A stretch of DNA of 37,789 nucleotides from the NCBI GenBank assembly GCA_018645725.1, contig JABGWD010000212.1:1-37789 (forward strand), in the 5' to 3' direction. Shown here one piece after another: positions 1 to 37,789 of the stretch. Made by a program: the position numbers and the translations under genes. Source of the stretch: Opitutia bacterium (GTDB lineage: Bacteria; Verrucomicrobiota; Verrucomicrobiia; Opitutales; Seribacteraceae). How positions within the stretch are numbered: the stretch's first letter is position 1; each line of letters opens with the position of its first letter. Under the pieces are notes generated by a model. The model had not been told where the DNA came from. It saw nothing but the letters and a program-made list of their open reading frames with translations, and searched no databases.

Positions 1-105
1 AAGATGAGCGCGAAGGAAAGAAGAGAAACGGGTTTCATGGGGTAAGTTTGCGGGGTGACTCGGGGCGGTGGTTTCGGGGGTATGCGAAGGGAAAATGGAC
101 AGAAA

Positions 106-534
106 TCAAGGATTGAAGTCGATCACAAAGACATCGTCGAGGATAGGCTTGAGGATGGAAACGAAAGCTTTGTGGTCGGGGTGGGGGAGGTATGCTGTTC
201 GAGCCTTTTCGTTCTCGAAGGTTACGATAAAGCAGTGGGTGAATCCTTTGTTCAGTCCTTCCGGGCTGTTGTTCTTTCCCCATTCGAGGGAGCGGATTCC
301 GGAAATCTTTCCTTTCAGTGCGGCGAATTCCCTCTCGACTTGTCTAATCTTCGCGGGATCGGCGTCTTCCTTGAACTTGAAGCACACGACATGACGAATT
401 TCCCCTTTGGAAGAAGTGTTCGTGGCTGTTTCCTTGGCTTTATATGGTTTGGCGGATGATTCCAAATACATGAAGGCGCACAGGCATACACAGATCGAGG
501 TGACGAGTCGAATAAGTTGTGATCGTAAATTCAT
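106..534 (-). CDS. Exported Dabb (stress-responsive A/B barrel) domain protein
   Basis: A 142-residue product. I chose the ATG at 534 rather than the upstream one at 627 because it opens directly into a signal peptide: a short basic start (Arg4, Arg9), a hydrophobic core, then a likely signal peptidase I site after SSA. The mature part has the Dabb pattern: an RHVVCFKFKED opening strand, a central helix rich in charged residues, then a strand with FTHCFIVTFENEKARTAYLPHPDH and a closing VIDF. Dabb proteins are small dimeric ferredoxin-like barrels with varied or unknown roles; bacterial exported versions are common in Planctomycetes and Verrucomicrobia. The substrate cannot be told. It is transcribed alone, away from the gene at 670. 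No clear Shine-Dalgarno sequence precedes it. Confidence 0.8.
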   Translation of the reverse strand: MNLRSQLIRLVTSICVCLCAFMYLESSAKPYKAKETATNTSSKGEIRHVVCFKFKEDADPAKIRQVEREFAALKGKISGIRSLEWGKNNSPEGLNKGFTHCFIVTFENEKARTAYLPHPDHKAFVSILKPILDDVFVIDFNP

Positions 535-632
535 GAAGGGATAACTTTGATCCAAATGGGAGGGATGACAATCCGAATGGACTGTTTTGTTCAAAAAGAT
601 CAAGCTCAGTGAAATAATTTCGACCACTTATC

Positions 633-660
633 TTGACTTGCGAGTGAGCTTTTACACAAT
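633..660 (+). promoter_or_regulatory. Putative sigma-70 promoter, -35 TTGACT, -10 CACAAT
   Basis: TTGACT (633-638) lies 16 bases before CACAAT (655-660), which matches four of six consensus positions. Transcription would begin around 667, only a few bases before the ATG at 670, so the message would be nearly leaderless. The fit is partial and no transcript data are available. Confidence 0.35.
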
Positions 661-669
661 GGTTCGGAT

Positions 670-894
670 ATGAGTACTGAATTCGATTGGTTCATGGTCA
701 CCATGCCTATTTTTGCATTAATCGTTTACGCCATCGTGATGGTTGGTTCGATGGAGAAGCAACCGAAGTTTCTCGAGAGCAAGCAGACCGAGAAAATGGT
801 AATTTATGGGTTCGGAGCCCTTTTGGGGATCGGAATCCTTTATTCCGGGTATGCCATGATAGATCTCTTTTTCGACTTGTTGTCGAAATATTGA
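670..894 (+). CDS. Small membrane protein, two predicted helices
   Basis: A 74-residue protein. Residues about 8-27 (MVTMPIFALIVYAIVMVGSM) and 44-70 are hydrophobic and are likely membrane helices, joined by a charged stretch (KQPKFLESKQTEK). I do not recognise the family. The gene ends four bases before the FmdB-type zinc-ribbon gene at 899 and is on the same strand, so the two and the DoxX-like gene at 1154 probably form one transcript. The start is the only in-frame ATG that keeps the first helix whole. Its function cannot be inferred beyond an inner-membrane location. Confidence 0.7.
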   Translation: MSTEFDWFMVTMPIFALIVYAIVMVGSMEKQPKFLESKQTEKMVIYGFGALLGIGILYSGYAMIDLFFDLLSKY

Positions 895-898
895 GTTT

Positions 899-1129
899 AT
901 GCCGATTTTCGAGTTCAGTTGCCTGGAGTGTTCCAAGGAATCTGAAATCCTCGTTCGTTCAGCGGAGTGGGAAGGAGAGGCTGAATGTCCGTCCTGTGGT
1001 TCGCATCAATTGGAAAAAATGCTTTCTGTTTTTACTGCGACCGGTTCGAATGGGGCGGATTCGGTTGCCGATTCTGCTCCTTGCTCGGGAATGCCGAGCA
1101 ATTGCGGGCGTTGCGGGTTGGACAATTAG
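899..1129 (+). CDS. FmdB-family zinc-ribbon protein
   Basis: A 76-residue protein with the FmdB/CxxC-CxxC putative regulatory ribbon. It opens MPIFEFSC and has two zinc knuckles, Cys8-x2-Cys11 and Cys30-x2-Cys33, followed by a GSHQLEKMLSVF strand-helix that is typical of the family. The C-terminal tail adds four more cysteines (CSGMPSNCGRCG), which is common in these proteins and could bind a second metal. FmdB was named from a regulator linked to formamide metabolism, but most members have no tested function. It sits between two small membrane-protein genes in the same direction. Confidence 0.88.
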   Translation: MPIFEFSCLECSKESEILVRSAEWEGEAECPSCGSHQLEKMLSVFTATGSNGADSVADSAPCSGMPSNCGRCGLDN

Positions 1130-1153
1130 AAGTTTTTTGTCGGCTTTATCGGT

Positions 1154-1522
1154 ATGATCGAATGGTCGCCCAAGATACTTCAGGCATTGGTCGCGTTGAC
1201 CTTGCTTTGGGTTTGGCTCTTTCGTTTTGGTCGTCCCACTTCCTTTCGTGGTGGTCGCTCGAAAGACTTGAAGGAGGAATTTGGCGTTTATGGTTTGCCG
1301 GAATGGTCTTTTTGGGCAGTAGGTTCCTGCAAGGTCTTGCTTTCCCTTTCCTTGTTGGCCGGTCTTTATTTTGAGCAATTGATCAAACCAACGGCTCTTG
1401 CCTTGACGGTTTTGATGTTTGCTGCGGTTTGGATGCATTTGAAGATGAAGAGGGATTCTCTGGTCAAGGCTCTCCCTGCCTATCTCATGCTGACGGCTTG
1501 CGTCTTTCTCGTTTTCAATTGA
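1154..1522 (+). CDS. DoxX-like small membrane protein
   Basis: A 122-residue protein with four likely membrane helices: about residues 7-24, 50-70, 77-95 and 105-121. The spacing, and the polar KMKRDSLVK loop between helices three and four, resemble the DoxX/DoxX-like (DUF4870-type) small membrane proteins, whose roles are mostly unknown and sometimes linked to redox stress. The family call is tentative. It follows the zinc-ribbon gene by 24 bases and converges with recD2, whose stop lies about 50 bases beyond; no clear terminator hairpin is visible in that gap. Confidence 0.6.
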   Translation: MIEWSPKILQALVALTLLWVWLFRFGRPTSFRGGRSKDLKEEFGVYGLPEWSFWAVGSCKVLLSLSLLAGLYFEQLIKPTALALTVLMFAAVWMHLKMKRDSLVKALPAYLMLTACVFLVFN

Positions 1523-1573
1523 TTGCTTTCGGCGCCTTCGACCCGTTGAAGAACGAGTTCGGGAATCTTCCTG

Positions 1574-3766
1574 TCATTGCGCCGCATGGAGTTTTCTTAC
1601 CAGGTCCGTTTTTCTTACGAGGGTCTTGTGGTTTTTGACCGCCATCGCATAGGCTGCCGGATCACCTACGAAGACAACCTTCTTCTTGGCCCGGGTAAGA
1701 CCCGTATAGACTAGGTTCCTTTGGAGCATCATGAAATGTTGTTTGAGGATGGGAAAGATGACGACGGGGTATTCGCTTCCTTGGCTCTTGTGTATGGAGA
1801 TCGCATAGGCCGGTTGGAGATCCGTCACTTCCATTCTTTCATAGACGATTCTGCGGTCATCGAAAAGAATCTCCACCTTGCCGTTCATTGAATCGACGGA
1901 GTCAATCACACCCATGTCCCCATTGAAGACGTCCTTGTCGTAATTGTTTCTCGTCTGAATGACTTTGTCCCCTTCGCGAAAAAGACTGTGGCCCATGACG
2001 TGGGTGGCGCCGTTTGGGTTGAGCGTATCCCTGATCTGGTCGTTGAGGTTTCCGATTCCGCCAATGCCGCGATGGAGTGGGGCAAGGACTTGGAGGTCTC
2101 TTTTCGGGTCTATGCCGAATTTTTCGGGGAGTGTCCGTTGGCAAAGCTTAGTCACGGATGCCACGCATTCCTCCGGAGTCAGAGCCCGGACGAAGTGGAC
2201 GTCGTGAAGCGGGTCGATTTCATCAGGCGAATCGATCGGGGCAGGGGGGGAACCTTTGCCTGCCAGAATGCCATGAGCCAAGCCGACGATTCCACTGGTT
2301 TCGGCTTGGCGAAAGGTAACTTCCAAGCGGGTTACCGAAAACAAGGCCGAGTCAATGAGGTCCTTGAGGACGTTGCCCGAGCCCACGGAGGGGAGTTGGT
2401 CGGCATCCCCGACAAGCAGAAGATGTGCCTGGGGGGGGATTGCCCGCACGAGGGCCGCCGCCAGGCGCACGTCCAGCATACTTGTCTCATCCATGATAAG
2501 GAAGTCACAGGTCAACGGGTTGCGGTCATTTACGGTGAATCCTCCGTGCGAGGGGTCGAATTTCAGCAAACGGTGAACGGTTTGGGCTAAATGGGATGCG
2601 CTTTCCGCCATTCTGCGGGCGGCCCGGCCCGTCGGGGCGGCCAACAGTATTTTTGTCTTCTTTGCCTTGAGGATGGAAACGAGTGAACGCAGGATGGTTG
2701 TTTTCCCCGTGCCGGGTCCGCCTGTCAGGATGGAAATTTTCGAGGCAAGAGCCGCACTGACACCCTTTGATTGAGCTTCGGCAAAGCCAAACCCCGCCTT
2801 CTCCTGAGCCCATTGGACGGCTTTGTCGATTAGTATGGGGGGGAGGGATGAGGGGGCGTACAGTATGTTGCGGAGAGCTTGGGCCAAGGTTTGTTCGGCC
2901 CGTTGCGAGCTTGGCAACTGGAGCCAGTCCGGTTCGGTGGGGACAAGGTGCGACTCGGAGAGCAGAGCGTCGATACGCAATTCGACTTCATTGGCCTCGG
3001 TTTCGAGCAAATTCGCGGAGTTGAGTGCCAATTCCCTTCTTTCGGCATGGGTGTGACCGGCATCCTCGGATTCCTGCATCACGTGAAGCACGCCGGCCTC
3101 GATTCTTTCGGGGCCATTGTTTGACAAGCCCAAGTTCAGGGCAATCCGGTCTGCCGTTTTGAATCCTATGCCCTTGACGTCACGAATGATCCGGTACGGA
3201 TCGGTTTCCAGTATTGTTTTGGCTTCGTTTCCATATTTTCGAACGAGGCGAAGGCACAGCGCGTCAGTCACTCCGTAGGTTTGAAGAAACATCATGACTT
3301 CACGGATGGCTTTTTGTTCGGCCCAGGCCTCTTTGATGCTTTTTACCCTTTTTGCCCCAATTCCTTCGACTTCGCGCAATCGGGCCGATTCATCGGAGAT
3401 CACCCGGAGGGTATCGGCCCCGAAGTGATCGACGATTTTGTTGGCATAGGTCTTTCCGATTCCGTGAATCAGTCCGCTTGCGAGGTATTTCCTTATCCCA
3501 TAGGCGGAGGCAGGTAGTTTGCTCTCGAAAGAAACGAAGGAAAACTGTCTTCCGTGCTTCGGATGATTGGTCCATGACCCTTCCAAAAGCAGGGTCTCTC
3601 CGCATTGAACCTTGGGGGCCTTGCCTACGACGGCAATTTCTACGCTTTGGTCACCCTCCCTCAGTTTCCCAATGAGAAAACCGTTTTCCTCATTGTAGAA
3701 GGTAATCCGCTCGAGGACACCCTCGAGCGAACTGGCCTCCTTCTCCTCTGTTGAACGCCCAGACAA
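1574..3766 (-). CDS. recD2: ATP-dependent DNA helicase RecD2 (SF1B)
   Basis: A 730-residue 5'-3' DNA helicase of the RecD2/TraA group, which works without RecB and RecC in DNA repair. The N-terminal OB-like domain carries the signature ITFYNEENGF (21-30). Helix-hairpin-helix segments follow (HGIGKTYANKI 101-111; EGIGAKR 134-140; KGIGFKTADRIA 198-209). The motor has Walker A GGPGTGKTT (349-357), Walker B MDET (425-428), motif III GDADQLPSVGSG (453-464) and the late motifs YAISIHKSQGSE (654-665) and YTGLTRAKK (687-695). Length is normal for the family. The start is TTG, two bases after the creD stop; the next in-frame ATG would remove the OB domain. It is probably co-transcribed with creD. Confidence 0.95.
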   Translation of the reverse strand: MSGRSTEEKEASSLEGVLERITFYNEENGFLIGKLREGDQSVEIAVVGKAPKVQCGETLLLEGSWTNHPKHGRQFSFVSFESKLPASAYGIRKYLASGLIHGIGKTYANKIVDHFGADTLRVISDESARLREVEGIGAKRVKSIKEAWAEQKAIREVMMFLQTYGVTDALCLRLVRKYGNEAKTILETDPYRIIRDVKGIGFKTADRIALNLGLSNNGPERIEAGVLHVMQESEDAGHTHAERRELALNSANLLETEANEVELRIDALLSESHLVPTEPDWLQLPSSQRAEQTLAQALRNILYAPSSLPPILIDKAVQWAQEKAGFGFAEAQSKGVSAALASKISILTGGPGTGKTTILRSLVSILKAKKTKILLAAPTGRAARRMAESASHLAQTVHRLLKFDPSHGGFTVNDRNPLTCDFLIMDETSMLDVRLAAALVRAIPPQAHLLLVGDADQLPSVGSGNVLKDLIDSALFSVTRLEVTFRQAETSGIVGLAHGILAGKGSPPAPIDSPDEIDPLHDVHFVRALTPEECVASVTKLCQRTLPEKFGIDPKRDLQVLAPLHRGIGGIGNLNDQIRDTLNPNGATHVMGHSLFREGDKVIQTRNNYDKDVFNGDMGVIDSVDSMNGKVEILFDDRRIVYERMEVTDLQPAYAISIHKSQGSEYPVVIFPILKQHFMMLQRNLVYTGLTRAKKKVVFVGDPAAYAMAVKNHKTLVRKTDLVRKLHAAQ

Positions 3767-3768
3767 GC

Positions 3769-5193
3769 TTAGTCGTTCTGGTTGGGAGGGCTTTTGGCGT
3801 TTAAGCGAATGGCATACCAGTCGATCTTACGCGTAAAATACATCGCTGCCGTCAGGGTCGCAAACAAGCCAAGGCTACCCATCAGCAAGGCGAAGTTCTC
3901 AAGCTGCAGAATGACGTAGAGGTATCCGTAAAGCAGGATCAGGACGACTCCTACCGTCAGGCCAAGCCGGAGACTGCGAAGAATCGCCTGAGCATATCCC
4001 GAGATGAGTAAAATGACTGCGGTGGTCGATACCCAGTAGGCCAGGTCGAATCCAAAGTGCTCGGACAAAGAAAGCAAGAGGAGATAGAAAATCAGTATGG
4101 CAAAACCCACGAGGAGGTATTGAATGGGGTGAACCCTTGCTTTTTGGAGTATTTCGGAAAAGAAAAAGGCCGCGAAAGCAAAACCTAGAAAAAGAATCGC
4201 GTACTTGGCCATGCGGTTCGTCTTTTGGTAGACGTCGGTCGGAAGATAAAAACGAATCCCAAAGGCGGAATCACCGAGAATGTTTTTCGGGCCCGAAAGG
4301 GATCTTGCGGGTTCGCCGTGTCTGTTCTTTTCCCAGTCTGTCGAATCATCGCCCTTGGGTGCCGAGCCGGTCCAGGATTGAGGGATGGCCCGGTTCAAGT
4401 GAAGGACTTTCCAGTTTGCCTTGAAACCATCCTCGCCCAGTTCTTTGCCAAGCGGAAGAAAGGCTCCGTCGAAACTGGGTGATGACCAAGGAGAGTCGAC
4501 CGAGACGGAAGTGGTCTTTCCGATAGGGGAAAAGGCGAGTGTCGAACTTCCGTCCAGATGCAGGTCGATCACGAACTCGGAGGAGGCGTTGATCTCGGAC
4601 AAGTCAATCATTGCCATCACTCCGGTGGAAATCACTTCTTGGGTAGGTAGGCCGGGCAGGGTTTCGAGTTCCTTGCCATCGAAAAGGATTTTCGAATTTT
4701 CACGAATCCCGCGCACGTCGCTGATGCCTATGGTCAGCCATGCCTTGTCCTTGAGGATATTCTCCTGGAGAACCCTCGTCATATCCCAGTCCGGGGAGAG
4801 GAATTTCCCGGAAATGCGCAGGCGGGACTTGTAGACGACGCTTTCGTAGATTCCGCGGTAACGGGTTTCGGGGATAACGGTGCCATTGATTTCCAAATTT
4901 TCGGGGAGTATGTGAAGATAACGGGTTTCGCGCGTCGTTCTCGTTCTGCCGTTGGAGTGGTTGCTGACTTCGACGTGGAAGGGGACGCTTATGATCGGTC
5001 CAATGACAGTCTGATCGAGCCCCCACTTCGAGCTGATCTCCCGAGTGACTTCCTCGCGGCGGTTTTCGCGTTCGTCAATAATGAAGAAGAGGGGAATGGT
5101 CAGAATGAGCAACCCCAAGACGAGTAAAGTAATTACGATTAGCTTGATTGTAATCGAGCTGCCGGATGAAGGAGCGGAAAGCGTTTGGTTCAT
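3769..5193 (-). CDS. creD: CreD-family inner membrane protein
   Basis: A 474-residue protein with the CreD layout: one N-terminal membrane helix (about 16-39), a long periplasmic domain (about 40-325) containing the family-typical IGPIISVPF segment (64-72), then about six closely packed helices to residue 460 and a short cytoplasmic tail. In E. coli, CreD belongs to the CreBC regulon and affects envelope properties and colicin tolerance; its biochemical role is unknown. No creBC genes are nearby. Its stop is followed after two bases by the TTG start of recD2, so recD2 expression probably depends on it. About 100 bases separate it from the leuA stop upstream, room for its own promoter; an AT-rich -10-like TATATT is present on the minus strand at 5249-5254. 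Confidence 0.9.
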   Translation of the reverse strand: MNQTLSAPSSGSSITIKLIVITLLVLGLLILTIPLFFIIDERENRREEVTREISSKWGLDQTVIGPIISVPFHVEVSNHSNGRTRTTRETRYLHILPENLEINGTVIPETRYRGIYESVVYKSRLRISGKFLSPDWDMTRVLQENILKDKAWLTIGISDVRGIRENSKILFDGKELETLPGLPTQEVISTGVMAMIDLSEINASSEFVIDLHLDGSSTLAFSPIGKTTSVSVDSPWSSPSFDGAFLPLGKELGEDGFKANWKVLHLNRAIPQSWTGSAPKGDDSTDWEKNRHGEPARSLSGPKNILGDSAFGIRFYLPTDVYQKTNRMAKYAILFLGFAFAAFFFSEILQKARVHPIQYLLVGFAILIFYLLLLSLSEHFGFDLAYWVSTTAVILLISGYAQAILRSLRLGLTVGVVLILLYGYLYVILQLENFALLMGSLGLFATLTAAMYFTRKIDWYAIRLNAKSPPNQND

Positions 5194-5291
5194 GGTCTTG
5201 GTTTTTGTCTTTTGAAATATTTAGATGGTGGAGAGCTCGGAATTGTTCAATATACCGCATTCCCAACCCCGGGAACCTGTCCGTTTCGGGT

Positions 5292-6968
5292 TTATCTTGT
5301 CCTGTTGAAGGCACTGACGAGGGCAAGCAAACCGCTCTTTTCGATACTGGAGTCAATTCCGCAACCGTAGGCCGTTCTTCCGCTCTTCGTCTGGAGCTGA
5401 ATGAAAGCGGCCGATTCGGTTGCCGAGCCTCCTCCGATCGAATGCTGGCGGTAATCGGTCAACTTGAAGTCCTTGACGCCGTGATTTTCCAATGCGTGAA
5501 CGAATGCGTTGATCGGACCGTTCCCTTGTCCTTCTATGGATTTGCTTTCCCCATCTATTTCAATCGTGGCAAGGCAGGAAATTTCTCCCTCCGCTTCTTC
5601 GATTTTGGTTGTTTGGTAGCCAACAAGCTTGAGGGGGGAGTTCTTTTCCAAAAACTCGGCCTTGAAAGTTGCGTAGATCTCCTCGGCCGCAAGTTCGCGG
5701 GATTCCGAATCCGCCTTGTCATTGACGAGGACGCCAACTTCGGGGTGCATGGGTTTGGGCAGTTCGAGGCCGAATTCGCGTGAGAGCACGTAGGCGACTC
5801 CGCCTTTTCCACTCTGGCTGTTGATTCGGATTATCGCTTCGTAGGATCGTCCGAGATCCCGCGGGTCGATCGAAAGGTAGGGAACTTGCCAAAGGGTTTC
5901 GTCCGAATCACCCTCCTTCTCGCGTAGGTCCATTCCCTTTTTGATCGCATCCTGATGAGAACCGGAAAATGCGGTGAATACGAGATCTCCGCCGTAGGGG
6001 TGTCTCTCGTGGACGGTCATACCAGTGGTGCGTTCATAGGTTTTCCTGATCTCGTCCAAGTTACTGAAGTCGAGCCCCGGGTGAAGGCCCTGCGAGTACA
6101 TGTTCAAGGCGACGGTTACGATGTCCAGGTTGCCAGTCCGTTCACCGTTTCCGAACAAGGTTCCTTCCACCCGGTTCGCTCCTGCGAGGAGACCGAGTTC
6201 CGTTGCCGCAGTGCCCGTTCCCCGGTCATTGTGCGTATGCAGGCTGATGATTGCCTTGTCCCGTTCCTTGAGGTTTTGGCAAAACCATTCGATTTGATCG
6301 GCATGTACGTTTGGAGTGAAGAGTTCGACGGTGGCCGGCAGGTTCAGTATGATTGGGTTTTCCTCGGTCGGTTCCCATGCCTCCATAACCGCTTCGCATA
6401 CCTCCAGGGCATAATCGACTTCGGTATCGGAAAAACTTTCGGGAGAGTATTCCAAACGGACTTCGGTGTCGTCGAGTTCGGGAAGCAAATCACGGATGAG
6501 CTTTACCCCGTCAACTGCGATTTGCTTGATTTGCTCCCTTGACATGCCGAAAGTCACTTTTCTCTGAAGAGGAGAAGTCGAATTGTAGACGTGAACGATT
6601 GCTTTTTTCGCGCCCCTGAGACTTTCGAAACTTCTCTTGATCAAATGTTCCCTCGATTGGGTGAGAACCTGCAAGGCGACGTCGTCGGGTACCAGGTTCT
6701 CGTCAATAAGCTTGCGGGCGAAGTCGAATTCCGTTTGAGCGGCAGATGGAAACCCGACCTCGATCTCTTTGAATCCGATTTCGACAAGCAACTTGAATAG
6801 TTCGAGCTTTTCCTTGATCCCCATGGGAATGGGCAAGGCTTGGTTGCCATCTCTCAAATCAACGCTGCACCAATGGGGAACCCGGTCGATCGTCTTTCCG
6901 GGCCAAGTCCGGTCGGGCAGGTCTATGGTTCCCCAGGGTTTGTATTTTGTTATCGGGCTTTTTTGCAT
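5292..6968 (-). CDS. leuA: 2-isopropylmalate synthase
   Basis: A 558-residue enzyme of the longer (type 2, LeuA/IPMS) form, which joins acetyl-CoA and 2-oxoisovalerate in the first committed step of leucine synthesis. Visible landmarks are the N-terminal WCSVDLRDGNQAL (33-45) with the catalytic Arg-Asp pair, the metal-binding HTHND (244-248), and GNGERTGN (273-280). The C-terminal part from about residue 425 is the regulatory dimer domain that binds leucine, with GQGNGPINAFVHAL near 487-500. Length fits this class. The other leu genes are not in the window. An AAGGA sits just before the ATG. It is transcribed divergently from coaC, with 151 bases between them. Confidence 0.96.
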   Translation of the reverse strand: MQKSPITKYKPWGTIDLPDRTWPGKTIDRVPHWCSVDLRDGNQALPIPMGIKEKLELFKLLVEIGFKEIEVGFPSAAQTEFDFARKLIDENLVPDDVALQVLTQSREHLIKRSFESLRGAKKAIVHVYNSTSPLQRKVTFGMSREQIKQIAVDGVKLIRDLLPELDDTEVRLEYSPESFSDTEVDYALEVCEAVMEAWEPTEENPIILNLPATVELFTPNVHADQIEWFCQNLKERDKAIISLHTHNDRGTGTAATELGLLAGANRVEGTLFGNGERTGNLDIVTVALNMYSQGLHPGLDFSNLDEIRKTYERTTGMTVHERHPYGGDLVFTAFSGSHQDAIKKGMDLREKEGDSDETLWQVPYLSIDPRDLGRSYEAIIRINSQSGKGGVAYVLSREFGLELPKPMHPEVGVLVNDKADSESRELAAEEIYATFKAEFLEKNSPLKLVGYQTTKIEEAEGEISCLATIEIDGESKSIEGQGNGPINAFVHALENHGVKDFKLTDYRQHSIGGGSATESAAFIQLQTKSGRTAYGCGIDSSIEKSGLLALVSAFNRTR

Positions 6969-7079
6969 GAGATCCTTAACCTTTAGTCAATCCTCGTGAT
7001 GATGGAAAGAGGAAATCCCGTTTGAACCGAAACAGTCGCTTCCGGGAGGTTTTGAGCCTTTCCGTCAAAGAGTTGGATG

Positions 7080-7108
7080 TTGCGAACAGGCGCATGCCGA
7101 AGTATGAT
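7080..7108 (+). promoter_or_regulatory. Sigma-70-like promoter of coaC
   Basis: TTGCGA (7080-7085) and TATGAT (7103-7108) are separated by exactly 17 bases, a good match to the consensus. The expected start of transcription, near 7115, is about five bases before the coaC ATG at 7120, so the leader would be too short for a Shine-Dalgarno sequence. None is present. Confidence 0.5.
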
Positions 7109-7119
7109 CGTCCTTTTGC

Positions 7120-7701
7120 ATGAGTGATCAAAAACCCGAATCCACCGCTGTGCTTGCCGGCAAGACCGTTGTTCTCGGCGTATCCGGATCAATTGCCGCG
7201 TACAAATCGGCTGACTTGGTGAGCGAATTGAGGCGGGCGGGAGCAGGGGTCTTTGTGGTGATGACCGAGTCCGCTACCCATTTCATCTCCAGTTTGACGT
7301 TGGGAACGCTTTCCCGAAACCCCGTGCTGACCTCGATGTGGGAAGAGGACAGGGGGTGGCAACCCGGGCATATCGAACTTGCGGACCGGGCGGACATGCT
7401 CCTTGTGGCGCCCGCGACGGCCAATCAAATCGGAAATTTTGCCAATGGTTGCGCTCCGGACGTTCTCTCGTCGATTTATCTCGCCACCAAGGCGAAGGTC
7501 ATGATGGCTCCGGCAATGAACGGAAAGATGTACCTTCATGCGGCGACTCAGGGGAATTTGGCCAAGTTGCGGCAATTGGGTGTTCGGATCGTTGAGCCTG
7601 AGGAGGGTGAACTTGCCTGTGGTTACGAGGGGACGGGGAAAATGGCTTCGATCCCTGAGATATTGAAAGACGCAGTGGATTCCTTGCTGGCATCTCCCTG
7701 A
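7120..7701 (+). CDS. coaC: Phosphopantothenoylcysteine decarboxylase (stand-alone CoaC)
   Basis: A 193-residue flavoprotein that decarboxylates phosphopantothenoylcysteine in coenzyme A synthesis. It shows the FMN-binding start VLGVSGSIAAYKS (18-30), the catalytic His84 in PGHIELA, the APATANQIGNFANG loop (97-110), PAMNGKMY (131-138) with Asn134, and the flap ELACGYEGTGKMA (164-176) with Cys167. In most bacteria CoaC is fused to the synthetase CoaB in one protein of about 400 residues. Here the gene stops after the decarboxylase, with a normal stop codon and a terminator directly behind it, so the CoaB activity must be encoded elsewhere. Related flavoproteins such as UbiX or peptide-cysteine decarboxylases are less likely, given the intact PAMN and ACG motifs. 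Confidence 0.88.
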   Translation: MSDQKPESTAVLAGKTVVLGVSGSIAAYKSADLVSELRRAGAGVFVVMTESATHFISSLTLGTLSRNPVLTSMWEEDRGWQPGHIELADRADMLLVAPATANQIGNFANGCAPDVLSSIYLATKAKVMMAPAMNGKMYLHAATQGNLAKLRQLGVRIVEPEEGELACGYEGTGKMASIPEILKDAVDSLLASP

Positions 7702-7706
7702 GATAC

Positions 7707-7744
7707 AAAAAAAAGGCCCCCTGCAATGCAGGAAGCCTTTTGGG
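7707..7744. terminator. Bidirectional Rho-independent terminator
   Basis: A hairpin with inner stem CCTGCA/TGCAGG and outer AAAGGC/GCCTTT pairing, flanked by an A-run on the left and T-run on the right. It can therefore stop transcripts from both sides: coaC (+) ends six bases earlier, and hpf (-) ends at 7770. Confidence 0.8.
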
Positions 7745-7769
7745 GCAAAATATGGATCGCCGACCTTAC

Positions 7770-8126
7770 TCAAGCGGCATTCGGAAGGTCCTGAAGGGAC
7801 GTTTGTTTCCTTTTGACCCTTTTGAGCCTGGCTTTGCGCCGGAGGCCGCGGTCAAGTTTTTCAATGAGATCATCGATCGCCTTGTAAAGGTTGTCGCTCG
7901 AACTCGAAATCGTTATGGTCGTTCCCTTGAGTTCAAGGTGTCCTTTGGCGGTAAATTGGTTTTTGTGGGATGAAGATCGCGAATCCTGGTCAAGTTCCAC
8001 CCTCGCTCTTATGATTTTCTCCTCGTGCTTGAAGATTTTTACCATCTTGTCGCTGACAATGTTTTTGAGCGCGTCGGTAAGATCGAGATGTAGTCCGGAG
8101 ATAATCAGGTTGTTCTTCATATGCAT
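7770..8126 (-). CDS. hpf: Short ribosome hibernation promoting factor (HPF/RaiA family)
   Basis: A 118-residue product if translation starts at the ATG at 8126; an ATG six bases later (8120) is equally possible. The reading frame stays open to an ATG at 8207, but the extra 27 residues look unlike the family. The core matches the ribosome-bound S30AE domain: IISGLHLDLTDALK, a basic helix (SDKMVKIFKHEEKIIRARVEL), a beta-strand pair, then DNLYKAIDDLIEKLDRGLRR and a basic tail. Such proteins block the decoding centre and help form inactive ribosomes in stationary phase. The size corresponds to short HPF or YfiA rather than the long, dimerising form. Confidence 0.88.
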   Translation of the reverse strand: MHMKNNLIISGLHLDLTDALKNIVSDKMVKIFKHEEKIIRARVELDQDSRSSSHKNQFTAKGHLELKGTTITISSSSDNLYKAIDDLIEKLDRGLRRKARLKRVKRKQTSLQDLPNAA

Positions 8127-8228
8127 GTATTTTTTTGTTAACTGTATTTCGATGCATTCAAGCATCCACTCAAAAATAACAAAGCGCAATCCGCTGTCCT
8201 TTACCAATTTTGTTTCGACTTTTTTTTT

Positions 8229-9089
8229 ATGAATCCCCCTGATCGGTCTTCAACGCAACGTCTTTCCGGTTCCCCGCAGAGGGACGTCGCTCCCTTGGTC
8301 GACCCCGGGGAACTCCGGTCTTGGTTGCTTTACGAGGACGACTCGATCATCGTATTCAACAAACCGGGATGGTTGGTTTGCCATCCATCGAAAAAGGGTC
8401 CCTGGTCGAGTCTTGTCGGCGCGGTCCGGGAATCTTGTCAATTGGATCAAGTTTACCTGGTTGGCCGGCTTGACCGTGAAACGAGTGGCTTGATTCTTTT
8501 GGGAAAGAACAAGGCTGCCGGCAGGTTTTGGCAAAAGTCTCTGGAGCAACGAAAGGTCAGAAGAAGTTACTGGGCCATTCTAACGGGCGAACTAAGTGAA
8601 GAGACGACGGTGGCGGGCTATTTGGGAAAAGATCCCGATAGCCCTGTTTTCGTCAAGCAAAGGGTCGTTGGGAGTACGAACAAGTCGAAGCGTGCGGAAA
8701 CGAGTTTTTTTCCTCTTTTTTCAAAAAACGGTTTCACCCTTTGTTCGGTTGTTACGAAAACCGGCCGCAAACATCAAATCCGTGTCCATGCCCAGTCGAT
8801 GGGCTTTCCTCTGGTTGGCGAAAAACTATATGGTTTGGATGAAGAATATTACCTCGAGTTTTGTCGCAATGGATGGCAGGAGGAATGGTTGCCCGTGTTG
8901 GGCATGAAAAGACAGGGCCTGCATGCCCGAACCTTTGGTTTCGTGGACGAGGGACCGGATTTTGTTGCTCCTCTCCCAGGGGATTTTCTTGCGTTCCTGA
9001 CCGATCGTCTGGGTCTTGAATCCAACTGTGAGGATGCGCTTGATGAAAAGGCCCGAATTTGGACGGAGGCTCAATTTCGCGGAGAATAG
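8229..9089 (+). CDS. RluA-family RNA pseudouridine synthase
   Basis: A 286-residue enzyme that isomerises uridine to pseudouridine in RNA. The catalytic motif is GRLDRETSG (79-87) with Asp82; the substrate-binding element RKHQIRVHAQ lies near residue 178, and the N-terminal motif FNKPGWLVCHPS (43-54) is also present. There is no S4 RNA-binding domain, as in RluA, RluC-short or TruC-type enzymes. The target (16S, 23S or tRNA) cannot be told from sequence alone. It is transcribed divergently from hpf and stops 45 bases before the start of the acidic-protein gene at 9134. The window has a second paralogue at 24733. Confidence 0.93.
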   Translation: MNPPDRSSTQRLSGSPQRDVAPLVDPGELRSWLLYEDDSIIVFNKPGWLVCHPSKKGPWSSLVGAVRESCQLDQVYLVGRLDRETSGLILLGKNKAAGRFWQKSLEQRKVRRSYWAILTGELSEETTVAGYLGKDPDSPVFVKQRVVGSTNKSKRAETSFFPLFSKNGFTLCSVVTKTGRKHQIRVHAQSMGFPLVGEKLYGLDEEYYLEFCRNGWQEEWLPVLGMKRQGLHARTFGFVDEGPDFVAPLPGDFLAFLTDRLGLESNCEDALDEKARIWTEAQFRGE

Positions 9090-9133
9090 GGTTGTGCCGG
9101 TTCACTGAAACGGGTAATCGAGTTAAGAACGAG

Positions 9134-9709
9134 ATGAATCAGCTTTCCGCCAGTCCATTGGATGCCCTAAAGGGTGGTTTTCGCAAGGCATGCGTCAAGC
9201 GGCTGATTGGTGACGAGTCAGGTGCGATCGAAGTGTTGAAGAACGAGATTCCGGGGTTGGTCGTGTCATGGGCCAAGTCGACTTCCTTGTCCGCTTCCGA
9301 AAAAAAAGCCAAGCTCAAGGAGCTTTTTGACGATGAATCGACCCGGTCGGAGGAATTGGCCGTGGCCTTTGATTTGTTTGCCGGTAGGTTTGAAGCCCGG
9401 GTGGCGTCTATTGTCAGAAAAGAGTTGAAGGACGCATCGAGTCGGATGGATGGCGTGGTCCGGAAACTTGAGGAATCGTTGGCCCGGTCTCCCGTTCCCG
9501 ACGAAGAACCTTCTTTGGATGGAACTGATGGCGAGGGTGACGAGAGTCCGGTCGCAGAGGTGGATGAGCAGCAAGCCGAAGAAGAATTGGAACTTGATTC
9601 GGATACCGAAGATATGGATGCGGAATTGGACCCTCCGATGGGCATCGGTTTAAGGTTTGATGAAATCGAAGAAATGATAGATGAAGTCTTGAGTGTCGAC
9701 GATTCATAA
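9134..9709 (+). CDS. Acidic protein of unknown function beside an actin-like gene
   Basis: A 191-residue protein I do not recognise. I chose the ATG at 9134; the frame is open to 9059, but that part overlaps the preceding gene. The first 115 residues look helical and mixed in charge (ALKGGFRKACVKRLIG; KKAKLKELFDDE; coiled-coil-like VVRKLEESLARS). Residues about 115-165 are a low-complexity acidic linker rich in Glu, Asp and Ser. The last 25 residues form a short amphipathic helix (GLRFDEIEEMIDEVL). There is no signal peptide or membrane helix. The next gene, 82 bases on in the same direction, encodes a MamK-like actin, so this could be its partner; that link is positional only. Confidence 0.7.
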   Translation: MNQLSASPLDALKGGFRKACVKRLIGDESGAIEVLKNEIPGLVVSWAKSTSLSASEKKAKLKELFDDESTRSEELAVAFDLFAGRFEARVASIVRKELKDASSRMDGVVRKLEESLARSPVPDEEPSLDGTDGEGDESPVAEVDEQQAEEELELDSDTEDMDAELDPPMGIGLRFDEIEEMIDEVLSVDDS

Positions 9710-9791
9710 AAATGTGTTTGCCAAGTACAGGTCATCGTTCCAAAAGATGAGTAGCTTTGTGCATTATGCATAAAATAATTCTTTTACCCAC

Positions 9792-10928
9792 ATGACTGAA
9801 AACATTGACGAACACGATCAGGAGGCTTCCGAGCCGTCACCCGCTTCTTCCACGCCTACGGGAGACAAAAAGAGGAAAATGTACGTAGGCTTGGACTTGG
9901 GTACGTTGCAGTCGTGTTTCGTAACCAAGTTGACCAAGCCGGGCTCGGAGGAGGTTCCCGGGGAACTTGTGCCGACTGTGGTCGGTTACCCTGAGGACGG
10001 AATCCTTTCCGGCATATTGCCCGGAAACTCCTCCATGCTGCATGGGGATGAGGCGATCTCAAACGAATTGCATCTGCGGTTGGTCAATCCCTTGAGCGAT
10101 GGCGTGGTGTGCGATATTGATGCCGCCAGATCCTTTCTGACTTATCTGCGTGACAAAATAGATCCCGAGAGAAAAAGGGAGGTTCTTTGCGTGGTAGGTA
10201 TCCCGGCCGTCGCCGATGGCGAAGCCAAGGAAAACTTGAAGAAGGCTGCCAAAGGAGCCTTTGATGGGATTCTTTTCATACCCGAACCTTTTCTTGCTGC
10301 CCTCGGCATGAGGGACGAGGAAAGATTGGGTGACCCTGACTACCAGGACCCCGTCAGCAATTCGCTCTTCATCGATATCGGGGCAGGCACAACCGATTTT
10401 TGCATCGTGCAGGGTTACTTTCCCAAGCCCGAGGATTTGATGAGCATCCCTTTTGCCGGGAATGAGGTGGACGTGATCCTGGACAAGGCGATACGGGAAG
10501 CGTATCCGGAGGTCGACGTGCCCTTGTCCATGATTCGAAGCTACAAGGAGGCCTATTCCTATGCCGGGGAAAGCGAGTCCGGAGCGCGAGTCAAGGTGCC
10601 GGTTGGCGGGAAGCCCCGCAAAATCGAAATAGGCAAGCAAGTGGGCTCGGCCTGCAACGAACTTGTTCAGGAGATTTTCGAGTCCGTGACAAAGGTTATA
10701 GCGATGGCCTCTCCGCTCTCCGTCTTCTCTCTTTTGCAAAACATTGTGTTAACCGGTGGAGGCAGTCGCATCAGGAACATAGACCAAGAATTGCAACGTC
10801 TCCTGCTTGATGACGGTTACGAAGATCCCGAAGTACGCATTTCTTCACGCGAGGTTAAGCCTTTTGTCGCGATTGGAGCGATGAAGGTTGCCAAGGCCGC
10901 CCGGGAAGATCAGTGGGTCAGGTTATAG
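9792..10928 (+). CDS. MamK-like bacterial actin ATPase
   Basis: A 378-residue protein of the actin/Hsp70 ATPase fold. A disordered 29-residue N-terminus precedes phosphate-1 loop YVGLDLGT (31-38), VVGYPEDG (63-70), VVGIPA (134-139), catalytic Glu165 in IPEPFLAALG (163-172), phosphate-2 DIGAGTTDFC (195-204), and adenosine loop LQNIVLTGGGSRIRNI (315-330). The order and wording of these segments (VVGYP-D, NPLSDGV, IDIGAGTTD-C, P-PED, LQNIV--GGGSRIR) agree with what I know of MamK, the filament that lines up magnetosomes, better than with MreB, FtsA, ParM or DnaK. No other magnetosome gene is visible. It may form a filament with another cargo. The family call is firm; the MamK-like subgroup is inference from memory, not a search. 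Confidence 0.8.
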   Translation: MTENIDEHDQEASEPSPASSTPTGDKKRKMYVGLDLGTLQSCFVTKLTKPGSEEVPGELVPTVVGYPEDGILSGILPGNSSMLHGDEAISNELHLRLVNPLSDGVVCDIDAARSFLTYLRDKIDPERKREVLCVVGIPAVADGEAKENLKKAAKGAFDGILFIPEPFLAALGMRDEERLGDPDYQDPVSNSLFIDIGAGTTDFCIVQGYFPKPEDLMSIPFAGNEVDVILDKAIREAYPEVDVPLSMIRSYKEAYSYAGESESGARVKVPVGGKPRKIEIGKQVGSACNELVQEIFESVTKVIAMASPLSVFSLLQNIVLTGGGSRIRNIDQELQRLLLDDGYEDPEVRISSREVKPFVAIGAMKVAKAAREDQWVRL

Positions 10929-10943
10929 GGTTGCGTTTCCCTT

Positions 10944-11888
10944 TCACAAGATTCCGTGAAGAGTTTGCGAAATTCTCTCTACGGTGTCGTTTAATTCGTG
11001 CTCTATGGTTTCCATTTCCTGAGAGCTTTTGTCTTCGAAAAGAATTTTCCACCCATCCAGTTCGCCGTGTGATTTTGCGATTGGGGAAGATTGCCTGACC
11101 AATCCCGCAACCCCCATTCCCGAAGTAATGAAGTCCGCCACCTGGATGGCGCCGGCAAGTTTTTGATGGCTTTCCGAACGTAATGGTTCGTGATGCCAGT
11201 GCACTGCATCCACTATGTCATCGGAGATATGGTGGTTCCAAAGGTAGTAGGCTCCGATTTTTGCGTGATCCCAACCCACTGTTGTTCTTTCCATGCCAAG
11301 AAAGTCTTTTGCGTGGCGATGTGTCTTTTGGTACACTTTTTCGAAAAGCTCGGGAAAGGTGATGGCCAAGATCAGTTTCCCCAAGTTGTGCAGGAGACCG
11401 GCTACGTAATCCGATTCATCCTCGAATTCCTCGTCCGTTAGCGAAAGAATTTCTCTGGTCAGGATTGCGCATCCGATACTGTGCCGCCAAAAGTCAGTCC
11501 AAGGGAAGGTTTGGGAACCTTTTCCCAGTTCCATGATATCCTCGATAATCGGGGTGGCGGAGATCAGTTCCCTGATTCGGTTCAACCCAAGGAATATGGA
11601 TGCCTCCTCAACACCGGAAATGCGTTTTTCGTCCTTGCTTCCGAAGAATATGGAATTGACCAAATCGAGGACGCGCGTGGTCAGGGATGGATCAAGGCGG
11701 ATGACTTCGGCAATTTGCGCAACAAAGCTGACATCCGAATCAAGAAGGTCGTTCAGGGTTTCGTTGATACTCTTCAGTGAGGCCAATTTCGGGCACTGAT
11801 TGATTCTTTCAATCAGCAAGAAATCAGAAAGAGGACTGTTTTGGTCCGGGGGAAGGCGACGATCAGTCCCTGAATCGCCCTTTTCCAT
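10944..11888 (-). CDS. HDOD domain protein
   Basis: A 314-residue protein with one HDOD domain across roughly residues 20-215: the LxSxxxTLxDLLxSD entry, VIRLDPSLTTRVLDLVNS (62-79), the FLGLNRIRELI helix (99-109) and HNLGKLILA (167-175), where the catalytic Asp of an HD pair is replaced by Asn. HDOD proteins usually have no hydrolase activity and act in signalling. The last 90 residues (HWHHEPLR onward) are a helical extension with the pattern AGAIQVADFI typical of the family. It is convergent with the actin gene, 15 bases apart, and lies 19 bases after the small gene at 11908, which suggests co-transcription with asd and that gene. Confidence 0.88.
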   Translation of the reverse strand: MEKGDSGTDRRLPPDQNSPLSDFLLIERINQCPKLASLKSINETLNDLLDSDVSFVAQIAEVIRLDPSLTTRVLDLVNSIFFGSKDEKRISGVEEASIFLGLNRIRELISATPIIEDIMELGKGSQTFPWTDFWRHSIGCAILTREILSLTDEEFEDESDYVAGLLHNLGKLILAITFPELFEKVYQKTHRHAKDFLGMERTTVGWDHAKIGAYYLWNHHISDDIVDAVHWHHEPLRSESHQKLAGAIQVADFITSGMGVAGLVRQSSPIAKSHGELDGWKILFEDKSSQEMETIEHELNDTVERISQTLHGIL

Positions 11889-11907
11889 AATTAGCCAAAA
11901 TCAAGGA

Positions 11908-12330
11908 TTAGGCATCGAAAAGAACGGCATTGGGCCGAAATTCGCTGAGGTTGCTCTTTTCTTCCAAGCAAAGGTCGAAGTAATTGATAGCCTGCTTGCA
12001 TGCCTCCGATTCCTTCGGTAACACAAGAGTTTCCCCCGAGGATGAGAGGAATTGAACGGAACCGTCCGCTCTTTTCTCGAGGTAAATTTGGGAGTTTTCG
12101 TTTCTCTCCACAAAGGATGAGACTTGGGGGTTCTCCAACAGGGCCGAGCGTGCCGACTTGCTGTCGGAAAAGGGCTTCGGAGCGTCTTGTCCGGATGCTT
12201 TCCCTAACTCGGCGGGGAAGGAAATTCGCCCTTGAGATTCAACTGCCTTTTTCGAAGTAAGTTGGTTGGATATTCCGTCCAGTAAGTTTTTGCCTGCCGA
12301 TACGAGTCCTCCTGCTATGATTGGATCCAT
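11908..12330 (-). CDS. Small protein of unknown function
   Basis: A 140-residue product from the ATG at 12330. The frame is open back to 12441, but that would overlap the 3' end of asd by 76 bases, and the added residues are basic and atypical. The N-terminus MDPIIAGGLVSAGKNLLDGI is a small Gly-rich amphipathic segment; the rest is polar, with a beta-like stretch (SQIYLEKRADGSVQFLSSSGETLVL) and a helical end (EACKQAINYFDLCLEEKS). No family is recognised and no signal peptide is seen. It lies between asd and the HDOD gene on the same strand. Confidence 0.6.
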   Translation of the reverse strand: MDPIIAGGLVSAGKNLLDGISNQLTSKKAVESQGRISFPAELGKASGQDAPKPFSDSKSARSALLENPQVSSFVERNENSQIYLEKRADGSVQFLSSSGETLVLPKESEACKQAINYFDLCLEEKSNLSEFRPNAVLFDA

Positions 12331-12365
12331 GCATAACTTGTAGCATTTCCTTTGCCAAAAAAACG

Positions 12366-13397
12366 CTACATGAACCTGAGGCATTTGCGTTCGACGAGAA
12401 CTTCCGCGATTTGCAATGCGTTCAGAGCCGCGCCTTTCCACAATTGGTCACCGACTACCCAAATGGCCAATCCGTTTTTCAATGCGTGATCGACCCGGAT
12501 CCGGCCGACTCCACAAGCTTCCTTCTCGGTATAGTCGATGGGCATGGGATACCTTTTGGCATTCGGCAGATCCCAAAGCTCAACCCCGGGGGAACTCTCC
12601 AATGCATCTCTTGCGTCAGGGACGTTGACGGTTGATTCGAACTCCGCATTGATGGAGATGGAGTGCGCCCTGTAAACGGGAACGCGTACGCAAGTACAGG
12701 AAATTTCCAAAGAGGGGAGATTGAGAATCTTTCTGCTCTCGTTTCTCATTTTCAATTCTTCCTTCGTGTAACCGTCTTCCCGGAAGTCATCGATGTGAGG
12801 TATCAAGTTGTAGGCGATGGGGTGAGGGAAAATCGAGTCGCCTTTGGGGTCTGCCGTTTCTTCTCCGAGCGCAGCTCTTGTTTGTTGGTCCAATTCCTCT
12901 ACTCCGGCCGCGCCGGCGCCTGATACCGCCTGATAAGTGGATGCGATGAATCTCTTTAGCCCGAACCGTTTGTGCAGGGGGTTTAGTCCCATCAAGGCAA
13001 CGGCTGTGGAGCAATTCGGGTTCGCGATGATTCCACGGTGTTTTTCGATTTCGTCTCCATTGATCTCAGGGATGATCAAAGGTACGTCGGCATCCATGCG
13101 GAAGGCGGAACTATTGTCGATGACCACGCACCCTTGGCGGCGGGCAACCTCGGCAAATTGAACGGAGTTTTGCGAGCCGGCGCTGAAAATCGCAATATCC
13201 AGGCCCTTGAATGAATCGGGTGTTGTTTCTCGGACGACTTCCAAGTTTCCGCATGCCTGGATTTCTCTTCCTGCCGATTTTACGGAGGCAAGGAGGCGGG
13301 CTTCTGCAATGGGGAATTCTCTTTGTTCGAGTAAGCGAATAATTTCTTGGCCAACGGCACCCGTTGCCCCTACGATTCCTATACGATATTTTTTCAA
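12366..13397 (-). CDS. asd: Aspartate-semialdehyde dehydrogenase
   Basis: Makes aspartate semialdehyde from aspartyl phosphate with NADPH, the branch point to lysine/diaminopimelate, threonine and methionine. Visible are the nucleotide loop RIGIVGATGAVGQE, VVIDNSSAFRMD, the catalytic Cys in NPNCSTA (Cys129 from the start used here), and QAVSGAGAAG. I set the start at the TTG at 13397 because the family begins right at the KKYRIGIVGATG strand and the 343 residues obtained match its usual size. The only upstream in-frame ATG (13481) adds 28 residues of unmatched sequence and would overlap the divergent L,D-transpeptidase gene further. Start uncertain; function secure. Confidence 0.93.
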   Translation of the reverse strand: MKKYRIGIVGATGAVGQEIIRLLEQREFPIAEARLLASVKSAGREIQACGNLEVVRETTPDSFKGLDIAIFSAGSQNSVQFAEVARRQGCVVIDNSSAFRMDADVPLIIPEINGDEIEKHRGIIANPNCSTAVALMGLNPLHKRFGLKRFIASTYQAVSGAGAAGVEELDQQTRAALGEETADPKGDSIFPHPIAYNLIPHIDDFREDGYTKEELKMRNESRKILNLPSLEISCTCVRVPVYRAHSISINAEFESTVNVPDARDALESSPGVELWDLPNAKRYPMPIDYTEKEACGVGRIRVDHALKNGLAIWVVGDQLWKGAALNALQIAEVLVERKCLRFM

Positions 13398-13942
13398 TGG
13401 ACTTAGATATTTTGTATTCCGAGTATTTGGGAGTGGTGAATTCCTTGAGGCTAATGCCGACGGATCACGTTCTGATTGCATCCCTCCGTCAGCAGAAGAT
13501 AAATCATTTTCTACATGGGAAAAGCGTTAAAGATTATATTATGTCAAGTTCTAAGCGAAAACCATCCTGCGTAGAGGGCTCCCTCGGCACCCCTTCGGGG
13601 CTCCATTGCGTGTGTCGGAAAATAGGGGAGGGCGAGAAACTGGGCACTGTCTTCGAGGGCAGGGTTTCCATTGGGGCGACCTACTTGGAGTGTGCTGAAG
13701 AGAAACGAGAAAAGAACTTGATCACCACGAGAATTCTGCGACTCAGAGGCTTGCAGGAGGGCGTTAACTTGGGTGGGGAAGTCGATACTTACGATCGGTA
13801 CGTATACGTCCATGGCACGAACCACGAAGAAAGGCTGGGTACGCCTGCGAGTTCAGGTTGTCTTCAAATGAGCAACGAAGAAATTTTGGAACTTTTTGAC
13901 CTTTTGCCCGAGGGGTCGCACCTTTACGTTACCTTTCCCTGA
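13397..13942 (+). CDS. L,D-transpeptidase (YkuD domain)
   Basis: A 181-residue YkuD-domain protein that would cross-link peptidoglycan through L,D bonds, attach proteins to it, or act in a related way. The domain starts near residue 25 with HVLIASLRQQKINHF, the usual first strand, and continues to GTPSGLH (64-70). The catalytic motif is HGT (139-141) with Cys155 in TPASSGCLQM (149-158); the usual Arg after Cys-Ile is replaced by Leu-Gln. There is no clear signal peptide, which is odd for an enzyme acting in the periplasm. The start is uncertain: ATG 13397, ATG 13364 or ATG 13451 all keep the domain whole. The 13397 ATG shares one base with the TTG of divergent asd. Confidence 0.85.
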   Translation: MDLDILYSEYLGVVNSLRLMPTDHVLIASLRQQKINHFLHGKSVKDYIMSSSKRKPSCVEGSLGTPSGLHCVCRKIGEGEKLGTVFEGRVSIGATYLECAEEKREKNLITTRILRLRGLQEGVNLGGEVDTYDRYVYVHGTNHEERLGTPASSGCLQMSNEEILELFDLLPEGSHLYVTFP

Positions 13943-14008
13943 TCGGCATCCGCAATCCCCAGCTTTATTGTGGGAATGCGCAAAAGCATTCGCTTGGTTT
14001 CCCGGGCA

Positions 14009-14707
14009 TCAAATTTCGTAGTTTCGGCCGGTTTTTGCTTTTTGCTCGCTTAGAAAACTGATTTTGTCGATGACTTCACTTGCTTTTTCGTCCTCATTTG
14101 TCGTTATGCAGATTGTTTCGCTCTTGAGTGACCTGATGGTTGAGGTGAGGGCTTCTTGCTCCAACCCGGGGGAATCGGAGTCAAAGATCAAGAAAGCGTA
14201 ATCGATTTGCCGAAGTTGGATCAAGGCATTGTCCATGTCCTTCGTTTCAATTACCTGGTAGCCTTGATTCTTGAGTAGGTTTCCAAGGCAGGTTCTCATG
14301 TGGTCGTCTTCCAGGTGGACGAGAATGGGAATCCCTCTCTTGTCCCGTATCAAGCTGAGGATCTTTTCGACTTTGATCGGTTTCCGGAGAAAAGCATAGC
14401 TTCCCAAAGCGAGAGCTTGTTCTTCCAATTCCGGCACGGAATAAGCGCTGAAGAAAATGAACCGAGACTTGGTTTGCTTGCTTTTCCTGATCTTGCTCAG
14501 CACTTCGATTCCGTTTAGTTCAGGCATTTGAACGTCCATTAGGACGAAGTCGAATTCGTTGGCTTGGCACTTGGTCAAAGCCTCTGCTCCATTGGTTGCC
14601 TGATCCGCAGAAAACCCTTCCTCGCTCAATATGTCCAACATGGTCGATCTAATGGCGGGGTGATCGTCAACGACGAGAATGGTGGTTTTTTTTACTTCTT
14701 TTATCAT
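14009..14707 (-). CDS. Response regulator with two receiver domains and no output domain
   Basis: A 232-residue protein. The first receiver domain is complete: VVDDHP (12-17), phospho-acceptor Asp58 in LMDVQMPELNG, Ser87 and Lys109 in LRKP. The second (about 126-215) keeps LVHLEDDH and LIFDSDSPG but lacks the expected conserved Lys, so it may be a non-phosphorylated partner. No DNA-binding or enzymatic domain follows. It lies 14 bases downstream of the histidine-kinase gene in the same direction, so the two almost surely form a pair. Without an output domain it would act by protein contact or phosphotransfer. Confidence 0.9.
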   Translation of the reverse strand: MIKEVKKTTILVVDDHPAIRSTMLDILSEEGFSADQATNGAEALTKCQANEFDFVLMDVQMPELNGIEVLSKIRKSKQTKSRFIFFSAYSVPELEEQALALGSYAFLRKPIKVEKILSLIRDKRGIPILVHLEDDHMRTCLGNLLKNQGYQVIETKDMDNALIQLRQIDYAFLIFDSDSPGLEQEALTSTIRSLKSETICITTNEDEKASEVIDKISFLSEQKAKTGRNYEI

Positions 14708-14721
14708 CTTTTGAGAGTTTA

Positions 14722-16344
14722 TTACACGCGCTCTTCCTTTTGCGCCACGGAATTCTCACCCGGAAGTTCGATTTCGATCGTGGTTCCTTGATTGGGAGAG
14801 CTTTTTGCCATTATCGAACCTCCGTGCCTTGTGACAAGTTCACGACAGAGGGACAAACCAAGCCCTACGCCTTCATTCTTGTTGGTGAAAAGCGGTTCGA
14901 AAATCTTTTTCATGACCATCTCTTCGATTCCAACCCCTTGATCCGAGACACAAAGCAGAATTCGTCCGTTTTCAAGTTTGCGAAGATCCATGCGTATCTC
15001 TCCTCCATTCGGCATAGCTTGTATGGCGTTAATGAAAAGATTGTAGAGGACTTGCCTGAACAAAATTCGGTCGAGATTGACGGGGAAGTATTTCGGACTG
15101 AACTTTATGGAGAGAGTCGCGTCCCCAGTGACGTTCGAGTAGGTCATCGCCTCTTTCGCCAATTCCCTCAAGTCGATCAGTTCTTTCTTGATGGTACCGC
15201 CTTTGGTGAGTTGGAGCAATCTTTGAATGACTTCATCCGAACGCGAAAGCTCCCTGTCGATGATTTCGAGATGATGGGACGATTTGTCGTCACCCTTGTT
15301 CTTGAGCCTGAGGAAATAGGTCGAGTTTCTTATCGCAGCCATCGGATTTCTTAGCTCGTGGGCTATGTTGGATGAAACTTGCCCAACGCTAGCCAATTTT
15401 TCCTGCTTGCTTAGTTTGTCCCGTGTTTCGATCAATTCCTTGTTCGCTCTTTCCCGTTCCTTGATCTCGGAAAGCAACTTTTCGTTGATCAGGGTTAGCT
15501 GCTTGGTTCTGTCTTGAACTCTTTGCTCCATATCCAGATTGGCGATGAGTAGTTTCTCGTTGCTGTCATTGATTGAATCGAGCATTTCATTGAAAAGGTC
15601 AGTCAGTTTGCCGAATTCATCGGCGCTTATTTTCTTTGCTCTCAGGCTGTAGTTGCTTTCAGTGGATATCTTTTCCGCCACGTTTGTGAGTTCTTGAAGG
15701 GGGCGGGTCAGGGTGTTTTGATACCAAATGGTAACGCAAAGTATGAGGATGATCATGAAAGCCCAGGAAGTGAAACCCAATCGCTTGAATTGGCTCTTCT
15801 TGTACTCCAAGTGAGCGAGAGATCGCTCGATCACGATTTTTCCAATGGGTTGTTCGTCATCAGAGGATTGTATTGATCTGACGATAATCAAATCCGAATC
15901 CGTCCAGGTTTCGCCATTCTTGGAAAAGGAAAACTTTTGCGGCACGCTTTCTTCCCTTGTCGAGCAAAACAATTCGAAATCGCCATCTGGCGAACCCTCG
16001 ACTTTTTTCCAGATGCTCGAGTTATTTATCTGGGGATTGTTTTGAAGCCCTTCGAGTTCATCCTTCGCTGTTTCCAAGTCCTCGAATGCGAGCGTAGGGT
16101 ATAGCTGTTTGGCAATGTTTTCGGCCAAATTGATCGAGTCGTTAAGAATCAAATCCTTGGTGGAGGACAATTCCCCCTGAAAGAAAATGACTGCGGCTAT
16201 CGTCGGAATCACCAAGGTCGCAATAATCGTGGAAAGCAAGAACCTCGCCCGGAAAGACCACGGAGTCCTCTTGTCTTTCATTCCTTCTTCAATGTCAGAA
16301 GGGCTTTGGGTAATCGCGGCAGTCGGTGTTTTGGAGCGCGCCAT
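14722..16344 (-). CDS. Membrane sensor histidine kinase
   Basis: A 540-residue kinase. It has a cytoplasmic start, membrane helix 1 (about 35-56), an extracytoplasmic sensor of about 130 residues, membrane helix 2 (about 191-208), HAMP (209-262), a long coiled coil (262-318), HisKA with His329 in NIAHELRNPMAAIR, and an HATPase_c domain with N box NLFINAIQAM (435-444), G1 DQGVGI (468-473), and G2 GVGLGL (492-497). The fold and order are those of the NtrB/PhoR-like class. It shares a likely transcript with the unknown protein upstream (stop 16367, 22 bases away) and the two-receiver response regulator downstream. The sensed signal is unknown. Confidence 0.93.
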   Translation of the reverse strand: MARSKTPTAAITQSPSDIEEGMKDKRTPWSFRARFLLSTIIATLVIPTIAAVIFFQGELSSTKDLILNDSINLAENIAKQLYPTLAFEDLETAKDELEGLQNNPQINNSSIWKKVEGSPDGDFELFCSTREESVPQKFSFSKNGETWTDSDLIIVRSIQSSDDEQPIGKIVIERSLAHLEYKKSQFKRLGFTSWAFMIILILCVTIWYQNTLTRPLQELTNVAEKISTESNYSLRAKKISADEFGKLTDLFNEMLDSINDSNEKLLIANLDMEQRVQDRTKQLTLINEKLLSEIKERERANKELIETRDKLSKQEKLASVGQVSSNIAHELRNPMAAIRNSTYFLRLKNKGDDKSSHHLEIIDRELSRSDEVIQRLLQLTKGGTIKKELIDLRELAKEAMTYSNVTGDATLSIKFSPKYFPVNLDRILFRQVLYNLFINAIQAMPNGGEIRMDLRKLENGRILLCVSDQGVGIEEMVMKKIFEPLFTNKNEGVGLGLSLCRELVTRHGGSIMAKSSPNQGTTIEIELPGENSVAQKEERV

Positions 16345-16366
16345 CGCAATTCTTGCAGTCCTTGCT

Positions 16367-17020
16367 CTAGCGCTTGATGATGTCGATGGCCTTGGAGAGA
16401 ATGTTTTCCGGAGAAGACTCCAAATGTTCGTTCAGTTTGTATGCGATGAGCTCCTTGAATTGATCTTCGCTCAAGGCCTCTTTGGTTTGCTCTGACTGCA
16501 GCTCGGAAAGGGGGGTTGTCTTAGTGGGGAACCTCTCGTCTCCTTCGTTTGCCGCAAGCTTCGGCGATCGCTTCAGGATATCGTTCGTGATGCTTTTTTT
16601 AGCAGCCCAAAGTTCAATTTCTTCAACGGCGGAGTCAATGGCGCGAGCCGATTCGGTTACCGTGCCTTCGGGCAGTACGACAACTTTGATTTTTGCATCG
16701 CTTCTTGCTGCCAGAATTTGTTCGACGTCGGCTTGTTCCGCAATATGCGTCGGGCCTGCGAGCACGAATAGGTTGCTTTCCTGATAAAGCCCAGACCGCA
16801 GAAGAAGGCCAAGGGACGAGCAATACCTTGCCTGATGGGAGTTGTTTGTCGGCAGGTTCGAGAGTTCCTCGAATTCCGCTTCCGATCCGACGAAGGTAAT
16901 GCCAATTCTTGGGGGGGCGGCATTGCTCTTGTATCTTTCTATCGCATCGGTCAAGTCCATCTTGTCCGCACAAGACTTGACAAAGACCGAGCGGGCACCA
17001 TCTTGGGGCTTTGTTTTCAT
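16367..17020 (-). CDS. Unknown protein upstream of histidine kinase
   Basis: A 217-residue cytoplasmic protein that I cannot assign. The first 140 residues look like an alternating alpha/beta fold (RIGITFVGS strand, a helix, a NLFVLAGPTHIAEQADVEQILAA strand-helix, KVVVLPEGTV strand), possibly a degenerate receiver- or Rossmann-like domain; this is a guess from secondary structure. The C-terminal third is charged, with the helix EDQFKELIAYKLNEHL. There is no signal peptide or catalytic motif that I can name. It is the first gene of the kinase/regulator cluster, which points to a role in the same signalling pathway. Confidence 0.65.
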   Translation of the reverse strand: MKTKPQDGARSVFVKSCADKMDLTDAIERYKSNAAPPRIGITFVGSEAEFEELSNLPTNNSHQARYCSSLGLLLRSGLYQESNLFVLAGPTHIAEQADVEQILAARSDAKIKVVVLPEGTVTESARAIDSAVEEIELWAAKKSITNDILKRSPKLAANEGDERFPTKTTPLSELQSEQTKEALSEDQFKELIAYKLNEHLESSPENILSKAIDIIKR

Positions 17021-17125
17021 AATAGGGTCATTTCAAAATGACCAATTTTACCCGAATAGTCAAACAGCAATGGATGCCTTTGATTATCAGCAGACTAAGA
17101 ACACGGAGGTTTCTATTTTTCGGTT

Positions 17126-17785
17126 TTATTGGGATTTGATCAGCGAAGGCAGGACATCCTGCATGACTTCGTCCAGGTTCGCATGAGCAGAACCGGGAGC
17201 TATTGCCCTGATTTCTGTCATGGAATGAGTGCCGGTTGACACGAGGATGCATTTCAATCCCGCTTGGATTGCTGTCTCGTAGTCGTAGGGAGAATCTCCG
17301 AGATACAAGGTCTCCTCGGGTTTGCCGTTCAATTTCTCCAAGGCATGCATGGTGAGCCTTGGATCGGGTTTTTTCCACTCCGTATCATCGGCGCCCAGAG
17401 TGAAAGAGAGGAATTTCGAGAAAAGCAGATGGTCACAGGCGGCTCGTGCGTGTGGGCCGTGTTTGTTGGTAAGAACGGCAGCCTTGACCCCATGTTGCTT
17501 GCAAAAAGAAAGGATTTCACGGGATCCGGGAAGAGCTTTGAGGCCGAGTAGCATTTCTTCCTCGAATATTGGCCTGAGAATTTCAACCGCTTCCTCAGCC
17601 CGCTCGGGTCCGATGAGTTTTGTCATGGTCGCCAGCGACGCGCCGCCGACCGATCGCTTGACCGTTTCGTAGCTCGGCTTGGGGTAGCCCATTTGACTCA
17701 AGACGCGTTCAAAGGCACGGTGGATTGCTTCGAATTGATCGATGAGCGTACCGTCCAGATCAAACAAGATTGCTCGTATTGGCAT
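17126..17785 (-). CDS. HAD-superfamily phosphatase, phosphoglycolate phosphatase-like
   Basis: A 219-residue HAD hydrolase. Motif I DLDGT has the nucleophile Asp9 and acid/base Asp11; a helical cap follows (about 15-80); motif II is VLTNK (about 101-105), motif III lysine is in WKKPDP (about 137-142), and motif IV is YLGDSPYD (about 161-168). This arrangement (C1 cap, GDSxxD) fits the Gph/pyrophosphatase PpaX/beta-phosphoglucomutase group; the substrate cannot be told. It is transcribed from the start of the divergent region shared with mlaE and ends about 105 bases before the unknown gene at 17020. Confidence 0.88.
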   Translation of the reverse strand: MPIRAILFDLDGTLIDQFEAIHRAFERVLSQMGYPKPSYETVKRSVGGASLATMTKLIGPERAEEAVEILRPIFEEEMLLGLKALPGSREILSFCKQHGVKAAVLTNKHGPHARAACDHLLFSKFLSFTLGADDTEWKKPDPRLTMHALEKLNGKPEETLYLGDSPYDYETAIQAGLKCILVSTGTHSMTEIRAIAPGSAHANLDEVMQDVLPSLIKSQ

Positions 17786-17832
17786 TGTCCTTAGGATGGA
17801 ATTAAGTTGTTATTGGGATTGATTCGTTAGAA

Positions 17833-19008
17833 ATGTCAGACAAAGGAAGCCTAATCAAGAAACAAGGAGAAACGACCATCCGTTGCGTTCGCTTTCAGAG
17901 AGAAGGCGAAGATTGCCTTTGCTCCCTTCGGGGCAACTGGTCATTGGAGAGTGATGAAGTTCGCTTTGCTCATGCCGAATGGAAGCGTTTTCTTTCCGCC
18001 AATCCGACTGCCTCCTCCTTCAGGTTTTCTGCAGTTGAATTGGGGGAATGGGATTCTGCCCTGCTCGTGTTTTTGAATCAATGCCGGCATGATATTGAAG
18101 AACTTAAGAAGGAATTCGATACGGCGGGTTTGCCGAAGGGCATCGCCCGGTTGCTGAGCCTGAGTATAGGTAAAAGGGCTGGGAAGCAAAGAAGCGAGTT
18201 TAACTTAAACCGGAGCCTCGACTACTTGGAGACAGAAATCGTTCGTTTTAGGGATCGAGCCAAGGGAGTCGTCGCTTTTTTTGGGGAATGGATCTCGGGT
18301 TTCGTATCGGCGATTGGTGGCAAATCCTGCATGCGCGTGAGGGATTTGTTCGGTGTTTGCAGGTCCTGTGGGGCATCCGCTCTGCCGATCGTGACTTTAA
18401 TCAGTTTTCTTACGGGCTTGACCATGGCTTTCGTGGGGAGCGTGCAACTCGAGAAATTCAATGCCAAGATTTACGTGGCCGATTTGGTTTGCCTGGCAAT
18501 GGTCCGCGAAATGGGAGCCTTGATGGTTGCCATTGTCATGGCGGGGAGAACCGGCGCTGCGTTTGCAGCCGAATTGGGAAGTATGAAACTAAACGAGGAA
18601 ATCGATTCTTTGCGGACGTTTGGGATCTCTCCCATGCAATTTCTCGTGCTTCCGCGAACGATTGGACTTCTTCTGATGATCCCCTTGTTAACTCTTTATG
18701 CCGACATGGTGGGGATTTTGGGTGGATTGGCCGTGGGGACGCAAGTGATGGATTTCTCCATGCTGCATTATTTTGAACAAACGCAAACCGCCTTGGGGGG
18801 GATGTGGGAGGTTTATTCGGGGCTCGTCAAAAGTCTGGTCTTTGGTTTGATTATCGGCTTGGTTGGTTGCTACAAGGGATTGGCAAGCGGCAAAGATTCC
18901 GCTTCCCTCGGTCGATCCGTAACCTCGGCCGTTGTCACGAGCGTCACGCTTATCGTGGTTGCGGATGCTCTTTTTGAGATGGCTTTCAGCTACTTGGACT
19001 TAAGGTGA
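17833..19008 (+). CDS. mlaE: STAS-MlaE fusion, permease of lipid ABC transporter
   Basis: A 391-residue protein joining two parts that are separate in E. coli (MlaB and MlaE). The N-terminal 130 residues have STAS-like features (CLCSLRGNWSLES; FRFSAVELGEWDSALLVFLNQC; a helix ELKKEFDTAGLPKGIARLL). The permease (about 160-391) has the MlaE signature MAFVGSVQLEKF, EMGALMVAIVMAGRTGAAFAAELGSM, and EEIDSLRTFGISPMQFLVLPR, with about five membrane helices. It sits in the inner membrane and pairs with the ATPase encoded next; its stop overlaps the mlaF start by one base (TGATG). The role is retrograde or anterograde phospholipid movement across the envelope. Confidence 0.93.
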   Translation: MSDKGSLIKKQGETTIRCVRFQREGEDCLCSLRGNWSLESDEVRFAHAEWKRFLSANPTASSFRFSAVELGEWDSALLVFLNQCRHDIEELKKEFDTAGLPKGIARLLSLSIGKRAGKQRSEFNLNRSLDYLETEIVRFRDRAKGVVAFFGEWISGFVSAIGGKSCMRVRDLFGVCRSCGASALPIVTLISFLTGLTMAFVGSVQLEKFNAKIYVADLVCLAMVREMGALMVAIVMAGRTGAAFAAELGSMKLNEEIDSLRTFGISPMQFLVLPRTIGLLLMIPLLTLYADMVGILGGLAVGTQVMDFSMLHYFEQTQTALGGMWEVYSGLVKSLVFGLIIGLVGCYKGLASGKDSASLGRSVTSAVVTSVTLIVVADALFEMAFSYLDLR

Positions 19009-19775
19009 TGACGAACGGATCAAGCCAGTCACCGGTTTTGCGGGTCGAAAACCTGGATTTGAGTTATGGGGACTATGAGGTCTTGAGCGGAGTCAGTTTT
19101 GAAGTTCAGGACGGTAGTTGTCTTGTTGTAATGGGGGGCAGTGGATGTGGGAAAAGCACTTTGTTGAAATCTTTGGTTGGTTTGCTTGAACCGTCCGGAG
19201 GGGAAGTGTTTTTTGGCTCGAGCAATCTTTGGGCTTCAAGTCAGGAGGACAGTGAGGCGATTCTTCGGGGGGTTGGCGTTCTTTTTCAAGGGGGAGCCCT
19301 TTGGAGTGCGATGAATTTGCTCGAGAACGTGTCCCTTCCGCTCGAAACTTACACTGAGTTGTCTGACTCGGAAATAGCTCGTGTTGCGGAGTATAAGCTC
19401 GGATTGGTCGGACTTTCCGGATACGAGGAATTTTATCCTTCCCAATTGAGCGGAGGAATGAAGAAACGCGCCGGATTGGCCCGGGCCATGGCCCTTGACC
19501 CGCAAATTTTGTTTTTCGATGAGCCTTCCGCTGGGCTTGACCCTCTGTCCTCCCGAAGGTTGGATGACCTGATTAACGAGTTGAAGGAGAGCCTTGGGAT
19601 CACGTTTGTCGTCGTGAGTCACGAATTGGCAAGTATTTTTGAGATTGCCGACGACTCGATCTTCCTGGATGCGAAAAGCAAGACCCTGCTGCAGCAAGGA
19701 AGCCCCGCATGGCTTCTCGATAATAGTGAACACGATCACGTCAGGTCATTTTTGAGTCGTGATTCGTCCTCCTGA
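19008..19775 (+). CDS. mlaF: MlaF-type ABC ATPase of lipid transporter
   Basis: A 255-residue ABC ATPase. From the ATG at 19008: Walker A GGSGCGKST (43-51), Q-loop Gln94, signature LSGGMKKR (147-154) with the MlaF-typical GMKKRAG, Walker B ILFFDEP (167-173), D-loop SAGLDP and switch His205. This powers MlaE. The start could also be a GTG one codon earlier (19005); ATG is preferred because it overlaps the mlaE stop in the usual TGATG pattern. Translation is likely coupled with mlaE. Confidence 0.95.
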   Translation: MTNGSSQSPVLRVENLDLSYGDYEVLSGVSFEVQDGSCLVVMGGSGCGKSTLLKSLVGLLEPSGGEVFFGSSNLWASSQEDSEAILRGVGVLFQGGALWSAMNLLENVSLPLETYTELSDSEIARVAEYKLGLVGLSGYEEFYPSQLSGGMKKRAGLARAMALDPQILFFDEPSAGLDPLSSRRLDDLINELKESLGITFVVVSHELASIFEIADDSIFLDAKSKTLLQQGSPAWLLDNSEHDHVRSFLSRDSSS

Positions 19776-19786
19776 TAACTCTGATG

Positions 19787-19815
19787 TTGAAACCGTCGCC
19801 GAACTAGACTTTTAT
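19787..19815 (+). promoter_or_regulatory. Possible internal promoter ahead of mlaD
   Basis: TTGAAA (19787-19792) lies 17 bases before TTTTAT (19810-19815). The expected start of transcription is about two bases before the GTG of mlaD, so the message would be almost leaderless. It may supplement read-through from mlaE-mlaF. The -10 match is four of six; tentative. Confidence 0.3.
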
Positions 19816-19823
19816 CTTATGTT

Positions 19824-20732
19824 GTGAAGAATCGTAGCAATCATGCGCTGGTCGGCATTTTTTCAGTGGGTGCGCTTGTCCTTCTTTTGGGCTTTACCGT
19901 GTTTACGGGAGGGTTCTCATCCTTGCGCGACGAGAACGAGCGTTTCGTTTTGGTTTTTCATGAAAACGTTTACGGTTTGCACGAGGGGGGGAAGGTGACC
20001 CTGAACGGAGTCCGCATCGGTCGGGTGGAGCGGTTCTTTATCGGGGATGCCATCGAGAAAGGACCGGTTCCCGTTCAAGTTGAAATCAACCGAAAGTTGG
20101 TCTTGAGGCATATGGTTGAGCAAAAAAACGAGATTTTCGATGAGGATGGAAAATTCAAAAAGGAATTGATTCCCCGATTGATGGGTCAGTTGATTCAGGA
20201 AAGTTTCGTGACGGGAATTCTTTATGTAAACCTTACGACCGAAAACGATCCCGGGGACGATCCGGAAACCCCAAATATGCTTTACGGTTTCGTCGAGATA
20301 AGAACCAAGGACTCTATTTTTGCCGAACTGAGCGAGAGCATCAATTTGGAAAAGTTAAGCAAGCAGATGAGCGACCTAATGGAAACGGCCACTGAAAAAC
20401 TCGGCAATCTCGACATCCTGACGATGGGAAGTGATTTCTCCGATACGAACGCCGAAATTCAGAATTTCCTCAAGGATTTTTCCAAGGCCTATGTCCCTCT
20501 TGGGCCAAGCCTGACCGAGACCTCCGTTGAGGCCAAGGCGGCTTTTGCCGAAATTTCCGAAGTTTCCGTCCGGTTGAAAAAAATGCTGGATCCCTCCTCG
20601 GATTTCCGGTTCGGTTTTTCGGACACGCTGCGGGAGATTGCGGCCATGGCAAAGTCACTCAAGCGCCTGGCCGACCTTTTGGAGAGAAACCCCCAAGCCT
20701 TTCTCCGGGGCAAACCAAAACCTCAAGAATGA
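19824..20732 (+). CDS. mlaD: MlaD-type MCE-domain protein
   Basis: A 302-residue periplasmic substrate-binding subunit anchored by one N-terminal helix (about 8-29). The MCE domain spans roughly residues 38-150 (HEGGKVTLNGVRIGRVERFFIG), with the conserved N-G-V-x-I-G-x-V core. The C-terminal half is helical and repetitive in charge, as in longer MCE proteins that form tubes or helical bundles. The start is GTG at 19824; no in-frame ATG is better placed. It ends in an ATGA overlap with the lipoprotein gene. Together with mlaE and mlaF it makes the complete core transporter. Confidence 0.9.
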   Translation: MKNRSNHALVGIFSVGALVLLLGFTVFTGGFSSLRDENERFVLVFHENVYGLHEGGKVTLNGVRIGRVERFFIGDAIEKGPVPVQVEINRKLVLRHMVEQKNEIFDEDGKFKKELIPRLMGQLIQESFVTGILYVNLTTENDPGDDPETPNMLYGFVEIRTKDSIFAELSESINLEKLSKQMSDLMETATEKLGNLDILTMGSDFSDTNAEIQNFLKDFSKAYVPLGPSLTETSVEAKAAFAEISEVSVRLKKMLDPSSDFRFGFSDTLREIAAMAKSLKRLADLLERNPQAFLRGKPKPQE

Positions 20733-21358
20733 AAATTTACAAAGCAACTTGCATTTTTCTTTTCTCTTCGGTCTTGTTTTTTGCCTCCTGCGTGATTCCC
20801 GAATCCAATCACGTCGAACCGACCTACCATCTTCTCTCGGAATTGCAATCGGATCGAAACGAAACTTCAGGGGCGGATCGGATTTCTTTTTACGTGCGTC
20901 AGGTCGAATTGCCCACTTACCTCCAGGAAACCCGATTGGTCTCACGTCCCAAGCAGGGTTTGATCGAGTTCACCGAAAACGATCGTTGGGGAGAGCCCTT
21001 GGAGGAGGGGGTCGCCCGGGTGTTGGGTCTTAACTTGAGCAAGAGGCTTAACGCTTTGAGCTACTCGGTCTCTCCTCACAGGAAAAAGCCATCCTGCATG
21101 TTCGAATTGGGGATTGCCGTTCAGCGTTTCGAGCGAGTTGATGCCAAGACCGTTCTTCTCGACGTTTTGTGTGACGTGTCTTCCGCTAACAACGTAAAGC
21201 ACGTTCCCTTTTCCACACAGGTGGACTTTGCCGAGTCCGAAGATGCGCGGGACTCGAGTCTTGAGGTTTTGGCCCTGAGCCAAGCTCTTTCGGAGTTGTG
21301 TGATTTTCTTGCCCGGGAAGTCCGTGCGTGGAAGGTCGATTCCTCGCCGGAACCTTGA
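20729..21358 (+). CDS. ABC-transport auxiliary lipoprotein (PqiC/YmbA-like)
   Basis: A 209-residue lipoprotein. The signal peptide ends in a lipobox FFAS-Cys21, so it is expected to be lipidated. The body matches the ABC_trans_aux pattern: a YHLLSEL opening strand, FYVRQVELPTYLQETRLV, LIEFTENDRWGEPLEEGVARVL (the W-x-EPL-E stretch is characteristic), and a closing helix (ALSQALSELCDFLAREV). In E. coli PqiC is an outer-membrane partner of the PqiB MCE tunnel. Here it overlaps mlaD by four bases, so it probably connects MlaD to the outer membrane. No MlaA or MlaC is seen nearby. Confidence 0.88.
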   Translation: MKIYKATCIFLFSSVLFFASCVIPESNHVEPTYHLLSELQSDRNETSGADRISFYVRQVELPTYLQETRLVSRPKQGLIEFTENDRWGEPLEEGVARVLGLNLSKRLNALSYSVSPHRKKPSCMFELGIAVQRFERVDAKTVLLDVLCDVSSANNVKHVPFSTQVDFAESEDARDSSLEVLALSQALSELCDFLAREVRAWKVDSSPEP

Positions 21359-21498
21359 TTTCAGGGATGATTGTCCCGGCCGTCAAACCTAGCTCCTGCG
21401 GCATGTTTCATTCACTCGCCAGCGAAATCTTTTTTTTGACTTAACTCTATCGATGGATTTTTCATCTCTCTTTCAATCAGAACGACTTGACTCGTGAT

Positions 21499-21768
21499 AT
21501 GGATGTCGTCATTCCCGTCCTGATTTTCCTTGGCTCCTTCCTTCTCGCCTATTTCGTCTTCAAGGAGAGCAGGAGACGCGATGAGAATGCATTGGATGAA
21601 GAAATCGATCGGGACTTTGTTGAAGAATTTGGTTTGCCAAAATCTCTCTCTGGCGATTTGACGCCGGAAAACATGGAGAAAGTCGTTGATTGGTTGGAAG
21701 ATGATTTGAGGGACAATCAACCCAACTCCACCGACAAGCAGCTTAACGAGACTGAAGACATAGTTTGA
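21499..21768 (+). CDS. Small single-pass membrane protein
   Basis: An 89-residue protein starting at ATG 21499; an in-frame TTG four codons earlier is possible. Residues 2-20 form one hydrophobic helix (VVIPVLIFLGSFLLAYFVF), followed by a basic turn (KESRRRD) and an acidic cytoplasmic tail (ENALDEEIDRDFVEEFG; EKVVDWLEDDL). The positive-inside rule puts the tail in the cytoplasm. I do not recognise the family. It is 140 bases after the lipoprotein gene and could have its own promoter. Confidence 0.6.
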   Translation: MDVVIPVLIFLGSFLLAYFVFKESRRRDENALDEEIDRDFVEEFGLPKSLSGDLTPENMEKVVDWLEDDLRDNQPNSTDKQLNETEDIV

Positions 21769-22012
21769 GTTTTGCCTGAAAGTTAAGCGGGGATCTCTTT
21801 GCGCCTCAATGGTTTCGTCTTGTTGCTTTGCCACGGGCATTGGAGTGAGTGGCCGTTTGGTCAGCAACGGGAGTGCCTTTTCGTTACCGTCCTTTTTTTT
21901 CTCGAATTGGTTCTCTTCGAGCAGATCGTCCACTCCTTCATCCAAGGGGTATTTTCGACTTACTCGATATTTTATGCTCGAAGCAGCATGGTGGCGGACT
22001 TATGTTTTGGGG

Positions 22013-23419
22013 ATGAGATATTCCTATGCCAATACCCGTTTTTTCTCTCTCGTCGTTTTCGTTTTGTCGATTTGCAGCATTCCTGCTCAAAGCAAATCCG
22101 AGTCCGGGGATTCCCATGAGGGGAATTGGATGAATTGGCGTGGTCCTTTTTATAACGGTTCGTCGCCGAATGATTCGGGCGCACGCACGCTTCCGACTAA
22201 ATTCGACGAGGACAAGAGATGCAAATGGAAAGCTCTTTTGCCTGGTTCTTCCGCCGCTACCCCAATCATTTTCAACAACTATGTTTTCGTAAGTTCCGTC
22301 CAGCAGTTCAAGCAACCGAAGCAAAAGGGAAGGGGAACCCTGCTTGCCATGTGTTTTGACAGGAAGAGCGGAGACCTTCTGTGGAAAAGGGAGGCGGGGA
22401 GTGGTTACCGCCCGGGCAGTGGGGACGGCGCCGACTACATGCTTGATTCAAAATCAAATTATGCGAGCCCGTCGGCTGTGACCGATGGCGAGCGGGTGGT
22501 TTTCTTTTTCGGTAATGGCGACCTTGTCTCCTACGGGTTCGATGGCAAAGAGGAATGGAGGAGAAACATTCAGAAAGATTACGGTGATTTTTGTTTCCAG
22601 TGGACTTTTTCCTCATCTCCGACTCTGCATGAAGGAAGATTGTATCTTCCCGTACTGCAGCGTAACGAAATGGTTCATGGGCGAGGGAAGCCGAATTCGC
22701 CTTCCTACTTGCTCTGCATGGATCCATCGAATGGAAAAACCATTTGGCGACACACGAGGTCATCGAATGCAAAGAAAGAGTCTCTCGAATCATTCGGGAC
22801 CATTATTCCTCACGAAGGACAGTTGATCGTAGCGGGAGGAGACGTGTTGACCGGTCATGATCCGAGCACCGGGAAGGAAATTTGGCGTTGGGGCACTTGG
22901 AATCCGAACCATAAGCAGGAATGGTGGAGGTTGGTTCCTTCCCCGGTCGTCGGCTCCGGTGTCATTCTTGCATGCGCCCCCAAGAAAGCGCCTGTTTTTG
23001 CCGCAAGACTTGGTTTGAAGGGAACTCATGAAGGCAAAAGCGGTTTGGTCTGGGACACGGCGAGCAACGGAACGTTGACCTCGGACGTGCCGACACCTCT
23101 TTATTATGATGGAAAATTTTTCATCTTGAGCGATCTGAGAAAAAGCTTGTCCCGCGTTGACCCCAAGACAGGCAATGTCGAATGGAGCATTACGTTGCCC
23201 GGCAAGTACAAGTGGCGTTCTTCCCCGACTGGCGGAGATGGCAAGATCTATACAATGAACCACAATGCCGAGGTCCTCGTGATCTCGGCAAAAGATGGAG
23301 AAGTCCTTCATCTGGCCAAGATGGGGGGGACTTACGATGATAACACCAGGTCTTCGATCGCCATTGCCGGCAATCAACTTTTCATTCGGACGAATGAAAA
23401 TTTATATTGCATTGACTAA
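22013..23419 (+). CDS. Secreted PQQ-type beta-propeller protein
   Basis: A 468-residue exported protein. I start it at ATG 22013 because it opens directly into a signal peptide (basic start, FFSLVVFVLSICSIPAQS, cleavage after AQS). The frame is open 68 codons further upstream to 21809, but that part is Ser/Phe-rich and unlike a leader. The mature protein has repeated blades: NWMNWRGPFYNG, RGTLLAMCFDRKSGDLLWKREAG, YLLCMDPSNGKTIWRH, VLTGHDPSTGKEIWRWG, LSRVDPKTGNVEWSITL, and KIYTMNHNAEVLVISAKDGEVLHLAKMG. The G-x-x-x-W ends are typical of PQQ/quinoprotein and BamB-like repeats. No catalytic Asp-Cys-Cys of PQQ dehydrogenases is seen, so it is more likely a structural or binding protein. A strong terminator follows. 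Confidence 0.88.
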   Translation: MRYSYANTRFFSLVVFVLSICSIPAQSKSESGDSHEGNWMNWRGPFYNGSSPNDSGARTLPTKFDEDKRCKWKALLPGSSAATPIIFNNYVFVSSVQQFKQPKQKGRGTLLAMCFDRKSGDLLWKREAGSGYRPGSGDGADYMLDSKSNYASPSAVTDGERVVFFFGNGDLVSYGFDGKEEWRRNIQKDYGDFCFQWTFSSSPTLHEGRLYLPVLQRNEMVHGRGKPNSPSYLLCMDPSNGKTIWRHTRSSNAKKESLESFGTIIPHEGQLIVAGGDVLTGHDPSTGKEIWRWGTWNPNHKQEWWRLVPSPVVGSGVILACAPKKAPVFAARLGLKGTHEGKSGLVWDTASNGTLTSDVPTPLYYDGKFFILSDLRKSLSRVDPKTGNVEWSITLPGKYKWRSSPTGGDGKIYTMNHNAEVLVISAKDGEVLHLAKMGGTYDDNTRSSIAIAGNQLFIRTNENLYCID

Positions 23420-23465
23420 AAAATACATCCATTGTTAATAACTTTATTTCCCATCCACCACACCC

Positions 23466-23509
23466 GCGCCGGGCGGTTCCCGCCAATCTACCGCCCGGCG
23501 CTTTTTTTT
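23466..23509 (+). terminator. Rho-independent terminator
   Basis: A perfect 12-base stem (GCGCCGGGCGGT 23466-23477 with ACCGCCCGGCGC 23490-23501), a 12-base loop, and eight T directly after. It ends the beta-propeller transcript and isolates the next gene. Confidence 0.93.
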
Positions 23510-23574
23510 GCCCGGATTTCTTTCTTCACATTTATGGGAAAAAAACCAAGTATGTATCTAACCGTTTATTTTGT

Positions 23575-24558
23575 ATGATTAGATCCCTTTCGAAATTCCT
23601 TGTGTTGGCTTGCCTTTTTTCAACCAGTTGGGTCTGTGGCCAGCCTTCCTCGACAGAGCTAGAGCTCAGGCGTGACAGGCTTGCCGACTTGTTGGCCAGG
23701 GTTTCTATACATGAGGCTCAAGTCACTCGCCTGCTTTCGAAAAATCCCGTTCCGCGAACAAATTTCGACTTGCCGCCTCCGGTCCCAAAAGTTCCTGTTC
23801 CGGTTTCGCCCCCTGTTCCTGTTCCTGTTCCTGTTCCTGTTCCCGAAGCCCCTTACGTACCCGTGCCGGAATTCAATGATCCTGTCGTCGGTGAAGCGGT
23901 CAGGGAGGTTCCTACGCCACCCTCCCTCGACGATCTTGTGGCCGATCCGAATCAGATTGATGCTTCTGGTTCCGATGGAAACTCCAGTGCAGGTGGAGAG
24001 GAAGACTTGGACGATGCCTATGCGAAACTTTACGATTCCGACGTTCCTTCCCGTCACAAGGGCTATTACTTCGGTCCCCTTCTTGGTTTTATTTACCCTG
24101 ATGACATTGCTACCCGAACCCCCAATGCTTCGACCGGAGGCTTTGACAAAACTTCGTATGAGTCAGGTTCGGGCATCTTGATCGGTTTGCAAGCGGGGAA
24201 GGATTTTGGCAACATAAGACTGGAAGGCGAATATGCCTATAACAGCTTTGATGCGTCAGGTGGAATGCAGGCTAGCATCCATAACTTTTTTTCCCGTGTC
24301 ATCCTGGAAAAAGAACTTGGTGACCGTTTTGACCTTCGTGCCGGCTTGGGGATGGGGATGGGGTTTGTGAATTTGGATAAAGGCGAAGAATTCAGTGGCG
24401 TTGGTTTTGCTTATGACTTTCTTCTGGGCGTGGCTTATCGTGTCGGAGAAAATTGGGGATTGCAGTTCGATTATCGATATTTTCTTACTGCAGCGAATGA
24501 CGAATATGATAGAATCAAGAGTCATGTTTGGCTCTTCAGCGCAAGCATAGACCTTTAG
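23575..24558 (+). CDS. Outer-membrane beta-barrel protein with Pro-Val repeat linker
   Basis: A 327-residue exported protein. The signal peptide is about residues 1-22. A short helical segment (LELRRDRLADLLARVSIHEAQVTRLL) is followed by a proline-rich linker: residues about 67-97 with alternating Pro and Val. A Ser/Gly/Asp-rich spacer (to about 160) leads to a C-terminal beta-barrel of about 165 residues with alternating strands (GYYFGPLLGFIYP; GSGILIGLQAGKDFGNIRLEGEYAYN; FDLRAGLGMGMGFVNL; WGLQFDYRYFLTA) and the closing WLFSASIDL. The last residues fit the signal recognised by the barrel-assembly machinery. It resembles OmpA/OmpW-like eight-stranded barrels. A linker of this kind could span or contact the peptidoglycan. 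Its partner and function are unknown. Confidence 0.85.
   Translation: MIRSLSKFLVLACLFSTSWVCGQPSSTELELRRDRLADLLARVSIHEAQVTRLLSKNPVPRTNFDLPPPVPKVPVPVSPPVPVPVPVPVPEAPYVPVPEFNDPVVGEAVREVPTPPSLDDLVADPNQIDASGSDGNSSAGGEEDLDDAYAKLYDSDVPSRHKGYYFGPLLGFIYPDDIATRTPNASTGGFDKTSYESGSGILIGLQAGKDFGNIRLEGEYAYNSFDASGGMQASIHNFFSRVILEKELGDRFDLRAGLGMGMGFVNLDKGEEFSGVGFAYDFLLGVAYRVGENWGLQFDYRYFLTAANDEYDRIKSHVWLFSASIDL
23812..23843 (+). repeat. Hexanucleotide tandem repeat (CCTGTT)n inside the barrel gene
   Basis: About five consecutive copies of CCTGTT encode the Pro-Val alternation. A six-base unit keeps the reading frame when copies are gained or lost, so the linker length could vary between strains. A related partial copy is at 23791-23802. 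Confidence 0.9.
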
Positions 24559-24573
24559 GCGTTTTGGCCTTTC

Positions 24574-24603
24574 CCTGTCAGCCTTTTTCGATTGGCAGGT
24601 TTT
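24574..24603 (+). terminator. Probable terminator after the barrel gene
   Basis: The arms CCTGTCA (24574-24580) and TGGCAGG (24593-24599) pair with one G-U, around a 12-base loop, and are followed by four T. It is weaker than the 23466 terminator. Confidence 0.45.
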
Positions 24604-24732
24604 GATTACGCAGGATTTGTTTTCACTGTCTTGATTTCATGATCTTGCTCTTTGCCAATGGTATCGAAGTAAATTTCCGCCATCCTTCGTTTGCCTCATA
24701 CGGGCAGGTCGGTTTGATTGCCAGTCGGGGCC

Positions 24733-25491
24733 TCAGGAGAGCAGTTTTCCGAAAGAACGGGGAAGTGGCGCCTCCGCAGTGAAATCGAGGTTTTCCCCCT
24801 CGAATTCCACGGAGAAACTAATATTGGTTGCATGTAGGAACAGACGGTCGATCTTGGCTGCCCGGGCAAATTTCCGATTCAGTGAAAAGTTACCATAGCT
24901 CTTGTCCCCCAGGATCGGCATTCTTCTCAAGGCGCATTGTACGCGAAGTTGATGAGTTCTGCCTGTTTGCGGAACGAGTTTAAGCAGATTGAGTCCATAA
25001 AGTCCCGACCTCTCCCTTTCCATATGGGCTTTTGTTATTGCAGTCGGTCCCTTCCCGCGAGAAACGCGGATCTTTCCTTTGTCCCTTTTCTCGATCAAGT
25101 TGTCTTTCCAAGTTTCATTTCCGAAATTCCTTCCTGAAGGAATGACGATGGCATGGTAGGTCTTTCTTACCTCTCTTTGGGCAAATGCATCCTTGAGGCA
25201 GTTGGCCAGTTTCTTCGTTGATGCCCCAAGGATCACGCCGGAGGTAGGTGAGTCGAGTCGATGCAGAAGGAAGATCTTGTTTGTCTTGCCTTGCTCGTCT
25301 TTCCATAAATAGGCCTCCTCTTCGCTGTCATAATCCGCGTCAAGCAAACTTCTGGTCCGCTTGCCGCCATTTCCCTTGTTGGGATGCGATAGGACTCCAG
25401 GGGCTTTTTCAAAAGCCCAAATGCCAGCATCGTGACTTGCGATAACCTGGCATTGCCGATCGATGGGGATATCGGAGCAAACCGGGTTCAT
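24733..25491 (-). CDS. RluA-family RNA pseudouridine synthase (second copy)
   Basis: A 252-residue pseudouridine synthase with catalytic motif HRLDSPTSG (77-85, Asp80), the N-terminal EKAPGVLSHP (28-37) and RTHQLRVQ near residue 178. It lacks an S4 domain. A 25-residue insertion (about 39-70) between the first motif and the catalytic loop sets it apart from the paralogue at 8229. Its start overlaps the stop of the TonB-like gene by four bases (ATGA), so it is the last gene of the operon running from 31307. The target RNA is unknown, and there is no clear functional link to the upstream genes. Confidence 0.92.
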   Translation of the reverse strand: MNPVCSDIPIDRQCQVIASHDAGIWAFEKAPGVLSHPNKGNGGKRTRSLLDADYDSEEEAYLWKDEQGKTNKIFLLHRLDSPTSGVILGASTKKLANCLKDAFAQREVRKTYHAIVIPSGRNFGNETWKDNLIEKRDKGKIRVSRGKGPTAITKAHMERERSGLYGLNLLKLVPQTGRTHQLRVQCALRRMPILGDKSYGNFSLNRKFARAAKIDRLFLHATNISFSVEFEGENLDFTAEAPLPRSFGKLLS

Positions 25492-26579
25492 CGGTAGCGA
25501 AAGCTTATGGTGACTTCATCCGATTGCCCGAAGTCCTTGATCATCTCCTTGGTCCATGCTCCGAAGGGGACGCGTGAGGCAATTGCCTGCCTGCACAATT
25601 CTGCGGGCAGGGAAGATTTTCCGGCATCCAGTCTGGTAAGTTTCTCTATTTTTCCCGTGGGCAGAAGAGTGAAGCGAAAGGTGACGGCGCCTGGCACGCG
25701 ATCTTTCTGTAGAAACCGAAGCGATCCGGTGGCGAGTTGATGCCATTGTTCCTCAATGGATTTCAGCATTTCCTGCAAATAAACCCCGTAAGGATGGAGG
25801 CGACATTCTATGGCAACGGTCCCAATCCGGTGAGCAGTGGTTGAACTTTTCATGAGTGGGCCCCGTATTAACTCGGGCGAGAGTTTGGGTCTGGGTTGCT
25901 GTCTTGGTGCTGTCAAAGCCGAATCGCTTTGATTGGCCAAGCTTTGGCCAGTGGATTGAGCCAAGAGGACAGTCTTGCTTTTCTCCCCGTCATCCTCGCT
26001 TTTTTGAAAATGGATGCCTTCTTCGGATTTTCCGTCCTGCAGGTCGGTCTCCGAAGAGATTGCCTGCTGAGGAGGAAGATTGTTTTCCGGGGTTTGCAAG
26101 CTTTCGTTTTTTGGTTGAGCGGGGGGAGTCTGGTTTGTTGGGGTTTGTTCCGAAGAGGTCGCTATCTTGACCGTCTCTTCCTCGCCTTTCACTTCCGGAG
26201 TGTCATCCGTTGCAGTGGAAGCGGATGGTTCGGGTTGTGCGGACTGTTGGTCCCTGAATGAAAAGTTGGAGGTCTCGTCCGGTGGGTTCTCGGGTACTTC
26301 GCTATTGGCTTCGACAAAGCGCTTTTCGGTGAAATGTATTGGCAGGGGAGGGGGGGGAGTCCACCTGACTTGGACTGCCGTCATTGATTGGGGTTGCCTG
26401 TCTCGATTGGCGGACAGGTCGGTGGCGATTGTGAATTCGCCAAAGGCAATCAAGCAAGCAAGAGCCATTATCCCTCCTGCTGCAAAAGAGCCTAGTCCAC
26501 CGGAATGGGGCTTGACCGAACCCTTGGTCGATGAATTGTGTGGCGAGTCTTGCTCTCGGTGAGGAGCGCTAGGCATCAC
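25488..26579 (-). CDS. TonB-like protein, C-terminal TonB domain
   Basis: A 363-residue protein. One membrane helix (about 28-52), with the short cytoplasmic start typical of TonB, is followed by a PPPPLP motif and a long Pro/Gln/Glu/Ser-rich periplasmic stretch (about 75-240). The C-terminal 105 residues resemble a TonB_C/TolA-like domain (YLQEMLKSIEEQWHQLA; VTFRFTLLPTGKIEKLTRLDAG; SLPAELCRQAI; FPFGAW-type end; VTISFRYR). TonB normally passes proton-motive energy from ExbBD to outer-membrane receptors. Neither ExbBD nor a receptor is present here. Its start overlaps the stop of the Tat-exported isomerase by about 11 bases; Met2 (26576) is an alternative start. A TolA-like or peptidoglycan-linking role is possible. 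Confidence 0.75.
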   Translation of the reverse strand: MMPSAPHREQDSPHNSSTKGSVKPHSGGLGSFAAGGIMALACLIAFGEFTIATDLSANRDRQPQSMTAVQVRWTPPPPLPIHFTEKRFVEANSEVPENPPDETSNFSFRDQQSAQPEPSASTATDDTPEVKGEEETVKIATSSEQTPTNQTPPAQPKNESLQTPENNLPPQQAISSETDLQDGKSEEGIHFQKSEDDGEKSKTVLLAQSTGQSLANQSDSALTAPRQQPRPKLSPELIRGPLMKSSTTAHRIGTVAIECRLHPYGVYLQEMLKSIEEQWHQLATGSLRFLQKDRVPGAVTFRFTLLPTGKIEKLTRLDAGKSSLPAELCRQAIASRVPFGAWTKEMIKDFGQSDEVTISFRYR

Positions 26580-27477
26580 AAACTTCGGCCGCGTGTCGCA
26601 AGGCGAGTCCCTTGTCTTTCCATGTCGGAATGAACTCCTGAGCGACGTAACCCTCGTAGCCGGTCTCCAGAATGGCTCGCATGACGGCGGGATAATTGAT
26701 TTCTTGGGCGTCGTCCAGTTCTGCTCGTCCAGGGTTGCCTGCGGTGTGGTAGTGGCCGATTACGTCCTTGTACTCCCTGATGCGCCGGATTACGTCCCCG
26801 TTCATGACTTGAACGTGATAGACGTCGAAAAGGAGCTTGAAGCTGGGGGAACCGATTTGATTGATCATTTTGACGCAATGATCAACGTCGTCGCCAAAGT
26901 ATCCCGGATGCCCCTTCATGGGATGAGAATCATCCCTTGAGTTGAGGTGTTCCAAGCAAAGGGTGACATTTTTCTTCTCGGCCAAAGGAATGACCTTTTT
27001 CCAGCATTCCAGGCAGTTGTTTTGCGCTTCATCTGCGTCAATGCCTTGTTCTTTCATGCCCGTAAAGGTGATCACTCTTTTGTAACCGGCTTCTGCGCAT
27101 AGTTCGATGGCTTCGGTAAGCTTGGCAATGCATTCTTCGTGATTCTTCGGGTTGACCGGACCTTTCTTGAATCCGTGGCTTCCGACCAAGGAGACGTCCA
27201 TTCCTAGTTTCTTGACAAGAGGGTAGTGCTTGCGGGAAATTCCTTCCATTGCCACAAGTCCGATTTCCTTGCATAGCTTTGCCAGCTCGGGGGTTGGCAT
27301 CGGGTTAAAGGTCCAGCCCATGATGGATTGCTTGATGCGTCCTTTCTTGATTCGAAACTTGGGATTGGCTCTTTTCTTGGGAGCCTGAGCCCGTGAAGTG
27401 CCTGGGGCGGTTAATCCGGTTGCCACGAGGGTTGTGGCTGCGACTGATTTGATAATGGAGCGTCTATTGGTTTTCAT
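26569..27477 (-). CDS. Tat-exported TIM-barrel sugar isomerase/epimerase
   Basis: A 302-residue protein of the hydroxypyruvate isomerase/xylose isomerase-like TIM-barrel family. The start at ATG 27477 overlaps the stop of the Nramp-like gene (ATGA). It opens MKTNRRSIIKSVAATT, a twin-arginine signal, with cleavage near SRA-Q (30-31). The metal site expected in this family is present: Glu176 in LCLEHLN, Asp218 in LLFDVYHVQ, His244 in GHYHTAGNPGR, and Glu281 in VAQEF. Exported members are frequent in Planctomycetes and Verrucomicrobia, and few have known substrates. A frame extension to 27555 is open but would bury the Tat signal. Confidence 0.88.
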   Translation of the reverse strand: MKTNRRSIIKSVAATTLVATGLTAPGTSRAQAPKKRANPKFRIKKGRIKQSIMGWTFNPMPTPELAKLCKEIGLVAMEGISRKHYPLVKKLGMDVSLVGSHGFKKGPVNPKNHEECIAKLTEAIELCAEAGYKRVITFTGMKEQGIDADEAQNNCLECWKKVIPLAEKKNVTLCLEHLNSRDDSHPMKGHPGYFGDDVDHCVKMINQIGSPSFKLLFDVYHVQVMNGDVIRRIREYKDVIGHYHTAGNPGRAELDDAQEINYPAVMRAILETGYEGYVAQEFIPTWKDKGLALRHAAEVCDA

Positions 27478-29033
27478 AGGAATAGTTTCGCATAGGCTTG
27501 GTAAATTCCCACTACGAGGAAGGCGGCGAAGGAAAGCCACAGGAAGAAGTCCCATGTTTTGCCGGGACGGAGTTGGTCATCGCACTTTTGGTAGCGGAAG
27601 TACAGAACTGCAAAACCGATTAAGGGAAGCATGATTGCTTGCAGGGTTCCGGCAATGAGAACGAGGACGACTGGCTTGGGGAAAAATACGTAACAAAGGA
27701 CGCTTAACAAAGGGAGAATGACGCCTGCCCACTTGAGTCCCACTGAACGGGTTCGTTCATTGAATTTTACGATACCCGTAACCGAGCCCACATCTACTGC
27801 GAGCCGACTTTGTGCCGCGATGGCTACGTAAAAAGTGGAAAACAGAACGGCAAATGCACCAAACAGAAAGAGGTTCTGGGCGAAGTCTCCAAAAACGGGT
27901 TGGTACATGGCAGAAAGGGTTTGGATCATCTCCGAGCCTTCCGGAATGAGGTTTGATCTTCCCAATACGGCAGCCCCCAAAAGATAAAAGGCAATGGTGC
28001 AAAAGGTATAGACGATCATGGCACCCCATGAGTCCCAATGCATGACTCGCATCCATCCTTTGGCCCTGCGAATCCAATTTTCGCTTTCATCACGCTTCCC
28101 GACAAACTTGCCGTACCCTTTCTCCAAGCACCAATAGGGATAGGCCAAAAGCTCCGATGCCCCTACGCCGATAATCCCGAAAGTTGCGAGGGCTGTAATC
28201 AAGGGCTTGTTTCCTTCCGGAAAGCCAAAGGAGAGTCCTCGTTTCAATTCTACCATGGTTACGGCCCATTTGTCATAGCTCTGTAGGGCAAAGAGGTTGG
28301 CTATGGTTATGACGGTAAAGGCTGCAACCAGGAAAACGGAAAATCTTTCGATGAAGGAAAATTTCCCCCATACCAAAAGAAAAATGGCCGCTACGGTTAA
28401 AATGAGAGACCAATAGATATGGTCATTGGCTTTGGGTACTTCTCCCATGGCCTCTATTTCGGAGGTCATGACTTCAATCTGTTTTTGAAGGAATTTTCCT
28501 TCCTTTTCAAAATCGCCGACCCCTAAGTTTGCAAACTCCGCTTTTTTGACGTCAAGGCTGACTTTGCTGGCTATGTTTTTGTTATATAGTTCCCCCTCTT
28601 CGGTGAGGGGAATGCTTATGGCCATGGCTTGACCCACTCCACCCACAATTCCTCCCTGTTGACCTAGAATGGAAACAAACATCAAAAGCCAATAGCAAAT
28701 GATCCAGTTGGCTTGAATCTTTCGCTTGCCCAGATTGAAGCGTATAATGGGTCCCGGAACTTCGTTAAGGGCGGCCAAAGTAGTCTTGCCATTGGTTATT
28801 GCGTAACGGCCAAGTTCAATTTGGGCGAACACTTTGATGACGCATCCTAAAATAATCAGCCAGAGAAAATCAAAATGTGCCTCCGCTCCAGTTCTGGTTG
28901 TGGCAATTAGTTCGCCGGAACCCACGATCGAACCGGCCAGGATCATTCCGGGGCCAATATTCCTCAAAATACCAATTGTGGTGGTAGGGGCTTCGCGAAT
29001 TCCTTCGGGGCGCTCTTTGGATTCAGTGGTCAT
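27474..29033 (-). CDS. Nramp-like membrane transporter with non-standard motif
   Basis: A 519-residue protein with about eleven or twelve membrane helices in the Nramp/LeuT-type arrangement. In helix 1 the metal-binding Asp-Pro-Gly-Asn of true Nramp transporters is replaced by GSIVGSGELIATT (34-46), and in helix 6 the Met-Pro-His is replaced by GASELLAYPYW (291-301). A loop insertion of about 60 residues (about 143-205), predicted helical and charged, lies between helices four and five. It is therefore not expected to carry manganese or iron; Nramp-related proteins of this type in Planctomycetes and Verrucomicrobia have no tested substrate. It overlaps the isomerase start and lies 15 bases after the sulfatase, so it likely moves a compound handled by these enzymes. 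Confidence 0.85.
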   Translation of the reverse strand: MTTESKERPEGIREAPTTTIGILRNIGPGMILAGSIVGSGELIATTRTGAEAHFDFLWLIILGCVIKVFAQIELGRYAITNGKTTLAALNEVPGPIIRFNLGKRKIQANWIICYWLLMFVSILGQQGGIVGGVGQAMAISIPLTEEGELYNKNIASKVSLDVKKAEFANLGVGDFEKEGKFLQKQIEVMTSEIEAMGEVPKANDHIYWSLILTVAAIFLLVWGKFSFIERFSVFLVAAFTVITIANLFALQSYDKWAVTMVELKRGLSFGFPEGNKPLITALATFGIIGVGASELLAYPYWCLEKGYGKFVGKRDESENWIRRAKGWMRVMHWDSWGAMIVYTFCTIAFYLLGAAVLGRSNLIPEGSEMIQTLSAMYQPVFGDFAQNLFLFGAFAVLFSTFYVAIAAQSRLAVDVGSVTGIVKFNERTRSVGLKWAGVILPLLSVLCYVFFPKPVVLVLIAGTLQAIMLPLIGFAVLYFRYQKCDDQLRPGKTWDFFLWLSFAAFLVVGIYQAYAKLFL

Positions 29034-29048
29034 TTCAGGGTCCTGACG

Positions 29049-30485
29049 TTATCGCCAGTCGTTTGCCCAATTGGCGTTGTCATAGTGGCTGCGGATCCGC
29101 CACTCGCGCAGATTGTCCAAGAGCATTTTTCGCGTTTCGAGATGTTCGGGTTCGTTCCAGAGGTTTTGGGTTTCTCCCGGGTCCTTTGCCAGATCAAAAA
29201 GTTGCCCATCCTCTTCATCAAGAAAATGAACCAATTTCCACTCTTTGCTTCGAACCATGGTCATGAACTCGGTATCGGTAAGAATAAGATCCTTCGCTTG
29301 CTCCGCATAGACGTATTCGCGACCCGTCCACGACGCATCTTCTTCAAGAGCGGGGAGAATGCTTTGAGCTTCCATTGTTTCGGGAAAGTCCGCACCGGCC
29401 ATTTCGAGTATTGCAGGTCCCAGGTCCATAAGCTGGATGAGGTCGTCGATCTTCCGACCTCCTTGAAAACGCGAGGGAGAATGCACGATGAGCGGAACCC
29501 GCGTGATTTCATCATACATGGTCCACTTTTGGCTATGCCCGTGATCGGTGAGACAGTCTCCGTGGTCACTTGAAAAAATTACGATCGTATTTTCGAGAAG
29601 GCCTTTCTCCTCGAGAGTCTTCATTATTTGCCCGACTTTCTCGTCTATGAGAGTGACGTTGGCCAAGTAATGCTTTCTTTGCCGGATTCTGTTTTCTTCT
29701 GTCGGCTCCAATTGATGCACGACGGAATCGTGATCGATTTCGACATTGTGCGTCCGCATCCCCTTGTAGGCTTTGGGTTGTCCGTCCAAATCCTCCTTGG
29801 TTACGGGTGTGACGGGAACATCCACGTCCTCGTAGAGATCGAGAAACCGAGGGGGAGGGTCATAGGGAGGATGGGGCCCGGGGAAGCCGACTTCGAGGAA
29901 GAAGGGTTTTTGCCCATCATATTCTTCGAGCCACTTGACCGCCCTGTTTCCAGTAAAGGCGTCCGAATGGGTGTCTTCGGGCAGATCCCAAGAGAATGCT
30001 CCCAGGCAGTCACGGTAGTCCGGTCTTTGTCGGTAAAGAATTCTTTTCTGCTTCTCCACCCCAATTTCCTCCAAATGTTTTTCCCATTCGTCTTGGAATT
30101 CGGCTCCTTCGAGGAAACGGTCTTTGTTTTCCACCACCTGACGTTCATGGAACCCGCAGGGGGTGGTGAATGGCCAAGTGTGCATTTTCCCAACGTTAGC
30201 GCAGTGGTAACCCGAATCCGCGAGGTTTTCGATCCAACTTCTGGTCCAATTGTCGGCATTCTTGAGAATCCCCGTGGTGTGTGGGTAATGGCCGGTAAAG
30301 AGGCTTGCCCGGGAAGGAGCGCAGGAGGGGGCGGTAACGTGACATTGAGTGAAGCTGACGCCTTCCTCGACCAACCTGTCCAAGTTGGGCGTGATGCAGT
30401 GCGGGTGACCTAATGCAGCAATGGTATCATGGCGTTGTTGATCGGTTAGGATGAAAAGAACGTTGGGGGGAGCGGTCATCGGCAT
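29049..30485 (-). CDS. Cytoplasmic sulfatase (arylsulfatase/choline-sulfatase type)
   Basis: A 478-residue type I sulfatase that removes sulfate from an organic sulfate ester. Its signature is SCAPSRASLFTGHYP (54-68), where Cys55 is converted to formylglycine by a separate enzyme; the Cys-x-Pro-Ser-Arg type fits aerobic or FGE-dependent maturation. Metal ligands are Asp15-Gln16 (ILTDQQR) near the start, and SSDHGD near residue 315, with Lys/His in GHSQKW. There is no signal peptide, unlike most sulfatases from marine Verrucomicrobia, so the substrate must be imported. The nine-base gap to the upstream epimerase gene and 15-base gap to the transporter indicate one operon. Alternatives such as phosphonate monoester hydrolase share this fold. 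Confidence 0.92.
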   Translation of the reverse strand: MPMTAPPNVLFILTDQQRHDTIAALGHPHCITPNLDRLVEEGVSFTQCHVTAPSCAPSRASLFTGHYPHTTGILKNADNWTRSWIENLADSGYHCANVGKMHTWPFTTPCGFHERQVVENKDRFLEGAEFQDEWEKHLEEIGVEKQKRILYRQRPDYRDCLGAFSWDLPEDTHSDAFTGNRAVKWLEEYDGQKPFFLEVGFPGPHPPYDPPPRFLDLYEDVDVPVTPVTKEDLDGQPKAYKGMRTHNVEIDHDSVVHQLEPTEENRIRQRKHYLANVTLIDEKVGQIMKTLEEKGLLENTIVIFSSDHGDCLTDHGHSQKWTMYDEITRVPLIVHSPSRFQGGRKIDDLIQLMDLGPAILEMAGADFPETMEAQSILPALEEDASWTGREYVYAEQAKDLILTDTEFMTMVRSKEWKLVHFLDEEDGQLFDLAKDPGETQNLWNEPEHLETRKMLLDNLREWRIRSHYDNANWANDWR

Positions 30486-30494
30486 ATCGGTGAA

Positions 30495-31307
30495 TCAGGA
30501 AAAATATTTGTGGTAGGAATCAATGGTTTGCCGGGCCGCCGTGTCGGGATCGGGCCAATCGAACGCTTCGGCGGACACGCAACCTTCGTATTCGATGTCA
30601 GTCAGTGCCCGGGCAATCGGTTCGATCTCGGTGTGCCCATAGCCTACGGGTCTGCGGTTGCTGTCTGCAAAGTGGACGTGCCCCACGTGTTTTGCTCCGT
30701 CCACGAGGGACTGGGCTATATTTTGCTCCTCGATGTTCATGTGAAAAAGGTCAGCCAGGAGAGAAACGCCTGTCGTTTGCAGCCCATCCAGGAATTCGCA
30801 TCCATCCCCAAAGCGATTGAACAAATTGGTTTCATACCGATTCAGCGGTTCGTAAATAAGAAAAGTTCCGGCATTCTTTGATTTTTCTCCCAATTCCTCA
30901 AGAGCATCTCCCAACCATTTCAGGCATTCTTCGCGGTTTGCCGTTTCGTTTGAACTTCCCTGCATGGAACCTATGATCGCTGGCGCTCCGTGCTCCGCGC
31001 CGAATTCGATCATTTCACCAACGAAGGTACGGGCGTCCTGGCGAATGGATGGATCGGGATCGGTAAGGGTTAGGCCCTTGATGACTTTTCCCGCTCCCGT
31101 ACCAACAGCTCCAAGTTGCAAGTTGTTTTCCTGCAGCAAGCGTTTCAACTCACCGGGATCACCTGCGGAGGGTCCGTCGGTGAATAACTCGATTGCGGAG
31201 AACCCAAATTCGGCTGTTTTTCGGATCCCCGTCGCAAGGTCATCCCAAAGTACCCAAGGGCCTCCGCGCAAGGAAGGAACAAGCGATAGCGTAAGACAAG
31301 GTTTCAT
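30495..31307 (-). CDS. Cytoplasmic TIM-barrel sugar isomerase/epimerase
   Basis: A 270-residue cytoplasmic protein of the AP-endonuclease-2/hydroxypyruvate isomerase-like fold. The metal-binding residues are visible: Glu153 (IYEPLNRYE), Asp186 (LLADLFHMNIEE), His212 (GHVHFADSNRRPVGYGH) and Glu247 (SAEAFDWP). This pattern (EPLNR, DxxHMN, HxADSNR-PxGxG) matches 3-epimerase/5-keto-4-deoxyuronate-like sugar isomerase families more than endonucleases. It is the first gene of the operon ending at 24733. About 40 bases separate it from the terminator of the upstream gene, so its promoter must lie close to or within that terminator. Confidence 0.88.
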   Translation of the reverse strand: MKPCLTLSLVPSLRGGPWVLWDDLATGIRKTAEFGFSAIELFTDGPSAGDPGELKRLLQENNLQLGAVGTGAGKVIKGLTLTDPDPSIRQDARTFVGEMIEFGAEHGAPAIIGSMQGSSNETANREECLKWLGDALEELGEKSKNAGTFLIYEPLNRYETNLFNRFGDGCEFLDGLQTTGVSLLADLFHMNIEEQNIAQSLVDGAKHVGHVHFADSNRRPVGYGHTEIEPIARALTDIEYEGCVSAEAFDWPDPDTAARQTIDSYHKYFS

Positions 31308-31347
31308 ATCACTGACACCTTGACCTTAGTGGGGGAGAAAATAAAGG

Positions 31348-31380
31348 AAAAAGCCTCTTCCCCAAGAAAATGGGGCAGGC
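31348..31380 (-). terminator. Rho-independent terminator after the proline-rich gene
   Basis: On the minus strand the arms GCCT-CCCCA and TGGGG-AGGC fold around a short loop, and five T follow. It lies 17 bases after the stop of the gene at 31397 and separates it from the operon that starts at 31307. Confidence 0.8.
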
Positions 31381-31396
31381 GAGAGGGAGGGAATGC

Positions 31397-32152
31397 TCAG
31401 GCGTTCGGTTTGACCGGAATGAAGGGGTTGTCGTTCAGGGGGACAATTTCAACTGGTTTGCCTGGCAATTCGTTCAGATTCTTTCCCGGAGGGCGGGGAG
31501 GATTGACAGGGTTGTCCAATTCGTCGGCAAACGGATCTTGATCGGGCAGGTTTGGAGAAGGCTTGGGCCCGTCCAGCGGATTCGGTGTCACGTTCAGTCC
31601 GGGTTTGCGAGCGGGAGGTGCAAAAGGGGTGCCGTCAAGGGTGGGCAGATTTTCCTCGGGATCAAGCACTGGGCCCAGTTCATTTTTTTGACCGGGAAGA
31701 CCAGGGGATGCTCCTGCTCCGGACAAAGGGGCATATTTTCTTTTCATGGGATCCGCCAAGCCTTCAAAAGGGTCGTTTGATTTTTTAAAGCGAGGACTGA
31801 TTCCGGTATTAATGAAATCAACCGGTCTCGTTGCCAAGGAAGGCAAATAAATGCGTCGGGGTACTTTGTACCGTTTGTCGAATGGATTCGGGACCATGAC
31901 GTTCTTTCTTTCGGAGTCTGGAACGTAACCTTTTTTCATCAACCATTCCATGGTTCCGCCTCTGGGCAGAACCCACTGGTCATTGATTTTGAGTGCGGTG
32001 GGGAGTCCTTCCGCATCAAACCAACCGTTTTGCTCCCCCCCGATCGCAGGCCTCAGGCGGAAATCATCTTTCTTCCCGGTTTGCTTCGCTCCTGCAAAAA
32101 AGCAAAACATGCAAAGCATCGCCAAGGATATTGTCGCTGTCCTTTTCCTCAT
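31397..32152 (-). CDS. Secreted proline-rich protein of unknown function
   Basis: A 251-residue exported protein with a signal peptide (residues 1 to about 22, MRKRTATISLAMLCMFCFFAGA). The mature part is polar. After a possible folded stretch (RLRPAIGGEQNGWFDAEGLPTALKINDQWVLPRGGTMEWLMKKGYVPDS), it becomes strongly proline-rich (LPGQKNELGPVLDPEENLP; PPARKPGLNVTPNPLDGPKPSP; NPPRPPGKNLNELP). Short, loosely repeated DPF and DNPF elements (NPFDKR, NDPFEGL, DPFADELDNP, DNPFIP) are scattered along it. I know no family. It has a good promoter and its own terminator, so it is a single-gene unit. Confidence 0.75.
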   Translation of the reverse strand: MRKRTATISLAMLCMFCFFAGAKQTGKKDDFRLRPAIGGEQNGWFDAEGLPTALKINDQWVLPRGGTMEWLMKKGYVPDSERKNVMVPNPFDKRYKVPRRIYLPSLATRPVDFINTGISPRFKKSNDPFEGLADPMKRKYAPLSGAGASPGLPGQKNELGPVLDPEENLPTLDGTPFAPPARKPGLNVTPNPLDGPKPSPNLPDQDPFADELDNPVNPPRPPGKNLNELPGKPVEIVPLNDNPFIPVKPNA

Positions 32153-32161
32153 AAATATGTA

Positions 32162-32189
32162 AATAATCCAAGTTTGCCTGTTTTGTCAA
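32162..32189 (-). promoter_or_regulatory. Sigma-70-like promoter of the proline-rich gene
   Basis: A perfect -35 TTGACA (minus strand, 32189-32184) is followed after 15-16 bases by an AT-rich -10 region GATTATT (32168-32162). Transcription would start about three bases before the ATG at 32152, again a nearly leaderless message. Confidence 0.5.
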
Positions 32190-32264
32190 CTTTTCGGAAA
32201 GAATTTAATTCAAATAGTTTGAATGCTTTGCTCGATTCGCGGGATTTGGCAACCATCAACCGAC

Positions 32265-32984
32265 CTAAAGCAAGCCGGCTTCTGAAAAACTAAAGTATCC
32301 GACTTCGTTTGGATCGTTCTCGAGCTCACCCAGTATGACGTGATCGTGAAGATCGATTCCGACATGTTCGGCCGCCTTGCATATTTTCTTCGTGACACGG
32401 AGGTCGGCTGCACTCGGAGTCGGATCTCCACTCGGATGATTGTGCGCCATGATGACGGCGGTGGCACCATGCCGAATCGCTGGACGGAACACTTCTCTTG
32501 CATGGACAAGGCTGCCCGTAGCGGTGCCCGAGGTTACTGCTTCGGCTCGAATCAACTTGTTCTTCCTGTCGAGGCACATAACCCAAACCCTTTCCACCAA
32601 ATCGGAACGGACTTCAGGGTAAAGATATTCCCACACGACGTCGGGAGTCTCGAACCTCAGGTTTTTGGTTCTTTCCCCACGCATCATTCGTTTGGCAATT
32701 TCCACAAAGGTGGACAGTTGAAGCGCCTTCACTTTGCCAATACCCCGAACCCTCCGGAAATCAGATACGTCCCAACGCAACAACCCCGCCAGGGAACCAG
32801 CTTGCCGGACAAGGTCATCGGCCAAGGCAAGAACGTCCCTTTGGGCTGTCCCCGAGCGAATCAGCATGGCGAGCAACTCCTGGTCGGTGAGTGGGGCAGG
32901 CCCAAGCTTTTCAAGTCGTTCCTGGGGGCGGTCTTGGGGGTTTAGTTTACGCAGGGAGTTTAGGCAGGCGGAGCCCTTGATCAT
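32265..32984 (-). CDS. radC: RadC/YeeS-family JAB1/MPN domain protein
   Basis: A 239-residue protein. The N-terminal third carries a helix-hairpin-helix (RVRGIGKVKALQL, 78-90) and the C-terminal JAB/MPN metal domain has the signature MAHNHPSGDPTPSAAD, with His181, His183 and Asp194, preceded by the conserved Glu in VHAREVFR. The old name RadC was given for DNA repair, but E. coli RadC has no repair role and its function is unknown. Length fits. It follows surA after 46 bases on the same strand. The gap between them is purine-rich, with no clear promoter. Confidence 0.93.
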   Translation of the reverse strand: MIKGSACLNSLRKLNPQDRPQERLEKLGPAPLTDQELLAMLIRSGTAQRDVLALADDLVRQAGSLAGLLRWDVSDFRRVRGIGKVKALQLSTFVEIAKRMMRGERTKNLRFETPDVVWEYLYPEVRSDLVERVWVMCLDRKNKLIRAEAVTSGTATGSLVHAREVFRPAIRHGATAVIMAHNHPSGDPTPSAADLRVTKKICKAAEHVGIDLHDHVILGELENDPNEVGYFSFSEAGLL

Positions 32985-33030
32985 TGATTGGGAGGATTGG
33001 GGGAGTTGGGAGGGGGATCGGAAGAAAAAC

Positions 33031-34044
33031 TTATTTTGGCAAGGTTATCCGAACGTAGGCTTCCTTCTTGAGCCGGCCAAGCCATTGACGTTGGCTTTGG
33101 GCTTCGTATTCGGATGCAAGGGTCCGTTCGATTTCCTGCCGGACTTCGTCAAGGGGCTTCCGACCTGAAACTTTTTTCTCACTGACGATCAGGAGGTAGA
33201 CGGCAAACTTGCCTGATTTCTTAATCGTCCCATCCTTTTGTCTTTGCAAGGTTTCGACTACGAAAGGTTCGGACATCTCGCCTTTTTTAAGGGAGAAAGC
33301 CCGTTTTCTGATTTCGTCGTTTCTTATTTCTCTCTCCGATACCATCACGCCCCAATCCCCCGCTTTGTCCCGGAACGGGCTTTGGCCATTATTGGCAGCA
33401 AGCTTTTCGAAGGGTACCCCGTTTTTGAATTCCTCCACTACTTTGCGGGCTTGTTGAAGAAGCACGGACTGAGGTTCCCCTGCAATTTGAGAAAAGGCAA
33501 TTTCGCCCAAACGAATCTTCTCTTCGGTCTTGAACAGGTTGACGTGCTTATTGTAATACGCCTCGACCTTCTCGGGGCTGATTTCCTCCTTTAGCTTCCT
33601 GCGGGTCGAGAGCATGTGACTGTAGATGATTTCCTCTTCCAAATCTTTTCTGAACTCCAGCTGCGAACGCCCATTGCTACGCAGATAGTCACGGAAAAGC
33701 TTGCGGTCGCCATTGAAGTCGCGAATGAGGCGTTTGTTGTATTCCTGTTCGACGTAAGTATCCGGAATAGCCATGCCTTTTTCCTTGAAAGCGGCGATGG
33801 AAAGCAACCGGTCGATCTTTCCCTCGACGAATTCCGTCGTGCGTTTTTTCTTTTCCTTGTCGGAAAAATTCAACCGAGTCATCGCGTTGTCGATTTCCCC
33901 CCAGGTGACGATTCTGTCATTCACCTTGGCGATCACCCGGTTGATTTCGATCAATTCAGCGTTGAGGCAATGGACGGACAAGGATAGGGCGGACGCAAAA
34001 AACAAGGATTTGCGAGAAAGAGTTTTAATCGTTTTTATTCCCAT
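33031..34044 (-). CDS. surA: SurA-like periplasmic chaperone/peptidyl-prolyl isomerase
   Basis: A 337-residue exported protein. The signal peptide is about residues 1-29. The SurA N-terminal chaperone domain spans about 32-165 (INRVIAKVNDRIVTWGEID is the classic opening), followed by one parvulin-type rotamase domain, about 175-300 (EKIRLGEIAFSQI; KAGDWGVMVSEREI; FSLKKGEMSEPFVVE). E. coli SurA has two rotamase domains, so this is a single-rotamase form. It helps outer-membrane proteins fold in the periplasm. Its start overlaps the mfd stop by 20 bases. The barrel protein at 23575 is a possible client. Confidence 0.92.
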   Translation of the reverse strand: MGIKTIKTLSRKSLFFASALSLSVHCLNAELIEINRVIAKVNDRIVTWGEIDNAMTRLNFSDKEKKKRTTEFVEGKIDRLLSIAAFKEKGMAIPDTYVEQEYNKRLIRDFNGDRKLFRDYLRSNGRSQLEFRKDLEEEIIYSHMLSTRRKLKEEISPEKVEAYYNKHVNLFKTEEKIRLGEIAFSQIAGEPQSVLLQQARKVVEEFKNGVPFEKLAANNGQSPFRDKAGDWGVMVSEREIRNDEIRKRAFSLKKGEMSEPFVVETLQRQKDGTIKKSGKFAVYLLIVSEKKVSGRKPLDEVRQEIERTLASEYEAQSQRQWLGRLKKEAYVRITLPK

Positions 34045-37000
34045 GCAATCTCATCTTTAAAAAACGGATGGTTTCCTTCAACTTCAAAAGTGGTTTTCGG
34101 GCAGAAAGTTTTGGAATTCTTCCGGCAATGCGGAGATATTTCTTTTCTTTGTCCTTCGCTCTCCTGACGAACCGGCAAAAAAGTTCGCTTCCCTTGACTT
34201 CCAGTTGATCAAATCCGGCTTCCTCGCAGAGGCATCTGATCTTGGTTTCGGCAAGCAGGTTTTTCACCTCATTCGGGAGAGGGCCGAACCGGTCACGAAG
34301 TTCTTCCTCGTATTCGTCCAGTTCCACGAGGGTTTGCATTCGCGACAGTCTTCGGTAGCCTTCGATGCGCAACCTTGGTTCCGCAGTGTAATCTTCGGGC
34401 AGAAAGGCTCCAGCGATTTCAATTCCGTTTTGCAGTTCGGGTCCTTCTTTGTCTCCCGTTTCCCCGGAGACCAAGAAGTCAAGTCGGACGGTGGCGCTCA
34501 GACGCAAACTCAGATCGTCCCCCTTGAGTCGGGAGACGCTTTCCTTCAAAAGCCTGCAGTACAATTCGAAACCTATTCCTGCCACGTATCCGCTCTGTTC
34601 GCTTCCGAGCAGGTTTCCCGCGCCACGAAGCTCGAGGTCTCGGATGGCTATTCGGAATCCCGCCCCGAAATTGTTGGTTTGCCGAATGGCCGAAAGTCTT
34701 TTGCGAGCCAGATCGGACACCGGGAGACCCGCGTTGAGAAGGAGGTAGGCATATGCCTGGCGATTGAACCGTCCCACCCGTCCGCGCAGTTGGTAAAGTT
34801 GGGAGAGGCCGAACTTGTCCGCGCCTTCTATTATGATGGTGTTGCAGTTGGGGATATCCAGACCGGACTCGATGATGGTCGTGCATACCAATAGGTCGTG
34901 ATCTCCGGCGACGAATTCCGTCATCACTTTTTCCAGTTCGTTCTCTTCCATTTGACCGTGCCCGATGGCGATGCGGATCCTGGGGAAGCGGGCCTGAAGT
35001 TTGCGGGCGACGGAAGCGATGGTCTTCACCCGGTTGTGGAGGTAGAATACCTGACCGCCACGCCGGATCTCCGTCTCAACCGCTCGCTTGACTACCTCGG
35101 GCGAGTTTCTCGCTACTTCGGTCCGGATGGGGCGCCGGTTGACGGGGGGTGTTTCAATGGCGCTCAGGGCACGGGCCCCGACCATTGCAAAATACAGAGT
35201 CCTGGGGATTGGGGTCGCACTTAGGGTAAGGACGTCGACGTTGATTCTCAGGCGCTTGATCGTTTCCTTGTGCTGTACGCCGAACCTTTGTTCCTCGTCC
35301 ACGATTAACAAGCCGAGGTCATGAAGGATCAAATCCTTTCCGAGTATTCTGTGAGTACCTATGAGGATGTCGATGGTGCCGTCTCTTGCGCATCGAAGAA
35401 TTTTCTTCTGCTCCCCGGGGGTACGAAAGCGGGTCAGCATTTCGATCTCAATCGGGTAGTCCGCCATCCGTTCGCGGAAAACATTGAGATGTTGTTGGCA
35501 CAAGATCGTCGTTGGGGCCAGGAGCACTACCTGCTTCCCGTCCATCACCGCCTTGAACGCAGCTCTCAGGGCGACCTCCGTTTTCCCGAAGCCAACGTCT
35601 CCACAAACCAGACGGTCCATGGGTTCTTCCTTTTCCATGTCGACCTTGGTTTGATCGATTGCCTTTTGTTGATCGGGGGTTTCGGTGAAAGGAAATGCAT
35701 CCTCGAATTCTTTCTGCCATTGATCATCGGCGGCAAAGGCATACCCCATTTGAGTTTCCCTAGTCGCTTGCAGTCTCAGCAAGTCGGCCGCCAGGTCAAG
35801 GGCGGCCAATTCGGCGGCTTGCTTGGTCTTTGCCCACGCTTTGCCACCAAGTTTGGCCAACTTTGGCTTTGCCTTCTGCAAGCCCACGTAACGTGAGAGC
35901 AAGTGTGATTCCTGCAAGGGGACGTGAAGAAGTATTCCGTCCGCGAATTCGAGGGTGATTGCTTCTTCTTCACGATTTTCTTCCTCAATCTTCCCCAGTT
36001 GCCGGAACAGGCATATTCCATGTTGATGATGAACGAGGTAGTCATCTTGCACGAGTTCGGAAAAGTCCAGGGCTTGATCGACCTCCTTTCTGCGAACAAA
36101 GGCTTTCTTGGTCCGAAGCGTTCGCCTGCTTCTCTCCCTGCCCAGGATCTCTCGCGCCGTGGCCAGGACAAGACCTTTCACGGGGTTTTTCTTGAGCAGT
36201 GAAAAACAATCGCTCGCCTTTCCCGGGTTTGCCGAAAATCCTTCCCGCAGTCCGATGGGAAGAAAGCGAGGTTTGAGTTTTTCAAGAGAGCTTTCCTCTT
36301 TGATTATTTCGATTATTCTTTTCCTTTCCGAATCTGCTCCCGCCGCGATGATGACTTCATGTTTTTCCTTTTGTTTTTGCAGCAAGTGGAAAAGGAAGTT
36401 GGTCCGAATGAATTTTTCATTTTCAAGTCTTTCCAGGTTGATTGAGGAATGATCGGGAGGAGTCCGGAAGTCGCTGAGATTGAAAACTTTTGCATCCATC
36501 TCTTCTGAATTCTCGAAAATGCCCGAACCGGCGTTAATTTCGCTTGTTCCGACAAAGTGATTTTTGCCTTTGCTTTCCCAGGACAGTGAAAAATTTGCTT
36601 TTCCGTCTTTCTTTCTTTCCGCTTCATGGAAACACAAGGGGTAGAGCGCGACCAGTTTTTCGGGTTCACGCAAAACCCAGGTCACCCCTTCCTTCAGGTA
36701 ACGAAAGAATTCTCCTTCTCGTCCGTGGGAATCAATTGGTCCGCAACAGGCTATGGTGATGCCGGAGAGTTGCCCCGTCGTTCTTTGGGTTGTCGGGTCG
36801 AACGACCTGATTTCTTCCACTTCATTGCCGAAGAAGTCGATCCGAATGGGTTCGCGACCGTTCACAGGATACACGTCGACCAAGCCACCTCTGATGGCAA
36901 ATTGGCCTGGTTCCTCGCAAAGGATCTCGGATGAATAACCTAGGTTTTGAGCCAATGAATGGCAAAATTCGTCGAAATCCAGTCGCGTCCCCGGGCTAAT

Positions 37001-37420
37001 TTCTATTTCCGACTTTTTGCGATCTTCGGGAGGTGGGCATGGGCCGAGAATCGAATCAGGGGTGGCAGCAATCAGGATGAGGTTTTTCTTGTCGTCCCCG
37101 TCCTGCGTTTTTTGTGCCCCAAGGAGGCTGGACAGAGTTGCGGCGCGATCACATGAGCGCTCAAAGGCATCGGGGTTTGAGTCAAGTGGGGGGTGGTCGA
37201 AAGTTTGGAAATCGATGAAAACCGAAGACGATATTTCCTCGATCAAGGCTGCCGTATCCTCAGCCCATTCTTCGGCCTTCGGTAGGCTTTCCTCCAAAAG
37301 TATGGCAATGGGGTTGCCAAGGCGCAGAATTTCGTTGGCTGCCAAAGCCGAGGTTGCCGATTCAGGTAGAGAGGGGGCGAACCTGGCGTTTTCGACCCGC
37401 GGGACGAGGATCCGTTTCAC
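34025..37420 (-). CDS. mfd: Transcription-repair coupling factor
   Basis: A 1131-residue Mfd, which removes RNA polymerase stalled at DNA damage and recruits UvrA. The UvrB-like N-terminal module contains GQFAIRGGLVDVYP (172-185) and EEIRSFDPTTQRT (202-214). The RNA-polymerase-interacting domain lies near 455-515 (YLVHHQHGICLFRQLGKI). The translocase has Walker A GDVGFGKT (607-614), Walker B DEEQ (708-711), LSATPIPRTL (733-742) and the late RVGR motif. The C-terminal domain ends the protein. Length is close to E. coli Mfd (1148). It begins with GTG at 37420, which overlaps the rnc stop (GTGA), so translation is likely coupled. Confidence 0.96.
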   Translation of the reverse strand: MKRILVPRVENARFAPSLPESATSALAANEILRLGNPIAILLEESLPKAEEWAEDTAALIEEISSSVFIDFQTFDHPPLDSNPDAFERSCDRAATLSSLLGAQKTQDGDDKKNLILIAATPDSILGPCPPPEDRKKSEIEISPGTRLDFDEFCHSLAQNLGYSSEILCEEPGQFAIRGGLVDVYPVNGREPIRIDFFGNEVEEIRSFDPTTQRTTGQLSGITIACCGPIDSHGREGEFFRYLKEGVTWVLREPEKLVALYPLCFHEAERKKDGKANFSLSWESKGKNHFVGTSEINAGSGIFENSEEMDAKVFNLSDFRTPPDHSSINLERLENEKFIRTNFLFHLLQKQKEKHEVIIAAGADSERKRIIEIIKEESSLEKLKPRFLPIGLREGFSANPGKASDCFSLLKKNPVKGLVLATAREILGRERSRRTLRTKKAFVRRKEVDQALDFSELVQDDYLVHHQHGICLFRQLGKIEEENREEEAITLEFADGILLHVPLQESHLLSRYVGLQKAKPKLAKLGGKAWAKTKQAAELAALDLAADLLRLQATRETQMGYAFAADDQWQKEFEDAFPFTETPDQQKAIDQTKVDMEKEEPMDRLVCGDVGFGKTEVALRAAFKAVMDGKQVVLLAPTTILCQQHLNVFRERMADYPIEIEMLTRFRTPGEQKKILRCARDGTIDILIGTHRILGKDLILHDLGLLIVDEEQRFGVQHKETIKRLRINVDVLTLSATPIPRTLYFAMVGARALSAIETPPVNRRPIRTEVARNSPEVVKRAVETEIRRGGQVFYLHNRVKTIASVARKLQARFPRIRIAIGHGQMEENELEKVMTEFVAGDHDLLVCTTIIESGLDIPNCNTIIIEGADKFGLSQLYQLRGRVGRFNRQAYAYLLLNAGLPVSDLARKRLSAIRQTNNFGAGFRIAIRDLELRGAGNLLGSEQSGYVAGIGFELYCRLLKESVSRLKGDDLSLRLSATVRLDFLVSGETGDKEGPELQNGIEIAGAFLPEDYTAEPRLRIEGYRRLSRMQTLVELDEYEEELRDRFGPLPNEVKNLLAETKIRCLCEEAGFDQLEVKGSELFCRFVRRAKDKEKKYLRIAGRIPKLSARKPLLKLKETIRFLKMRLHGNKND

Positions 37421-37789
37421 GCCGAACCGGAGTCAGCATCGGGTCGGACTTCGTCCCTTTGCTCAAATGCTTCCAAAGCCACCTTGGCGGCTGCTTCCTC
37501 GGCTTCCTTTTTGCTCTTTCCTTCGCCCCTGCCAAATTCTTCTTCTCCGATCGTAACTTTGATGATGAACGTTCTGAGGTGGGGAGGACCGCTTTCCTTT
37601 TCGAGCTTATACCGAATTTTATCTTGAGGCCGGTTGGCCTGGACGAGTTCCTGAAGTTGTCCTTTGGGGTTGAACTTGACTTGGGTTTGCTCAAGTAGCT
37701 TGCTCATGTCGCCTATCCAGCCAAGCAAGCGATCCCGCGCTGCCTCCATTCCCCCATCCAGAAAAATAGCCCCGATCAGAGCTTCGATG
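37417..37789 (-). CDS. rnc: Ribonuclease III, C-terminal part (cut by window edge)
   Basis: The last 123 codons of RNase III, which cuts double-stranded RNA in rRNA and mRNA maturation. The first residues seen are the end of the nuclease domain (IEALIGAIFLDGGMEAAR), including the Glu of the catalytic signature region. The rest is a dsRNA-binding domain (PKGQLQELVQ; GEGKSKKEAEEAAAKVALEAFE) and a short tail. The start is outside the window. It overlaps the GTG start of mfd by three bases and is the first gene of the rnc-mfd-surA-radC group visible here. Confidence 0.95.
   Translation of the reverse strand, partial: IEALIGAIFLDGGMEAARDRLLGWIGDMSKLLEQTQVKFNPKGQLQELVQANRPQDKIRYKLEKESGPPHLRTFIIKVTIGEEEFGRGEGKSKKEAEEAAAKVALEAFEQRDEVRPDADSGSA

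Follow-up and report, generated by a model that had tools for sequence, protein, structure and literature searches.

How does an actin resembling MamK, the filament protein of magnetosomes, come to be encoded where no other magnetosome genes are apparent? The question was raised by an earlier note on the window (the whole stretch of 37,789 nucleotides analysed here), which had proposed a MamK-type filament positioning something other than magnetosomes, or an early branch of that actin family. The open reading frame in question is present at 9792..10928 on the + strand, where it starts with ATG and encodes 378 aa; the segments that had been likened to MamK, namely VVGYPED, NPLSDGV, IDIGAGTTD, PKPED and LQNIVLTGGGSRIR, are literally found in its translation and do align with MamK (5jyg; 149 bits, E 1.9e-42). 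The neighbours named at the time are each supported by Pfam: an RluA-type pseudouridine synthase (8229-9089, +), an HDOD protein (10944-11888, -) and a semialdehyde dehydrogenase, asd (12366-13481, -). Between HDOD and asd, by position, lies a 177-aa ORF (11908-12441, -) that matches nothing in Pfam, NCBIfam or PADLOC at E 1. Another ORF, located between RluA and the actin, is absent from the earlier note. A sigma-70-type scan of 8900-11000 returned no promoter-like site, and a single scan of viral_contigs, reaching close relatives only, found no viral relatives of the window protein. A defence role for the region, suggested by a single weak PADLOC match (12.1 bits, E 0.014), was rejected.

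The puzzle of a MamK-like actin without magnetosome genes has been largely answered by the description of BeeR (Bergeron et al., PNAS 2025). This actin of Verrucomicrobiota polymerises with ATP, has MamK as its nearest relative, carries a disordered N-terminus and builds a three-stranded tube; it occurs in non-magnetotactic members of the phylum, and its function is given as unknown (PMC11929497). The main text of that paper mentions no gene neighbouring beeR, and among the papers listed in searches of the open-licence literature there was no further one on BeeR. In Pfam the top match of the window actin is MreB_Mbl (76.7 bits), followed by Actin and Salactin; among NCBIfam profiles it scores 511.2 bits against BeeR (NF053558), ahead of MamK (225), MreB (61), FtsA (33), HscA (23) and DnaK (10), and MamK is thus closer than MreB, FtsA or Hsp70, as the earlier note had judged. 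The score falls 19 bits short of the curated cut-off of 530, a value reached in just 32 of the order's 74 BeeR genomes and straddled by the window's own family. Along the same line, the closest solved structure is the BeeR of Opitutus terrae (8r2n, 374 bits by phmmer), MamK 5jyg coming next with the 149 bits quoted above, and the window actin is 48% identical, across the tblastn match, to the BeeR of locus L033, an ORF of 386 residues, the same as chain 8r2n. Locus L033 is taken as that of O. terrae because the residue letters printed for the published filament fit it at 10 of 12 positions.

An IQ-TREE phylogeny was built from 68 hand-chosen rows: the window protein with 27 of the order's 71 other BeeR ORFs, five further BeeR and 27 MamK-like rows from 80 loci (80 of 155 kept), seven of 20 MreB and one FtsA, row L161 being trimmed to its last 360 residues. 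One side (support 96/97, 33 rows) holds BeeR and includes three Planctomycetota rows as well as the window and L033; the other (97/94) unites MamK with the MamK-like rows, and the two sides join at 81/84, apart from MreB. This deep join is the weakest point of the tree, in which long branches lead to FtsA and MreB, meeting each other, and to L203 and L179 among the MamK-like rows. In the tree, drawn without DnaK, the window protein groups with neither MreB nor FtsA. Incidentally, in the window genome (G000) the DnaK profile matches two pieces, on C127 and C254, which overlap at profile positions 85-198 and may reflect an assembly break or a second copy.

Of the earlier proposal, the kinship to MamK stands, while the placement does not, the family being the sister BeeR, at 511 bits and in a separate clade. 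The idea that the filament positions something other than magnetosomes may hold, and would fit the partner gene described below. One could still suppose a true MamK-type filament, or a MamK kept after the loss of magnetosomes, considering that the window actin is 36% identical to the MamK fragment in alignment A1, that motifs are in common, and that MamK-like actins are present in several phyla; this seems hardly credible, for BeeR and the MamK-like rows are separate supported sides of the tree, the 225 bits are far below the MamK cut-off of 400, and the magnetochrome domain PF18509 gives 0 matches in the window genome (93% complete, 470 contigs) against 11, 8, 8 and 5 in the four MamK-bearing control genomes (two Magnetospirillum-type, one Magnetococcales, one Nitrospirae). 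The search for mam genes covered this one domain, and that it was not found agrees with the earlier note. Membership in MamK (NF040964; PDB 5JYG, 5LJV) was rejected on the same grounds; MamK is the nearest other family and has the nucleotide-binding motifs in common, but the window protein sits in its own clade. By its sequence, the window actin belongs to BeeR, the sister family of MamK, and though divergent it is unexceptional within that recently described family.

The first phosphate loop of the window BeeR, GLDLGT, is found at residue 33, so that 32 residues precede it, and an additional unstructured N-terminal extension of 30-50 residues has been described for BeeR (PMC11929497). When starts are taken uncurated, 21-115 residues lie ahead of this loop in 72 BeeR ORFs versus 7-74 in 37 MamK ORFs (13-17 in 21 of the 37), and the surplus of BeeR over MamK would be nearer 15-20 residues.

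A sample of the phylum Verrucomicrobiota yielded BeeR at more than 500 bits in 11 of 240 genomes, the window's counted, all of them of the window's order, the other matches listed reaching at most 85.4 bits and being taken as MreB. Within that order BeeR is found at E 1e-60 or better in 74 of 372 genomes. Among 392 Planctomycetota genomes, sampled around one previously known to carry BeeR, 13 have it at 371-418 bits, below which there is a gap down to 227 bits; all 13 loci are closer in score to the window than to MamK, while the opposite is true of the next 17. The claim in print that BeeR is 'conserved among the Verrucomicrobiota phylum' accordingly seems to reach too far, since BeeR in the phylum sample is confined to one order, and BeeR also occurs outside that phylum, in Planctomycetota.

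Does the window BeeR share the published filament? It probably polymerises with ATP, judging from its O. terrae kin and from the retained nucleotide-binding motifs. Of the 12 cross-strand residues printed for O. terrae, E153 alone is identical, three are conservatively replaced (R157K, I277V, L284I) and the remainder are different residues; the window protein also has a shorter C-terminus than that of O. terrae. The numbering of N380 and L385 in print may be off by one, in which case the last Leu of the window protein could take the position of the buried Leu. Most contact residues are said to be conserved, and positions 153 and 246 to contact each other across strands (PMC11929497). The former claim fails over the 72 BeeR ORFs (L069 and L125 yielded none for this comparison), among which R242 is kept in 17, N246 in 16 and Q310 in four; as to the latter, both positions are glutamate in 20 of the 72, the window's included. 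As the contact residues differ across this wider set, the published strand arrangement need not apply to the window filament. The window protein resembles O. terrae BeeR (8R2N) in family, as the HMM ranking, the PDB search and the tree agree, and perhaps in its N-terminal extension, and differs from it in lying below the curated cut-off and in the cross-strand residues; it is filed as BeeR on its sequence, with no claim to the 8R2N-type three-stranded tube. Given the altered interface residues, filament architecture might differ from member to member of the BeeR family.

Bacterial actin-like filaments are often understood via their adaptors, such as ParR and MamJ. A candidate for such a role lies directly upstream of beeR in the window, at 9134..9709 (+), where a gene of no known family encodes 191 aa and ends 82 bases before the beeR ATG; its start is taken as the ATG at 9134 because relatives start at the same place (SPLEALKGGFRRACV). 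Flanking sequence was read for each of the order's 74 BeeR loci. An ORF on the same strand, bearing a C-terminal motif (see below), ends just upstream of beeR in 65 of the 74 by script and, with L122, whose frame is broken by a run of N, in 66 of the 69 readable loci. The partner is missing upstream of beeR from the readable loci L063, L121 and L123; the five unreadable flanks are those of L094, L116, L119 and L125, where contigs end, and of L124, behind a run of N. In three genomes with an unreadable beeR flank (G412, G408, G483) the partner is found near the end of another contig. In G249, beeR and partner lie on separate contigs, each away from a contig end, and are both retained. When 11 loci were compared gene by gene, no gene besides the partner was kept throughout, the wider context varying by lineage; two small ORFs further upstream, which presumably encode ribosomal proteins L21 and L27, are common to four of the 11, and other genes to some close relatives.

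As far as the open-licence literature was searched, neither this gene nor its tail motif has been described previously. The window partner has no Pfam or NCBIfam match, and the 34 members of alignment A2 (34 of the 65 partners; A3 and A4 hold 21 and 17 sequences) gave scattered single-member matches alone in these two collections, the best at E 0.001; a profile search of PDB sequences returned one designed TPR protein at E 0.8. According to AlphaFold2, the window partner (mean pLDDT 79) comprises an N-terminal domain of three predicted helices (residues 8-24, 28-49 and 54-118; 9155..9487, +), with block means of 91-98 over residues 11-120; an acidic, probably disordered linker (9488..9649, +), with pLDDT below 50 at residues 127-138 and 140-170; and a C-terminal helix at residues 175-190 of 191, which holds the motif LRFDEIEEMIDEVLSV (9650..9697, +), a predicted amphipathic helix proposed here as the BeeR-binding element. 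The L033 partner, from a distant group, is predicted to have the same layout (mean pLDDT 82). For neither model did Foldseek return a PDB match at E 0.001; hits to the MIT domain and to other three-helix structures had E above 1.

I sorted the 65 partners into groups A, B and C (32, 19 and 14 members), the N-terminal domains of which match one another by hhalign at E 4.8e-13, 8.7e-10 and 1.5e-5 (probability 97.9, 96.5 and 79.5%). At a threshold of 1e-3, profile A finds 14/14 of C and 3/19 of B, profile B 26/32 of A and 12/14 of C, and profile C 31/32 of A and 5/19 of B; broken L122 pieces excepted, no other ORF of the loci falls below 1e-3 against the group profiles. The motif has the rough consensus [LVI][RK][FLI][DG][ED][IV][EA]x[MFL][IL][DE]x[LMV][LQ]. 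In an iterated matrix, with identical windows excluded, all 65 partners score at least 10.1 bits, the best of 2177 other ORFs (L122 ORFs and those below 80 aa being left out of the controls) reaching 6.1; the 65 loci having been chosen partly by loose three-letter pieces of the motif, this unanimity is in part one of selection, and the N-terminal homology, together with the genome search below, is the more independent evidence for the partner. The 13-residue helix core FDEIEEMIDEVLS has a hydrophobic moment of 0.60, as high as which are 0.26% of shuffles. Group C (Pelagicoccus and kin) has the motif about 30 residues from the end, with a similar second stretch behind it, perhaps a tandem binding site; SLDDIVQGMNDA and the like were noted in L069, L071, L072, L076, L079, L080 and kin.

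Searched against whole genomes, the partner profile matches 70 of the 372 genomes of the order, 65 of which carry BeeR; the window partner is found at E 4e-52, being itself part of alignment A2. Five more BeeR genomes (G088, G119, G143, G350, G469) have a divergent adjacent partner, four of these at E 1.4e-13 to 0.02, that of G088 showing no match even at E 10 and being assigned by position and motif. Overall, the partner accompanies 70 of the 74 BeeR genomes versus 5 of the 298 without a BeeR match at 1e-60, counts that are of non-independent events as genomes share ancestry. BeeR without partner is seen in G509 (one contig) and G250, both with readable flanks, and in G252 and G343, whose flanks are unreadable. 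As for partners without BeeR, the contig ends inside the partner gene in G304; in G523 (locus L238, C62, 4354-4998) an intact partner with motif precedes a 214-aa beeR ORF missing its middle; and the match of G445, where BeeR was not found, carries four stop codons. Two genomes of one genus, G331 and G342, have the partner and no BeeR, giving only weak matches that are taken as MreB, and their partners end without the motif (best windows -24.2 and -14.1 bits). Elsewhere the motif is at times weak: the unlinked partner of G249 has by eye a motif-like end (IHFDDLESILNEALKR) that scores -4.5 bits, and the UBA1319 partner has a low score of 0.1. The absence of the motif in G331 and G342 and the unlinked retention in G249, few as these cases are, are the best hints that partner and BeeR are functionally linked via the tail. 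The partner is a small, fast-changing protein which usually accompanies BeeR.

Traces of the same pairing extend to Planctomycetota. In three loci the ORF upstream of BeeR has, by eye, a similar terminal motif, and among the 13 BeeR loci, these included, the motif passes 8 bits in three; two further loci resemble it at -0.6 and -1.4, levels met by 17 and 23 of the 2177 controls. No motif-bearing ORF was found within 400 bases upstream of BeeR in the remaining 8 of 13. In two of three BeeR genomes, G579 and G577, the partner profile has its best match, a weak one (E 9e-4 and 2.7e-3), in the ORF that directly precedes BeeR, and a strong match is found in G581 (E 1.6e-27), while the whole genomes of G578 and G580 gave none; in the latter, locus L176 holds a BeeR without such a partner directly upstream.

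What, then, might the partner do? I regard it as fairly probable that the BeeR filament and the upstream-encoded protein make up an actin-plus-adaptor module, with the tail helix docking on BeeR. The C-terminal amphipathic helix of the partner would bind BeeR, the likeliest site being the hydrophobic groove flanked by subdomains IA and IIA, as occupied by ParR and arcadin-2 in their own systems; its N-terminal domain may dimerise, or hold a cargo or a membrane site; and the whole protein could serve as an adaptor or end-binder linking filaments to cargo, or as a regulator of polymerisation. The data show the family membership, the conserved pairing, the motif and its absence from two BeeR-less genomes of a single genus; partner and BeeR were modelled as single chains, and the physical binding, the groove and the cargo are what I infer. 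By its layout and position the partner may act as ParR or arcadin-2 do. According to PMC5173319, the last 17 residues of arcadin-2 sit in the hydrophobic groove of crenactin, between subdomains IA and IIA, and suffice to depolymerise it, and ParR, as cited there, binds in the groove of ParM. The likeness to crenactin-arcadin-2 and ParM-ParR would consist of an actin-like ATPase bound by another protein through a short stretch; the difference is that the present partner matches no Pfam, NCBIfam or PDB sequence entry consistently. It is likened to them by its presumed working and not by membership.

The crenactin system is also the model for a different reading, in which the partner, like arcadin-2, would depolymerise BeeR or sequester its monomers instead of serving as a cargo adaptor. 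The layout is similar, a small protein terminating in its tail helix, and the arcadin-2 tail acts on its own (PMC5173319); yet the N-terminal domain is kept across the groups, of which a pure sequesterer would not obviously be in need, and in group C the position of the motif, well before the end and followed by a second stretch, appears less like a simple cap. I deem this reading possible though clearly the less probable one, an adaptor being favoured because the N-terminal domain is kept. It may also be asked whether the upstream gene is just a neighbour held by synteny and functionally unrelated to BeeR, as gene pairs may persist without interaction, and as the two small upstream ORFs, and further genes in some loci, are likewise shared; that the pair stays while the wider context differs by lineage, that G249 keeps both genes though unlinked, and that the BeeR-less G331 and G342 keep a partner but without its C-terminal motif, make this improbable.

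To return to the actin-plus-adaptor module, it might extend beyond the order: PVC bacteria, from Opitutales into Planctomycetota, could possess a dedicated two-gene module made of BeeR and a fast-evolving adaptor, whose C-terminal helix would lie in the actin groove and whose N-terminal domain would engage an as yet undescribed cargo, the filament geometry varying by lineage and the three-stranded tube not being universal. For this broader reading the case for and the case against appear evenly matched. A conserved partner with a short motif provides a first handle on the function of BeeR, and makes that function testable.

A wider set of actins came to light in Planctomycetota, where the BeeR profile also has matches at 1e-40 or better, and at no more than 227 bits, in 127 of the 392 genomes. 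For the 17 low-scoring loci compared (L265-L281), the MamK score exceeds the BeeR score, and L164-L166 and L177 were also noted. Likewise, L179 (2920-4008) encodes a MamK-like actin in a MAG titled Methanosarcinaceae archaeon, an archaeal placement that could reflect a binning error; the next ORF encodes 602 aa and appears, by eye, coiled-coil-like.
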